A DNA stretch of 64,000 nucleotides from Jatrophihabitans cynanchi. Its GTDB lineage: Bacteria > Actinomycetota > Actinomycetes > Mycobacteriales > Jatrophihabitantaceae. Numbering within the stretch: position 1 is the first letter of the stretch; each line of letters opens with the position of its first letter. Below, piece after piece: positions 1 to 64,000 of this stretch. The notes beneath the pieces were generated by a model. That model searched no databases, was not told where the DNA came from, and saw nothing but the letters and a program-made list of their open reading frames with translations. The DNA is taken from contig NZ_CP097463.1 of assembly GCF_027247405.1 (NCBI RefSeq), forward strand, positions 4,402,001 through 4,466,000. Direction: 5' to 3'. The position numbers and the translations under genes were made by a program.

Positions 1-132
1 TGCACCAGCTACGCCGACGAACTCGCATTCGGGCTCACCGGCTGCCGCCGGACCGTGCCGCACCTGCAGCGGCTGCTGACTTTCCTCGACGACGAGTTGG
101 CGGCGCTGGAGCGGGCGACCGGGGTGGCCTGA
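1..132 (+). CDS. WS/DGAT-family O-acyltransferase, C-terminal end only
   Basis: The window opens inside a reading frame of 43 residues that ends with TGA at 130-132. The segment has the pattern SYADELAFGLTGC followed by a valine-proline-histidine-leucine stretch and an LDDELAALE helix. This resembles the last part of the wax ester synthase/diacylglycerol acyltransferase C-terminal domain (usually SYxGxLxFGxxxD...VPD, then a helix). The catalytic HHxxxDG motif would lie upstream, outside the window. Such enzymes make triacylglycerol or wax esters from acyl-CoA in actinobacteria. The match rests on a short tail, so the family is a reasonable guess and the substrate is unknown. Confidence 0.6.
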   Translation, partial: CTSYADELAFGLTGCRRTVPHLQRLLTFLDDELAALERATGVA

Positions 133-142
133 AGCGGCACGA

Positions 143-943
143 TCAGCCGAGTTCCACCACCACCGGCGCATGATCGGACGCGCCCGTACCCTTGCGTGCC
201 TCGCGATCGACGAACGCGTCGGTCACCGCGTCGGCGAACGCGGCGTCGGCGTAGACGAGGTCGATGCGCATGCCGCGGTTCTTGGGGAAGCACAGCTGGC
301 GGTAGTCCCAGTAGGTGAAGGGGACCTCGTACTTGAGCGCGCGTGGGTACACGTCGCGCAGCCCGGCCTCGCGCAGTGCGGCCAGCGCGTCGCGCTCGGG
401 GGCGGTGACGTGGGTGCTCTCGGTGAACTGGCTGATGTCCCAGACATCCGCGTCGGTGGGTGCGATGTTGAAATCGCCCAGCACCGCGAACGGCCGCGCG
501 GAGTCGAGTTCCTCGACCACGGTCGTGCGCAGCGCGCCGAGCCAGCGCAGCTTGTACTCGTAGTGCGCATGCTCGACCGTGCGGCCGTTGGGCACGTACA
601 CCGACCAGAGCCGCACCCCGTTGCAGGTGACGCCGATCGCGCGCGGCTCGACGGCCTCGATCATCGCGTCCTCCGGCTGGAACCCGGGCTCGCCGGACAG
701 GCCGCGGCGGACCCCCTCGATGCCGACGCGCGACAGCACGGCCACGCCGTTCCACCGCCCGGTGCCGTGCACGGCCGACTCGTAGCCGAGCCTGCCGAGT
801 TCATCGGCCGGGAAGTCGGCCTCGCTGCACTTGATCTCCTGCAGGCAGAGGACGTCCGGTTCGGCCGTCCCCAGCCAGTCGAGCAGCCGTGGCAGCCGGG
901 CGCCGATCGAGTTGATGTTCCACGTCGCGATTCGCACCCGCAC
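143..943 (-). CDS. xth: Exodeoxyribonuclease III
   Basis: A 266-residue protein of the exonuclease III / AP endonuclease family (endonuclease-exonuclease-phosphatase fold), which cuts abasic sites and trims 3' ends in base excision repair. Visible motifs are the N-terminal TWNINSI, the metal-binding LQEIKC near residue 36, LGDFNIAP in the middle, and the C-terminal SDHAPVVVEL containing the catalytic Asp-His. Length is normal for the family. The start is GTG at 943. The gene is convergent with the WS/DGAT fragment, with only 10 bases between the two stops. Confidence 0.95.
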   Translation of the reverse strand: MRVRIATWNINSIGARLPRLLDWLGTAEPDVLCLQEIKCSEADFPADELGRLGYESAVHGTGRWNGVAVLSRVGIEGVRRGLSGEPGFQPEDAMIEAVEPRAIGVTCNGVRLWSVYVPNGRTVEHAHYEYKLRWLGALRTTVVEELDSARPFAVLGDFNIAPTDADVWDISQFTESTHVTAPERDALAALREAGLRDVYPRALKYEVPFTYWDYRQLCFPKNRGMRIDLVYADAAFADAVTDAFVDREARKGTGASDHAPVVVELG

Positions 944-987
944 AGCCTGTCATGCGGTGCCGACGCGGTGTGCGGAGCGGTCTGCCG

Positions 988-2397
988 TCAGTGCCGCGCC
1001 GTGGTGCGGTAGTGCCTCGCCATCCAGGGGCCGTAGACGCCGGTGTTGGTCCGTGCACGCACGGTCACGCGGTACCGCGCGCCTGCGCGGGTGTGCGTCC
1101 AGGTGTGGCTCGGGGTCCGGCCGGTCGTCGTGTACGACCAGCGCGTCCAGCCGGAGCGGGTCTTGCGGCTGATCGCCACCTGGTAGCCGGACAGCTTGGT
1201 GCCGTGCAGGCTGGGTGCCGTCCAGATGAGCACGACATGGTGCGCGTAGCCACGCAGCCGGTGGTACACCGGCGCGCTCGGCCGTGGAATGAGCGAGCGC
1301 CAGGAGCTGGCGATGCTCCACCCGGCCGCGGTGTGCGCGCTCAGCCGTACCCGGTAGCTGCGGCCGGCCAACAACCCGCGCAGCGTGTAGCGCGACGCGG
1401 AGCCGGCGATCGGGTAGTAACCCACGCTGCAGGAACTGGTGATGTAGGGCGAGCACGGCGCGTCCCACGAGTGCGTGCTGGGCCGCCAGATCTCGATCTG
1501 AGCCTCGTAACGGTTGGCGCCCCGCACAGGGGTCCACGCCAGCCCGGCGCTGGTGGTGGCACGCGAGGTGCGCGGAGCCGCCATCCGCCCCGGCGTGGCC
1601 GGCGTCCCAGCGGGCAGGCACGACCGCCCGGACGGGGTGTTGAGCAGGGTGAGGTACGGGACGTCGACCCAGCGGGCGGGAAGCGGTGAGCCCATCGCTT
1701 GCGCGTACACGCTCCGCCCGAGCGCCGCCGGCCAGTTGACGGCGGAACCACCCGCACAGCCGCGCAGCGTGTTGATCGCCGTGGACGTCGCCGTCAGGTA
1801 CTGTCCGCCGTTGCGATGGACCTGGAAGTCGAGGTAGGACTTCACGGTTCGTTGGCACGGCGCGCCGGTGGAGCCGGCCCGGCCGATCGCGGTGCGCGGC
1901 GCGACAGCGCTCCCGACCCGGACGCTCACCGAATAGAGGTGCTGGTACACCGACACGATGCCGCCGCCGTGATCGATGACCACCTCGCTGCCGCCGCCGG
2001 TCCGCCCGCCCGTCGGCACGCAGGCGCTGCTCGCCCGGGTGGCCTGGATCACGATGCCCGCGCCGGCGGCGTAGACGTACGGGTGCGGGTTCGCCGGATC
2101 GGTGATGTTGAAGTTCATCGCGAAGTAGCCGCGGTGATCTCCGGCGCAGTTGTTCGTGCCGGTGCTGGGCCCGTTGTTGTTCACGTGGTCACCGATGCAG
2201 CCGACCCGGACCGGGACGTGCAGCGGGAACCAGACCGGGTCGGAGTACGGGTGTGTCGTGCTGACGGCTGCAGCGGCGAGGGCGACGGCGGGGGTAGGTG
2301 TGCCGCGGCGCGGTACCGGCGCTTGCATCACGGTGATCGTGAGCAGCGCGGCGAGCCCGAAGACGCCGAAAACACGCGGCAGACGTCTGACCTGCAT
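988..2397 (-). CDS. Secreted protein: degenerate M23-like domain plus fibronectin III repeats
   Basis: A 469-residue protein with a probable Sec signal peptide (basic MQVRRLPRVF then GLAALLTITVM). ATG 2397 was chosen because GGAGGAACTGCA precedes it; the open frame extends upstream without an initiation signal. Residues of roughly 90-260 follow the order of an M23/LytM endopeptidase (YAAGAGIV, VVIDHGGGIVSVYQHL, GRAGSTG), but the final HLHFE-type zinc motif reads YLDFQ and the first HxxxD cannot be aligned convincingly, so peptidase activity is doubtful. The C-terminal half holds two fibronectin type III-like repeats, both containing the VRLSAHTAAG or VTVRARTNTG type of strand. A cell-wall binding or structural role outside the membrane is inferred. 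Confidence 0.7.
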   Translation of the reverse strand: MQVRRLPRVFGVFGLAALLTITVMQAPVPRRGTPTPAVALAAAAVSTTHPYSDPVWFPLHVPVRVGCIGDHVNNNGPSTGTNNCAGDHRGYFAMNFNITDPANPHPYVYAAGAGIVIQATRASSACVPTGGRTGGGSEVVIDHGGGIVSVYQHLYSVSVRVGSAVAPRTAIGRAGSTGAPCQRTVKSYLDFQVHRNGGQYLTATSTAINTLRGCAGGSAVNWPAALGRSVYAQAMGSPLPARWVDVPYLTLLNTPSGRSCLPAGTPATPGRMAAPRTSRATTSAGLAWTPVRGANRYEAQIEIWRPSTHSWDAPCSPYITSSCSVGYYPIAGSASRYTLRGLLAGRSYRVRLSAHTAAGWSIASSWRSLIPRPSAPVYHRLRGYAHHVVLIWTAPSLHGTKLSGYQVAISRKTRSGWTRWSYTTTGRTPSHTWTHTRAGARYRVTVRARTNTGVYGPWMARHYRTTARH

Positions 2398-2644
2398 TGC
2401 AGTTCCTCCACGGGAGTCGTTCGGACCGCCCCCGCGGCATGTCGGCCGCACACTGTCTGCGGCAAACGTCCAGATCGTACGGCACCCGCCCCCCGGTTTG
2501 CACCGTCGCTGAACACTATCGGCCGCGCGGGCGGCTTGCTGAGCCGGCCACAACTGGCGGTCGGCTCTGCTCCACCCACCCGGTTACCGGATCCGGGGCC
2601 GAATTCTGGTAACCGCAGGGGGAAGCGGCGCCGTCCACCCAGGC

Positions 2645-2908
2645 TCAGGCCGTCGCGGCGTCCTCGGCGGGCACGACGTGGGCAGCCAGCGCGGCGAGGT
2701 CGAGCCCGAGCGTGCTGCCGAGGGCCGCAACGGTGAAGAAGGCCGGAGTGGCGATGCGGCCGGTCTCGATCTTGCGCAGGGTTTCGACCGGAATGCCGGA
2801 TGCGGCGGCGACGTCGACCATGCTGCGGTCGCCGCGCGCCTGACGCAGGGCAGCACCGAGCCGGCGGCCGCGGTCGCGTTCAGCGGGGGAGAGGATCGGG
2901 CGAACCAT
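2645..2908 (-). CDS. XRE-family helix-turn-helix regulator
   Basis: An 87-residue DNA-binding protein: GAALRQARGDRSMVDVAAASGIPVETLRKIETGR is a classic XRE/Cro-type helix-turn-helix, followed by a short helical tail. ATG 2908 was chosen because a TAGTAT -10-like hexamer lies 7 bases upstream with no ribosome site, which suggests a leaderless message; the longer open frame upstream has no support. It is divergent from the methionine aminopeptidase gene 48 bases away, and a near-perfect palindrome fills that gap, so autoregulation and control of the neighbour are inferred. Confidence 0.85.
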   Translation of the reverse strand: MVRPILSPAERDRGRRLGAALRQARGDRSMVDVAAASGIPVETLRKIETGRIATPAFFTVAALGSTLGLDLAALAAHVVPAEDAATA

Positions 2909-2912
2909 ATCC

Positions 2913-2940
2913 GTGATACTAATACCGGTATAACTATCAC
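2913..2940. promoter_or_regulatory. Operator palindrome between XRE regulator and map
   Basis: A 28-base inverted repeat: GTGATA, a core ATACCGGTAT, and TATCAC, with only two mismatched base pairs overall. It overlaps the TAGTAT -10-like hexamer (2916-2921) of the XRE gene and ends 15 bases before the aminopeptidase ATG. Its position and symmetry fit the binding site of the adjacent XRE protein; binding itself is inferred. Confidence 0.75.
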
Positions 2941-2955
2941 GGTGTGGAGGACGCG

Positions 2956-3723
2956 ATGCTGGAACTGAAGACGCCCGGCGAGATCGACGCGATGGCCGCG
3001 GCCGGAGCAGTCGTGGCCCGTGCGCTCGCCGGGACACGTGCCGCCGCGCAGCAGGGGGTTCGCCTGGTCGAACTCGATCAGCTCGCGCGCGCGGTGCTGC
3101 GCGAGGCGGGGGCAACCTCGCCCTTCCTCGGCTACCAACCGTCGTTCGCCCACAGCCCGTTCCCGGGGGTGCTGTGCCTGTCCGTCAACGACGCCGTGCT
3201 GCACGGCATCCCCACCGGCTACCGGCTTCGCGACGGTGACCTGCTCAGCGTCGACTGCGGCGCCACCGTCGACGGCTGGACGGGCGACGCAGCGGTGTCG
3301 TTCTGCGTCGGGCACGCCACCGACGCCGCCGGCGCCCGGCTCCTGGAACGCACCGAGGCGGCACTTCGCGCCGGGATCGCCGTCGCGCAGCCCGGCGCCC
3401 GGATCGGCGACATCTGCGCTGCGATCGGCGCCGTCGCCCGTGCGGCCGGATACGGCCTGCACACCGACTTCGGCGGCCACGGCATCGGTCGCACCATGCA
3501 CGAGAGCCCGCACATCCCGAACGACGGTCGTGCCGGCCGTGGCATGCGGCTGCGGCCGGGCCTCACGATCGCCATCGAACCGTGGTTCCTCGCCGGCGGA
3601 CAGGACGCCTATCGCGTCGACGACGACGGCTGGACGCTGCGCAGCGCCGACGGATCCCGCGGCGCGCACTTCGAGCACACCGTTGCCATCACCGACGAAG
3701 GGCCGCGCATCCTCACCGTGTGA
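2956..3723 (+). CDS. map: Methionine aminopeptidase, type I
   Basis: A 255-residue cytosolic metalloprotease that removes the initiator methionine. The five metal ligands are recognisable in order: Asp of SVDCG, Asp of GWTGDAAV, His of GGHGIG, Glu of AIEPW and Glu of FEHTV, and HGIP precedes the first. The start is ATG 2956, preceded by GTGGAGG at a five-base distance. Pairing with a divergent XRE repressor and an operator is unusual for a housekeeping enzyme, so this may be a secondary, regulated paralog. Confidence 0.92.
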   Translation: MLELKTPGEIDAMAAAGAVVARALAGTRAAAQQGVRLVELDQLARAVLREAGATSPFLGYQPSFAHSPFPGVLCLSVNDAVLHGIPTGYRLRDGDLLSVDCGATVDGWTGDAAVSFCVGHATDAAGARLLERTEAALRAGIAVAQPGARIGDICAAIGAVARAAGYGLHTDFGGHGIGRTMHESPHIPNDGRAGRGMRLRPGLTIAIEPWFLAGGQDAYRVDDDGWTLRSADGSRGAHFEHTVAITDEGPRILTV

Positions 3724-3734
3724 GCAGGCATCGG

Positions 3735-3764
3735 CTCACACCGACTCACACCGACTCACACCGA
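3735..3764. repeat. Three tandem 10-base repeats
   Basis: CTCACACCGA occurs three times in exact tandem between the stop of map and the stop of the convergent TetR gene. It contains no inverted symmetry, so it does not look like a terminator. Possible slippage repeat; function unknown. Confidence 0.8.
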
Positions 3765-3774
3765 CTCGCTCGGA

Positions 3775-4440
3775 TCACGGCGCGCGCGGGGACACGTCGG
3801 CGTCCGGAGACGTCGCGAAGGTCTGCACGTGGTCGACGGCTGTCTGCAATGCGTCCCTGAGCGGAGTGATCTCCTGAGCGACCTGGGCGAGCAGCATGCC
3901 GCCCTGGAACGCGGCCAGCAACAGGTTGGCCAGCCGAGTGGGGTCCGCTGCGGCGCTGAGGCGGCGCTGATCCTGCATGCGCTGGAGCCCGTCACGGAAG
4001 ATGGCCCGCCACTGATCGAACGCACCGGCCAGTTCGTCATGAACGTCCAGGTCCGTCTTGATGATCTCGCTCGCCAGGGAGCCGAGGCTGCAGCCTTCCT
4101 GGTAGGCGCGCTCGTAGGCGACGTAGTGGTCCGTCCAGGCCCGAAACGCCTCGAGGTCGTCGAAGCCGGCGAAGCGCTCACCTCGGTGGAACGCGAGGAC
4201 GCGTTCGGCCTGCCACGCGATGACCGCGAGGACGAGGCTCTCCTTGGTCGGGAAGTAATGGTTGATCTGCGAGCCACTGACGCCGGCGGCACGGCGGAGC
4301 CGGTCGTTGTTCGTGGCGTGCACGCCGTTTGCGTAGATCAACTCCGCAGCATGCTCCAGGATGCGCGCGCGTGTCGCCTGCCCCTTGTCGGTGAGCTTGC
4401 GGGGTTCCCGGGTTCCGGTAGTGGTCGGCACGACGCCCAC
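3775..4440 (-). CDS. TetR-family transcriptional regulator
   Basis: A 221-residue TetR protein: the N-terminal helix-turn-helix reads RARILEHAAELIYANGV, then LRRAAGVSGSQINHYFPTKESL, followed by an all-helical ligand domain with a single cysteine in YQEGCSLGSLASE, a pattern common in regulators of redox or electrophile-responsive enzymes. It is divergent from the MDR oxidoreductase, and two identical operator-like palindromes lie between them. Start taken as GTG 4440; a second GTG at 4431 is possible. Confidence 0.9.
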   Translation of the reverse strand: MGVVPTTTGTREPRKLTDKGQATRARILEHAAELIYANGVHATNNDRLRRAAGVSGSQINHYFPTKESLVLAVIAWQAERVLAFHRGERFAGFDDLEAFRAWTDHYVAYERAYQEGCSLGSLASEIIKTDLDVHDELAGAFDQWRAIFRDGLQRMQDQRRLSAAADPTRLANLLLAAFQGGMLLAQVAQEITPLRDALQTAVDHVQTFATSPDADVSPRAP

Positions 4441-4452
4441 GATACCGTAAAT

Positions 4453-4468
4453 TGGGCTTGACAGCCCA
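4453..4468. promoter_or_regulatory. TetR operator, site 1
   Basis: TGGGCT-TGAC-AGCCCA, a perfect six-base inverted repeat with a four-base spacer, 12 bases from the TetR start codon. The same half-sites and spacing recur at 4494-4509, 41 bases away centre to centre. Probable autoregulatory site; inferred from position. Confidence 0.7.
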
Positions 4469-4493
4469 GTCGCTGCGGCGTCTACTAAAGAAG

Positions 4494-4509
4494 TGGGCTA
4501 GAAAGCCCA
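4494..4509. promoter_or_regulatory. TetR operator, site 2
   Basis: TGGGCT-AGAA-AGCCCA, half-sites identical to site 1, lying 34 bases before the ATG of the MDR oxidoreductase. Two identical palindromes in one divergent promoter are a strong sign that the TetR protein represses both directions. Confidence 0.7.
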
Positions 4510-4543
4510 AACAGTCGAGCCGTGAGGCAGGGGAGAGCCGTCG

Positions 4544-5467
4544 ATGAAAGCAATCGTGGTAACCGATCAGGCTGCAGGACTGGGCGGGATGACGCTGACG
4601 CAGCGGCCGGAGCCGTCGGCGGCGATCAACGACGTCGTTGTCGAGGTCAGGGCCTCGGGATTCGTCCCGACGGAGTTGGAGTGGCCGTCCACGTGGACCG
4701 ATCGTGCGGGCCGGGACAAGACACCGTCCATCCCGGGCCACGAGCTGGCCGGCGTGGTGCATTCGCTCGGCTACGGCACGACCGGGCTGTCGGTGGGGCA
4801 GCGGGTCTTCGGCCTGGCGGACTGGCACCGCGACGGCACCCTGGCGGAGTACGTCGCGATCGAAGCACGCAACCTCGCGCCGCTGCCCGGCGATGTCGAC
4901 TTCACGGTGGGTGCGAGCCTGCCGATCTCGGCCTTGACGGCGTGGCAGGGGCTGTTCCAGCACGGCCGGATTCAGGCTGGTCAGAGCGTTCTCGCGCACG
5001 GCGCGGGCGGCGCAGTCGGGACGATGGTGACCCAGCTCGCGCGAGAGGCCGGCGCGTACGTCATCGGCACCGGGCGCGCGGCCGACCGCCAGAAGGCACT
5101 GGACTACGGTGCGCATCAGTTCCTCGATCTTGGCAACGATGCGCTGGAAGACGTCGGCGGTGTCGATCTGGTGTTCGACGTCATCGGCGGCGCCATCCAG
5201 AGGCGGTCCGCGGCGCTGGTCCGGGCCGGGGGGACGCTGGTGAGCATCGTCGGGCCGCCCGAAGCGCGGCCGGTGGATGGCCGGGCGATCGACTTCGTGG
5301 TCGAGGCCGATCGCAGCCAACTGACTGAAATCGTCCGGCGGGTGCGAGACGGTCGGCTGCGCGCGAACATCGGCGACGTCGCAGAGCTCGATGATGCCGT
5401 TGCCGCCCTCAACCCGAGCGAGCGACGTAGCGGCAAGACGATCATCCGCCTAGGTGCTGCCACGTAG
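4544..5467 (+). CDS. Medium-chain dehydrogenase/reductase, quinone-oxidoreductase type
   Basis: A 307-residue NADP-dependent oxidoreductase of the MDR superfamily. The N-terminal GroES-like domain holds PGHELAGVVHSLG; the Rossmann domain holds VLAHGAGGAVGTMVTQLAREAGAYVIGT. Structural and catalytic zinc cysteines are absent, as in the zeta-crystallin/quinone reductase branch. ATG 4544 is preceded by GGGGAG at eight bases. Expression is probably induced when the adjacent TetR protein releases its two operators. Substrate unknown; quinones or enones are typical for the branch. Confidence 0.88.
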   Translation: MKAIVVTDQAAGLGGMTLTQRPEPSAAINDVVVEVRASGFVPTELEWPSTWTDRAGRDKTPSIPGHELAGVVHSLGYGTTGLSVGQRVFGLADWHRDGTLAEYVAIEARNLAPLPGDVDFTVGASLPISALTAWQGLFQHGRIQAGQSVLAHGAGGAVGTMVTQLAREAGAYVIGTGRAADRQKALDYGAHQFLDLGNDALEDVGGVDLVFDVIGGAIQRRSAALVRAGGTLVSIVGPPEARPVDGRAIDFVVEADRSQLTEIVRRVRDGRLRANIGDVAELDDAVAALNPSERRSGKTIIRLGAAT

Positions 5468-5479
5468 CCGTCAGGGGAA

Positions 5480-5499
5480 GGCCGTCAGCGAAGACGGCC
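5480..5499 (+). terminator. Hairpin after the MDR gene
   Basis: GGCCGTC-AGCGAA-GACGGCC, seven perfect pairs, 13 bases after the stop codon. No T-tract follows, as is common in actinobacterial terminators. Confidence 0.5.
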
Positions 5500-5506
5500 A
5501 GTTGAC

Positions 5507-5520
5507 ATAATGTACATTAT
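5507..5520. promoter_or_regulatory. Orphan AT-rich palindrome
   Basis: ATAATGTACATTAT is a perfect 14-base palindrome, conspicuously AT-rich in this GC-rich sequence. It lies in the roughly 420-base stretch between the MDR gene and the esterase gene (5468-5886) and next to no convincing start codon. It looks like a regulator binding site but the regulated gene is not evident. The rest of this gap contains only a doubtful small frame (5531-5731). Confidence 0.5.
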
Positions 5521-5530
5521 CGGCGATGTG

Positions 5531-5731
5531 CTAGTGGCGCCATGCGGATCGGCGGCGCATCAGCCGCTCAATCCGGCGCGACAGCTTTCGTATACTCGGG
5601 TCGCCGGCATCCAGTCCAGCCCGGCGGAGCTCGGCGCGCGCGAGTTGCAGCCGGAGCGCTCGATCGATGCGTCGTCGTCTACGACTCGAACGACCGCGTG
5701 GGTCGGCGGGCTCGTAGTCGACGGACGACAC
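5531..5731 (-). CDS. Possible small basic protein
   Basis: A 66-residue frame from GTG 5731, rich in arginine (SSRRRRRIDRALRLQLARAELRRAGLD). It has fairly GC-rich third positions but no ribosome-binding site and no recognised family. It would fill part of an otherwise empty gap. It may be a chance frame; listed because nothing else explains the stretch. Confidence 0.28.
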   Translation of the reverse strand: MSSVDYEPADPRGRSSRRRRRIDRALRLQLARAELRRAGLDAGDPSIRKLSRRIERLMRRRSAWRH

Positions 5732-5886
5732 GTTATGCAGCGTAGGCGGGACTGCAGCTGTCGTCGCGGCAAGCGGCCGGTTCCGCCCCCTAGGGCCCGG
5801 ACCGGGTGGGCTGCGCGAATGCGTGTGGAACTGTCATAACGTGTGGCGGTCGACGCGCCAGGGCGCCGACGCGAGCACCGAACCCA

Positions 5887-7287
5887 TCAGGGGACGATCG
5901 TGCGAAGGCATGCGCGGAAGGCCGGTCGCCACACGCTCCAGGTGTGCTTGCCGGGGTAGGTCCGCAGCACCACGTGCTTGCCCGCCGATCGGAGCGCGTC
6001 CGCGAACCGGGCCGTCTGCGCTTTGGTGCGGCGGTCGTCATTGCCGTAGGCCAGGAAGACGAGCGCGGGTTCGCGTTTGGCGTGCAGGAGGGCGCTCGCC
6101 GCGCGTTGCGCGCCGAGATCATGCCCCAGCGGCGGCGCGGCGCCGGTGTAGTAGCCGGACAGCCCGCACACCGCGTGTACCGGCTGGTGGTCGAGCAGCG
6201 GCAGGTAGGCCGCACCGAAGCCTCCGGACGAGAGCCCGGCATAGCTGTAGCTGCTGTTGGTGCGGAAGGTGCCGGCGACCCACCTGCGCAGGTCGACCGC
6301 GACCGAGGTGCCGATCTGCTGCTCGGCGGTGTTGACGTACCAACTGCGCTGGACGGCCGGACCGTTTCCGTCGGGGAGCACACCGATGAACGGTCCGACC
6401 CCGGACGCGGACTGTGCGGCCTGCAGGTCGCCGAGCTTCAACAGACCTTGTGGACTGCCGGGGTCGCCGTGCAGCAGGACCACGACGGGGTACCGCTGAG
6501 TGCTGTGCGCGTAGCCGGCCGGCAACATCACGATCACCTTGCGGCTCTCGTGCAGCGCGGGCGAGGGATAGGTGGTCTCGAGCAGTTGCGGCGCACTGAC
6601 GACCGCGCCGCCGGCACTGTGGTAGACCCGATCGGGCGGGAGCACGCCGCGTGAGGCGGCGACACCGATCCCGCCGAGGAGTGCCGCGGCGATTGCGTAG
6701 GCGAGGAGCCGGCGCCGGGACTGCCGCCGCGGCGCCGGGCCACGTCCGAAGACGCGGCCGGCGAGCAGTCCCCACGGGAAGACCGAGACGTGCTCCCAGT
6801 CGGCCAGCTGGTGATGGACCAGCAGGCCGCCGAACAGGAACAGCACGAGGCCGACGGTCAGCCGCCGGTCCCGGACGATCCCGGCGAGCGCGCCCGAACT
6901 GGCCGCCACGATCGCGGACGCGCCGATGTCCAGGGTGTCCATGCGGGTCAGCGCCCACTGGCTCCCCCCGGCCGCGAGCAGCCCCAGTTCGGCGGCCACG
7001 CTCAGCGGCCCGGCAACGGCGGCGAAGACGGCCAGCACCGCGGCCCGCGTGTGTCCGGCCGCGACCTCATAGCTGCCCATCGTCACGAGCAGGCTCACGC
7101 AGATGCTGACCACCATGAACAGGTCGCGCGTGAGCAGGGTGGAGCTCACCAGTACCCCGTAATGGCCCCCGGTAACCGCGTGCACCGAGAACGCGCCGTC
7201 CACGAACCGGGCCGTCGGCAGTTCGAGCCCGCGCTGCAGCCGCACGAACGTGGCGATTACCGCGGCGACCAGCGCCAGCGTGACCAC
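5887..7287 (-). CDS. Membrane-anchored alpha/beta-hydrolase (esterase family)
   Basis: A protein with several N-terminal hydrophobic segments (VVTLALVAAVIATFV, GVLVSSTLL, VAAGHTRAAVLAVFAAVAG, LTVGLVLFLFGGLLV, LLAYAIAAALLGGIGV) followed by an esterase/antigen-85-like hydrolase domain. The domain carries VVLLHGDPGSP, the nucleophile motif GLSSGGFG, an acidic residue in YGNDDRR and the histidine in PGKHTWSVW, so the triad looks complete and the domain would face outside. The start is uncertain: GTG 7287 is the first plausible codon after the upstream gene's stop at 7413; an earlier start overlapping that gene is possible. It follows the DUF2156 gene on the same strand, suggesting a joint role in envelope lipid or cell-wall modification. 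Confidence 0.75.
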   Translation of the reverse strand: MVTLALVAAVIATFVRLQRGLELPTARFVDGAFSVHAVTGGHYGVLVSSTLLTRDLFMVVSICVSLLVTMGSYEVAAGHTRAAVLAVFAAVAGPLSVAAELGLLAAGGSQWALTRMDTLDIGASAIVAASSGALAGIVRDRRLTVGLVLFLFGGLLVHHQLADWEHVSVFPWGLLAGRVFGRGPAPRRQSRRRLLAYAIAAALLGGIGVAASRGVLPPDRVYHSAGGAVVSAPQLLETTYPSPALHESRKVIVMLPAGYAHSTQRYPVVVLLHGDPGSPQGLLKLGDLQAAQSASGVGPFIGVLPDGNGPAVQRSWYVNTAEQQIGTSVAVDLRRWVAGTFRTNSSYSYAGLSSGGFGAAYLPLLDHQPVHAVCGLSGYYTGAAPPLGHDLGAQRAASALLHAKREPALVFLAYGNDDRRTKAQTARFADALRSAGKHVVLRTYPGKHTWSVWRPAFRACLRTIVP

Positions 7288-7412
7288 GGGTGGGCGCCGA
7301 CGGATCGCGGGCCACGCCCGGTCCGCCGCTGTGCGGATCAGCGGTCCCAGCTCGCCGCGGACCGGTGCCCATCCCCCGTTGCGCAGCCCCGCGCGCCACC
7401 ACCGGCCGCGCT

Positions 7413-8456
7413 TCAGTGGTTGCGGCGCAGCGCGCGGCGCAGCCCCAGCGGGCAGTACGCACGCGCGATCGCCAGTTGCGCGAACGGTTCCTGGGCACGA
7501 TGCGGAATCGCCAACCACCTGGGCTCCCATCGAGGTGCGAACTTCTGCTTGTACGACCGCAGCGAGCGCGTCGGGTAGATCCGCTCCCCCAGCTCGCCGT
7601 GCGGACGGGGAACACTGGCCAGGCTGGCGAGCTGCACGCCGTTGTCCCGGTAGTGCGCGAGCGTCGTGGCGAGCAGGTAGTCCATCGCCGGGTTCGGCGC
7701 GTCCGGCCGGCGCCGCATGACGTCGATGACGCGGGCGCGCCCGTCGCGGTAGTGCCGCCAGGTGCACCAGGCCCAGATCGTTGCGTCGGGGGCGGCGACG
7801 CACCACAGGTCGGTTGCCCCGTCGGCCAGCTGCTCCAGCACGTCGCCGTGGCGCGAGAGGGTGAAGCCCAGCTCGCCGCCACGCTTGGTCCGCAGCCACT
7901 GCTGGGAGATCTCGGCGAGCGCGGGAGCATCGGGGGGCTCGAACGGCCGGACCTGCAGCCCGGCGCGGCGGGCCGAGGCGACCGCGTGCCGGATGCCTGC
8001 GCGCGGGCTCCCGGCCAGGGTGAAGTCGGCCAGGTCGAGCACGGCCTCGTCGGCGATCTCGCAGACGGCGAAGCCGCGACGGCGGAACGGTTCGGGATCC
8101 GACACCGCGACGAAGGCGGGGCGGAGCCTGCGGCGGCGCAGCTGGTGCAGGTACTGGTCGAGCGCGGTGTCCGCGAGCGCGTCGGGCGCGACCACGTCGC
8201 CCGCGGTGACCGCCCAACGTCCGGACCGCAGGTATCCGCCGGCCGCCCAGCCGTCCAGCACATCGATGACCTCGACGTCGCCGGCGGCGAGGAACGGCGC
8301 GACGCCGGTGGTGCCGAAGCGGGCGGCGAGGCGGGCGTGCGCGCGCACCTGCTCGCGATTACGCGTCGAGGGTGGCGCGAATGCCAGCGGCCCGGCAGCG
8401 ACGGCGACCTGCGGCGACGCTGCACCGGGATCAGGTGGTGGCAGCAGCGTGGTCAT
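7413..8456 (-). CDS. DUF2156 (phosphatidylglycerol lysyltransferase-like) protein
   Basis: A 347-residue soluble protein matching the C-terminal catalytic domain of MprF/LysX-type aminoacyl-phosphatidylglycerol synthases (double GNAT fold): GIRHAVASARRAGLQVRPFEPP, ISQQWLRTKRGGELGFTLSR, the RVIDVMRRRPDAPNPAMDYLL segment and the ending SLRSYKQKFAPRWEPRWLAIP are typical. The flippase membrane domain of full MprF is missing, but the next gene begins with membrane segments. ATG 8456 has GAAGGAG upstream. An acyl or aminoacyl transfer to lipid is inferred from the family. Confidence 0.8.
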   Translation of the reverse strand: MTTLLPPPDPGAASPQVAVAAGPLAFAPPSTRNREQVRAHARLAARFGTTGVAPFLAAGDVEVIDVLDGWAAGGYLRSGRWAVTAGDVVAPDALADTALDQYLHQLRRRRLRPAFVAVSDPEPFRRRGFAVCEIADEAVLDLADFTLAGSPRAGIRHAVASARRAGLQVRPFEPPDAPALAEISQQWLRTKRGGELGFTLSRHGDVLEQLADGATDLWCVAAPDATIWAWCTWRHYRDGRARVIDVMRRRPDAPNPAMDYLLATTLAHYRDNGVQLASLASVPRPHGELGERIYPTRSLRSYKQKFAPRWEPRWLAIPHRAQEPFAQLAIARAYCPLGLRRALRRNH

Positions 8457-8622
8457 CGCGACCGACTCCTTCGTGGACGAGCGTTCCGGCGGCGCGGCGG
8501 GTCGCGCCCGCCGCCAGGATGCGGCCGGGTTCATGTACGGATCGTGTCGTGATCATGAGAATTGGATATGCGGCGCGCGATTACCCAGCCAGTTCCTCAC
8601 GTGCGCGCACTACGGTGCGCTC

Positions 8623-9315
8623 GTGCGCGCTCTCGTCGTCGAGGACGATTCGCGGATGGCCGACCTGCTTCGCCGCGGCCTGACCGAGAGCGGCTACGGC
8701 GTCGACGTCGTCCGCACCGGACCGGATGCCCTCTGGCAGGCCGGCGAGGTCGACTACGACGTGATCCTGCTCGACGTCGCGCTGCCCGGCATGGACGGGT
8801 TCACCGTGTGCCAGCGGCTGCGAAGCGCACAGTGCTGGACGCCCATCCTGATGCTCACCGCGCGCGCGGACGTGGCCGATCGGGTGACCGGGCTGGATGC
8901 CGGTGCCGACGACTACCTGGCCAAGCCGTTCCGCTTCAGCGAGCTGCAGGCGCGGTTGCGTGCGCTGTTGCGCCGCGGAACCGCGCCCCGGCCGTCCGTC
9001 CTGGTGGCCGGGACGTTGCAGCTCGATCCGGCCACCCGCGTCGCCCGGCGCGGCAGGACGCAGCTCGACCTGTCCGCCAAGGAGTTCGAGCTGCTGAGGC
9101 TGTTCCTGAACCATCCCGGCGACGTGCTGAGCCGCACCTACATCCTCGAGCACGTCTGGGACTTCGCCTATCAGGCCGGGAGCAACGTGGTGGACCAGCA
9201 CGTGAGCGCGCTGCGGCGCAAGGTCGACCGGCCGTTCGGTGTCGAACAGTTGGAGACGGTGCGCGGGGCGGGCTACCGGTTGCTGCCCGAGGCGCGACCC
9301 GCCGCGGAGCAATGA
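8623..9315 (+). CDS. OmpR-family response regulator
   Basis: A 230-residue two-component regulator. The receiver domain has the acidic pair near residues 8-9, the phospho-acceptor D51 in VILLDVALPG, the T of MLTARAD and the K of DYLAKPF. The C-terminal winged helix has LSAKEFELLRLFLNHPGDVLSRTYI and NVVDQHVSALRRKV. GTG 8623 lies six bases after TACGGT with no ribosome site, suggesting a leaderless message. Ten bases separate its stop from the histidine kinase start, so the two form one operon. Confidence 0.93.
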   Translation: MRALVVEDDSRMADLLRRGLTESGYGVDVVRTGPDALWQAGEVDYDVILLDVALPGMDGFTVCQRLRSAQCWTPILMLTARADVADRVTGLDAGADDYLAKPFRFSELQARLRALLRRGTAPRPSVLVAGTLQLDPATRVARRGRTQLDLSAKEFELLRLFLNHPGDVLSRTYILEHVWDFAYQAGSNVVDQHVSALRRKVDRPFGVEQLETVRGAGYRLLPEARPAAEQ

Positions 9316-9325
9316 GTCCGGCCCG

Positions 9326-10711
9326 ATGAGCATCCGTGCGCGCCTGGCGGCGCTGTTCGCGTTGGCCACCCTGGTGCTCGTGTGGGCGGGAGCGGCGCTG
9401 TTCGTCAGTCGCCTTCAGCAGGGCCTGGTGGGCAACGTGGATCAGCGCCTCGAGACGCGCGCCGCCTCGCTCGCCGCGGAGGTCGCCGCACACCATGGCT
9501 CGCTTCCGCGGCGCCTGAGCAGCGCCAACGGCATCTATGCGCAGGTGCTCGACAAGGCCGGGCAGATCGTGGACACCTCGTCCCGTCTGCTCAACCGGCC
9601 ACTGCTCGATCCCCACCAGCTGCGCGCAGCACGCGCCCGGGCCACCAGCTCGGACAGCACCGTCGGCGTCGACATCGGCGATGACACCGTGCGCCAGTCG
9701 ATGCGGCTTCGGGGCGAGCCGCTGGCCGATGGCTCGGACGTGCTGGTCGTCGCGACGAGCCGGGAGGACGTCGACACGGCCGTGCACAGTGCCACCGTGC
9801 AACTGGTCGAGCTGAGTGCGGCGGTGACCGTTGTCGCGTTCGGGGGCGGCTGGCTGCTGACCCGGGCCGCCCTGCGGCCGGTGGAACGGATGCGGCGCGA
9901 GGTCGCCGCGCTGGGCGCCGGGCAGATCGCCGAAGGCATCGCGGTACCCAGGACCCGTGACGAGCTCGCACGCCTGGGCCGGACCTTCAACGGCCTGCTG
10001 GGTCGGCTGCGGGCCGCCGCCGAACGTGAACGCGCCTTCATCAGCGACGCGGGCCACGAGCTGCGCACTCCGCTCGCCGTGCTGCAGGGTGAGCTCGAGC
10101 TCGCCCAGCATTCCGGCCGCACGCGCGAGGAACTGCGCGACACGGTCGCCGTCGCGGCCGAGGAGACCGAGCGCTTGGTCCGGTTGGCGGAGGATCTGCT
10201 CTTCCTCGCTCGCGGTGACGAGGAGCCCGCGCGGCCGCTCGCCCAGTTCGACCTCGTAGCGCTGGTGGAGCAGGCCGTGCGCGGGCCGGCCGGCAGGGCG
10301 CGGGCCGGCGCGGTGTCCGTGCAGGTGACGGCACCGGCGAGCCTGCAGGTGCACGCCGACCGTGACCGGATCAGGCGAGCGCTCGACAATGTTCTGGTGA
10401 ACGCGTTGCGGTTCACGCCACCCGGTGGCGTGATCGCGGTCGATGTGCGTGCGGACGATACCGACGTGGTGCTCACGGTTCGCGACACCGGCCCGGGTTT
10501 TCCCGAGGACTTCCTGCCCATGGCGTTCGAGCGCTTCTCGCGAGCCCCTGGCCAGGACGACGCGGGTGCGCAGCCGAGCGGCAACGGCCTCGGACTGGCG
10601 ATCGTGCGCTCGGTGCTGGTGGGACTCGGCGGTACCGCGAGCGTGGTCAACGCAGCCGGTGGCGGGGCGATCGTCACGCTGCGCTGGCCGCCCGATCCCG
10701 GCGCCGCCTAG
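9326..10711 (+). CDS. Sensor histidine kinase
   Basis: A 461-residue membrane kinase, partner of the preceding response regulator. An N-terminal transmembrane helix (LAALFALATLVLVWAGAALFV), an extracytoplasmic region of about 130 residues, a second helix (LSAAVTVVAFGGGWLLTRAAL), a HAMP linker, the HisKA box with the phosphorylated histidine in SDAGHELRTPLAVL, then an ATPase domain with N box DNVLVNALRF, G1 DTGPGF and G2 GNGLGLAIV. The sensor region has no recognised ligand fold. The order regulator-kinase and the domain set match the actinobacterial PrrAB/MprAB-like class; the signal is unknown. Confidence 0.92.
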   Translation: MSIRARLAALFALATLVLVWAGAALFVSRLQQGLVGNVDQRLETRAASLAAEVAAHHGSLPRRLSSANGIYAQVLDKAGQIVDTSSRLLNRPLLDPHQLRAARARATSSDSTVGVDIGDDTVRQSMRLRGEPLADGSDVLVVATSREDVDTAVHSATVQLVELSAAVTVVAFGGGWLLTRAALRPVERMRREVAALGAGQIAEGIAVPRTRDELARLGRTFNGLLGRLRAAAERERAFISDAGHELRTPLAVLQGELELAQHSGRTREELRDTVAVAAEETERLVRLAEDLLFLARGDEEPARPLAQFDLVALVEQAVRGPAGRARAGAVSVQVTAPASLQVHADRDRIRRALDNVLVNALRFTPPGGVIAVDVRADDTDVVLTVRDTGPGFPEDFLPMAFERFSRAPGQDDAGAQPSGNGLGLAIVRSVLVGLGGTASVVNAAGGGAIVTLRWPPDPGAA

Positions 10712-10743
10712 CACGGGTCGCCGCGCGATCGGCGCGTGGTGCC

Positions 10744-10760
10744 CTGAGTCCGGTGCCGGC

Positions 10761-10764
<4 letters not shown>
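10744..10764. terminator. Hairpin between convergent kinase and UvrA-like genes
   Basis: CTGAG-T-CCGG-TG-CCGG-CTCAG forms a nine-pair stem with one bulged base. It overlaps the stop codon of the UvrA-like gene and sits 33 bases past the kinase stop, where a bidirectional terminator would be expected. No T-tract. Confidence 0.4.
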
Positions 10765-13150
<2,386 letters not shown>

Positions 13151-13154
<4 letters not shown>

Positions 13155-13762
13155 TGGTCTGCTGCCTCCCATACGAAACCGTCCGGGTCGACGAAGGGGC
13201 CCGCGGATCCGGCGATAGCGATCCGATGCGATCCGCTGCCGTCCGGCGGAACGCCCGCATCCTTGGCGAGGGCGCGACGTCCGTAGAGCGCGAACTTGAC
13301 CGGTGCGTCGGCCGTGTCGAACTGGACGTACTTGCTGCCGAAGCTCTTCCCCACCACGAGGCCGCGATCGACGTAGAACCGTTTGGTCGCCTTCACGTCG
13401 GCGACGCCGATCAGGAGCACGAGCTCGTCGATCGCCCGGGTCGGCGGCCCGGTGTCCTTCTTCGCGGACGTCGCCACCTTCCAGATCGTGCCGTCGGGTG
13501 CCTGCACGACGCCGCCGTAGCCCCACAGGCTCTTGTCGGCCGGCTTCAACGCAGCGGCGCCGTGCTGCAGCGCGGAGTCGAGCAGGCTGTCGACGGTGCT
13601 CGGCTGGGACACCACGAGCGAGAGGGTGAACCCGCGGAAGCCGCTCGTCGCCGCCTCGGACGCACGCGCGCGCACCTGGGCGCCCACCCCGAGCGCGGAG
13701 CAGAACGACTCGGTCGCGGCCGGATCGGGAACCTCCAGGATCAGCGCCTCGATGAACGCCAT
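13151..13762 (-). CDS. VOC-family protein with two glyoxalase-like halves
   Basis: A 203-residue protein of the vicinal oxygen chelate superfamily. The first half (ALILEVPDPAATESFCSALGVG ... VVQAPDGTIWKV) and the second half (DELVLLIGVADVKATKRFYVDRGL ... FVDPDGFVWEA) are each a beta-alpha-beta-beta-beta unit. Members bind drugs (bleomycin or fosfomycin resistance) or act as lyases and isomerases; the activity cannot be told from sequence. The stop overlaps the GTG of the UvrA-like gene by four bases, and one base separates its start from the previous stop, so it is translationally coupled in the operon. Confidence 0.8.
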
Positions 13763-13763
13763 C

Positions 13764-14174
13764 TCAGCGCAGTTCCTGGATCCGGACCATGTTGCCGGCC
13801 GGATCGCGCAAGGCGCAGTCGCGCATGCCGTACGGCTGTTCGGTCGGCTCCTGCACGACCTCGGCAGCGCTGGCCTGGACCTGCTCGAAGGTGGCGTCGA
13901 GATCCCTGGTGGCCAGCAGGATCCAGCCGTAGGTGCCCTTGGCCATCATCTCGGCTATGGTGCGGCGCTCGTCGTCGGTGATGCCGGGATCGGCGCCGGG
14001 AGGCGCCAGCAGGATGGAGGTCTCGGGCTGGCCGGGCGGACCCACGGTGATCCAGCGCATCGTGCCGCTGCCGACGTCTGTGCGCACCTCGAAGCCGAGA
14101 ACGTCGCGGTAGAAGGCCAGCGATGCGTCCGGATCCTCGTGCGGGAGAACGGTGGTGTGAATGCTGATGTCCAT
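13764..14174 (-). CDS. VOC-family protein, single domain
   Basis: A 136-residue glyoxalase/bleomycin-resistance-type protein: [27 protein letters not shown] at the N-terminus, RWITVGPPG, a long insert with ADPGITDDERRTIAEMM, and GMRDCALRDPAGNMVRIQE at the end. Proteins of this type bind or modify small molecules. ATG 14174 lies only five bases after the AraC stop. It is the second gene of the four-gene operon. Confidence 0.82.
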   Translation of the reverse strand: MDISIHTTVLPHEDPDASLAFYRDVLGFEVRTDVGSGTMRWITVGPPGQPETSILLAPPGADPGITDDERRTIAEMMAKGTYGWILLATRDLDATFEQVQASAAEVVQEPTEQPYGMRDCALRDPAGNMVRIQELR

Positions 14175-14179
14175 GCCGA

Positions 14180-14635
14180 TCACGCTAGCTGCGGCTCGAG
14201 CGCCGGTGCTTCTCGATTCCTGACCGGTCTGGTCACCTTCTTCGCCACGCACGCCGGGAGCCCGGGCGTGGCCTGCGCCGCACGGCGTCGGTACGCGCTC
14301 GGTGACATGCCGACGAGCTCGGTGAACCGTGTGCTGAAGGTGCCGAGGGACGCGCAGCCCACCGCGAAGCAGATGTCGGTGACGCTCAGATCGCCTCGGC
14401 GCAGCAGCGCCATCGCGCGCTCGATGCGCCGCGTCATCAGATAGGAGTACGGCGATTCGCCGTACGCGCGCCGGAACTCGCGGCTGAGATGGCCGGCGGA
14501 CATGTGTGCGTCGCGCGCGAGCGCCTCGACGTTCAGCGGCTGCGCGTACTCGCGGTCGATCCGGTCGCGAACCCGGCGCAACCGTGCGAGGTCTGCCAGT
14601 TGCTGCTTCGCGGCGGTGCTGCTCGTCACCCGCAC
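14180..14635 (-). CDS. Short AraC-family regulator
   Basis: A 151-residue regulator that consists almost only of the AraC DNA-binding domain: two helix-turn-helix units, VEALARDAHMSAGHLSREFRRAYGESPYSYLMTRRI and DLSVTDICFAVGCASLGTFSTRFTELVGMSPSAYRRR. The usual N-terminal ligand domain is lacking, so a signal may be sensed by other means or by a partner such as the VOC proteins. Start GTG 14635, with GGGGAG upstream at a long distance; GTG 14629 is an alternative. It heads the operon and is divergent from the ArsR-MFS operon. Confidence 0.85.
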   Translation of the reverse strand: MRVTSSTAAKQQLADLARLRRVRDRIDREYAQPLNVEALARDAHMSAGHLSREFRRAYGESPYSYLMTRRIERAMALLRRGDLSVTDICFAVGCASLGTFSTRFTELVGMSPSAYRRRAAQATPGLPACVAKKVTRPVRNREAPALEPQLA

Positions 14636-14693
14636 GATGGTGCCACACTGCTCCCCTGGCGGCTCCCTCGTCGGAGATCGCGCCGTCCATGCT

Positions 14694-14734
14694 GCAAAGC
14701 ACAGTTTGCAAAGATTGCTTTGCAAAGCTATCTT
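14694..14734. promoter_or_regulatory. Repeated TTTGCAAAG operator with -35/-10 for arsR-like gene
   Basis: Three related sites lie in the 105-base divergent gap: GCTGCAAAGC (14691-14700), GTTTGCAAAG (14704-14713) and the perfect palindrome GCTTTGCAAAGC (14717-14728). The last touches TATCTT (14729-14734), a -10-like hexamer six bases before the ATG at 14741; TTTGCA (14705-14710) could be the -35 at an 18-base spacing. A regulator bound here would block the promoter. The adjacent ArsR-type protein is the natural candidate. Confidence 0.7.
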
Positions 14735-14740
14735 GGCTCC

Positions 14741-15316
14741 ATGGCAACGGCGAAGCGGCTGGAGATGGACGCGGCCGCCCTCAAGGCACTGGCCCATCCG
14801 ATGCGGGTGCAGATCCACCGGATCCTCGCGCTGCGCGGCCAGGTGAGCGTGACCAGCCTGGCCGAGGAGCTCGGCGAGAGCACCGGGGCGACCAGCTACC
14901 ACCTGCGTCAGCTCGCCCGGCACGGACTCGTCGAGCAGTGCGACCCACCCGAAGGCGGCGGGCGCCAGCGCTGGTGGCGGATGGCGGTCGACGAGATCCA
15001 CATGAAGGGCTTCGAGTTCCTGGAGAACCCCGAGACGAGCGAGGCGGTCGGCTTCCTGCTGCGCGAATACCAGCAGGACCGCAGCCGCAAGTTGGCGAAC
15101 TGGTACGCGACGGCGACCCAGTGGCCGGTGGAGTGGCAACGGGCCTCGAGCGATGCCGACGGACGCCTCGAGCTCAACCCCAAGCAGACGCGCGCCCTGT
15201 CCGACGAGCTGCATGCCGTGATCGAGAAGTACAACAAGCTCAAGCCGGGGCGCGGCGCCCGCCAGGTCGACGTCCAGTACGCCGTCTTCCCGTCCGACAC
15301 CGGGGAGCGTCCGTGA
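14741..15316 (+). CDS. ArsR-type winged-helix regulator
   Basis: A 191-residue regulator: ALKALAHPMRVQIHRILALRGQVSVTSLAEELGESTGATSYHLRQLARHGLVEQ is an ArsR/HTH_20 winged helix, followed by a helical C-terminal half. No metal-binding cysteine motif is present, so it is more likely a small-molecule sensor than a metal sensor. No ribosome-binding site precedes ATG 14741; the -10-like TATCTT ends seven bases upstream, so a leaderless message is likely. Its stop overlaps the start of the MFS gene by four bases. Confidence 0.88.
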   Translation: MATAKRLEMDAAALKALAHPMRVQIHRILALRGQVSVTSLAEELGESTGATSYHLRQLARHGLVEQCDPPEGGGRQRWWRMAVDEIHMKGFEFLENPETSEAVGFLLREYQQDRSRKLANWYATATQWPVEWQRASSDADGRLELNPKQTRALSDELHAVIEKYNKLKPGRGARQVDVQYAVFPSDTGERP

Positions 15317-16590
15317 AGGCGATGGACGCCGGGTTCTGGCGCCTGTACAGCAGCAGTGCCACGTCGAACCTCGCCGACGGCGTGGGCCGGGCGGCGCTTC
15401 CGCTGCTGGCGACGCACTACACGCGCAACCCGGTGCTGATCTCCAGCCTGGCCAGCCTGTCCTTCCTGCCGTGGCTGTTCTTCGCGCTCCCGAGCGGGGC
15501 GCTCGTCGACCGCGTCGACCGCCGTTACGCGATGGCGGCCGCGAATGCGGTGCGCGCGGCCGCGGCGCTCACCCTCGGCGTGCTCGCGGCCGCCGGTGCC
15601 GCCAACATCGTGGTGCTGTACGTGGTCGCGTTCGCTCTCGGTCTCGCCGAGACCGTCTACGACAGTGCGATCCGAGCGATCCTGCCGCAGCTGGTGCGCA
15701 AGGATCGGCTCGATTCGGCGAACGGCCTGCTGACGGTCGAGGAGACGCTCGGTCAGGTGTTCCTCGGCGCACCGCTGGGTTCGGTGCTGCTGGTGCTCGC
15801 GATCGCCGCGCCGTTCCTGATCAACGGGGTCGGCTTCGTCATCGCGGCGCTGCTGGTGTTGAGCCTGCGCAGCAGCTTCCGCCCGGTCCGGGCGAGTGCG
15901 CCGGTCTCGATCCGCCGCGACGTCGCCGACGGGGTGCGCTGGCTCGTGCGGCACCGCTTCCTGCGCAACCTGACACTCGTCTCGGCCGCGACCGGGTTCC
16001 TGCAGAGCATGGCTTCTGCGTTGCTGGTGCTGTACGTGCTGGAGATCTTGCATCTGCCGCAGGGCGACTTCGGGTACGTCCTGATCGGCGCCGGGATCGG
16101 CGCCGTCATCGGCGGGACAACCACGCCGGTGCTGGCCGCGCGGCTGGGCAAGGGCCCGATGTTGGTCCTCGGAGCCGTCGTGTCCGCTGCCGGGCTGCTG
16201 CTGATGGGGCTCGTCAGCAACGGGTACGTGGCGGGGGTCCTGTTCGCGGTGTCCAGCTCGGGCGTCATGGTCTGGAACGTCCTGACGATGTCGCTGCGCC
16301 AGGCGCTCATCCCGCACGAACTGTTCGGCCGCGTGCAGGGCGCCTACCGCACGCTGGTGTGGGGCGCCATCCCGCTCGGCTCGCTGACCGGCGGTGTGGT
16401 CGCACACGCGTCCGGACTGCGTTGGGTGTTCGTGACCTCCGGCGCGGGCCTGCTGCTGATGGCGGTGGTGCTGGCGCTCGTGTTGCGCGGACACGCCGAC
16501 GAACTGACAGCCGAGCCGGTGACCACCGACGGCGCGGTCGACGCGGTCGACGCGGTCGGCGCGGTCGGTCCGGCCGCGCCCGTCGCCTGA
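15313..16590 (+). CDS. MFS exporter
   Basis: A 425-residue membrane protein with about 12 predicted helices, of the MFS_3/enterobactin-exporter-like branch: FWRLYSSSATSNLADG at the start, ALPSGALVDRVDRRYAM between helices 2 and 3, and LIPHELFGRVQGAYRTLVWGAIPLGSLTGG in the second half. It probably exports a toxic small molecule. GTG 15313 overlaps the regulator's TGA and has GGGGAGC at a good distance. The cytosolic tail is encoded by four 9-base repeats (16534-16569, AVD AVD AVG AVG), a likely slippage tract. Regulator and pump form one unit. Confidence 0.9.
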   Translation: MKAMDAGFWRLYSSSATSNLADGVGRAALPLLATHYTRNPVLISSLASLSFLPWLFFALPSGALVDRVDRRYAMAAANAVRAAAALTLGVLAAAGAANIVVLYVVAFALGLAETVYDSAIRAILPQLVRKDRLDSANGLLTVEETLGQVFLGAPLGSVLLVLAIAAPFLINGVGFVIAALLVLSLRSSFRPVRASAPVSIRRDVADGVRWLVRHRFLRNLTLVSAATGFLQSMASALLVLYVLEILHLPQGDFGYVLIGAGIGAVIGGTTTPVLAARLGKGPMLVLGAVVSAAGLLLMGLVSNGYVAGVLFAVSSSGVMVWNVLTMSLRQALIPHELFGRVQGAYRTLVWGAIPLGSLTGGVVAHASGLRWVFVTSGAGLLLMAVVLALVLRGHADELTAEPVTTDGAVDAVDAVGAVGPAAPVA

Positions 16591-16645
16591 CGGATCGGTT
16601 CAGCCAAGCGGTTTGGTCCGTGCCGCAGGCGGTTAGTGTCAGGCC

Positions 16646-17137
16646 ATGGGGCGTGGTGAGCGGGAACGGGTGGGCGTCTCGCGCGCCATGGCCGTGACAC
16701 CGGAGCGGGTCTTCGCCGAGCTTTCGGACGCCTGGATGTTCACCGGCTGGGTGGTCGGCGCGTCGCACATTCGCGACGTCAGCGACGACTGGCCGAACCC
16801 GGGCAGCCGGCTGCTGCACACCGTCGGGCCGTGGCCACTGACGATCAGCGATCACACCGAGGTCCTGGAACTGGATGCGCCGCGCCGGTTGGTGATGCAG
16901 GCGCATGCGTGGCCGGTCGGCGAGGCGCGCATCGAGGTGGTGGTGGAGCCGACCGCCGAAGGCTCCGTGGTGACGATGACCGAATGGCCGGTACGTGGCA
17001 TCGGCCGTTGGCTGCGCAACCCGCTGCAGGATCTCATCCTGCGCCGCCGCAACCTCGAATCGCTGGCCCGGCTCGCCTCGATCGCGGAGAAGCGCCCTGA
17101 TCCGGCGGCGGGCAAGCGGCCCGACGCTCAGCGGTAG
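16646..17137 (+). CDS. SRPBCC-family protein
   Basis: A 163-residue START/polyketide-cyclase-like protein (SRPBCC fold): VSRAMAVTPERVFAELSDAWMFTGWVVG, then SRLLHTVGPWPLTISDHTEVLELDAPRRLVMQAHAWPVGEARIEVVVEP, ending in a basic helix. The fold binds hydrophobic ligands in a deep pocket; function unknown. TAGTGT lies six bases before ATG 16646 with no clear ribosome site. Its end overlaps the end of the convergent oxidoreductase gene by ten bases. Confidence 0.82.
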   Translation: MGRGERERVGVSRAMAVTPERVFAELSDAWMFTGWVVGASHIRDVSDDWPNPGSRLLHTVGPWPLTISDHTEVLELDAPRRLVMQAHAWPVGEARIEVVVEPTAEGSVVTMTEWPVRGIGRWLRNPLQDLILRRRNLESLARLASIAEKRPDPAAGKRPDAQR

Positions 17138-18711
17138 ATGCGCCGGTGCGCCGCGTTCACCAGCGCTGCCCGAGCCCGGCCACGCAGCCCGTCGCGACCG
17201 AGCGCCGCCCGCGCCGCATTCGCCCCCGGGCCGCCGTGCACTCCCCCGCCCGGATGGGCCGATGCGCCGGCAAGGTAGAGCCGCTCGATCGGCGTCTCGC
17301 TGCGTGCCAGCCCGGGGACCGGCCGGAAGATCAACTGCTGATGTAGCGATGCGGTACCGGCGTTGATCGCCCCGGCCCGCAGGTTGGCGTCGGCCGCCTG
17401 CAGGTCCGCCGGCGCCTGCACCGATCGGGCCAGCACGGACCCGCCGAACCCCGGAGCGTGCCGCTCGATCACGGCCTCGACCCGCTCGACGTGTTCGGCG
17501 ATCTCCTCGGGCCGGTACTCCGTGCGCCGGGCCGGCAGGTGCGTGTAGGCCCACGCCGACTCGGTACCGGCGGGCGAGCGCGTCGGGTCCGCTGTGGTCA
17601 TCTGGCCGAGCACCACGAACGGCTGGTGCGGAATGTGCTTGGTCGCCAGGTCGGCGGCGTAGTGCGTGAGGCCGTCCAGGTCCACGCCCAGGTGGACCGT
17701 GCCCGCGTCGCGCGCCGCCTCCGCAGTCCAGCGGATCGGCGCGTCCAGCGCCCAGTTCACCTTCAGGGTGGCCATGTCCCATTCGAAGGCGTGCACATCG
17801 TCGGCGAGCCGGGCCGGTAGCCGGTCCAGTCCGACCAGGTCGCGGTACAACGCCGGCGCGGCGACGTCGGCCAGCACTGCCCGCCGCGCCGCGATCCGTT
17901 CGCCGGACTCCAGCACCACCGCGTCCGCCCCGTCGGCGCCGATGCCGATGCGCACCGCCCTGGCGCCGGTGCGCAGCTGCCCGCCGCGGGCGAGCAGCCG
18001 GGCGAGCAGCGCTTCGGTGATCCGGCCGGAACCGCCGACCGGCACCGGGAAGCCCACCTGTTGCCCGAGCATCGCCAGCAGCCAGCCGTACAGCGCGCTG
18101 CCGGCACCCTCCGGCGGCAGGTCGGTGTGCAGCGCGTTCCCAGCCAGCAGCAGCGGGGCGCCGGCGCCGGCGAACCGCTCCTCGCCCGCCCGGCGTACCG
18201 GCGTGAGGCCGAAACGCGCGAGGCGCAACGCATCGGCTGCGCCGAGCCGGCGGAGCAGCCGCAGGGCCGGACGCACCGGCGGGAAGGGGGTGAACAGGGC
18301 GTCCAGCAGGGGTTCTCGGATCCGCTCGAACTCGGCGTACATGGCGCGCCAGACGGCGCCGTCGCCGGGCGCGAACGCCTCGAGCGAGGCGGCGGTGCGG
18401 TCCAGCTCGCGGTACAGCGTGGCGGCGCGATCGTCGGGCAGGACATGGCTGACCACTGCGGGGGCGTGCACCCAGCGCACGCCGTACGCGGGCAGGTCCA
18501 GCCCGTCCAGCACGGGCGACGCGGCGCCGAGCGGGTAGAACGCGCTGAACAGGTCCGTCACGAAGCCGGGACGGACCGATTCGTCCGATCGCACCGCTCC
18601 CCCGGGCGCTGAGTTCGCCTCCACGACGACCACGTCCCAGCCCGCATCCGCGAGCAGGTTGGCTGCGACCAGACCGTTGTGCCCGGCGCCGACCACGACC
18701 GCGTCAGGCAT
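17128..18711 (-). CDS. Phytoene-dehydrogenase-like FAD oxidoreductase
   Basis: A 527-residue flavoprotein of the COG1233 family. The N-terminal dinucleotide fold reads VVVGAGHNGLVAANLLADAGWDVVVVEA with SAPGGAVRSDE after it; the C-terminus has LYLAGASAHPGGGVHGGPGANAARAAL, typical of the family. Members desaturate carotenoids or oxidise other hydrophobic substrates; no carotenoid genes adjoin it, so the substrate is not known. Start ATG 18711, without a strong ribosome site. Confidence 0.85.
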   Translation of the reverse strand: MPDAVVVGAGHNGLVAANLLADAGWDVVVVEANSAPGGAVRSDESVRPGFVTDLFSAFYPLGAASPVLDGLDLPAYGVRWVHAPAVVSHVLPDDRAATLYRELDRTAASLEAFAPGDGAVWRAMYAEFERIREPLLDALFTPFPPVRPALRLLRRLGAADALRLARFGLTPVRRAGEERFAGAGAPLLLAGNALHTDLPPEGAGSALYGWLLAMLGQQVGFPVPVGGSGRITEALLARLLARGGQLRTGARAVRIGIGADGADAVVLESGERIAARRAVLADVAAPALYRDLVGLDRLPARLADDVHAFEWDMATLKVNWALDAPIRWTAEAARDAGTVHLGVDLDGLTHYAADLATKHIPHQPFVVLGQMTTADPTRSPAGTESAWAYTHLPARRTEYRPEEIAEHVERVEAVIERHAPGFGGSVLARSVQAPADLQAADANLRAGAINAGTASLHQQLIFRPVPGLARSETPIERLYLAGASAHPGGGVHGGPGANAARAALGRDGLRGRARAALVNAAHRRIYR

Positions 18712-18796
18712 GCCGGTCAGCGCCCTGCGGAGAACTCATCCTGCTCATCCTAGGCAGTTGTTCGCGGATCAGCTGTGACAGCGGCGGCCCCACCGG

Positions 18797-18840
18797 CTCG
18801 GCGCCGTACTCTGGACAAACAGGTCCAGACCGGCGCCGAG
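18797..18840. promoter_or_regulatory. Long two-part stem-loop upstream of the CAP-like gene
   Basis: CTCGGCGCCG and CGGCGCCGAG pair over ten bases outside; TCTGGAC and GTCCAGA pair over seven inside, with a six-base loop AAACAG and a small internal loop (TAC opposite C). It ends 31 bases before the start at 18872 and 16 bases before its AGGAG. It may be a double operator or an RNA structure in the leader. It lies in the 160-base divergent gap, so it could serve either side. Confidence 0.6.
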
Positions 18841-18871
18841 CGCCGACCAAGTCCGTAGGAGTACATCAAGA

Positions 18872-19519
18872 GTGAGCGATCTCCTCGAGCCGGACGCGCA
18901 GTTCGACGACGAGCCGGAGCCGGGCTCCCGCAGGCACGCGGTGTGGGCGCTGGTCGTGCTCGGCTGCCTGGCACTGCTCATCGCGAGCCTGATGGTGTTC
19001 CTCGGCGGCGGCAAGGACAACAAGAAGGCGAATGCCGGCCTCACCGCACCACTCGTCACGGGGCCCGCGGTGACGACGACCCCCTCAGCCACCCACACGA
19101 ATGCGGCGGCGACCAGCTCGCAGGCCGCCCCGACGACGCAGGCTGCGCCGAGCACGACACCGGCCGGACGCACCCGCAGCGGCAACCCCTGCCCGAACCG
19201 GGCGGCCTCGTGCGCGGTGGACGGCGACGGCGGCGCGATCGCGGCGGTGAACGCGTTCCGGACCAAGCACGGGCAGCCGGCGGTGCAGGGATCCGTCACC
19301 CAGGCGGCGCAGACCTGTGCGGCGAAGAACGGCAGCGGAGCCACCTGCGTCCCGCACTACGCCTACACCTCGCTGCCGAGCCAGGACGGGACGAAGGCGG
19401 TCGCCAAGATCGCCGACTTCGCCCAGAAGTGGCTGCTGGATCCGAAGATGAGCACGTTCAGCGTCGGCTGGGCCTACGTGCGGGGCACCTACGAGTGCGT
19501 CCTGCTCAAGGCGCCCTGA
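18872..19519 (+). CDS. Membrane-anchored CAP/SCP-like protein
   Basis: A 215-residue protein with a short acidic cytosolic head, one transmembrane helix (VWALVVLGCLALLIASLMVFL, residues ~25-45), a threonine/alanine-rich linker of ~55 residues, and an extracellular domain with four cysteines. The domain start AIAAVNAFRTKHGQPAVQGSVTQAAQTCAAKNG resembles the first helix of CAP/SCP (CAP superfamily) domains, but the histidines and glutamate of that fold are not evident. Start GTG 18872 with AGGAG ten bases upstream. Function unknown; a wall-associated role is inferred. Confidence 0.65.
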   Translation: MSDLLEPDAQFDDEPEPGSRRHAVWALVVLGCLALLIASLMVFLGGGKDNKKANAGLTAPLVTGPAVTTTPSATHTNAAATSSQAAPTTQAAPSTTPAGRTRSGNPCPNRAASCAVDGDGGAIAAVNAFRTKHGQPAVQGSVTQAAQTCAAKNGSGATCVPHYAYTSLPSQDGTKAVAKIADFAQKWLLDPKMSTFSVGWAYVRGTYECVLLKAP

Positions 19520-19526
19520 CCGGGAC

Positions 19527-22204
<2,678 letters not shown>

Positions 22205-22205
22205 C

Positions 22206-22219
22206 TAGAACCAGTTCTT
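22206..22219. promoter_or_regulatory. KstR box upstream of hsaA
   Basis: TAGAACCAGTTCTT fits the KstR consensus TnnAACnnGTTnnA except for the last base; the core AGAAC-CA-GTTCT is a perfect inverted repeat. It is 44 bases before the hsaA start codon, in the divergent hsaA-kshA promoter. Confidence 0.8.
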
Positions 22220-22303
22220 GTCTCTGTCGATCCGGCGGCATGCCGCATGTGCCAGGCAGCTAAGCGACAGCTTGCGTTGACCGCGGCAGTGCGGCACGAT
22301 TTC

Positions 22304-22317
22304 TGTAACGTGTTCTT
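22304..22317. promoter_or_regulatory. KstR box upstream of kshA
   Basis: TGTAACGTGTTCTT has the AAC-NN-GTT core and the first T of the KstR consensus; flanks are less symmetric than at the other sites. It lies just before a GTG at 22321 and 55 bases before the preferred kshA ATG. A second box for the other side of the same divergent promoter. Confidence 0.65.
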
Positions 22318-22371
22318 ATTGTGAGTTCACCCGATTCCCTGGTCATTGGGGACGGTCTGCCGGGAGGTGGC

Positions 22372-23565
22372 ATGGTGCCAGCGGCCGAGCTCGATACCGA
22401 TCCGGTTCGCGCGATCGACGCCGGTGCGGTCCCCGAGCGATTCGCGCGCGGCTGGCACTGCCTGGGGCTCGCGGCGTCCTTCCGGGACGGGCGCCCGCAC
22501 GCGGTGCAGGCGTTCGGCACCAAGCTGGTGATCTTCGTGGACGAGCAGGACGCGCTCTGCGTGCTGGACGCGTACTGCCGGCACATGGGCGGTGACCTGA
22601 GCCAGGGCACAGTCAAGGACGGCAGGATCGCCTGCCCGTTCCACGACTGGCGCTGGGCCGGCAACGGGCGCTGCGCCGCGATCCCGTACGCGCGGCGGGT
22701 GCCGCTGCGTGCGCGCACCAGGGCGTGGACCACGCTGGAGAAGAACGGGCAGCTGTTCGTCTGGAACGACCCCGAGGGCAACCCGCCTCCGCCAGAGGTC
22801 GAGATCCCCGCGATCGAGGGAGTCGGCTCGGGCGAGTGGAGCGACTGGGTCTGGACCACGATGACGATCGAAGGCTCCAACTGCCGGGAGATCATCGACA
22901 ACGTCGCGGACATGGCGCACTTCTTCTACATCCACTTCGCCTTTCCGACGTACTTCAAGAATGTCTTCGAAAAGCACGAGGCGACGCAGTACATGCAATC
23001 GCGCGGCCGGCCCGACCTCGGTGCCGGCTCGAACTACAGTGCCAACTCGAACTACAGCGGCGACAACGAACTCAGGTCGGAGGCGACCTACTTCGGCCCG
23101 TCGTACATGATCAACAGGCTGTGGAACGACTTTCAGGGCACCACCGTCGAGTCGGTCCTCGTCAACTGCCACTACCCGATCGACGCGAACTCCTTCGTGC
23201 TGCAGTACGCGGTGATGGTGAAGAAGATGCCGGGTGTCGACTCGGAGTTGGCGAACACGATCGCGGGCAAGTTCGCCAAGAGCTTCAAGGTCGGCTTCGA
23301 GCAGGACGTGGCGATCTGGCAGAACAAGAGCCGGATCGACAATCCGCTGCTGTGCGAAGAGGACGGGCCGGTGTACCAGCTACGCCGCTGGTACCAGCAG
23401 TTCTACGTCGACGCCGCCGACGTCACCGACGAGATGACCGCCCGCTTCGAGTTCGAGATCGACACGACGCGCGCCGTCGAGGCGTGGGAGCAGGAGGTTG
23501 CCGACAACCTCGAGCGCCGGCGTGACGACGGATCCCGCGAGGGCGTCGAGGCCGCAGCGCGGTAG
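22372..23565 (+). CDS. kshA: 3-ketosteroid 9-alpha-hydroxylase oxygenase
   Basis: A 397-residue Rieske oxygenase that hydroxylates C9 of 3-ketosteroids, which with KstD breaks ring B. From ATG 22372 (preceded by GGGAGG) the Rieske ligands fall at C69/H71 and C88/H91 (YCRHMGGDL, CPFHDWRW), and the mononuclear iron histidines at H183 and H188 in DNVADMAHFFYIHF; all are two positions beyond those of M. tuberculosis KshA, which supports this start over GTG 22321. FPTYFKNVFE and YQLRRWYQQFYVD are family signatures. The reductase kshB is not in the window. It is divergent from hsaACB and has a KstR box upstream. Confidence 0.95.
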   Translation: MVPAAELDTDPVRAIDAGAVPERFARGWHCLGLAASFRDGRPHAVQAFGTKLVIFVDEQDALCVLDAYCRHMGGDLSQGTVKDGRIACPFHDWRWAGNGRCAAIPYARRVPLRARTRAWTTLEKNGQLFVWNDPEGNPPPPEVEIPAIEGVGSGEWSDWVWTTMTIEGSNCREIIDNVADMAHFFYIHFAFPTYFKNVFEKHEATQYMQSRGRPDLGAGSNYSANSNYSGDNELRSEATYFGPSYMINRLWNDFQGTTVESVLVNCHYPIDANSFVLQYAVMVKKMPGVDSELANTIAGKFAKSFKVGFEQDVAIWQNKSRIDNPLLCEEDGPVYQLRRWYQQFYVDAADVTDEMTARFEFEIDTTRAVEAWEQEVADNLERRRDDGSREGVEAAAR

Positions 23566-23586
23566 CAGCAGCGGGGTGACGGTGCG

Positions 23587-24288
23587 CTACTGCTGGACCG
23601 GATCACGCCCCTGCCAGGTGCACACGCACACCTCGTTGCCCTCGGCGTCGGCCAGCACCCAGAACGCCGGGGCGCGGCGGTCGGACACCATCGTGCCGCC
23701 CGCGGCGAGTGCGGCGCGGATCCGGTTCGGCGCCTCGTCGTGTGGCACCGCGACGTCGAAGTGGATGCGGTTGCGCTGCGCCCTCGGCGCGTCCATCTGT
23801 TGGAACCAGACGGACGGGCCCTGCCGCTGCGGGTCGACTATCGGGTCCTCGGGACCGTCGTGCCCGGGCTCGCAGGCGTAGCCGAACACGGCGCGCCAGA
23901 ACGGTCGGACCGCGGCGATGTCCATCGCGTCGACGGCGATCTCGATCACCTGGGTCGAGCGGGTCTGCTCCGTGCCGACCCCGCCCGCTGGGCACAGGCC
24001 GGCGGCGAGCAGCGCCTCGCTCACCCGACGGGCCGTTGCTACGTCGGTTTCGGTGACCCATGACGTGGCCGGGTCCTGCAGGGTGAGCAGGGCGCACTCG
24101 GGCCGCAGGTCCATCCGTAGGCTGCCGGCGCCGGAGCCGGCTTCGGCCGCCACGATTGCGGCGACGGCGGCCGCGTGGGCGACGGACTGCACCGGCACGG
24201 CGGTGCGCAGTTCGCCCAGGACGAAGCGCCAGCCGTGCGCGCCCACCGCGTCGGAGATCTGCTGCCTGGTCAGTGCGGGCTCGGTCAC
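23587..24288 (-). CDS. Fusion of pterin-dehydratase-like and VOC domains
   Basis: A 233-residue protein. Residues ~1-95 (TRQQISDAVGAHGWRFVLGELRTAV ... SLRMDLRPECALLTLQD ... VTETDVATARRVSEAL) resemble pterin-4a-carbinolamine dehydratase, but the HxHP-type catalytic histidines are not clear. Residues ~110-230 form a glyoxalase-like VOC domain (VIEIAVDAMDIAAVRPFWRAVFGY, RIHFDVAVPHDEAPNRIRAALAAGG, WVLADAEGNEVCVCTW). Such combined proteins are found in actinobacteria without assigned function. It is convergent with kshA, 21 bases between stops, and may be a passenger in the steroid region. Confidence 0.72.
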   Translation of the reverse strand: MTEPALTRQQISDAVGAHGWRFVLGELRTAVPVQSVAHAAAVAAIVAAEAGSGAGSLRMDLRPECALLTLQDPATSWVTETDVATARRVSEALLAAGLCPAGGVGTEQTRSTQVIEIAVDAMDIAAVRPFWRAVFGYACEPGHDGPEDPIVDPQRQGPSVWFQQMDAPRAQRNRIHFDVAVPHDEAPNRIRAALAAGGTMVSDRRAPAFWVLADAEGNEVCVCTWQGRDPVQQ

Positions 24289-24452
24289 GGCATAACGATC
24301 GCATCGCGGTGGGACAACGCGCCTGCAGCCCGTCCGGAATCTGCCGATTGCACGGGTCCAAGGTTCCCGGAACTGAACGGCGATCTGATCTCGGCGTGTT
24401 CGCGACTCTCGCTCAGATAAGGTGCAACCTGGACGGTCGGAGGTCTTGTCAG

Positions 24453-26099
24453 GTGGCGATGCATACGCGTGCGGGCGCGTCGCCGAACCATGCCGACGAA
24501 GACTTCGCCGGCTACAGCGACATCGTCCCGGTGCACGCCGGACTGCACAGCGGGGTGTTCCACGCTCGCGAGGACGTGTCCGGGCGACCGGTCGCGCTGA
24601 AGGTGCTCACCGTCGACGGGGTCACGCCGCGTGGCATGGAGTCCTTCGCGCGTGAATCGGCGATCCTGGCCGCGATCAGCGCGCACCCAAACATCGTGAC
24701 CTTGTACCGCTCGTACCGGCTCGCCGACGGCCGCCCAGTGCTGGTGCTCGAACGGTGTGGCGGGTCCTTGGCCGACTGGATGCGTGATGGCAAGCGGCCG
24801 GCCACCGATCAGTCCGTCTCGATCGCGATCAAGATCGCCGGCGCCCTGGAGACGGCGCACCGCGGAGGCGTGCTGCACCGGGACGTACGCCCGGCCAACA
24901 TCCTGCTCACCGAGTTCGGCGAGCCCGCGCTGTCGGACTTCGGGGTCGCCCGGCTGCGCTCCACCGCACCCGCGCCGGCCGAACTGTTCGACTTCCCGAG
25001 CGTGCACGTCGCCCCTGAGCTGATGATGGGTAGCGAGGCGAGCGCGGCGACGGACGTGTACGGACTGGCGTCCAGTCTGTACGAACTGCTCGCCGGGCAG
25101 CCGCCGCTGGCCGCCTATCAGGGCGAGTCACCGGCCGCGACGATCCTGCGGATCCTGCGCGACCCCGCCCGGCCGATCGTGCGCGACGACGTGCCGATCG
25201 AACTGTCCGACCTGGTGCTGTGGGGCCTGGCCAAGGACCCGGCCGACCGGCCGCCGAGCGTCATGTGGTTCGCCGAGGAACTGGGCCGGATCGAGGCGCA
25301 GAACGGGTGGCCGCGGACCCGGATCATGGTGCGCGAGCCGGAACGGCCGGTGACGGCAGCGCCGGTACGCCGGCACAGCGTCAGCGTGCGCCCACCCGGC
25401 GGCCGGCCCGTTCCGCCGCCGGCCGCGCCCGACCAGCCGGTCGCCGGACCACCGCCCGCGCCGCCCACCGCTCCGCCCGCCGCTGATCCGGCGACCGGAG
25501 CCGACCCGGCACCGCTACTCGCGACGCCGGTCCCGGCACCCGGCCCCCCGGCATGGACCCTGCCACCGCCACAGGCGCCACCGCCACAGGCGCCACCGCC
25601 GCCGCCGCCGCCGATGCCATCGACCGCCCGCCGCCCGACGTCCCGGCGACGGGTGGTGCTGCGCGCGCCGCTGCTGTCCGCCGGCCGGGCCTTCCTCGCG
25701 CTGATGGGCCCGTTCTGGGCCGTGTTGGCCGTAGTGCTCGCGCTGACCGCGCCGTCGGCCACGGTGCTGGCCTGGACGCTCGGCTGCGCTGCGGCGCTGA
25801 GCGCGCTAGCCGGCTGGTTCGTCCGGCCCAGCCTGCAGCTCGACGCGTGCCACATGCAGCACCGTGACGGACTGGCCCGCGTGCTCATCCCGTGGGACGC
25901 GGTGGTGTCCTTGCAGCCGCGCTACGAACCGTCGCGCCGCCCGGGCGCACCACATGGGCTGATCGTGGTGCTCGGCACTCACGAGGCGATGCCGCTGACC
26001 GCGACCCGGCGCTCGGCGTGGGAGCTGGCCGACCTGGTCGCGACGCTCGAAGCCTTCCGGTCAGCCGGTGCCGGTGCGGATCAGATCGCCTTGCAGTAG
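24453..26099 (+). CDS. Serine/threonine protein kinase with C-terminal membrane and PH-like region
   Basis: A 548-residue Hanks-type kinase. Residues ~20-290 are the kinase: GLHSGVFHARED, ATP-site lysine in PVALKVL, catalytic loop HRDVRPANILL, DFG in LSDFGVARL, and VAPELMMGSEASAATDVYGLASSLYELL. The catalytic loop has Arg where most kinases have Lys (HRDxKPxN). Then comes a proline/alanine-rich linker of ~100 residues, two membrane helices (AFLALMGPFWAVLAVVLALTA and VLAWTLGCAAALSALAGWFV), and a cytosolic PH-like tail (LARVLIPWDAVVSLQPRYE). GTG 24453 has GGAGG at nine bases. Its place between kshA and kstD is odd; a link to steroid use is not shown. Confidence 0.88.
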   Translation: MAMHTRAGASPNHADEDFAGYSDIVPVHAGLHSGVFHAREDVSGRPVALKVLTVDGVTPRGMESFARESAILAAISAHPNIVTLYRSYRLADGRPVLVLERCGGSLADWMRDGKRPATDQSVSIAIKIAGALETAHRGGVLHRDVRPANILLTEFGEPALSDFGVARLRSTAPAPAELFDFPSVHVAPELMMGSEASAATDVYGLASSLYELLAGQPPLAAYQGESPAATILRILRDPARPIVRDDVPIELSDLVLWGLAKDPADRPPSVMWFAEELGRIEAQNGWPRTRIMVREPERPVTAAPVRRHSVSVRPPGGRPVPPPAAPDQPVAGPPPAPPTAPPAADPATGADPAPLLATPVPAPGPPAWTLPPPQAPPPQAPPPPPPPMPSTARRPTSRRRVVLRAPLLSAGRAFLALMGPFWAVLAVVLALTAPSATVLAWTLGCAAALSALAGWFVRPSLQLDACHMQHRDGLARVLIPWDAVVSLQPRYEPSRRPGAPHGLIVVLGTHEAMPLTATRRSAWELADLVATLEAFRSAGAGADQIALQ

Positions 26100-26118
26100 C
26101 GCACATCCCACGCAAAAC

Positions 26119-26132
26119 TATAACCTGTTCTA
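26119..26132. promoter_or_regulatory. KstR box on the kstD promoter
   Basis: TATAACCTGTTCTA matches TnnAACnnGTTnnA exactly. It contains TAACCT (26121-26126), a -10-like hexamer seven bases before the ATG at 26134, so a bound repressor would cover the promoter of an apparently leaderless gene. Confidence 0.85.
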
Positions 26133-26133
26133 C

Positions 26134-27831
26134 ATGCACCGGGACAGGTACGACGTGATCGTCGTGGGTAGCGGCGCAGCCGGCATGACCGCGGCGCTCG
26201 CCGCGGCGAAACATGGCCTGCGTGCGGTGGTCGTGGAGAAGGCGACGCACTTCGGTGGCTCGACGGCGCGCTCGGGCGGGGGCGTGTGGATCCCGAACAA
26301 CGAGGTGCTGCGCGCGAGCGGTGTCGCCGACACCCCGCAGGCGGCCGCCCGGTACCTGCACGCCATCGTCGGCGACGTCGTGGCCGCCGATCGCATCGAC
26401 ACGTTCCTGCAGCGCGGGCCGGAGGCGCTGTCGTTCCTACTGGCGAACACGCCACTGCGGATGCGCTGGGTGCCGGGCTACTCGGACTACTACCCCGAGT
26501 CCCCCGGTGGCCGCGTCGGCGGCCGTTCGGTCGAGCCGGTGCCGTTCGACGGGCGGCGCCTCGGCCCGGACCTCGCCGAGCTCGAACCGCCGTACGGCGC
26601 GGCGCCGTTGAACGTCGCGGTGACCCAGGGCGACTACCGCTGGGCCACCCTGGTCCTGCGCCACCCGCGCGGGATGGTGCGGGTGCTGCGGATCGGGCTG
26701 CGCTGGATGCTGGCGACGCTCACCGGCAAACGGCTACTGGTCATGGGCCAGGCGCTCGCTGCCGGTTTACGCGCGGGGTTGCGCGAGGCAGGGGTGCCGG
26801 TGTTGCTGGAGACGCCGCTCGTGGACCTGCACGTCGAGGACGACGACCGCGTGACGGGTGTGCTCGTCGCAACCGGCGCGGACCGGCGGGTGCTGCATGC
26901 GCGTCACGCCGTCGTCCTGGCCACCGGCGGGTTCGAGCACAACGCGGCATTGCGCCAGCGGTTTCAGCGGGCCCCGATCGGCAGCGACTGGACGGTGGGT
27001 GCGGCCGCGAACACCGGTGACGGCGTCCTGGCCGGCCGGCGGATCGGCGGCGCGCTCGAACTGATGGACGATGCGTGGTGGGGGCCGTCGATCCCGCTGC
27101 CCGGTGGCCCGTGGTTCTGCCTGGCCGAGCGCACCCTGCCGGGGTGCATCCTCATCGACCGTTCGGGCGAGCGGTTCGTCAACGAGGCGGCGCCGTACGT
27201 CGATGCGGTGCACGCGATGTACGGCGGGCGGTACGGGCAGGGCGACGGACCGGGCGAGCACATCCCGTGCTGGCTGGTGCTGGACCAGCGGTACCGCAAC
27301 CGGTACTTCTTCGCCGGGTTGCGCCCCCGTGCGCCGTTCCCCCGGCGGTGGTACCGGTCGGGCGTGGTTGTCCGGGCGCCGTCGCTGGAGCGGCTCGCCG
27401 AACAGCTCGAGGTCAACCCGGCCGCGCTCGTCCGCACGGTCGAGACCTTCAACGGCTTCGCCCGCGCGGGGCGCGACGCCGACTTCGGTCGCGGCGAGAG
27501 CGGGTACGACCGGTACTACGGCGATCCGCGCAACAGGCCCAACCCGTGCCTCGGCGTGATCGACACGGCTCCGTTCTACGCGGTCAGGATCGTGCCGGGC
27601 GACCTCGGCACCAAGGGCGGCCTGCGTACCGATGTGCACGGGCGGGTACTGCGCCCGGACGGTTCGGTCATCGCCGGGCTGTTCGCGGCGGGCAACGCGA
27701 GCAGTCCGGTGATGGGGCACACCTACGCCGGTCCGGGCGCGACGATCGGTCCCGCCGTCACCTTCGGCTACCTCGCCGCGCTGGAGATCGCGCGGCAGGC
27801 AGCCGAGCAGGTCGCCAGTGGGGCGCAGTGA
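26134..27831 (+). CDS. kstD: 3-ketosteroid delta-1-dehydrogenase
   Basis: A 565-residue FAD enzyme that introduces the C1-C2 double bond into 3-ketosteroids. The FAD-binding start reads YDVIVVGSGAAGMTAALAAAKHGLRAVVVEK, then GGSTARSGGGVWIP, as in KstD proteins; the middle has a flexible substrate domain; the end has PGDLGTKGGLRTD, VIAGLFAAGNASSPVMGHTYAGPGATIGPAVTFGYLAALE, where the catalytic tyrosine is expected. There is no ribosome site before ATG 26134 and the KstR box ends one base upstream. The next flavoprotein gene overlaps by four bases. Confidence 0.92.
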   Translation: MHRDRYDVIVVGSGAAGMTAALAAAKHGLRAVVVEKATHFGGSTARSGGGVWIPNNEVLRASGVADTPQAAARYLHAIVGDVVAADRIDTFLQRGPEALSFLLANTPLRMRWVPGYSDYYPESPGGRVGGRSVEPVPFDGRRLGPDLAELEPPYGAAPLNVAVTQGDYRWATLVLRHPRGMVRVLRIGLRWMLATLTGKRLLVMGQALAAGLRAGLREAGVPVLLETPLVDLHVEDDDRVTGVLVATGADRRVLHARHAVVLATGGFEHNAALRQRFQRAPIGSDWTVGAAANTGDGVLAGRRIGGALELMDDAWWGPSIPLPGGPWFCLAERTLPGCILIDRSGERFVNEAAPYVDAVHAMYGGRYGQGDGPGEHIPCWLVLDQRYRNRYFFAGLRPRAPFPRRWYRSGVVVRAPSLERLAEQLEVNPAALVRTVETFNGFARAGRDADFGRGESGYDRYYGDPRNRPNPCLGVIDTAPFYAVRIVPGDLGTKGGLRTDVHGRVLRPDGSVIAGLFAAGNASSPVMGHTYAGPGATIGPAVTFGYLAALEIARQAAEQVASGAQ

Positions 27832-29276
27832 GCCGCCCCTTCGCGCCGGTGGATGCCTCGACGGTCGGGAGCTGGGCCGACGACGCGGATGTCGTCGTGG
27901 TCGGCTTCGGCGCGGCCGGTTCGTCGGCGGCGTTCGAGGCTGCCACCGTCGGCGCCCGCACGCTGGTGCTCGAGCGGGCCGGCGCGGCCGGCGGCGCGGC
28001 CGCCCTGTCGGACGGCTTCATCTACCTGGGTGCCGGTACGCCTGAGCAGGTGGCGGCGGGCTACCCGGACACCGTCGAGAACATGCAGGCGTTCCTGCTG
28101 GCCGCGTGTGGTCCGGCTCCGGACCGGGCGAAGATCGAACGGTACTGCGCGGCCATCGCCGAGCATCGCGAGTGGCTGCTGGCACGGGGCGTCGAGTTCC
28201 TGGGAACCGTTCTGCCGCACGCGAACGGCACCTCACCCGTCGACGGTGAGGGCCTGATGTTCACCGGCGGCGAGAATGCCCATCCCTACCGTGACGTCGC
28301 GACCCCCGCGCCGCGCGGTCACGTCGTGCAGGGCGGGCGTCCGGGCGGGAAGGTGTTGATGGCGCGACTGAGCGGAGCAGCGGTGGAGGCGGGCGCGCGC
28401 ACGTCGTTCGACACCCGGGCCGAACGTCTCGTGGTCGACGGCACCGGGCGGGTGTGCGGGGTGATCGCCCAGCGGTACGGCGAGCAGGTGGCGATCCGCG
28501 CGCGGGCCGGCGTGGTGCTGGCGGCCGGTGGCTTCATCCAGAACCCGGCGATGGTGGAGCAGTACGCACCCGTCGTGCAGGTCACGCCGTTGCGGCTCGG
28601 TACCGACGGTGACGACGGAAGCGGGATCCGGATGGCGCAGGCGGTCGGCGCGCAGGTGAAGCGGATGGACGCGATCGAGTGCGCGTTGCCGTTCAACGCG
28701 CCGCGCTCGCTCGTGCACGGCATCATCGTCAACCGCGCCGGGCAACGGTTCGTGAACGAGGACACCTACATGGGGCGGGTGGGACAGGCCGCGCTCGTGC
28801 ACCAGGGCGCGGTGGCGTACCTGATCGTCGACGAGGAGCACTACGCGCCGAACTGGCTGAACATCCCGGCGACCTGGGTGTGCGCCACGGCGTCCGAACT
28901 CGAGGGCGAGATCGGGCTTCCGCAGGGTGCGCTGGTCGCGACGCTGGACTATTACAACGAGCACGCGCGCTCCGGGCGCGATCCGCTGTTCGGAAAGGAC
29001 GCCACAGTGCTCACCCCGCTGCGCGGTCCGCTCGCGGCGTTCGACCTGCGGGCCGGGTCCTTCGTCTACGCGCCGTTCACACTCGGCGGCCTGCACACCT
29101 TGCCGGACGGCGAGGTGTTGGATCTGGCCGCAGCGCCGATCCCCGGGCTGTTCGCGGCGGGCCGCACCACCTCGGGCGTTGCCGCTCAGGGCTACTGCAG
29201 CGGGCTGTCACTGGGTGATTCGACGTTGTTCGGCAGATGGGCCGGGCGCCGCGCCGCGAGTGCGGCGCGGCGCTGA
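27828..29276 (+). CDS. Second KstD-like FAD-binding oxidoreductase
   Basis: A 482-residue flavoprotein of the fumarate reductase/KstD superfamily: DADVVVVGFGAAGSSAAFEAATVGARTLVLERAGAAGGAAALSDGFIYLG at the start, ARAGVVLAAGGFIQNPAMVEQY, GIIVNRAGQRFVNEDTYMGR, and GLFAAGRTTSGVAAQGYCSGLSLGDSTLFGRWAGR at the end. It is shorter and distinct from KstD; related actinobacterial proteins include 3-ketosteroid delta-4 dehydrogenases and other steroid or fatty-acid oxidoreductases. The GTG start overlaps the kstD TGA, so it shares the KstR-controlled transcript. Exact reaction unknown. Confidence 0.85.
   Translation: MSRPFAPVDASTVGSWADDADVVVVGFGAAGSSAAFEAATVGARTLVLERAGAAGGAAALSDGFIYLGAGTPEQVAAGYPDTVENMQAFLLAACGPAPDRAKIERYCAAIAEHREWLLARGVEFLGTVLPHANGTSPVDGEGLMFTGGENAHPYRDVATPAPRGHVVQGGRPGGKVLMARLSGAAVEAGARTSFDTRAERLVVDGTGRVCGVIAQRYGEQVAIRARAGVVLAAGGFIQNPAMVEQYAPVVQVTPLRLGTDGDDGSGIRMAQAVGAQVKRMDAIECALPFNAPRSLVHGIIVNRAGQRFVNEDTYMGRVGQAALVHQGAVAYLIVDEEHYAPNWLNIPATWVCATASELEGEIGLPQGALVATLDYYNEHARSGRDPLFGKDATVLTPLRGPLAAFDLRAGSFVYAPFTLGGLHTLPDGEVLDLAAAPIPGLFAAGRTTSGVAAQGYCSGLSLGDSTLFGRWAGRRAASAARR
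29246..29273. terminator. Perfect 12-pair GC hairpin at a gene end
   Basis: GCGCCGCGCCGC-GAGT-GCGGCGCGGCGC: a perfect 12-base stem with a four-base loop, ending directly at the TGA (29274-29276) of the flavoprotein and nine bases from the stop of the convergent HesB-like gene. It doubles as coding sequence for an Arg-Ala tail. A T-less actinobacterial terminator acting both ways is likely. Confidence 0.6.
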
Positions 29277-29282
29277 TCGGGC

Positions 29283-29564
29283 TCAGGCGTCGGCGGCGAC
29301 GGTGAAGCGCAACTGCCCGTTGTCGTCGTGCGCCGCGTCGAGTGCCTTGTCATCGAGCATCATCGCGGCCTGGGGCTCGAGGAAGACCCGTGCGCCGTTC
29401 TCGTCGAGGACCTGATCGTCCTCCGCGGGTGCGGTGGCCAGGGTGAGCGTGAGGCCGCCCGCGGCCGGGTCGTTGGCGATGCGCAGCCCGCAGCCGTCGG
29501 GTACCTCCGGGTCGGCGATGATGTTGCGGATCTCGGTGCTTGCGGTGTCAGTCAGGGTGAGCAC
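29283..29564 (-). CDS. HesB/IscA-like protein without the usual cysteines
   Basis: A 93-residue protein of the A-type iron-sulfur carrier fold: LTDTASTEIRNIIADPEVPDGCGLRIANDPAAGGLTLTLATAP, then FLEPQAAMMLDDKALDAAHDDNGQLRFTV. Only one cysteine remains and the C-terminal CxC of true A-type carriers is missing, so cluster transfer is unlikely. Start GTG 29564 with AAGGAG upstream. Between it and the next gene (29565-29711) there is nothing recognisable apart from its leader. Confidence 0.8.
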   Translation of the reverse strand: MLTLTDTASTEIRNIIADPEVPDGCGLRIANDPAAGGLTLTLATAPAEDDQVLDENGARVFLEPQAAMMLDDKALDAAHDDNGQLRFTVAADA

Positions 29565-29711
29565 AGTGCTTCTCCTTGTCGCTCTCGAATGTCGTGAGGA
29601 CGCCGGATCGTGCTGACGCCCGGGTGGACGGGCCACCCGCTGTGCCCCCTCCACGGTTCCCGGCCAAGCCGTGAAGGTCAAATGTCGGCGTGTCGCGCGC
29701 TTGCCGCGCTC

Positions 29712-30485
29712 TCAGATCAACTCGATCGCGTCGGCGACCGAGTTGAGAACCCGGCCGGGCCGATAGGGAAAGCGGTCGAGGTCGTCCGGGTGGGTCGAGC
29801 CGGTGAGCACCAGGATCGTGTCCAGCCCTGCCTCGATGCCGGCGACGACATCGGTGTCCATCCGGTCGCCGATCATGATCGTGGTCTCCGAGTGCGCCTC
29901 GATCCGGTTCAGCGCGCTGCGGAACATCATCGGATTCGGTTTGCCCACGAAGTACGGCTGGCGCCGGGTCGCGGCGGTGATCAGCGCGGCGACCGAACCA
30001 GTGGCCGGCAGCGGGCCTTCGGCGGACGGACCGGTGACGTCAGGGTTGGTCGCGATGAACCGGGCGCCGCCGAGGATGAGCCGGATCGCCCTGGTGATCG
30101 CCTCGAAGCTGTACGTGCGCGTCTCGCCGAGCACGACGAAGTCCGGCGCGGTGTCGGTGAGCGTGTAGCCGACCTCGTGCAGCGCGGTGGTCATCCCGGC
30201 CTCGCCGATCACGTACGCCGAGCCACCCGGCTGCTGGTCGGACAGGAACGCTGCCGTGGCCAGGGCCGACGTCCAGATCGCACGCTCGGGGACGTCCAGG
30301 CCGGAGCGCGCCAGCCGGGCGGACAGGTCACGCGGGGTGAAGATCGAGTTGTTGGTGAGCACCAGGAAGCGGCGCTCGCGCTCGATCAGCCGGGCCAGGA
30401 ACTCGGCTGCGCCCGGGATCGCGTGATCCTCGTGCACGAGGACACCGTCCATGTCGGTCAGCCAGCTCTCGGCCGGTTGCCTCAT
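29712..30485 (-). CDS. HAD-superfamily IIA hydrolase, NagD-like
   Basis: A 257-residue HAD phosphatase: nucleophile motif LTDMDGVLVHED, FLVLTNNSIFTPRDLSARL, the FVVLGETRTYSFEAITRA cap region, VGKPNPMMF with motif III lysine, and MIGDRMDTDVVAGIEAG with motif IV acids. The class removes phosphate from nucleotides or sugar phosphates. ATG 30485 has a purine-rich GAAGGGCGGG upstream; GTG 30500 in the same frame is possible. Confidence 0.88.
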   Translation of the reverse strand: MRQPAESWLTDMDGVLVHEDHAIPGAAEFLARLIERERRFLVLTNNSIFTPRDLSARLARSGLDVPERAIWTSALATAAFLSDQQPGGSAYVIGEAGMTTALHEVGYTLTDTAPDFVVLGETRTYSFEAITRAIRLILGGARFIATNPDVTGPSAEGPLPATGSVAALITAATRRQPYFVGKPNPMMFRSALNRIEAHSETTIMIGDRMDTDVVAGIEAGLDTILVLTGSTHPDDLDRFPYRPGRVLNSVADAIELI

Positions 30486-30544
30486 CGGCCCGCCCTTCAC
30501 GCATTCGGTGGAAGCATGCAGGGCAACCGTGTCAGGCTGGGGGC

Positions 30545-30814
30545 ATGTGCCGCAACATCCGGGTCCTGAACAACTTCGAGCCGCCCGCCACCGAGGACGA
30601 GGTGCACGCGGCGGCGCTGCAGTACGTGCGCAAGGTCAGTGGGTCGAGCAGGCCGTCGGCGGCGAACCAGGCTGCGTTCGACCGGGCGGTGCACGAGGTG
30701 GCGCACGCGACGCAGCACCTGCTTGACGCCCTGGTGACGACGGCGCCACCGAAGGATCGCGAGGTCGAGGCCGCCCGTGCCAGGGCACGCAGCGCTGCGC
30801 GCTTCGAGGCATAG
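30545..30814 (+). CDS. DUF2277 family protein
   Basis: An 89-residue protein beginning MCRNIRVLNNFEPPATEDEVHAAALQYVRKVSGSSRPSAANQAAFDRAV, which is the hallmark of DUF2277, a conserved family of unknown function found widely in actinobacteria and proteobacteria. It is divergent from the HAD gene and convergent with the tRNA methyltransferase gene. Confidence 0.85.
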   Translation: MCRNIRVLNNFEPPATEDEVHAAALQYVRKVSGSSRPSAANQAAFDRAVHEVAHATQHLLDALVTTAPPKDREVEAARARARSAARFEA

Positions 30815-30829
30815 CGCTTGCGGACGTGA

Positions 30830-31291
30830 TCAGCTTCCCGCGAAGCGGAGCTGGCGCCAGGCCTCGTAGGCGGCGACGGCGGCCGCGTTGGACAGGTTCA
30901 ACGAGCGGCGCCCCGCCAGCATCGGGATACGCAACCGGTCGGTGACGTTCGGATCGGACAGCACGTCGGCGGCGAGGCCGGTCGGTTCAGGACCGAACAT
31001 CAGCACATCGCCCTGCCGATAGGAGATGTCCGCGTACGAGGTCTCGGCCGCGGCGGTGAACGCGAACACCCTGGCCGGCAGCACGTCAGCCCAGAGCGCC
31101 TCGCGTGTCGGATGGACGGTGACGGTAGCCAGGTCGTGATAGTCCAGCCCCGCACGCCGCAGCTTCGCATCGGTCATAGTGAAGCCGAGCGGCTCGACCA
31201 GGTGCAGGTGCGCGCCGGTCACCGCGGCGAGCCGAATGGCGTTACCGGTGTTGGGCGGGATGCGCGGCTCGACGAAGACTAGGTGGAACAC
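30830..31291 (-). CDS. trmL: tRNA (cytidine/uridine-34 2'-O)-methyltransferase
   Basis: A 153-residue SPOUT methyltransferase of the TrmL/YibK type: FHLVFVEPRIPPNTGNAIRLAAVTGAHLHLVEPLGF, LRRAGLDYHDLATVTVH, VLMFGPEPTGL and RIPMLAGRRSLNLSNAAAVAAYEAWRQ, with the deep trefoil knot motifs in order. It methylates the wobble nucleotide of certain tRNA-Leu. Start GTG 31291 lies six bases after TAAGCT with no ribosome site, so it is probably leaderless. It is divergent from kstR. Confidence 0.92.
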   Translation of the reverse strand: MFHLVFVEPRIPPNTGNAIRLAAVTGAHLHLVEPLGFTMTDAKLRRAGLDYHDLATVTVHPTREALWADVLPARVFAFTAAAETSYADISYRQGDVLMFGPEPTGLAADVLSDPNVTDRLRIPMLAGRRSLNLSNAAAVAAYEAWRQLRFAGS

Positions 31292-31312
31292 GCGTCGAGC
31301 TTAAGGGGTATG

Positions 31313-31340
31313 CATCGACTAGAACGAGTTCTAGTCGATG
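31313..31340. promoter_or_regulatory. KstR box 1 upstream of kstR
   Basis: The core TAGAACGAGTTCTA (31320-31333) matches the KstR consensus exactly and sits inside a longer perfect inverted repeat with 13-base arms around a two-base centre. It lies between kstR and the tRNA methyltransferase, 22 bases from the latter's start. Confidence 0.85.
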
Positions 31341-31397
31341 ACTGTTCGGCGAACGGCAATCGCCCAGCGGATATTCTGCCGCCTGCGCCGTATCAAA

Positions 31398-31411
31398 TGG
31401 AACACGTTCCG
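31398..31411. promoter_or_regulatory. KstR box 2 upstream of kstR
   Basis: TGGAACACGTTCCG has the AAC-NN-GTT core and GGAAC/GTTCC symmetry. It is 57 bases before the kstR start, consistent with autoregulation. Confidence 0.7.
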
Positions 31412-31467
31412 CGTGTTCACGGTGCTAGGCTGACCTGGTCTTCACACTCGACGACGAGGGGCTTTCG

Positions 31468-32121
31468 ATGACATCCGCTCCACGCACGCGCGACGATCAC
31501 GGTGCGGTGAGCGCGCTCACTCCCGAGGATCTCGGCTCGTCGGCGCAGCGTGAGCGGCGCAAGCGCATCCTCGATGCCACCTTGGCACTCGCGTCCAAGG
31601 GCGGTTACGAGGCCGTGCAGATGCGCTCGGTGGCCGAGCGGGCCGACGTGGCGCTCGGCACGCTGTACCGCTACTTCCCGTCCAAGATTCACCTGCTGGT
31701 CTCGGCGTTGGCGCGTGAGCTCGCGCGGACCCAGGACCGCACGGAGCGTTTGGCCCTGCCCGGAGACACGCCTTACGAGCGGTTGATGTTCATCCTGTCG
31801 CGGATCACGAAGGCGCTGCAGCGCGATCCGCAGCTCACCGAGGCGATGACCCGTGCCTTCATGTTCGCCGATGCTTCCGCGGCCGCCGAGGTCGATCAGG
31901 TCGGCAGGCTCATGGATCAGATGTTCGCGCGTGCGTTGCTCACCGGCGACGGACCGGCCACCGAGGAGCAGCTGGCGATCGCCCGAGTGATCAGCGACGT
32001 GTGGCTGTCGAACCTGGTCGCCTGGGTCACCCGCCGCGCCTCGGCGACCGACGTCGCCAACCGGTTGGAACTCACGATCGGCCTGCTTCTGGGCGTGCGG
32101 CAGGCTTCCGACTCGCTCTGA
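31468..32121 (+). CDS. kstR: KstR, TetR-family repressor of steroid catabolism
   Basis: A 217-residue TetR regulator closely similar to mycobacterial KstR. The DNA-binding part LGSSAQRERRKRILDATLALASKGGYEAVQMRSVAERADVALGTLYRYFPSKIHLLVSALARE and the ligand part TEAMTRAFMFADASAAAEVDQV and ARVISDVWLSNLVAWVTRRASATDV are near-identical to what I recall of that protein. KstR is released from DNA by a steroid CoA thioester. ATG 31468 has GAGGGG six bases upstream. The boxes listed here at hsaA, kshA, kstD and kstR define its local regulon. Confidence 0.93.
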   Translation: MTSAPRTRDDHGAVSALTPEDLGSSAQRERRKRILDATLALASKGGYEAVQMRSVAERADVALGTLYRYFPSKIHLLVSALARELARTQDRTERLALPGDTPYERLMFILSRITKALQRDPQLTEAMTRAFMFADASAAAEVDQVGRLMDQMFARALLTGDGPATEEQLAIARVISDVWLSNLVAWVTRRASATDVANRLELTIGLLLGVRQASDSL

Positions 32122-32157
32122 GTAGCTCTGAGTAGCTCGGCCCTTTGCCGCATGTGA

Positions 32158-33606
32158 CTAGAACGGCGGTGGTTCGTCGTTGGGGTCGGGTCCGGTTCTC
32201 GCCGCCGGTGGTGGTTGCGGTACTGGTAGTTCGGGTGGCCGGTAGCGGTAGCGGTGCCGGGTTGCGCTGGTCCAGTGGTAGGTGCCGTCGGGGGTGCGGG
32301 TGAGGGTCCAGCCGGCGTGGTGTTTCAGGTCGTGATGCCGCTTGCAGAGCGGTTCGAGGTTCTCGGCGCTGGTCGCACCGGCCGGCCAGGGCAGGCGGTG
32401 ATCCAGCTGGCAGCGGTGCGCTTTGCGCCTGCAGCCGGGCATCACACACCGCTGGTCGCGGGTGATCACATGCCGGGCGATCGCGGTGGTGGGGTGGTAG
32501 CGGTGGGTGATCAGGCTGCTGTCGATCACCGGACCGGTCGGCTCCGTGGGTGTCTGGGATGCGTCGGGCGCCTGGGGGCAGGTCTGGTCGAGGAGCCGAC
32601 CGGCCTGATCGACAGGCCAGTAGTGGTAACGGGCGCCGGGCTGGTTCGCCATCCGGCGGGCGACATCTGCGGGGACGGGTTCCCCGTTCACATACCCGGG
32701 TTGGTCGTCCTGTCCGGCGAGGGTGGAGGCGGCGAGGGTGACGTTCACGCTCGGCCGCAGTCCGTGCTCGGCCGGCAGGCCGGGCATCGCCAGCGCGGCG
32801 GTGCAGATCTCCACCAGTGCGTCGGCACGGCGTTGGTCCGCGGTGCGGGTGTCGTCGCGGCTGGTTCGCTGTCCCCAGGCGTTGACGGCGGTCCAGATGG
32901 TTTCGATGCCGTCGGCCGGCGCGAACAGGTTCAACCAGCCCATCCCATCGTCCACATGTTCCTTGCGGACGTGCCGCTGCGCCGCAGCCTCGCGGTGCCT
33001 CTCGTTCTGGGACTTCGCATCTTGTTTCGCGATGGCTCGCCGGACGGCGGCGCGGAACTCACCGGGTGTCTGTCCCGGCGCCCGCTTGAGCACCTGGGCT
33101 TGTACCTTCGCGACGATCGGGTCGGGGAGCTCTGCGCATGCGGTCGCGAGGATGCGGGCGTGCACCGCGGACAGGTGCCCGTCCCGCAGCAGCTCGAAGG
33201 TGTCCCACAACCGGAAGGTCAGCTCAGCGGCAGTATCCAGCCGGTCCTGCGCGGTGCCCGGTGCCAGGTGCAACGCCAAGGCGACCTCGTCCTGCAGGAA
33301 CTGGGCACCGTCACTGTCCCGCTGCTGCAGTTCGGCCAGCAGTTCGACCTGCTTGGCATCGACCAGGGCCCGCAGCCGGTCGCACGCCTCCAGGGCGTCG
33401 ATCAAGCCGGTGCCCGACAGCCGCGTGGGTAACAGTGATTCCATCGCGGTCAGTACCGCTCCGGACGGGGTGAGCACGGTGGCGGCTTCGGCGACCTGAT
33501 CGGGCCGGTGCAGCACGTCCGACGCAGTGGGGAGCGGGGTGTACAGGGCGGGGTCGACCAGGTCGACGGTGATCCCGTCGACCACGATCCGATCTGAATC
33601 GCCCAT
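32158..33606 (-). CDS. DUF222/HNH endonuclease protein of REP13E12 type, copy 1
   Basis: A 482-residue protein with an N-terminal DUF222 region (MESLLPTRLSGTGLIDALEACDRLRALVDAKQVELLAEL ... AVHARILATA ... QTPGEFRAAVRRAIAKQDAKSQNERHREAAAQRHV) and a C-terminal HNH nuclease motif (RCVMPGCRRKAHRCQLDH, NLEPLCKRHHDLKHH). The tail is proline-rich. These proteins occur as multicopy families in mycobacteria and relatives; DNA cleavage is predicted, the biological role is unclear. ATG 33606 follows a strong promoter by seven bases, so translation is leaderless. A close paralog lies inverted at 47897-49381. Confidence 0.9.
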   Translation of the reverse strand: MGDSDRIVVDGITVDLVDPALYTPLPTASDVLHRPDQVAEAATVLTPSGAVLTAMESLLPTRLSGTGLIDALEACDRLRALVDAKQVELLAELQQRDSDGAQFLQDEVALALHLAPGTAQDRLDTAAELTFRLWDTFELLRDGHLSAVHARILATACAELPDPIVAKVQAQVLKRAPGQTPGEFRAAVRRAIAKQDAKSQNERHREAAAQRHVRKEHVDDGMGWLNLFAPADGIETIWTAVNAWGQRTSRDDTRTADQRRADALVEICTAALAMPGLPAEHGLRPSVNVTLAASTLAGQDDQPGYVNGEPVPADVARRMANQPGARYHYWPVDQAGRLLDQTCPQAPDASQTPTEPTGPVIDSSLITHRYHPTTAIARHVITRDQRCVMPGCRRKAHRCQLDHRLPWPAGATSAENLEPLCKRHHDLKHHAGWTLTRTPDGTYHWTSATRHRYRYRPPELPVPQPPPAARTGPDPNDEPPPF

Positions 33607-33613
33607 GCGTCTG

Positions 33614-33641
33614 ATTCTACAGCACCAGCCCGCCGTGTCAA
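33614..33641 (-). promoter_or_regulatory. Strong sigma-70-type promoter of HNH copy 1
   Basis: Read on the minus strand: TTGACA (33636-33641), 16-base spacer, TAGAAT (33614-33619), then seven bases to the ATG. The same boxes, spacer length and distance occur at copy 2. The 330 bases between this gene and dop (33607-33936) contain only the conserved element flank, no gene. Confidence 0.85.
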
Positions 33642-33936
33642 CCAGTATTGGTGGACTTTCGCCTTATTTTATCGACTGATTCCGACAGAACGAGCGCAAC
33701 CAGACCGGTGCAAACCAACCACGAAAGGCAACCGGCAGCGCAAGCCGACCGAGCACCCAACCTGCCGTCGCTGCGCTCTTGGACGCAAAGCAACCAACAG
33801 CAAACGGCGAGTCAGCGGACCGCGCCGGGAGCGCCCCCTCGTCGCTGCGCACTTCGACGTGGAGCAACCACCGCACGAAGTAGCCCGGGAGCGGCGGTCC
33901 CCAGCGGCCCCCTCGGGTAGGTGTGATTCGCCGAGC

Positions 33937-35463
33937 TCAGCCGGGGCCGACGAGCGCGTCGATGAGTGCTTGTGCCGTGGCGTTCTGCTCCAGCAACTCC
34001 CCCACGTGTGCCTTCGTGCCGCGCAGCGGTTCGAGCATCGGCACCCGCACCAGCGACTCGCGACCGACGTCGAAGATCACCGAGTCCCAGGACGCGGCCG
34101 CCACCGACTGCCCGTAGCGGCGCAGGCATTCGCCGCGGAAGTAGGCGCGGGTGTCCTCGGGCGGGTGGTTGACCGCGCGCGCGACCTCCTCCCCGGTGAC
34201 GAGTGTGGTCATCGCCCCGCGCGAGACGAGCCGGTGATACAGGCCCTTCTCCGGACGGACGTCCGAGTACTGCAGGTCGATCAGTTGCAGCCGGGACGAA
34301 TCCCAGTCCAGCCCGTCGCGTTCTCGGTAGCCGTTGAGCACGCGCAGCTTGGCCACCCAGTCCAGCTCACCGGCCAGTTGCATCGGATCGACGGCCAGCC
34401 GGGTCAGCACCGACTCCCAGCGGGACAGGACGTCGAGCGTCTGCTCGTCGGCGTCGTCGCCGTAGCGATCGTCGACGAACTTGCGGGCCCGGTCCAGGTA
34501 CTCCCCCTGCAGGTCGAGGGCGGTGATCCGCCTGCCGTCCGCGAGGACGATCAGATGGGTCAGCGACGGGTCGTGGGAGACCTCGTGCAACTCTCGCACC
34601 GGCTGGGCGATCGCCAGGTCGTCGGCGAGAACGTTCGCCTCGATCATGGCGAGCACCAGCGCCGTCGTCCCGACCTTGAGGTAGGTGGAGATCTCGGCCA
34701 GGTTCGCGTCACCGACTATCACGTGCAGCCGCCGGTACCGGTCGGCGTCGGCGTGCGGCTCGTCGCGGGTGTTCACAATGGGCCGCTTGAGCGTCGTCTC
34801 CAGCCCTACCTCGACCTCGAAGAAGTCGGCGCGTTGGGAGATCTGGAAGCCCGCGATGCGCCCGTCCTGGCCGATGCCGACGCGGCCGGCGCCGCACATG
34901 ACCTGCCGCGTGGTGAAGAACGGCACCAGGTGCCGGACCAGCGAGGCGAACGGGGTGTCGCGGCTGCACAGGTAGTTCTCGTGCGCGCCGTACGACGCGC
35001 CCTTGTTGTCGGTGTTGTTCTTGTACAGGTTGATCGGCCCGTTCACTCCGGGCATCGATGCGATTCGCCGGGCCGCGTCGAGCATCACCAGCTCACCGGC
35101 CTTGTCCCAGCGCACCACGTCCAGGGGGTTGGTCACCTCAGGGCCGGAGTACTCCGGGTGGGCGTGGTCGACGTAGAGCCGCGCGCCGTTGGGGAGGATG
35201 ACGTTCGCCATCCCGGTGTCTTCCTCTGCGTCGATGAACTCCTGGGCGATCGCCCCGCTGCCACCGAGGTCGAAGCCGCGCGCATCGCGCAGCGGCGACT
35301 CCTCCTCGAAGTCCCAGCTGGCCCGCCGCGCGCGGCCGGCCGGCAGCGAGCCGGCGTAGGCGTTGACCACCTGCGCGGACAGCAGCATCGCGTTGGCGGT
35401 CGGCTGGCCGGGCAGGCTGACGCCGTATTCGACCTCGGTGCCCATCACACGTCTGACGCTCAC
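33937..35463 (-). CDS. dop: Dop, deamidase/depupylase of Pup
   Basis: A 508-residue carboxylate-amine ligase-fold enzyme that converts the C-terminal Gln of Pup to Glu and removes Pup from proteins. The N-terminus [31 protein letters not shown] carries the catalytic glutamates of the family, and [42 protein letters not shown] and [28 protein letters not shown] are Dop-specific. The insert [18 protein letters not shown] distinguishes it from PafA. GTG 35463 follows TAGCCT by seven bases (probably leaderless). Pup, prcB, prcA and pafA, which usually follow, are not present in the window. Confidence 0.95.
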
Positions 35464-35515
35464 AGTGACCAGGCTACGGCGCCGGGCCGCGGACCGGCGG
35501 CCGGCGCGTGGCGGG

Positions 35516-37423
35516 TCAGGCGATGAAAGCCGGAAGCGGGCAGTGCAGCAGCGCGCACGCAGTCCGTAGCAGCTCCGCCTCGTGCAGGGTGAGCACGCCG
35601 TCGTCGCGCACCGCGATCACCATCGCCTGTACCAGCCGCTGCTTGTGTGGCGCGGCCACCGCGTCGAGGTCGGCCCAGCCTGCGTCCAATGCGCGCCAGG
35701 TATCAGCCGGCGGTGCGTACGGAACGCTTTCGCCGGGAAGCAGCGCAGCGAGGCCTCCGGCGAACGCATGCGCCGCCTGTTCGGGATTGTCGTTCCCCGC
35801 CGCGGCCAGCGCCGCCAGCAGGGTCAGCGCGGCGTCGCGGGCACCGGCCACGCCGGCCCGTCCCGGCTTGGACCGCCCAGCCGGATCGCCCGCGTCCTGA
35901 ACGTAGGACGACACCAGCCGGGTCAGGCAGTATTCGAAGAGCGTGATCCGCCCGTCCGCCCGGGCAAGCTCGTCCAGGGCGTCGAGCAGCGCAGCCAGGC
36001 TCGCCCGCGGCCGTGCGGTGATGAGCGGCACCGCGATGGACAGCACCGGCAGCCGCAGTTCAGGCGCGAGCGCGGCCAGTTCCGCGGCGAGACGCTCGGC
36101 GGCGTCGGCGGCGTCCACACCGATCCGGGAGCGGGCGATCCCCAGCTGCCGATCGCGCACGTCCGGCTCTGCATTGAGCAGCATCGCGAGGATCAGCGGG
36201 ACGGCGGTGCTCGGCTGGCTTGCGTCCTGGCGGAACCGCACCGGGATCCGCGCGCTCAGCTCGGCGCCGTGGGCCAGGTCCTCGGGCGTCAGCGTGCCCA
36301 CCCGAGCGGTGACCGCCGCCGGCTCGACCCGGCCGGCCGCGGGTTCTTGAGGTGGCGGCGGCGGTGTTCCGACCAGCCCACGTGCGACGTCTTCGGCGAG
36401 ACCGTTCGGCGGGGCGGCTTGCCATTGCTGGGCGAGCTGCTGGAGCTCGCCCGGGTCGAACGCCGGATCCAGCGCCTTGATCCGCTCGACCAGCGGCGGG
36501 TGCGTGGCGAACAGCTGGCTGAACGAGCGGCCGCCCTCGCCGAAGAGCATGTGGCTGACCTGGCTGGCGCCGTGCGCGTTGTCGAGCCGCGAGCCGGTCG
36601 GCAGGCCGCCGATCTTCTTGAACGCACCCTCGAGCCCGACGGTCTGCCGGGTGAACTGCACGGACGACGCGTCCGCCAGCCACTCGCGCTGTCGACTCAC
36701 CGCCGCCTTGATCAAGCTGGCGAAGAACTGCCCGACGAAGCCCAGGATCATCATCGCCAGCGCGACCAGCAGGATCGGCGCCGCGCCGTTGTCCTTCTTG
36801 CCGTTGGAGCGCCCGCCGCCGCCGAAGGCGAGCACGCGCAGCCCGATCAGGCCGAGCAGCAAGATGCCGTTCAGCAGGCCGATCAGCCGGACGTTCATCC
36901 GCATGTCGCCGTTGAGCACGTGGCTGAACTCGTGCCCGATCACACCCTGCAGCTCGTCGCGGTTGAGCGAACGCAGCGCTCCCCCGGTGACCGTGATCGC
37001 CGCGTCGGCAGCGGTGTAGCCGGCCGCGAACGCGTTGATGCCCGCTTCCTGTTCGAGCACGAACAGTCGCGGCATCGGCACGCCGGACGCGATCGACATC
37101 TCCTCGACCACATTGACGAACCGGCGCAGTTGCGGATCGGTGGTGGTCGGATCGATCGCGACGGCGCCGACCGACAGTGCGACGGCCGATCCGCCCGAGC
37201 GCAGCGCGATCGTCTTGCTGAGCATGCCTGCGCCGATGACGAGCAGGGTGCCGACGCTGGCGGCGATCAGGTAGCCGGTGATCGTGCCGGCCGGCTGGTT
37301 GCGCACCAGGTAGAGCACCACGACGTCCAGCACCGCGACGATCGCGACGACGGCGATCGTGAACAGCACGATCAGCTTGAGCGTCGTTCCGCGCGCATGA
37401 CGCTGCCGCTCGAAGAAGTTCAC
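35516..37423 (-). CDS. M48 family metalloprotease (HtpX-like) with long C-terminal domain
   Basis: A 635-residue membrane protease. Two N-terminal membrane helices ([26 protein letters not shown] and [17 protein letters not shown]), the zinc motif [14 protein letters not shown], a further pair of helices, and the third zinc ligand region [10 protein letters not shown]. The final ~300 residues hold a proline-rich linker and a soluble helical domain unlike typical HtpX. GTG 37423 has AGGA upstream. It follows a lemA gene by 25 bases; LemA-M48 pairs are common, and quality control of membrane proteins is the likely role. Confidence 0.9.
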
Positions 37424-37448
37424 CGGTCCGGTCCTGGTCAGATCCGGT

Positions 37449-38045
37449 TCAGAACTGCACCTTCGGCGCCTCACGGGTCTCGGGCTTGTCCGGCGCGATC
37501 TCCCACTGGGCCGCGGGCTCGAAGTGGAACATCCCGGCCACGACGCTGGTGGGGAACGTCTCGCGCTTGTTGTTGTACGTCATCACCGCGTCGTTGTAGG
37601 CCTGCCGCGAGAACGCGACCTTGTTCTCCGTCGAGGTGAGCTCCTCGGACAGTTGCATCATGTTCTGGCTGGCCTTCAGGTCCGGGTAGGCCTCGGCGAC
37701 CGCGGTGAACCGGCTGAGCGCCGCGGTGAGCGTGCCCTGCGACTCGGCCAGTTGCTTCATCGCGGCCGGGTCGCCCGGCTTGGCCTGGGCTGCGGACAGC
37801 CCGGCCATCGCCGCCGAACGCGCCGCGGTAACCGCCTCGAGCGTCTCGCGCTCGTGCGCCATGTAGGCCTTCGCCGTCTCGACGAGGTTCGGGATGAGGT
37901 CGAACCGGCGCTGCAGCTGCACGTCGATCTGCGCGAACGCGTTCTTGAACGCGTTGCGGGCGCGGACCAGGCCGTTGTAGCCGCCGATCAACCAGAATGC
38001 GATCAGCAGGACGACGACCACGATGACGATGATGGCGATGACCAC
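37449..38045 (-). CDS. lemA: LemA family protein
   Basis: A 198-residue protein with one N-terminal membrane helix (VVIAIIVIVVVVLLIAFWLI) and a helical-bundle domain: NGLVRARNAFKNAFAQIDVQLQRRFDLIPNLVETAKAYMAHERETLEAVTAAR and YPDLKASQNMMQLSEELTSTENKVAFSRQAYNDAVMTYNN are the LemA signatures. GTG 38045 was preferred because GAGGAGG lies close upstream. Forms an operon with the M48 protease. Confidence 0.93.
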   Translation of the reverse strand: MVIAIIVIVVVVLLIAFWLIGGYNGLVRARNAFKNAFAQIDVQLQRRFDLIPNLVETAKAYMAHERETLEAVTAARSAAMAGLSAAQAKPGDPAAMKQLAESQGTLTAALSRFTAVAEAYPDLKASQNMMQLSEELTSTENKVAFSRQAYNDAVMTYNNKRETFPTSVVAGMFHFEPAAQWEIAPDKPETREAPKVQF

Positions 38046-38097
38046 TTCGAACCCTCCTCGGGACCGGCGTTCGGCCGAGCCTATCGGCATGGCTCGT

Positions 38098-38850
38098 TCA
38101 GAGCAGCAGCTTGACGATCGCGGCTACCCCGATCACCACGATGACCGCGCGCAGCGCCGCGGGCGGCAGCCGCCGGCCGATGCGGGCGCCGAGCACGCCG
38201 CCGACCATCGCGCCGAGCGCGATCAGGCCGGCGGCGGCCCAGTCGACCTCGGCGGTGAGGGAGAAGACGATCGCCGCCACCAGGTTCACCAGGCCGGCCA
38301 TCAGGTTCTTCAAGCCGTTCTGCCGCTGCAAGGGCTCGGCCAGCAGGATTCCGAAGATGCCCATCAGCACCACGCCTTGTGCCGCGCCGAAGTACCCGCC
38401 GTAGATCCCGCTGGCGAGGGTGAGGCCGAGCAACAACGGCGTGGTTCGTTCGCTGGGCCGGTGCTTGGTGTGGGCCAGCCGGGCGGTGATCTGCTTGCCG
38501 AAGACGACCAGCACCAGGGCCAGGAAGATCAGCGCCGGGACGATCGCCTTGAAGGCGTCGGCAGGCAGGACGAGCAGCAGGATGGCGCCGATCACCGCGC
38601 CGATGACCGAGGCTGTGCCGAGTTTGATGCCCCGTTCGCGTTGGCCCGCCAACTCGCGGCGATAGCCCCAGGCGCCGACCATCGAGCCCGGGAACAGCCC
38701 GACGCTGTTGCTCACGTTCGCCGTGACGGGCGGGACGCCGACGCCGAGCAGCACCGGAAAGGTCACCAGAGTGCCGGACCCGACGACGGTGTTGATCGTG
38801 CCTGCGCAGATGCCTGCGACGAATACGAGCGCCGCCTGCCAGCCGTTCAC
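38098..38850 (-). CDS. TauE/SafE-family sulfite or organic-anion exporter
   Basis: A 250-residue membrane protein with about eight helices: FVAGICAGTINTVVGSGTLVTFPVLLGVGVPPVTANVSNSVGL in the first half and SGIYGGYFGAAQGVVLMGIFGIL in the second are the two TauE repeats. It exports small anions such as sulfite or sulfoacetate in known members; the substrate here is unknown. It lies between arc and lemA on the same strand. Confidence 0.9.
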   Translation of the reverse strand: MNGWQAALVFVAGICAGTINTVVGSGTLVTFPVLLGVGVPPVTANVSNSVGLFPGSMVGAWGYRRELAGQRERGIKLGTASVIGAVIGAILLLVLPADAFKAIVPALIFLALVLVVFGKQITARLAHTKHRPSERTTPLLLGLTLASGIYGGYFGAAQGVVLMGIFGILLAEPLQRQNGLKNLMAGLVNLVAAIVFSLTAEVDWAAAGLIALGAMVGGVLGARIGRRLPPAALRAVIVVIGVAAIVKLLL

Positions 38851-38908
38851 TCGCTCAGCTCAGGGATCGGCACCCGTCCAGTCTCTCAGGACGGGTACCG
38901 CGCACCGT

Positions 38909-40678
38909 TTACAGGTACTGGCCGGTGTTGCCGACGGTGTCGATGGAGCGGCCCGCGTCGCTGCCCTTGCCGGAGACGAGGGTGCGGATGTACACGATCC
39001 GTTCGCCTTTCTTGCCCGATATGCGGGCCCAGTCGTCCGGGTTCGTGGTGTTCGGCAGGTCCTCGTTCTCGCGGAACTCGTCGACACACGCGGCGAGCAG
39101 GTGCTGCATGCGCAGGCCGCGCTGACCGGTCGTCAGCAGGTCCTTGATGGCCATCTTCTTGCCGCGGTCGACGATGTTCTGGATCATCGCGCCGGAGTTG
39201 AAGTCCTTGAAGTACAAGGTCTCCTTGTCCCCGTTGGCATAGGTGACCTCGAGGAAGCGGTTCTCGTCAGCCTCGGAGTACATCCGTTCCACGGTGTGCT
39301 GGATCATCGCCGCCACGGTGGCCTCGGTGTCGCCACCGTGCTCGGCCAGGTCGTCGGCGTGGATCGGCAGGCCGGCCAGGATGTACTTGCTGAAGATGTC
39401 CCGCGCGGCCTCGGCGTCCGGACGCTCGATCTTGATCTTCACGTCGAGCCGGCCGGGGCGCAGGATCGCAGGGTCGATCATGTCCTCGCGGTTGGACGCG
39501 CCGATCACGATGACGTTCTCCAGCCCCTCGACGCCGTCGATCTCGGACAGCAGCTGCGGGACGATCGTGTTCTCGACGTCGGAGGACACGCCCGAACCGC
39601 GGGTGCGGAAGATCGAGTCCATCTCGTCGAAGAACACGATGACCGGCGTGCCCTCGGACGCCTTCTCGCGGGCGCGCTGGAACACCAGCCGGATGTGTCG
39701 CTCGGTCTCGCCGACGTACTTGTTCAGCAGCTCCGGGCCCTTGATGTTCAGGAAGTAGCTGGTCGCCTTCTCGTCTCCCCCGCGGACCTTCTGCACCTGC
39801 TTGGCGAGCGAGTTCGCGACGGCCTTGGCGATCAGCGTCTTGCCGCAGCCGGGCGGCCCGTACAGCAGGATGCCCTTCGGCGGCCGCAACTGGTGCTCGC
39901 GGAACAGGTCAGCGTGCAGGAACGGCAACTCGACCGCGTCCCGGATCGCCTCGATCTGCCGGCTCAGGCCACCGATGTCGGTGTAGTCGATGTCGGGGAC
40001 CTCTTCGAGGATCAGCTCCTCGACCTCGCTCTTGGGCACCCGCTCGTACGCGTAGGACGAGCGGGTCTCCAGCAGCAGCGAGTCACCGACGCGCAGCGGC
40101 TTGTCGCGCAGCAGATCGGCCAGGTAGACGACCCGCTCCTCGTCTGTGTGGCCGATCACGAGGGCACGGTCGCCACCGTCGAGGATCTCCTTGAGCATGA
40201 CGACCTCGCCGGCCCGCTCGAAGCCGCGCGCGGCGACGACGTTCATCGCCTCGTTGAGCATGACCTCCTGGCCGTGCTGCAACTCCTCGATGCTGACCTC
40301 GGGTGAGACCGCGACGCGCAGCTTGCGCCCGGAGGCGAAGATGTCGACGGTGCCGTCGTCGAAGGCGTCCAGGAACACGCCGTAGCCGCTGGGCGGCTGG
40401 GCGAGCCGGTCGATCTCCTCCTTGAGCGCGACCATCTGGTCGCGGGCCTCGCGCAGCGTCTCGGCGAGCCGGTCGTTGCGGTCGCTGAGCGCGGAGATGC
40501 GGCCCTGGGACTCGGCCAGCCGGTCCTCGAGCAGGCGCATGTGCCGCGGCGATTCGGACACCTTGGCACGGAGCAGTTCGATCTCCTGCTCCAGGAACGC
40601 GGTGCGGCGAGAATCGGAATCGCCGGCAGGCTCGTGCGAGCGCGGACTGCCCTGCGTGTCGCGCGGCTCGATCGCCAT
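38909..40678 (-). CDS. arc: Proteasome-associated AAA+ ATPase ARC/Mpa
   Basis: A 589-residue ATPase that recognises pupylated proteins, unfolds them and feeds the 20S proteasome. An N-terminal coiled coil ([42 protein letters not shown]), an OB-fold region, then the AAA+ module with Walker A GPPGCGKT, Walker B IVFFDEMD and [15 protein letters not shown]. It ends in GQYL, the C-terminal motif that docks into the proteasome alpha ring, so a 20S proteasome is expected elsewhere in the genome. ATG 40678 has GGAGGTGA upstream. The neighbouring ferredoxin, trmI and RecB-like genes match the conserved actinobacterial order. Confidence 0.96.
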
Positions 40679-40809
40679 GCGGTCACCTCCAAATTCCGTG
40701 GAGTGTTCGCGAGAACTCACCCTACACACGAGATCCCATCCAGGTAGGGAACTACCCTCGATACCGAAATCGGCAAACAGCCCGCCAGAGTTAGGAGCCC
40801 GGACGAATC

Positions 40810-41085
40810 GTGAGTGAGCCGCTGCAAGTGTGGATCGACCAGAGCCTGTGCACCGGTGACGGGTTGTGCGTGCAGTACGCGCCCGAGGTGTTCGAGTTCG
40901 ACGTCGACGGGCTGGCGTACGTCAAGGACGGGGCGGACGAGCTGCTGACCGAACCGGGCGCGCGCGCGGACGTCCCCGCCGGACTCGTCCAGGACGTGAT
41001 CGCCTCGGCCAAGGAGTGTCCCGGCGACTGCATCCACGTGGTGCGGGCGCGTGACGGAGTGGAGATCGCCGGCCCGGACGCCTGA
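40810..41085 (+). CDS. Single-cluster ferredoxin (3Fe-4S type)
   Basis: A 91-residue ferredoxin with three cluster cysteines in the arrangement [14 protein letters not shown] and [10 protein letters not shown]. The spacing CxxxxxC...C is that of 3Fe-4S ferredoxins used with cytochrome P450s and Rieske oxygenases. An extra cysteine (CPGDC) is present. GTG 40810 has AGGAG eleven bases upstream. A small ferredoxin commonly sits next to arc in actinobacteria; its partner is unknown. Confidence 0.88.
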
Positions 41086-41093
41086 GATCCCGT

Positions 41094-42581
41094 TCAGCCC
41101 AGCAGCAGCCGCAGCCGCGGACGCGCGGACGCGCCGCCCTCGATCAGGGCCCGCAACGCCGTGGTGTCGGCGTGCCCGGCCACCAGGTCGGCGAGCCGGT
41201 CCAGCCGCGCCTCGCGCACGGCGGCGAACGAGGTGTCCGGCGCCGGCACGAAGTCCCGGCCCGCCGCCTCGGCCACGCCGCGAAGGAAGTCCCGGCGGAA
41301 CTCGTCGTTCTCGAACAGGCCGTGCCACAAGGTTCCGGTGACGCAGCCCCGCCGGCAGCCGCCGGGGAAGCCGCCGTCGCCGCCGCGTACCCGTCCATGG
41401 TGGATCTCGTAGCCGTGCACCTCGTACGGCGGGTCGGCGTCGACCCAGGCCGACGGGCGGGCGAGTGTCTTCTCCGCAGCGAACCGGGTGCGTACCGGTA
41501 ACAGTCCCACTCCGGGCACCGAGCCGGCACGGCTCTCCACGCGGTCCTCGATCGACTCGCCGAGCAGCTGGTAGCCGCCGCAGATGCCGAGGATCGGGCG
41601 GCGCCGGGCGGCGCGGTCGCGCAGCACCGCCGCGAAGCCGCGGCCGCGTAACCAGCCGAGGTCCTCCACCGTGGCGCGGGTACCCGGCAGCACCACCAGG
41701 TCGGCGTCCGCGAGCTCCTCGGGCCGGGTGACGAAGCGCACCAGCACACCCGGCTCGGAGGCGAGCGCGTCCAGGTCGGTGTGGTTGCTGATCCGTGGGT
41801 ACGTCACCACGTGCAGCCGCAGCACGTCGCTGCCGCGTGGCGGCGCCGGGTCGGCGAACGCGCGCACGTCGATGGCGTCCTCGGCGTCGACCGCGAGCCC
41901 GGGAAGGTACGGCAGGACGCCGTAGGTGGGCCGTCCGGTGAGGCCGGCGAGCATGGCCAGCCCTGGCTCGAGCAGCGCGACGTCCCCGCGGAACCGGTTG
42001 ATCAGGAACCCGGCGATCAGTGCCTGGTCGGCGGCGTCCAGCACCGCCAGCGTGCCGGTAAGCGCCGCGAACACGCCGCCCGGGTCGACGTCCCCGATCA
42101 CGACGACCGGGACGCCGGCGGCTCGCGCGAAGCCGAGGTTCGCGATGTCGCCGCGGCGCAGGTTGATCTCGGCCGGGCTGCCGGCGCCCTCGCAGATGAC
42201 CACGTCGAAGCGGCTGCGCAGGTCCCGGTAGGCATCGACGACGACGTCCAGCAGCTCGTGCTGCGTGCCCCAGTACGCGCTCGCCTCACGCTCACCGATC
42301 GCGTGGCCCATCACGATGACCTGGCTGCGGGTGTCGGACCCGGGCTTGAGCAGCACCGGGTTCATCGCCGCTTCCGGTTCGACCCGGGCGGCCTGGGCCT
42401 GCGCGGCCTGGGCCCGGCCGATCTCGGCGCCGTCGCGCGTGACGAACGAGTTCAGCGACATGTTCTGCGCCTTGAACGGGGCGACCCGCACGCCCTCGCG
42501 CACCAGCCAGCGGCACAGCCCGGCCACGACCGCGCTCTTGCCCACGCCGGAGCCCGTCCCGGCGATCAGCAGCGAACCCAT
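41094..42581 (-). CDS. cobQ: Cobyric acid synthase
   Basis: A 495-residue ATP- and glutamine-dependent amidase that amidates four side chains of adenosylcobyrinate a,c-diamide in cobalamin synthesis. N-terminal dethiobiotin-synthetase-like ATP domain (LLIAGTGSGVGKSAVVAGLCRWL, FKAQNMSLNSFVT, CEGAGSPAEINL), C-terminal class-I glutaminase domain with the nucleophile cysteine in GICGGYQLLG and the histidine region EVHGYEIHHGR. Its ATG follows the trmI stop without a gap. Cobalamin is the cofactor of MetH at the right edge of the window. Confidence 0.95.
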   Translation of the reverse strand: MGSLLIAGTGSGVGKSAVVAGLCRWLVREGVRVAPFKAQNMSLNSFVTRDGAEIGRAQAAQAQAARVEPEAAMNPVLLKPGSDTRSQVIVMGHAIGEREASAYWGTQHELLDVVVDAYRDLRSRFDVVICEGAGSPAEINLRRGDIANLGFARAAGVPVVVIGDVDPGGVFAALTGTLAVLDAADQALIAGFLINRFRGDVALLEPGLAMLAGLTGRPTYGVLPYLPGLAVDAEDAIDVRAFADPAPPRGSDVLRLHVVTYPRISNHTDLDALASEPGVLVRFVTRPEELADADLVVLPGTRATVEDLGWLRGRGFAAVLRDRAARRRPILGICGGYQLLGESIEDRVESRAGSVPGVGLLPVRTRFAAEKTLARPSAWVDADPPYEVHGYEIHHGRVRGGDGGFPGGCRRGCVTGTLWHGLFENDEFRRDFLRGVAEAAGRDFVPAPDTSFAAVREARLDRLADLVAGHADTTALRALIEGGASARPRLRLLLG

Positions 42582-44602
<2,021 letters not shown>

Positions 44603-44608
44603 ACCTCG

Positions 44609-44645
44609 ATGCTACGGGGCGCTCCTTCGCCATCCGCGTTACCGT
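44609..44645. promoter_or_regulatory. Back-to-back leaderless -10 elements
   Basis: TAGCAT on the minus strand (44609-44614) is six bases before the protease GTG; TACCGT on the plus strand (44640-44645) is six bases before the signal peptidase GTG at 44652. Neither gene has a ribosome-binding site. The gap of 25 bases between the hexamers means their -35 regions must overlap. Confidence 0.6.
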
Positions 44646-44651
44646 TTGCCG

Positions 44652-46535
44652 GTGACGGATGAGCGGGAGCCGGGCGGGCGGACCGACGCGCCCGTCGCCG
44701 CCGCCGGCCCGGAGGGTGTCGAGGGCCCCGAGGCGATCGCCGACGACAGCCTGCACGGTTTCGCGGACGCCGCGCCGCCCGTGCTGCAGCCGGTTCGCCC
44801 CTGGCTCGAGCAGGGCGCCGACGGGTCGACTCCGTCCCCCGTGTCGTCCACCCCGCAGGCTGTTCCACCCGCTGGCGCCGGCCCGGCGCCCACCCGCCAG
44901 TGGCCGGTCGCCGGCCGCCCGGCCGGTGCTCGTCCGGACCCGGGCACGCGCCCCAGACCTGGTGCGCGCCCCGCCCCGCTCGCGGCCGGCCCGGCGCCGT
45001 CGAACGAGGAGTCGGTGCTGGCGGCACTGCAGGCAGGCAGTGCCGCCGGGACGCGGGGGGACGCCGCGGGCACCGGTGATCCCGCGCCGGCCGGACGACT
45101 GCGGCGGGCCGGGCGCTGGCTGTTCGAGAGGGCGCCGGCGGACGGTTCCGAGCCGGGACACGAGGCCACGGACGATGCGGAGCCCACGCCAACAGAGTCA
45201 ACGGAACCCACGGAGTCAACGGAGCTAACCGAGTCAACCGAGCCCACGGAGTCAACGGAGCTAACCGAGTCAACGGAGCTAACCGAGTCAACGGAGCTAA
45301 CGGAGCAAACTGGGGTTCAGGACGGTGCCGCCTCCGGGGACCTTCCGGAGGCGGCTGCGGCCGATGCTGCGAGCGACCCGAAGGACGACGGCTGGACGGC
45401 CGCCGAACTGGCGGCCCTGCGCGCGGACGCCGAGCCGGAGCGCAGCATCACTGTCGATCGATCAGTCACCTCCCGCGCCGAACTGGCGCGCCGGTTGGCC
45501 GCGATCCACGACGATCCGGACTACGACCCGGCGGGCGAGCCCGTCGAGCCCGGCAAGCCCGTCGACGGCTCCGAGGTTCGCCCGACCGTCGCCTGGGACG
45601 ACCTGGCGACAGCGACGCCGCTGACCGGGACTGCGGCAGCGACTGCCGCACCCGAGCCCGCCGCCTCGTCCGAGCCACTAGCCCCTCCGGCAGCGCCATC
45701 GTCAGCGCCTCTGGTTCCTCCGGCGAAGCAAGCAGCCGGCCCCGCGAACGAGGCAACGGCGCGGCGCCGCCCGCGGCCGCGTCCGTATGCCGGGGCGCCG
45801 GTGCACTACCTGGACGAGCCGCTACCCGAGGCCGATGCGGAGCGCACGGTCGAGACGTCCCGATCCGCCGGCGCGGCGCCCGCGCGTGAGCTCGGGGCGG
45901 CGGCACGGTCGCGATCCGAGGAACCGGCCGGGCAGGAAAAGCTCGAGAAAGGCGGACCGGTACGTGGGCGCCGCACGGCGCGATGGCTGATCCGCACCGC
46001 GGTCCTGCTCGCCATCGCGGTGGTCACCGCGTTGTTGCTGCGCGCCTATGTCGTCTCGCCGTACTACATCCCGTCCGCGTCGATGGAGCCGACGTTGCAC
46101 GGCTGCTCGGGGTGCAACAACGACCATGTCCTGGTCGACAAGCTCTCCTATCGTATGCACGACGTGCACCGTGGCGATGTCGTCGTGTTCCACCGTCCGG
46201 ATACCTGGCCGGTACCGGAGAAGACGCTGATCAAGCGAGTCGTCGGCCTGCCCGGTGATCGGCTGGCCGTCCGCGACGGCAAGGTGTACGTCAACGGCTT
46301 GCAGTTACAGGAGTCGTACCTCAACGCGGCTTGCCCGCCGATGACGTCCCTGTCGGAGGACCCGGGTTCGCCGGTGCGGACGTACGGCCCGGTGCCACCC
46401 GGGGAGCTGTACGTGATGGGCGACAACCGGTGCGATTCGGCCGACAGCCGGGCGTTCGGTCCGGTTCCGACCGCTGACGTGATCGGCCGGGCGTTCGTGA
46501 TCATCTGGCCGCTCGGACGGGTCCACTGGCTGTGA
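44652..46535 (+). CDS. lepB: Signal peptidase I with very long disordered N-terminal extension
   Basis: A 627-residue protein. The last ~190 residues are a normal type I signal peptidase: membrane helix (WLIRTAVLLAIAVVTALLLRAYV), catalytic Ser in YIPSASMEPTL, catalytic Lys in TLIKRVVGLPGD, and GDNRCDSADSRAFGPVP, plus a CSGC insert after the serine box. The first ~430 residues are low-complexity, rich in Ala, Pro, Glu and Thr, and include six tandem ESTE(L/P)T units (45195-45302). Family members are usually 200-300 residues, so the extension is exceptional. GTG 44652 was chosen over TTG 44646 because TACCGT lies six bases upstream. The extension would be cytosolic. Confidence 0.85.
   Translation: MTDEREPGGRTDAPVAAAGPEGVEGPEAIADDSLHGFADAAPPVLQPVRPWLEQGADGSTPSPVSSTPQAVPPAGAGPAPTRQWPVAGRPAGARPDPGTRPRPGARPAPLAAGPAPSNEESVLAALQAGSAAGTRGDAAGTGDPAPAGRLRRAGRWLFERAPADGSEPGHEATDDAEPTPTESTEPTESTELTESTEPTESTELTESTELTESTELTEQTGVQDGAASGDLPEAAAADAASDPKDDGWTAAELAALRADAEPERSITVDRSVTSRAELARRLAAIHDDPDYDPAGEPVEPGKPVDGSEVRPTVAWDDLATATPLTGTAAATAAPEPAASSEPLAPPAAPSSAPLVPPAKQAAGPANEATARRRPRPRPYAGAPVHYLDEPLPEADAERTVETSRSAGAAPARELGAAARSRSEEPAGQEKLEKGGPVRGRRTARWLIRTAVLLAIAVVTALLLRAYVVSPYYIPSASMEPTLHGCSGCNNDHVLVDKLSYRMHDVHRGDVVVFHRPDTWPVPEKTLIKRVVGLPGDRLAVRDGKVYVNGLQLQESYLNAACPPMTSLSEDPGSPVRTYGPVPPGELYVMGDNRCDSADSRAFGPVPTADVIGRAFVIIWPLGRVHWL
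45195..45302 (+). repeat. Six 18-base in-frame repeats
   Basis: Units encode ESTEPT or ESTELT in the order P, L, P, L, L, L. The tract is richer in A and T than its surroundings (GAGTCAACGGAGCTAACC), pointing to recent expansion by slippage. Confidence 0.9.
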
Positions 46536-47437
46536 GCGCGGAACTGTCGGAGGGACGTTCTACCGTCGATGGCATGACCGAAGTCGATCTTCCGGTGGCC
46601 ATCGTGGGCTCGCTGTCGCCGTCGCGGGCGGCCGACTTCAAGACCTGCCCGCTGCTGTACCGGTTCCGGACGATCGATCGGTTGCCCGAAGCGCCGTCGC
46701 GTGCCGCGACGCGCGGCACCCTGGTGCACGCGGTGCTGGAGGAGCTGTTCGACCTGCCCGCTGCGGCGCGGACGCTGGACGCGGCGCGGTCGATGGTGCC
46801 CGCTGCGTGGGCGCGGGTGCTGGCGGAGGCGCCGGAGGCCGCGAGCCTGTTCGCCGACGATGCGGATGGCTCCGATCTGGCCGAGTGGCTCTCCTCCGCC
46901 GGCGACCTGCTCGGCAACTACTTCGCACTGGAGGACCCCCGGTGCCTGGAACCGGCCGCGCGTGAGGAGCGGGTCGAGGTCGTCGTCGACGGGCTGCGGC
47001 TGCGCGGCTATGTCGATCGGCTGGACGTCTCGCCGGCCGGCGACCTGCGGGTTGTCGACTACAAGACCGGGACGACGCCGCGCGAGGCGTTCGAGGGCAA
47101 GGCGCTGTTCCAGATGAAGTTCTATGCACTCGTGCTGTGGCGCACGCGCGGGGTCGTTCCGCGGCAACTGCGCCTGATGTACCTGGCCGACACCGACACG
47201 CTCAGCTACTCCCCCGACGCCGACGAACTGGTCCGGTTCGAGCGGACCCTCAAAGCGATCTGGGCCGCGATCGAACGGGCGACCGAGAGCGGCGACTTCC
47301 GCCCGAGCCCCAGCCGGCTGTGCGACTGGTGCGATCACCAGGCGCTGTGTCCGGCGTTCGGCGGGACTCCGCCGCCGTTCCCGCACGATGCGCTCGCGAA
47401 CATCGGCGATGACCGCCGGGCAGCAGCGGCGGACTGA
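46532..47437 (+). CDS. RecB-family PD-(D/E)XK exonuclease
   Basis: A 301-residue nuclease: SLSPSRAADFKTCPLLYRFR, GTLVHAVLEELF, the catalytic core GDLRVVDYKTG and the helix QMKFYALVLW. Four cysteines (KTC near the start and LCDWCDHQALCPAF near the end) match the iron-sulfur staple of AddB/RecB-like nucleases. GTG 46532 overlaps the signal peptidase stop; ATG 46574 is an alternative. The gene belongs to the conserved trmI-arc neighbourhood. Confidence 0.9.
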   Translation: MSAELSEGRSTVDGMTEVDLPVAIVGSLSPSRAADFKTCPLLYRFRTIDRLPEAPSRAATRGTLVHAVLEELFDLPAAARTLDAARSMVPAAWARVLAEAPEAASLFADDADGSDLAEWLSSAGDLLGNYFALEDPRCLEPAAREERVEVVVDGLRLRGYVDRLDVSPAGDLRVVDYKTGTTPREAFEGKALFQMKFYALVLWRTRGVVPRQLRLMYLADTDTLSYSPDADELVRFERTLKAIWAAIERATESGDFRPSPSRLCDWCDHQALCPAFGGTPPPFPHDALANIGDDRRAAAAD

Positions 47438-47896
47438 CCCTGCGGCCACTGGGCCTTCCGATCGGACTGGTCGCGCCGAGGACGACGAGCGCAGCGCCGA
47501 ACGTGATCGGCTCTCGGTGGGTTCGCGCCGCCGGGGCGCCGCTGTGCTGGTTGTCGCGCGACGTCAGGAACCAGCAACGAGGGACTCGCTCGTGGTCGGT
47601 TGCCGCTGCCGGGTCGCCTCTCGTGCGGGTTGCGCTGCCTTGAATTGCGCCGCGACGGGGACCCGCTCGTGGTCGGGTTGCCGCTGCTGGGTCGCGGTCC
47701 GGTCGTGGTTGCGCTCCGTCAAAGACGCTGCGACGAGGAGTCGGGTGCTGGCTTGGCTTGCGTTGCTGGGTCGCCTTTCGTCGGGGGTGTGCATCCGGTC
47801 CGGACGTCGTGGTTCTGTCGGGACCTGCCGATAAAATAAGGCGAAAGTCGGTCCAAACGGGTTGACATGTCGGGATGATGCTGTAGAATCAGACGC
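47438..47896 (+). repeat. Gene-free flank of REP13E12-type element, copy 2
   Basis: No credible gene. The stretch has two degenerate copies of a ~85-base block (GGGACTCGCTCGTGGTCGG... and GGGACCCGCTCGTGGTCGG..., starting near 47580 and 47660), then sequence resembling the flank of copy 1, including GATAAAATAAGGCGAAAGTC near 47830. The left limit of the element is uncertain. Confidence 0.55.
47862..47889 (+). promoter_or_regulatory. Strong sigma-70-type promoter of HNH copy 2
   Basis: TTGACA (47862-47867), a 16-base spacer, TAGAAT (47884-47889), then seven bases to the ATG: identical layout to copy 1. Leaderless translation is expected. Confidence 0.85.
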
Positions 47897-49381
47897 ATGG
47901 GCGAATCCGACCAGATCGTGGTCGACGGGATCACCGTCGACCTGGTCGACCCCGCCCAATGCACCCCACTACCCACCGCCTCGGACGTGCTGCACCGGCC
48001 CGACCAGGCCGCCGGCGCGGCGAGCGTGCTGCACCCGTCCGGTGCGGTCCTGACCGCGATGGAGTCGCTGCTGCCGGGCCGGCTCTCGGACACCGGCCTG
48101 ATCGACGCCCTCACCGCCTGTGACCGGCTGCGTGCGCTGGTGGATGCCAAACAGAGCGAACTGCTCGCCGAACTCGCCCACCGCGACCCCGGCGGTGAGC
48201 AGTTCCTGTGTGAGGAGGCGGCGCTCGCGCTGCACCTGGCACCGGCCACCACCCAGGAGCGCCTCCAGTGCGCCAGCGAACTGAGCTCGCGGTTGTGGGA
48301 CACGTTCGAACTGCTGCGCTCGGGGTACCTGTCCGCGGTGCACGCCCGCATCCTGGCCACCGCCACCGTCGACCTACCCGATCCGGTGGCCGCGAAAGTC
48401 CAGGCCCAGGTCCTGAAGCGGGCACCCGGACAGACACCCGGTGAGTTCCGCGCCGCCGTCCGCCGCGCGATCGCCAAACACCACGCCAAGAGCCAGAACG
48501 AGAAACACCGCGCTGCGGCCGCGCAACGGCACGTGCGGCGCGAGCAGGTCGAGGACGGCATGGGCTGGCTCACCCTGTTCGCCCCGGCCGACGGCATCGA
48601 AACCGTATGGACCGCCGTCAACGCCTGGGGCACGAAGACCAGCCGCGAGGACCAGCGCACCGCCGACCAACGCCGCGCCGACGCCCTCGTCGAGATCTGC
48701 ACCGCCGCCCTGGCCCTGCCCGGACTACCCACCGAACACGGACTCAAGCCCACCGTGAACGTCACCCTCGCCGCCAGCACCCTGGCCGGGACCGACAACC
48801 AACCCGGCTACCTCAACGGCGAACCCGTCCCCGCCGACATCGCCCGGCGCCTCGCCACCCAACCCGGCGCCCAGCGCCACTACTGGCCCGTCGACCAGAC
48901 CGGACACCTCCTCGACACCGCCTGCCCACACGCACCCACAGCACCCACAGCACCCACAGCACCCACAGCACCCACAGCATCCACAGCATCCACGGTGCGG
49001 ACCGGGCCGGTGCTCGACAGCAGCCTGATCACCCACCGCTACCACCCCACCACCACGATCACCCGGCACGTCATCACCCGCGACCAACGCTGCATCATGC
49101 CCGGCTGCCGGCGGCGCGCCCACACCTGCCAGTTGGATCACCGCACACCCTGGCCCGACGGCCCCACCAGCGTGACCAACCTCGAACCCCTCTGCAAAAG
49201 GCACCACGACCTCAAACACCACGCCCGCTGGACCCTCACCCGCACCCCCGACGGCACCTACCACTGGACCTCGGCAACCCGACACCACTACCACTACCGA
49301 CCACCCGAACTACCCGTCCCCGAACCCGAACCACCGAAGCAGACCGGACCCGACCCCAACGACCAACCACCACCGTATTGA
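47897..49381 (+). CDS. DUF222/HNH endonuclease protein of REP13E12 type, copy 2
   Basis: A 494-residue paralog of the protein at 32158-33606, similar over its full length, with the DUF222 part (MESLLPGRLSDTGLIDALTACDRLRALVDAKQSELLAEL) and HNH motif (RCIMPGCRRRAHTCQLDH, NLEPLCKRHHDLKHH) intact. The region before the HNH domain contains a stretch of Ala-Pro-Thr repeats from seven 9-base units (48932-48994), missing in copy 1. Both copies are open and share promoter and start context, so both seem maintained. Confidence 0.9.
   Translation: MGESDQIVVDGITVDLVDPAQCTPLPTASDVLHRPDQAAGAASVLHPSGAVLTAMESLLPGRLSDTGLIDALTACDRLRALVDAKQSELLAELAHRDPGGEQFLCEEAALALHLAPATTQERLQCASELSSRLWDTFELLRSGYLSAVHARILATATVDLPDPVAAKVQAQVLKRAPGQTPGEFRAAVRRAIAKHHAKSQNEKHRAAAAQRHVRREQVEDGMGWLTLFAPADGIETVWTAVNAWGTKTSREDQRTADQRRADALVEICTAALALPGLPTEHGLKPTVNVTLAASTLAGTDNQPGYLNGEPVPADIARRLATQPGAQRHYWPVDQTGHLLDTACPHAPTAPTAPTAPTAPTASTASTVRTGPVLDSSLITHRYHPTTTITRHVITRDQRCIMPGCRRRAHTCQLDHRTPWPDGPTSVTNLEPLCKRHHDLKHHARWTLTRTPDGTYHWTSATRHHYHYRPPELPVPEPEPPKQTGPDPNDQPPPY
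48932..48994 (+). repeat. Seven 9-base in-frame repeats
   Basis: Five copies of GCACCCACA followed by two GCATCCAC(A/G) units, encoding alternating Ala, Pro/Ser and Thr in the linker before the HNH domain. Length difference from copy 1 is largely explained here. Confidence 0.9.
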
Positions 49382-49402
49382 CGTCAGGTGTCCGCTCACT
49401 CA

Positions 49403-49422
49403 TGTCGACCGAACGGTCGACA
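49403..49422 (+). terminator. Perfect hairpin after HNH copy 2
   Basis: TGTCGACCG-AA-CGGTCGACA: nine perfect pairs around two bases, 21 bases past the stop codon. Could be a terminator, or a palindromic binding site; the two-base loop favours a protein site. Confidence 0.45.
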
Positions 49423-49533
49423 GAGGTCGTCCGATCGGCGATCGATCGGCTGGCTAAGACCGGTCGACCGCCGCGACTGATCCGCCCGTTCGCCCGCTGA
49501 CCTCGCGCGAGCGCAAGCCGCACTCTGCTGTAT

Positions 49534-49549
49534 GGAGCGCAGACGCTCC
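49534..49549 (+). promoter_or_regulatory. Small hairpin before the pilus operon
   Basis: GGAGCG-CAGA-CGCTCC, six pairs, ends 19 bases before the GTG of the CpaE-like gene and just before its GGGGAG. It could hinder or tune translation, or mark the end of the upstream unit. Confidence 0.35.
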
Positions 49550-49568
49550 GATCATGCGGGGAGCGCGA

Positions 49569-50741
49569 GTGACGATCCTGTGCGAGCCTGAGGCGACTGC
49601 CGCCTCGCTCCTGGCGCCGTTCCTGGGCGACGACGTGCGAATCGTTGTCAGCCTGCGCGCTGCGACGAGAGCACTCGCAGCGGATCCGGCGGAAAGACTG
49701 GTCGTCATCGGCAGCGGCGTACGCGCGGAGAACGCCCTGGAGTTCGCCGCACACGTATCACGCTCGGCGGCCGGCACGGACATCGTGCTCATGCGCGACA
49801 CCGTCGACTCCGATCTGCTCAGCCGGGCCTTCGACGCCGGGATCCAGACCGTCCTGCCCACGCATGAACGCCATGCCCTCGCCGAGGCGTGCACCCGCCT
49901 GGCCGCGTCGCGCCGGCCGGCAGCCGCCCCGCCGCAGCCCGGCCCAACTGCAGCGCCGAACGGTGTCATAGTCGCCGTGGTCGCAGCCAAGGGCGGCTGC
50001 GGCAAGACCACCTTCGCAATCAACCTGGCCCTTGCCCTGAACGCGGGCGGCGAGGTCCGTGTCTGTCTCGTCGACCTCGACCTCGAGTTCGGCGACGTCG
50101 CCAGCTCGCTTCGCCTGGACGTCGAACGCACCCTGCTCGACGCGGTACCCGGCCGCGCGCTCACCAGGGCGGACATCGCAGCACTCGTCACGACGTACCA
50201 CCCAGGGCTGGACTGCATCCTCGCGCCCGTCGGACCCGGCGAGGCCGAACGCGTCACGCCCGCAGTCGCCCGCGAGGCGCTCAACGCCCTCGCGCAGCTG
50301 TACGACTACATCGTCGTCGACACACCCGCGCGCATGTCGCATCACGTCCTGGCCGCTCTCGACACCGCCGACCACCACGTCCTGATCACCGTGCCAGAGG
50401 TACCCGCCGTCAAGAGCCTGCGCAGGACCCTCGACGTGCTGGACCTGCTCGGCTACCGGCGCGAGTCGCGTTCGATCGTCGTCAACCGCACCGACCCACG
50501 CGTCGTGCTCACCGCGCGCAACGTCGAGACGCTCGCCCGCAGCCCCATCGCCGGTCACATCCCGTTCAGCTGGGACGTACCCGCCTCGATCAACCACGCT
50601 GCACCGCTCGTGACCGCGGAGCCGGACCACCCGGTGAGCAAGGCGATCCGCGCGTTCGCGCGCGCCCGCATCGGCACCGGTGCCGCCGCCACGCGGCGTC
50701 CGGGTGTCCCTCGTCGATCAGTGCGGGGGTGGTCCAGGTGA
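49569..50741 (+). CDS. CpaE/MinD-like ATPase heading the pilus operon
   Basis: A 390-residue protein with a receiver-like N-terminal domain (residues ~1-115, no clear phospho-acceptor), a proline-rich linker, and a ParA/MinD ATPase domain with deviant Walker A VAAKGGCGKTTFAINLALAL, VDLDLEFGDVASSL and VVDTPARMSHHVLAALDTAD. CpaE proteins position tad pili; here the protein precedes PilT/PilB/PilC genes. GTG 49569 has GGGGAG five bases upstream; ATG 49554 is in frame. Pilus placement at a cell site is the likely role. Confidence 0.85.
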   Translation: MTILCEPEATAASLLAPFLGDDVRIVVSLRAATRALAADPAERLVVIGSGVRAENALEFAAHVSRSAAGTDIVLMRDTVDSDLLSRAFDAGIQTVLPTHERHALAEACTRLAASRRPAAAPPQPGPTAAPNGVIVAVVAAKGGCGKTTFAINLALALNAGGEVRVCLVDLDLEFGDVASSLRLDVERTLLDAVPGRALTRADIAALVTTYHPGLDCILAPVGPGEAERVTPAVAREALNALAQLYDYIVVDTPARMSHHVLAALDTADHHVLITVPEVPAVKSLRRTLDVLDLLGYRRESRSIVVNRTDPRVVLTARNVETLARSPIAGHIPFSWDVPASINHAAPLVTAEPDHPVSKAIRAFARARIGTGAAATRRPGVPRRSVRGWSR

Positions 50742-50885
50742 GACACCACGACTGGGCGCGCGACCCGCCTTGACGCGCTGCACGGCACCTACCCAGCACG
50801 CCAGCTTCATCCCGGCGCTACTCGGCACCGGGCCACAGGACACGGCCGCCACGCGGCGACCGATCACCATTCGGGGGAACCCACC

Positions 50886-51236
50886 ATGTACCAGCGCATT
50901 CGCAAGGCCATGAAGGAAGAAAGCGGCTTCACGCTCATCGAACTGCTCATCGTCATCGTCATCCTCGGCATCCTCGCCGCTGTGGTCGTCTTCTCGGTCC
51001 AGGGCATCACGAACCGTGGGGACGCCTCGGCTTGCAAGTCCGATGTCGCAACGGTCACCACGGCAGGCGAGGCCTACTACGCAAAGAACTCGAGCTATGC
51101 CGCAGATATTGCAGCGCTCAAGGCGGGCGGCTTCCTGCACTCGGACACCGCGGACAACGTCACTTACACCGTGACGGGCACCGGCTTCACGGCAGTCGGA
51201 GCTACCGGTAGCGCCTGCGCGGGCTTCACCTCCTAA
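50886..51236 (+). CDS. Type IV pilin (major)
   Basis: A 116-residue prepilin with a 14-residue basic leader ending in Gly, then FTLIELLIVIVILGILAAVVVF, with the conserved Glu at position 5 of the mature protein, and a small globular domain holding two cysteines (SACKSD and GSACAGF) that could form the C-terminal disulfide loop. ATG 50886 has GGGGGAA upstream. The 144-base gap before it suggests its own promoter and high expression. Confidence 0.92.
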   Translation: MYQRIRKAMKEESGFTLIELLIVIVILGILAAVVVFSVQGITNRGDASACKSDVATVTTAGEAYYAKNSSYAADIAALKAGGFLHSDTADNVTYTVTGTGFTAVGATGSACAGFTS

Positions 51237-51313
51237 CCCGCTCCGCCGGGGAGGGCCGTCTTGGCCCTCCCCGGCATCACCACCAACGCATGCCAGGTCT
51301 TTCAGGGGGAGCC

Positions 51314-52426
51314 ATGACCGAGGTAGGACGCCGCATCGGCGAGCGGATCGACGAGCTGCTGGAATCACTCTGGGACGCCGGCGGCACCGATCTGCTCCTG
51401 ACGGTCGGCACCCCGCCACTGCTGCGCGTACACGGCGAACTGCACCCGGTCGCCGACCACCCGCCGCTGAGCGCCGAGGACACCGAGGCGCTGCTCGTCG
51501 AGCTGTTGAGCGAGGACCAGCACAAGAGCTGGCAGGTGAGCAACGAGTACGACTTTTCCTTCAGCTGGGGCGAAGAGGCGCGCATCCGCGGCAACGCCTT
51601 CACCCAGCGCGGCGTCACCGCCATCGCGCTGCGGATGATCCCCAAGGAGATTCCCGGCCTGGCCGCTCTGGGCGTCCCGCCGGTGCTCGCCCACTACGCG
51701 CGCCAGCACCAGGGCCTGGTGCTGATGACCGGCCCCACCGGCTCGGGCAAGTCCACCACGCTGGCCTCGGTCATCGACCTGATCAACACCGAGCGGGCCT
51801 GCCACATCATCACCGTCGAGGACCCGATCGAATACGTGCACAACCACAAGCGTTCGGCCGTGAACCAGCGCGAGGTCGGCACCGACACGGACAGCTTCCC
51901 GGACGCGCTGCGGTCGGTCCTGCGTGAGGACCCCGACGTGCTGCTGGTCGGTGAGATGCGCGACCTGGACTCGATCCGGTTCGCCCTGACCATCGCCGAG
52001 ACCGGTCACCTGGTCTTCGCGACCTTGCACACCAACGACACCGCGCAGTCGCTCGCGCGCATGATCGACGTCTTCCCCGCCGACCAGCAGGCGCAGATCC
52101 GGGTCCAGCTCGCGAGCGCGCTCAGCTGCATCGTCTACCAGCGGCTGATCCCGCGCGTCGGTGGCGGGATGGTCGCCGCGTACGAAGTGCTGGTCGCCAA
52201 CTCCGCCGTCCGCAACCTGATCAAGGAGAGCAAGACCCACCAGCTGCGGAACTCGCTCGTCACCGGGCAGCAGGACGGCATGGTGACGCTCGAGCAGTCG
52301 CTCTCCGGGCTGGTGCAGGCCGGCCTGATCAGCTACGACGACGCGGTCAAGCGCAGCCTGTACCCCAAGGACATCGAGACCCGGCCGCGGCTACGGGCCA
52401 GCGCCAGCGCCAGCGCAAGCGCATGA
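51314..52426 (+). CDS. pilT: PilT, pilus retraction ATPase
   Basis: A 370-residue hexameric ATPase: Walker A MTGPTGSGKSTTLASVIDLIN, Asp box ITVEDPIEYVH, Walker B LLVGEMRDLDSI and His box FATLHTNDTAQSLARMIDVFPADQQAQIR, the last being the PilT hallmark. ATG 51314 follows a GGGGGAG; ATG 51290 is in frame but poorly placed. The C-terminus is a run of Ser-Ala from hexamer repeats just before the overlap with pilB. Retraction supports twitching or DNA uptake. Confidence 0.93.
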   Translation: MTEVGRRIGERIDELLESLWDAGGTDLLLTVGTPPLLRVHGELHPVADHPPLSAEDTEALLVELLSEDQHKSWQVSNEYDFSFSWGEEARIRGNAFTQRGVTAIALRMIPKEIPGLAALGVPPVLAHYARQHQGLVLMTGPTGSGKSTTLASVIDLINTERACHIITVEDPIEYVHNHKRSAVNQREVGTDTDSFPDALRSVLREDPDVLLVGEMRDLDSIRFALTIAETGHLVFATLHTNDTAQSLARMIDVFPADQQAQIRVQLASALSCIVYQRLIPRVGGGMVAAYEVLVANSAVRNLIKESKTHQLRNSLVTGQQDGMVTLEQSLSGLVQAGLISYDDAVKRSLYPKDIETRPRLRASASASASA

Positions 52427-54204
52427 AGCTGCACCGCGGCCGCCACGCCGAAGCGCCGCCGCCGCAAACGCCACCAGCCCGTCCCACGGCGCCCCGCGAC
52501 CTCGACGTGCGCCCCGGCGGCCGGCGTCTCGGCGAACTGATCGTCGCCGCCAATCTGGCCAGCCACGACGTCGTCGTCGCGGCGCTCGCCGAGGCCCAGC
52601 GTGCAGGCGACGGCAAGCGGCTCGGCCGCATCCTGCTCGATCGCGGCACCATCACCGACCACGACCTGGCCGAGATCCTCGCCGAGCAGCACGCCCTGCA
52701 GGTGGTCGACTTCCGCACCGTCACGCCCGACCCGGCCGCCGTCGAACTGATCACCGAGGCGATCGCACGCACCCTCGGCGCGCTGCCCATCTCGATCGGT
52801 GAGGACACCGTGCACGTCGCGGTCATGGACCCGACGCCGGAAGCGCTCGCACGGATCACCCACGCGATAGGGCGACCGGTCACCGCCGCGGTCGCCCCGA
52901 CGCAGGACCTGATGCGGGCGATCGGCACCAGCTACCGGGCGCTGACCGGCGTGGACGAACGCGTCCACGAGTTCGAGGTGCGCGACGCGCTGCGGCGCGA
53001 GGCGGGCCGGCTCGACGAGGTGAACGCAAGCGACGACGCCCCGGTCGTCCAGGTGGTGCAGATGCTCGTGACCCAAGGGCTGCGCGACCGCGCGTCCGAC
53101 ATCCACATCGAGCCGCACGACGACCGGATCCGGGTCCGCTACCGCGTCGACGGGGCGCTGCACGACGTGCTCTCGCTGCCCGGCTCGATGGGGCCGGCCG
53201 TGGTGAGCCGGATCAAGATCCTCGCCGGGATGAACATCGTCGAGCGGCGGCGGCCGCAGGACGGCCAGATCAGCCAGCAGGTCGAGGGTCGCGACGTCGA
53301 CATCCGGGTCTCGACCACAGCCGTTGTCGGCGGCGAGAAGGTCGTCATGCGGCTGCTGGACAAGAGCCGTCCGCTGTACCAGCTCGCGCAGCTCGGCATG
53401 CCGGACGACACCGCGGCCCGCTTCCGCGCGCTGCTGCACTCGCCGTACGGCATGGTGATCTGCGCCGGGCCGACGGGCAGCGGCAAGACCACCTCGCTGT
53501 ACGCCTCGCTCGGCGAGCTGAACAGCCCGGAACGCAACATCATGACGATCGAGGACCCGGTCGAGTACACGTTCGCCTCGATCAACCAGATCCAGATCAA
53601 CGAGGCGGCCGGGATCACCTTCGCCAACGGCCTGCGCTCGATCCTGCGGCAGGACCCGGACGTCATCCTCGTCGGCGAGGTACGCGACGTGGACACCGCC
53701 CGGATCGCGGTGCAGTCCGCCCTGACCGGCCACTTCGTCCTGTCGTCGCTGCACGCCACCGACTCGATCGCGGCGCTGTACCGCTTGCTGGACATGGGGA
53801 TCGAGTCGTTCCTGGTCGCCTCGTCGGTCACGGCTGTCGTCGCGCAGCGACTCGTCCGCCGGATCTGTACGTACTGCCGCGAGCCCTACGAACCGTCACT
53901 CGAGGAGCTCGCCTTCCTGCGCGCGTTCGGCTCGGCCGCACCCGACCACGGTTTCGTCCACGGGGCGGGCTGCAACTTCTGCGCACACACCGGCTACCTC
54001 GAGCGGATCGGGGTGTACGAGCTGATGGCGATCACCGACGCGATCCGCGAGCTGGTCCTCGACCAGGGTTCGCACGACGAACTGCGCAAGCTGTGCCGCG
54101 CCGAGGGCATGCGCACCCTGCAGGAGGAGTCGATCGACCTGGTCGCCGCCGGGATCACCACGCCGGCCGAGGTCATGCGCTCGATCTACGTAGTGGAGGT
54201 CTGA
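52423..54204 (+). CDS. pilB: PilB, pilus extension ATPase
   Basis: A 593-residue secretion ATPase. N-terminal MshEN-type domain (LGELIVAANLASHDVVVAALAEAQ ... LGRILLDRGTITDHDLAEILAEQHALQVVDF), a cyclic-di-GMP-binding fold in some relatives; ATPase core with Walker A AGPTGSGKTTSLYASL, ASDIHIEPHDD, MTIEDPVEY and ILVGEVRDVDTARIAV; tetracysteine zinc site CTYC and CNFC. ATG overlaps the pilT stop (ATGA). Confidence 0.95.
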   Translation: MKLHRGRHAEAPPPQTPPARPTAPRDLDVRPGGRRLGELIVAANLASHDVVVAALAEAQRAGDGKRLGRILLDRGTITDHDLAEILAEQHALQVVDFRTVTPDPAAVELITEAIARTLGALPISIGEDTVHVAVMDPTPEALARITHAIGRPVTAAVAPTQDLMRAIGTSYRALTGVDERVHEFEVRDALRREAGRLDEVNASDDAPVVQVVQMLVTQGLRDRASDIHIEPHDDRIRVRYRVDGALHDVLSLPGSMGPAVVSRIKILAGMNIVERRRPQDGQISQQVEGRDVDIRVSTTAVVGGEKVVMRLLDKSRPLYQLAQLGMPDDTAARFRALLHSPYGMVICAGPTGSGKTTSLYASLGELNSPERNIMTIEDPVEYTFASINQIQINEAAGITFANGLRSILRQDPDVILVGEVRDVDTARIAVQSALTGHFVLSSLHATDSIAALYRLLDMGIESFLVASSVTAVVAQRLVRRICTYCREPYEPSLEELAFLRAFGSAAPDHGFVHGAGCNFCAHTGYLERIGVYELMAITDAIRELVLDQGSHDELRKLCRAEGMRTLQEESIDLVAAGITTPAEVMRSIYVVEV

Positions 54205-54205
54205 C

Positions 54206-55411
54206 ATGCCCAGGTTCGCGTACGCCGCCACCACCCGCGACGGCGGGCGATCGAGCGGCGTCCAGAAGGCCGACAGCCGCGCAGCCGCCGAACTCGCCTT
54301 GTACGACAGGGAGTTGCGGGACATCCAGGTCACCGAGAAGAAGAGCCTGCTGCAGCTGGAGATCAGCGGGCCGCGCGTCAAGCGTGACGACCTGATGCAC
54401 CTGTCGCGGCAGATGGCCGCGTTCATCCGGGCCGGCCTGCCGATCCTCGATGCCGTACACACCATCGGTGAGGAGTCGGAGAACTCCTCGATACGGCGGA
54501 TCATGACCGACATCGAGGACGGGCTGCGCTCGGGCGAGCGGTTCTCGGACTGCCTGGACCGGCACGCCAAGATCTTCCCGGACTTCTATCGAGGGATCGT
54601 CCGCTCCGCAGAGCTCACCGGCGAGCTGGACACGGTGCTGGCCCGGCTCGCGCTGTACATCGAGCGGGACCTCGAAGCCCGGCGGAAGATCAAGTCGGCA
54701 ACCATCTACCCGACCGCGGTGGCACTGATGTCGATCGTGACGATCGTGGTGCTGGCCGCGTACGTGCTGCCCAAGTTCAAGGTGTTCTTCGAGAGCCTGA
54801 ACGCCAAACTGCCGCTGCCCACCCGGATGCTGCTCGCGGTCACCGACTTCCTGAGCCAGTGGTGGTGGGCCCTGCTGGTCGGCCTCGGCGTCGTGATCCT
54901 CGCGATCGTCGCCGCGCTGCAGAGCGAGGGCGGCCGGTTTGCGAAGGATCGCTTCCTGCTGGCGGTGCCGGTGCTCGGCCAGACCATCCAGTACGCGCTG
55001 GTCGAACGGTTCTGCCGGGTGCTTGCCTCGATGGTCAGCGCAGGCGTGGCGCTCCCGGAGGCGCTGCGCGTGGCGTCCGATTCGCTGCGCAATCGCGTGT
55101 ACACCCGTGGGCTCGCCGGCGTGAACGAGGCGATGCTCGAAGGTGAGGGGATTGCCGCGCCGCTCGCCAAGACCGGGCTGTTCCCGCCCACCGCGTCGCA
55201 GATGCTGCGGGTCGGCGAGGAGACCGGAACCCTGGACGGGCAGCTCGAGGTCACCGCCCAGTACTACGAGACCGAGCTGGACTACAAGCTCAAGAAGCTC
55301 ACCGCGCTGTTCGAGCCCGCGATCATCGTCGTCATGGGCCTGCTCGTCGGTTTCGTCGCGGTAGCGCTCGTGTCGGCGATGTACGGCATCTTCAACCAGG
55401 TCAAGGTCTGA
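54206..55411 (+). CDS. pilC: PilC, inner-membrane platform protein
   Basis: A 401-residue membrane protein of the GspF/PilC family with two cytosolic GspF domains (LSRQMAAFIRAGLPILDAVHTIGEE and VERFCRVLASMVSAGVALPEALRVASDSL) and three membrane helices (VALMSIVTIVVLAAYVLPKF, WWALLVGLGVVILAIVAAL, IIVVMGLLVGFVAVALVSAMYGIF). It links the ATPases to the growing pilus. One base separates it from pilB, whose end carries the GGAGG. Confidence 0.94.
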   Translation: MPRFAYAATTRDGGRSSGVQKADSRAAAELALYDRELRDIQVTEKKSLLQLEISGPRVKRDDLMHLSRQMAAFIRAGLPILDAVHTIGEESENSSIRRIMTDIEDGLRSGERFSDCLDRHAKIFPDFYRGIVRSAELTGELDTVLARLALYIERDLEARRKIKSATIYPTAVALMSIVTIVVLAAYVLPKFKVFFESLNAKLPLPTRMLLAVTDFLSQWWWALLVGLGVVILAIVAALQSEGGRFAKDRFLLAVPVLGQTIQYALVERFCRVLASMVSAGVALPEALRVASDSLRNRVYTRGLAGVNEAMLEGEGIAAPLAKTGLFPPTASQMLRVGEETGTLDGQLEVTAQYYETELDYKLKKLTALFEPAIIVVMGLLVGFVAVALVSAMYGIFNQVKV

Positions 55412-55414
55412 ACC

Positions 55415-55834
55415 ATGTCCCGGCTGCAGCGCCTGAACGACGATCGGGGCGACACGCTGATCGAGGTGATCGCTGCCGTCTTCGTCCTGGGCATTGCTGC
55501 AGTCGCGATCGTGTCGGCGATGACCATGAGTGTCAAGATCTCCGACTACCACCGCAAGCAGGCCGACGCGTCCGCCGTCCTGCACAACTACGCCGAATCG
55601 CTGGTGGCCGGCTACCGGCCGTGCACGAGCGCCAACTCCCAGCCGTACACGCTCGCCGCCCGCTCCGGCTTCGCGGCCCCGTCGGTCACCGTCAGCTACT
55701 GGACCGGCACCAGCTTCGGATCCACCTCGTGCCCCGCCGGCGGTGACCCGGGCGTGCAGCGCGTGCAGCTTGCCGTGTCGAGCATCGACAGCCGCGCCAG
55801 CGAAACCCTGACCGTCGTCGTGCGGCAGCCATGA
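55415..55834 (+). CDS. Minor prepilin, PilV/GspI-like
   Basis: A 139-residue prepilin: leader ending in DRG, then DTLIEVIAAVFVLGIAAVAIVSAM, with Glu5 present. The first mature residue is Asp rather than the usual Phe. The globular part has two cysteines (RPCTSAN, TSCPAGG). It would sit at the pilus tip or help initiation. Three bases after pilC. Confidence 0.82.
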   Translation: MSRLQRLNDDRGDTLIEVIAAVFVLGIAAVAIVSAMTMSVKISDYHRKQADASAVLHNYAESLVAGYRPCTSANSQPYTLAARSGFAAPSVTVSYWTGTSFGSTSCPAGGDPGVQRVQLAVSSIDSRASETLTVVVRQP

Positions 55835-56475
55835 GCACCCGACGTGAGGGCGACGCGGGGTTCACCTTGATCGAGCTGCTGTTGGTCGTCGTGATCCTGG
55901 GGATCATCGCCGCTCCCCTGGCGAACGTCGTCACCAGCTTCTTCATCAACAGCGCGACCACGACCGCGCGGCTCAGCGGCTCACACGACGAGCAGCTCGC
56001 GACCGCCTACTTCGCCCAGGACGTCGCGAACCTCGGGACACGTGACCAGACCTCGCTGGTAGCCGCCCAATCGGTGTGGACCGGAGCGTTCCCGGCCGGC
56101 ACCTGCGGTGCGGGCGTCGGAACGCCGGTCGTGCTCCTCGCGTGGGACGACGTCGCCTGGACCGGCTCGGCCGCACAGGCCACCGTCGACCAGGCCGCGT
56201 ACGTCCTGCAAGCGGTGTCCGGCCAGACGCAGCTGCACCGGCTGTTCTGCACCGGTGCGTCGCTCACCAGCCAGAGCGTCAGCAGTGACGCAGTCATCGC
56301 CCACAACATCGTCGCGCCGTTACCCATCGTCGCGTGTGCGGGCACCGGCTGCCCGACGTCCGGGCCCACCGTGCCGGCGTCGATCACGCTGACGCTCAAC
56401 CTCAGATCCAGCGACCCCGGTAACCGCGGCCAGACCCTGCAGGTGACCCTGACCGGTCAGCGGAGGCAGACATGA
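55831..56475 (+). CDS. Minor prepilin, PilW/GspJ-like
   Basis: A 214-residue prepilin: short leader MSTRREGDAG, then FTLIELLLVVVILGIIAAPLANVVTSFF with Glu5. The longer globular domain contains four cysteines. ATG overlaps the previous stop by four bases and its own stop overlaps the next start, so minor pilins are co-translated. Confidence 0.85.
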   Translation: MSTRREGDAGFTLIELLLVVVILGIIAAPLANVVTSFFINSATTTARLSGSHDEQLATAYFAQDVANLGTRDQTSLVAAQSVWTGAFPAGTCGAGVGTPVVLLAWDDVAWTGSAAQATVDQAAYVLQAVSGQTQLHRLFCTGASLTSQSVSSDAVIAHNIVAPLPIVACAGTGCPTSGPTVPASITLTLNLRSSDPGNRGQTLQVTLTGQRRQT

Positions 56476-58100
56476 CCCGACGCGCCCGACCCTCCGGTGA
56501 CGGCGGGGTGACGCTCATCCTCGCCTTGATCATCATCACGACGATCGCCCTGGTCATCGGTGCGACGCTGTCGCTGGCGACGACCAACGTGAAAGCGACG
56601 GTGGCCCTTCGCGACCAGGCCGCGACCTCCTACTCGGCCGACGGCGCCGCCCAGGTCGCGGTGAACCAACTCCGCACCGGCACCTTCCCCGGCGCCAACT
56701 GCACGGCCACCGCGACGCAGTCCCTGCTCGGCTTCTTCCCGGCCACGTCCACCGTTGCGGCGGGCAACGCGGCCGTGCAGTGCATCCCGGATCCGGGCAA
56801 CACGAGCAACGGCGGCGGGTCCAACAGCTCGCCCGGCAGCGCCATCCTGACCCTGAGTGACGGCACCGGCGGTGAGCGCGGCATCTACGTGAACACCAGC
56901 AACAACGCGAGCGTGAAGGTGAACGGCGGGATCTTCTCGGACTCCACGATCTTCCTGGAGGGGAACAAGTCCGACCTGCAGAACACCAACACCACGAACA
57001 GCTATGTGTACGCGATGGGCAACTGCTCCAGCAGCGGAACCTCGAGGATCATCAGCACGCCCGCGCCGGTGTGCAACTACAGCACGAATCCGCTGTCGGC
57101 AGTCGACCGCCGCGGCAAGGACCCCGGGACGATCACGGGCCACGGCAGCTCCTTCGACGCACCAGCAGCGCCGACCGCCAACGGCACGGTCGCTCCCGCC
57201 AGCTGCTCGGCGAAGACCGCGTTCGAGTTCCTGCCCGGGCTGTACCGCAGCGCCGCAGCCCTCAACGCGCTCACCAACGGTGCCGGCGCATGCTCCGGCA
57301 GTGTCTGGCACTTCAACCCGGGCACGTACTACTTCGACTTCACCGACCCCGGCGTGCACCAGTGGATCGTCAGCTCGGGGTTCCTGGTCGGCGGCACCGC
57401 GAACGTGAGCGGTGCGCTCACCGTCGCCAAGATCCAGAACCTGCAGAACGCCGGCCAGCCGTACTGCATCGCCCCCACCGTCGGCGGCACCACCCTCAAC
57501 GGCGGCGTCAGGTTCGTCTTCGGTGGGGACAGCCGCATGTACGTCACCAAAGGCCTCGCGTCCGCGAACCCGAACGTCCAGATCTGCGCGTCGAACAGCC
57601 CGTCCGGCCCGCCGATCGCGATCTACGGGCTCAAGAGCGGCATCGGGTCCGGGGCGTTCGCGGTCGCGGCCGAGTCGGGTTGCATCACCAATACCGGCTA
57701 TGTAGCTCAGGGCGGCGATGCCACGCACTGTGCGGTCGTGCAGACCACCAACGATCCGAACCCCGCGCTGACGGTGTACGGCACGACCTACGTCCCGCGA
57801 GCAGTCATCGACCTGTACCTCAACAACAATACGGTGCAGGTCTTCCGGTGGGGCCTGGTCACCCGGGCGTTGCTGGTCGGATCCACCGGCAGCACGAACC
57901 TCGCCAACGCTGTCATCGACGTCCCCAACGACGCGCCCGCGCCGTTCGCCGTGCCCAGTGTCTTGTACCTCAACGTGTTCGTGTGCACCGGGCCGAGCGC
58001 GTGCTCGACCGCAGGCACGCCGAAGCTGCGGGCGAAAGTACAGCTGTCGACGACGACGCCGACGACCGCCACCGTCCTGAGCTGGAGCCAGCAGCGCTGA
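56472..58100 (+). CDS. Large PilX-like pilus-associated protein
   Basis: A 542-residue protein with a prepilin-like N-terminus, GDGGVTLILALIIITTIALVIGATLSLATTN, but with Leu in place of the usual Glu5, as in GspK/PilX-type tip proteins. The large exported part is rich in Asn, Ser, Thr and Gly and has about ten cysteines (for example NCTATA, VQCIPD, GNCSSS, PVCNYS, GACSGS, PYCIAP); no known adhesin domain is recognised. A tip adhesin or sensor role is inferred from size and position. Confidence 0.75.
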   Translation: MTRRARPSGDGGVTLILALIIITTIALVIGATLSLATTNVKATVALRDQAATSYSADGAAQVAVNQLRTGTFPGANCTATATQSLLGFFPATSTVAAGNAAVQCIPDPGNTSNGGGSNSSPGSAILTLSDGTGGERGIYVNTSNNASVKVNGGIFSDSTIFLEGNKSDLQNTNTTNSYVYAMGNCSSSGTSRIISTPAPVCNYSTNPLSAVDRRGKDPGTITGHGSSFDAPAAPTANGTVAPASCSAKTAFEFLPGLYRSAAALNALTNGAGACSGSVWHFNPGTYYFDFTDPGVHQWIVSSGFLVGGTANVSGALTVAKIQNLQNAGQPYCIAPTVGGTTLNGGVRFVFGGDSRMYVTKGLASANPNVQICASNSPSGPPIAIYGLKSGIGSGAFAVAAESGCITNTGYVAQGGDATHCAVVQTTNDPNPALTVYGTTYVPRAVIDLYLNNNTVQVFRWGLVTRALLVGSTGSTNLANAVIDVPNDAPAPFAVPSVLYLNVFVCTGPSACSTAGTPKLRAKVQLSTTTPTTATVLSWSQQR

Positions 58101-58110
58101 GGAGGCGATG

Positions 58111-58917
58111 ATGTCCGCGTATCCCCTGACGCTGTGGGTGATCCTCGCCGGTGCCTTCGGGCTGGCCATCGGCTCGTTCCTGAACGTGGTGATCTACCGC
58201 GTTCCGGCGGGCGAATCTGTGATCAGCCCGCCGTCACGCTGCCCGGCCTGCCGCACCCCGATCCGCAGCCGGCACAACGTGCCTGTCCTCGGCTGGCTGC
58301 TACTGCGCGGCCGGTGCGCCGACTGCGCCCACCCGATCAGCGTGCGCTACCCGCTCGTCGAGGCGATGACGGCGCTGCTCTTCGCGGTGGTCACCGTTCG
58401 CGTCGCGCAACTGCACCTCGACTCCGCGCTACCGGCGTACCTCTACCTCGTTGCGGCCGGGTTCGCCCTGGCGCTGATCGATGTCGATCACAAGCGGCTT
58501 CCGGACAAGATCGTGCTGCCGTCGTACGCGGTCGTCACCGTGCTGCTGCTGATCGCATCGGCGGCCTCGCACGACTGGTGGGCACTCGCGCGGGCCGGCA
58601 TCGGTGCCGCGGCGCTCTTCGCGTTCTACTTCGCCCTTGCGTTCGGCTACCCGGCGGGCATGGGCTTCGGCGACGTGAAGCTGGCAGGCGTCCTGGGCGG
58701 CCTGCTCGGCTACCTGTCGTGGTCGGCGCTGGTCGTCGGCGCGTTCGCCGGCTTCCTGTTCGGAGCCGTCGTCGGCGCCGGGCTGCTTGCCGCCGGCCGG
58801 TGCGATCGCAAGAGTGCGATTCCGTTCGGCCCGTTCATGATCGCCGGCGCGCTGGCCGCCCTGTTCGTCGCCGAACCCCTGGCCCGCGGCTACCTGCGGC
58901 TCACCGGCCGGCTGTGA
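58111..58917 (+). CDS. pilD: Prepilin peptidase
   Basis: A 268-residue membrane aspartic protease that trims and may methylate prepilins. The N-terminal cytosolic loop has the tetracysteine motif CPAC and CADC, RYPLVEAMTALLF follows; catalytic aspartates are in LIDVDHKRLPD and GFGDVKLAGVLG. About eight helices. ATG 58111 is favoured over 58108 because GAGGAGG then has a proper spacing. The end overlaps the end of the convergent regulator by 17 bases. Confidence 0.94.
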   Translation: MSAYPLTLWVILAGAFGLAIGSFLNVVIYRVPAGESVISPPSRCPACRTPIRSRHNVPVLGWLLLRGRCADCAHPISVRYPLVEAMTALLFAVVTVRVAQLHLDSALPAYLYLVAAGFALALIDVDHKRLPDKIVLPSYAVVTVLLLIASAASHDWWALARAGIGAAALFAFYFALAFGYPAGMGFGDVKLAGVLGGLLGYLSWSALVVGAFAGFLFGAVVGAGLLAAGRCDRKSAIPFGPFMIAGALAALFVAEPLARGYLRLTGRL

Positions 58918-59569
58918 CCCGCGCCTGAGCGATCGGGTTGGCACCGGACGGAGCGATCAGCCCGAGTTGGACCGACGACATCAGCGCCTGGGCCCGATTC
59001 GTCGCGCCCAGCTTCTCGTAGAGCCGCGCCACGTAGGTCTTGGCCGTGGACAGGCTGACGAACAGCGTGCCGGCGATGGCCGGCACCGACATCCCGTCCT
59101 GGAGCAGGGCCAGTACCTGCGCCTCGCGAGGACTCAGCCGCAGCCGGTCCGGAGCCTGGTCGCGATTGCGCAAAGCCTCGGCCAGGCCGGCCGCACTGAA
59201 CGAAGAGGCCGCCACGGCGGAGTGCCGGATGGCGGCGAGGATCTCGGTGGCCGGCGCGAGCTTGGACACGAACGCGGACGCCCCCGTCTCCAGCGCGCGG
59301 AACAGCACGTCGTCGTGCCCGTTCGAGGTCAAGATGACGATCCCGAGATCAGCACGCAGGTCGCGCAGGTCGCGTGCCAGTGCCCAGCCGCCGTCGAGTT
59401 CGGTATCGATGCTCACCACATCCGGACGCAGCGAATGGGCCAGCTCGAATGCGGTCGACGCGCAGTCCGTTTCGCCGACCGTCTGCAGGTCAGGCTGTTC
59501 GTCGACCATTCGGGCCAGGCCGAACCGCGTTATCGGATGGCTCTCCAGAATAAGCAACCGGACCGTCAT
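58901..59569 (-). CDS. LuxR/NarL-type response regulator with altered receiver
   Basis: A 222-residue regulator. The receiver starts VRLLILESHPITRFGLARMVDEQPDL, with Glu-Ser where Asp-Asp is usual; an Asp remains at the acceptor position in DVVSIDTELDGG, and Lys in AFVSKLAPATEI. The C-terminal LuxR helix-turn-helix reads LSPREAQVLALLQDGMSVPAIAGTLFVSLSTAKTYVARLYEKLGATNRAQAL. Phosphorylation may be absent or unusual. ATG 59569 has a strong GGGGGGA. Convergent with the pilus operon, which it might control; no kinase is nearby. Confidence 0.88.
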   Translation of the reverse strand: MTVRLLILESHPITRFGLARMVDEQPDLQTVGETDCASTAFELAHSLRPDVVSIDTELDGGWALARDLRDLRADLGIVILTSNGHDDVLFRALETGASAFVSKLAPATEILAAIRHSAVAASSFSAAGLAEALRNRDQAPDRLRLSPREAQVLALLQDGMSVPAIAGTLFVSLSTAKTYVARLYEKLGATNRAQALMSSVQLGLIAPSGANPIAQARVTAGR

Positions 59570-59908
59570 GCTTCCCCCCTGGCGCGCGGCGCGAGCAGCG
59601 GCATACCTTCCTCGTCGCTGCCCGCGCCGTGCATTTCCCCCTGTTGTCAGCCGGGCCCTCCACGTGGTAGTGGGCCAAGCCGTGCGGGGACGCTAACACC
59701 CGATCATCCGGGCAGAAAAGCGTTCGTACACGCTTTCACCGAGTGGCAGAAGTGTCGATTGACCAATTCGCGAGGTGTTTGCCGTCGGTATGCCCATATT
59801 GCTAGTTTGTTTCCGCGACAGACATCTCGGCCGCGGCGGCCGGTGATCGCGCATTTGGCACGCGAACTCCGGTTCGCCGCGCAGTCACACCCGGCGGCGC
59901 GTGCCCGA
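59570..59908. other. Intergenic stretch of 339 bases
   Basis: No convincing gene on either strand. It contains the leader of the LuxR-type gene, a seven-pair inverted repeat AAAGCGT-TCGTAC-ACGCTTT at 59717-59736, and an AT-richer part around 59790-59820. I could not match it to a riboswitch. Confidence 0.6.
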
Positions 59909-61027
59909 TCAGCCGTGGAACGACAGCAGCGGGATCGCGGTCTCGACGGGCGTCCACGACCCGTGATAGGCGACCAGGTTGCCGACCAGGTCCGGTTCGT
60001 AACCACGCGCCAGGATCACGGTGTCGCCCTCACAGACGACGACCACATCGCCGATGCGCGCCAGGTGATCGGCCGGCACGGCGCCGAACAGCCCGCGCGC
60101 GACAGCGTCCGCGCGCAGCAAGACCGTCGCCCGCTCCCCCAGCACGCCGCGCCACGTGTCGGCGACGTCGGCAGCCGCACCGTCGACGGTGTGCAGGTAG
60201 CGCACCCGCGGTTCGCCCGCCACGACGCGTACCCCGGCGGCCAGCAGCGGATCGTCGGCCAGGTCGATCCGTGCCGACGGCGGGACGTCCAGCGCGCCGT
60301 GGTCGGCGGTGACGAGCAACGCCGCGTCGCCCGGCAGCCCGGCCACGACGCGCGAGATCAACCGGTCCACCGACCCGGCAGCGCGCTGCCACTGCGGCGA
60401 GGCGATGCCGTGCGCATGCGAGACCGAGTCCAGCGTCGGGTGGTAGCCGTACACCAGCCCCGGGCCGGCGTCGAGCTCGGCGAGGATCCCGGCGGCGAGC
60501 TCGGCGCTCCGCGCCGCTCCCACGTACCGCGGGTCCCCGTAGGCGGCCACCGTCAGCCCGCTGCCGACGAACTCCGGACGGGAGACGACGGCGGTCCGCA
60601 CGCCGGCCGCAGCGGCCCGCGAGAGCAGCGACGGCACCGGCTGCCACTCCCGTGGCGGCGGGTCGTCACGCCAGCTGATGTGGGTGAGCACCCGGTCGGT
60701 GCCCGGAACGTTCAGGGTGAAGCCGAGCACACCGTGCGCGCCGGGCAGCACCCCGGTACCCAGCGTCACCAGGCTGGTCGGCGTCGTCGACGGAAAGGCG
60801 CACGCCAGCTCGGTCAGCACACCGGCGCGGCCGGCGACCGCCTCGGCCAGGATCGGCGCCGAGCGGCCGGCCTCGTCCAGCAGGTGATAGCCCAGCCCGT
60901 CCACCAGCAGCACGGCGATCCGGCGCACCTCACCGAGCCGCTCGGCCAGGCACAGCCGGTCGGCGGTGCCCGGCACGCCGAGCAGGGCGCAGGCACTGGA
61001 CAGGACGTCCCGCAGGCTGCCGGTCAC
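59909..61027 (-). CDS. Alkaline-phosphatase-superfamily phosphodiesterase (NPP-like)
   Basis: A 372-residue enzyme of the nucleotide pyrophosphatase/phosphodiesterase group: first metal site VLLVDGLGYHLL, nucleophile Thr in AFPSTTPTSLVTLGTG, YGYHPTLDSVSHAHG and the metal site LLVTADHGALDVP. No signal peptide, so it is probably cytosolic. Members hydrolyse phosphodiesters or pyrophosphates; substrate unknown. It overlaps the HAD gene start region by four bases (stop of HAD at 61024), forming metH-HAD-phosphodiesterase order. Confidence 0.88.
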   Translation of the reverse strand: MTGSLRDVLSSACALLGVPGTADRLCLAERLGEVRRIAVLLVDGLGYHLLDEAGRSAPILAEAVAGRAGVLTELACAFPSTTPTSLVTLGTGVLPGAHGVLGFTLNVPGTDRVLTHISWRDDPPPREWQPVPSLLSRAAAAGVRTAVVSRPEFVGSGLTVAAYGDPRYVGAARSAELAAGILAELDAGPGLVYGYHPTLDSVSHAHGIASPQWQRAAGSVDRLISRVVAGLPGDAALLVTADHGALDVPPSARIDLADDPLLAAGVRVVAGEPRVRYLHTVDGAAADVADTWRGVLGERATVLLRADAVARGLFGAVPADHLARIGDVVVVCEGDTVILARGYEPDLVGNLVAYHGSWTPVETAIPLLSFHG

Positions 61028-61695
61028 GAGGCGCGCTCGCGCATCAGGGCGGCGAGCCGGTCGACCGACAGCTCGGTCAGCGAGTCCACCAGCACCCGGC
61101 CCGGCCCGAGCGGGATCGGCACGTTGTGCGGCACCGCGACGACCAGGGCGCCGGCTGCCTCCGCCGCGGCGATCCCGGTGGGCGAGTCCTCGATCGCCAC
61201 GCAGCTACGCGGGTCGACGCCGAGCCGCGCGGCGGCGGTCAGGTACGCCTCCGGGTGCGGCTTGCCGTCGACGACCTGGTCGCCGGTCACCACGGTGGCG
61301 AACGCGCCGGCGTGCAACCGGTCGACCACGGTGGCCGCGAGCCGCCGGTAGGACATGGTCACCAGCGCGCACGGCACGCCGCGCTGGCCCAGCTCCGTCA
61401 GCAGCTCGACGGCACCCGGACGCCACGGCACGGACGCCTCGGCGGCGCGCACCACCTCGTCCAGCAGCCGGTCGACGATCTCCTCCGGCGGCAACGGCAC
61501 CGAAGCGTGCTCGCGGATGTAGACCGCCGAGTCGATCAGCGCGTTGCCGACCAGCGCGTAGGCGTGCTCGTCGGTCCATACGCCGCCGTAGGACTCGACC
61601 AGCGCGTACTCCGCGGCGATCCAGTACGGCTCGGTGTCCACGATCGTGCCGTCCATGTCGAACAGCACCGCGGCCAAATCGGGCGGACCGGCCAC
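61024..61695 (-). CDS. HAD-family phosphatase (beta-phosphoglucomutase-like)
   Basis: A 223-residue HAD hydrolase: nucleophile motif AVLFDMDGTIVDTEPYW, motif II LVTMSYRRLA (Thr), Lys and GKPHPEAYL, then VAIEDSPTGIAAAEAAGA. The cap inserts after motif I as in PGMB-like members. GTG 61695 begins immediately after the metH TAG; its stop overlaps the next start. Acts on a small phosphorylated metabolite; which is not known. Confidence 0.9.
   Translation of the reverse strand: MAGPPDLAAVLFDMDGTIVDTEPYWIAAEYALVESYGGVWTDEHAYALVGNALIDSAVYIREHASVPLPPEEIVDRLLDEVVRAAEASVPWRPGAVELLTELGQRGVPCALVTMSYRRLAATVVDRLHAGAFATVVTGDQVVDGKPHPEAYLTAAARLGVDPRSCVAIEDSPTGIAAAEAAGALVVAVPHNVPIPLGPGRVLVDSLTELSVDRLAALMRERAS

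Positions 61696-64000
<2,305 letters not shown>

Follow-up and report, generated by a model that had tools for sequence, protein, structure and literature searches.

A perfect KstR operator between kstR and a trmL-like gene in an actinobacterium, probably retained from a lost fadE34 neighbour

Why does a perfect operator for KstR, the repressor of cholesterol catabolism, lie between kstR and a gene for tRNA modification, and does KstR control that gene? We addressed this question in a window of 64,000 nucleotides (the whole stretch of DNA that was analysed), covering bases 4402001-4466000 of a 4.5-Mb genome assembled as a single contig. The two genes are divergent, and their intergenic region of 176 bp and its surroundings contain the following features.

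30830..31291, minus strand: trmL-like gene for a SPOUT tRNA (cytidine(34)-2'-O)-methyltransferase, GTG start
31298..31303, minus strand: TAAGCT, putative trmL -10, 6 nt before the GTG; predicted leaderless promoter
31313..31340, no strand: 28-bp perfect palindrome containing box 1, with 13-base arms and a 2-nt spacer
31320..31333, no strand: box 1, perfect KstR operator core TAGAACGAGTTCTA; probable former fadE34-side operator
31398..31411, no strand: box 2 (TGGAACACGTTCCG), KstR-type operator proximal to kstR, at its promoter; relatives have a proximal box in the same place
31426..31431, plus strand: TAGGCT, predicted kstR -10, 14 bp after box 2
31468..32121, plus strand: kstR, TetR-family cholesterol catabolism repressor (NF033703, 334 bits; aligned to a KstR of known structure)

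The score of the kstR product exceeds the NCBIfam KstR equivalog threshold (cut-off 280), and the genome thus encodes a cognate KstR. The solved KstR of Mycobacterium tuberculosis aligns to it over nearly its full length, with an almost identical helix-turn-helix. M. tuberculosis KstR binds its own promoter at the motif TAGAAC(N2)GTTCTA, and in M. smegmatis the regulon is derepressed when kstR is deleted (PMC1995591). The identity of the regulator and the sequences of both boxes support the original prediction that kstR carries two KstR boxes. The locus can be described as a kstR control region from an actinobacterium of the Jatrophihabitantaceae type; KstR control is ordinary, and the neighbour is unusual.

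Box 1 is a strong site. Its core has 0 mismatches against the published TAGAAC(N2)GTTCTA (PMC1995591). We built a position weight matrix (PWM) from the 43 distinct 20-mer sites in Table 3 of that paper, for which the training median was 26.2 bits. With 27.2 bits, above this median, box 1 ranked first in the window, while the maximum score across 60 random 64-kb sequences of simulated background was 18.7. Direct reading of the sequence gave CATCGACTAGAAC-GA-GTTCTAGTCGATG at 31313-31340, with arms that are 100% complementary. Hence, the predicted 28-base palindrome and its perfect fit to the consensus were both confirmed; the observation is real, correctly located and statistically strong. Some of the predicted distances need adjustment. 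The 22 bases to the trmL GTG hold for the end of the palindrome, but the box core is 29 bases away. The statement that the box nearly abuts TAAGCT is too strong, as the gap is 9 bases to the palindrome and 16 to the core.

The length of the arms is by itself unremarkable, because the window contains a second perfect palindrome with 13-base arms at 51245-51275. The arms of box 1 are the longest among the four exact sites of the genome, and the extra arm length is not conserved at the distal boxes of relatives. Both the equal palindrome and the relatives that lack the extension weaken the idea that arms of 13 bases are a special feature. The palindrome at 51245-51275 and another at 29246-29273 (12-base arms) are both perfect, lie in gaps after genes and are probably transcription terminators.

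Box 2 scored 12.6 bits (rank 5 in the window). Compared with TnnAACnnGTTnnA, it keeps AACnnGTT, its last A is replaced by G, and its position is conserved in relatives. Scores of this level are expected by chance about 0.2 times per 64 kb and about 0.0005 times within the 176-bp intergenic region; box 2 is therefore weak on its own, yet unlikely to occur by chance where it stands. From these sequences, binding of KstR at the boxes is very likely.

Exact TAGAACNNGTTCTA / TAGAACnnGTTCTA sites occur four times in the genome, box 1 included. One of the other three is located between genes for an acyl-CoA dehydrogenase and a ferredoxin, one where the unassigned ORF L173:7585-8811 starts, and one directly ahead of a SnoaL-like gene that is followed by an F420-dependent reductase gene. 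The pattern TRNAACNNGTTNYA was found 11 times genome-wide, versus 2 for the reversed control pattern. Three further boxes in the window adjoin steroid genes.

22206..22219, no strand: KstR box of hsaA, TAGAACCAGTTCTT (motif and PWM)
22304..22317, no strand: KstR box of kshA, TGTAACGTGTTCTT, 98 bp from the hsaA box
26119..26132, no strand: KstR box of kstD, TATAACCTGTTCTA (motif and PWM)

Because boxes adjoin steroid genes and TRNAACNNGTTNYA exceeds its control, KstR control of steroid genes looks ordinary here, adding one more lineage with such control of steroid catabolism. Paired boxes 98-102 bp apart occur at three further places in the genome, among them hsaA/kshA and further divergent promoters of steroid genes. 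The two-box layout is likewise ordinary, since the genome has these other pairs and relatives have the layout between kstR and a divergent fadE34.

Several side observations concern these genes. At L173:7620, L172:10946 and window position 22206, the KstR-box promoters appear to be leaderless: the end of the box contains the -10, and an ATG follows after about 10 nt. The hsaA gene (window 20072-22195, minus strand) appears frameshifted: the match to HsaA breaks off at ORF residue 282, having covered positions 1-260 of the 383 in the profile; the remainder of HsaA continues in another frame, and HsaC then follows in the first frame. This appears to be either a real lesion or an assembly error. 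At L171:5871-5884 and approximately 5985-5998, two KstR-like palindromes with altered cores (TAGTACGTATTCTA and TGAAATACATTTCA) lie 114 bp apart, between an SDR gene and thiolase-fadE34 genes. A KstR paralogue is encoded about 27 kb away at L178:3415-4047 (118.9 bits, below the KstR cut-off), and the L171 palindromes may be its diverged operators.

The origin of box 1 was approached by comparison of 87 kstR loci, the window included. A few genomes are represented twice and two loci end at a contig edge, which leaves 85 assessable loci. A divergent fadE34 homologue was present in 76 of these, while trmL was the divergent neighbour of kstR in the window only. Five loci combine a distal TAGAACnnGTTCTA-type box beside fadE34 with a proximal box beside kstR; three belong to family members (L011, L014, L015) and two to more distant genomes (L044, L046). 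The kstR promoters of Mycobacterium and Rhodococcus have a single box. Downstream of kstR, the gene dop is found in the window and in all family loci that reach that far. As this kstR-dop linkage is kept in relatives, the change occurred on the upstream side. Elsewhere in the genome (3643149-3645305) lies the gene for its best FadE34 homologue, which has 53% identity to the L042 protein; this gene adjoins a steroid 3-ketoacyl-CoA thiolase gene. The intergenic DNA of the window was found in no second genome among 397 genomes of the order.

These comparisons make it likely that box 1 is the inherited fadE34-side operator and that the locus has lost fadE34. The original prediction had overlooked this probable origin, even though fadE34 stands at nearly all other kstR loci. 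As an agent of the rearrangement we considered the HNH/DUF222-type gene after kstR; it is a multi-copy gene, but it lies on the side of kstR opposite the trmL junction, and it was set aside. This gene (32158-33606, minus strand) and another in the window (47897-49381, plus strand) have approximately 78% identical DNA. Both belong to a genomic set with four or more full-length copies and numerous fragments, at about 80% protein identity, and no copy was seen between kstR and dop in relatives.

The trmL product is itself best called TrmL-like, because it shows full-length SpoU homology yet falls below both NCBIfam TrmL cut-offs (174.6 versus 282 bits for NF007683 and 154.5 versus 190.6 for TIGR00185). 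It matches PF00588 with 97 bits, and solved TrmL proteins over its full length with E-values down to 5e-47. Close homologues occur in 19 other genomes of the family. In none of these 19 was trmL found beside kstR within the flanks examined, and none has a KstR box upstream of trmL. Of the six closest homologues, five carry a TANNNT motif exactly 5 nt upstream of a GTG start, and in L141 it is the identical TAAGCT; a chance match is expected in about 0.01 of promoters. Thus, trmL appears to bring its own leaderless -10. The junction between the trmL and kstR sides would then lie within the few bases that separate TAAGCT from the palindrome.

Taken together, our main reading is that the ancestral two-operator layout of fadE34-kstR was kept, fadE34 disappeared, and trmL joined beside the old operator. 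We assign this model a probability of roughly 0.65.

Whether box 1 now acts on trmL depends on the promoter geometry. The gap between box 1 and the trmL -10 is 16 bp and that between box 2 and the predicted kstR -10 is 14 bp, while the corresponding gap in relatives' kstR promoters with a recognisable -10 is 13-17 bp. Relative to the predicted leaderless start of trmL, box 1 spans about -29 to -42 and overlaps the -35 region. From this spacing, which resembles that of box 2 at kstR, a KstR dimer on box 1 should occlude the trmL -35. Six other KstR boxes of the genome have an embedded -10 in the box end (TTC-TANNNT), as do the fadE34-facing distal boxes of L011, L015, L044 and L046, plus one distal box at a contig edge (L010). 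Box 1 has no embedded -10, as TAGTCG stands at that position. It is likewise missing in L014, where fadE34 is still present.

KstR in other organisms is bound without inducer and released by steroid-derived ligands. Under the model proposed here, KstR dimers would occupy both boxes without inducer and would leave both when a steroid-derived ligand appears. Occupation of box 2 would cover the -35 region of kstR and cause autorepression. On box 1, KstR would hinder RNA polymerase at trmL, or provide a second operator for kstR autoregulation, or both. The predicted sharing of box 1 with a tRNA methyltransferase promoter thus stands as a matter of position, not as evidence of regulation. Judged from this arrangement, measurable steroid control of trmL is plausible, though we put it somewhat below an even chance. 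Slightly more tentative is the wider proposal of operator capture, in which loss of fadE34 and arrival of trmL put a housekeeping tRNA-modifying gene under KstR in one lineage.

The strongest alternative, to which we give even odds, is that both boxes serve the autoregulation of kstR only, as two operators that perhaps cooperate over 78 bp, with trmL as a constitutive bystander. One relative (L012/L041) is informative here: it has no fadE34 at the locus, and its upstream gene is co-directional with kstR and ends just before a perfect distal box. Since this box persists without a divergent gene, it may be kept for kstR itself, and the retention of box 1 can be explained without any control of trmL. 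The lack of an embedded -10 facing trmL points the same way. In Nocardioides simplex, induction was seen for only about one third of the operons in which KstR/KstR2 motifs were predicted; as the authors caution, a site that lies between divergent operons may serve just one of them (PMC7807495). Against a bystander role, box 1 lies on the trmL -35 with the spacing that box 2 has to kstR, so that a bound dimer would be expected to interfere; moreover, one box suffices at the kstR promoters of Mycobacterium and Rhodococcus.

It is unlikely that trmL is a selected new member of the KstR regulon, through which methylation of the tRNA wobble base is adjusted to growth on steroids. The perfect, extended palindrome and the placement of box 1 ahead of the trmL -10 would suit such a role, but the arrangement occurs in one genome only, the trmL genes of relatives have no box, and descent from the fadE34 operator already accounts for the box. 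Still less probable is that box 1 no longer has a function and is decaying as a remnant of the fadE34 promoter. The absence of fadE34 from the locus, its best homologue lying elsewhere, and the missing embedded -10 toward the divergent gene would agree with decay, whereas a perfect operator with the longest arms of the four exact genome sites does not look like it. Finally, although 13-base arms would fold in RNA and similar palindromes occur elsewhere in the window, we reject an RNA hairpin (terminator or attenuator) in place of an operator, because the palindrome lies between divergent genes and upstream of both predicted transcript starts, has no T-run after it, and is centred exactly on the KstR motif.

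The retained-operator reading gives the locus a wider interest. It looks like a natural case in which a regulatory site outlives the gene it served and ends up before an unrelated gene, and it allows the birth of a new regulon member to be tested. Operator capture, if true, means that in one lineage the methylation of the wobble base is coupled to the breakdown of steroids. The locus also warns that proximity to a box alone is insufficient to assign a gene to a regulon. Our literature search found no paper naming both KstR and a tRNA methyltransferase.

Among known systems, the KstR-autorepressed kstR/fadE34 pair of Mycobacterium (Rv3574/Rv3573c; PMC1995591) resembles the window in its TetR-type gene and in a TAGAAC(N2)GTTCTA motif that lies in a divergent intergenic region and overlaps the promoter. 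The window differs in having two boxes instead of one and a divergent trmL instead of fadE34. The Rv3570c/Rv3571 intergenic region (PMC1995591) also has two KstR motifs between two genes, but there the two flanking genes are both members of the steroid/lipid regulon. The fadE34-kstR loci L011, L014, L015, L044 and L046 share with the window a perfect or near-perfect distal box together with a proximal box and, within the family, dop downstream; in contrast to the window, they have fadE34 and a distal palindrome without extended arms.
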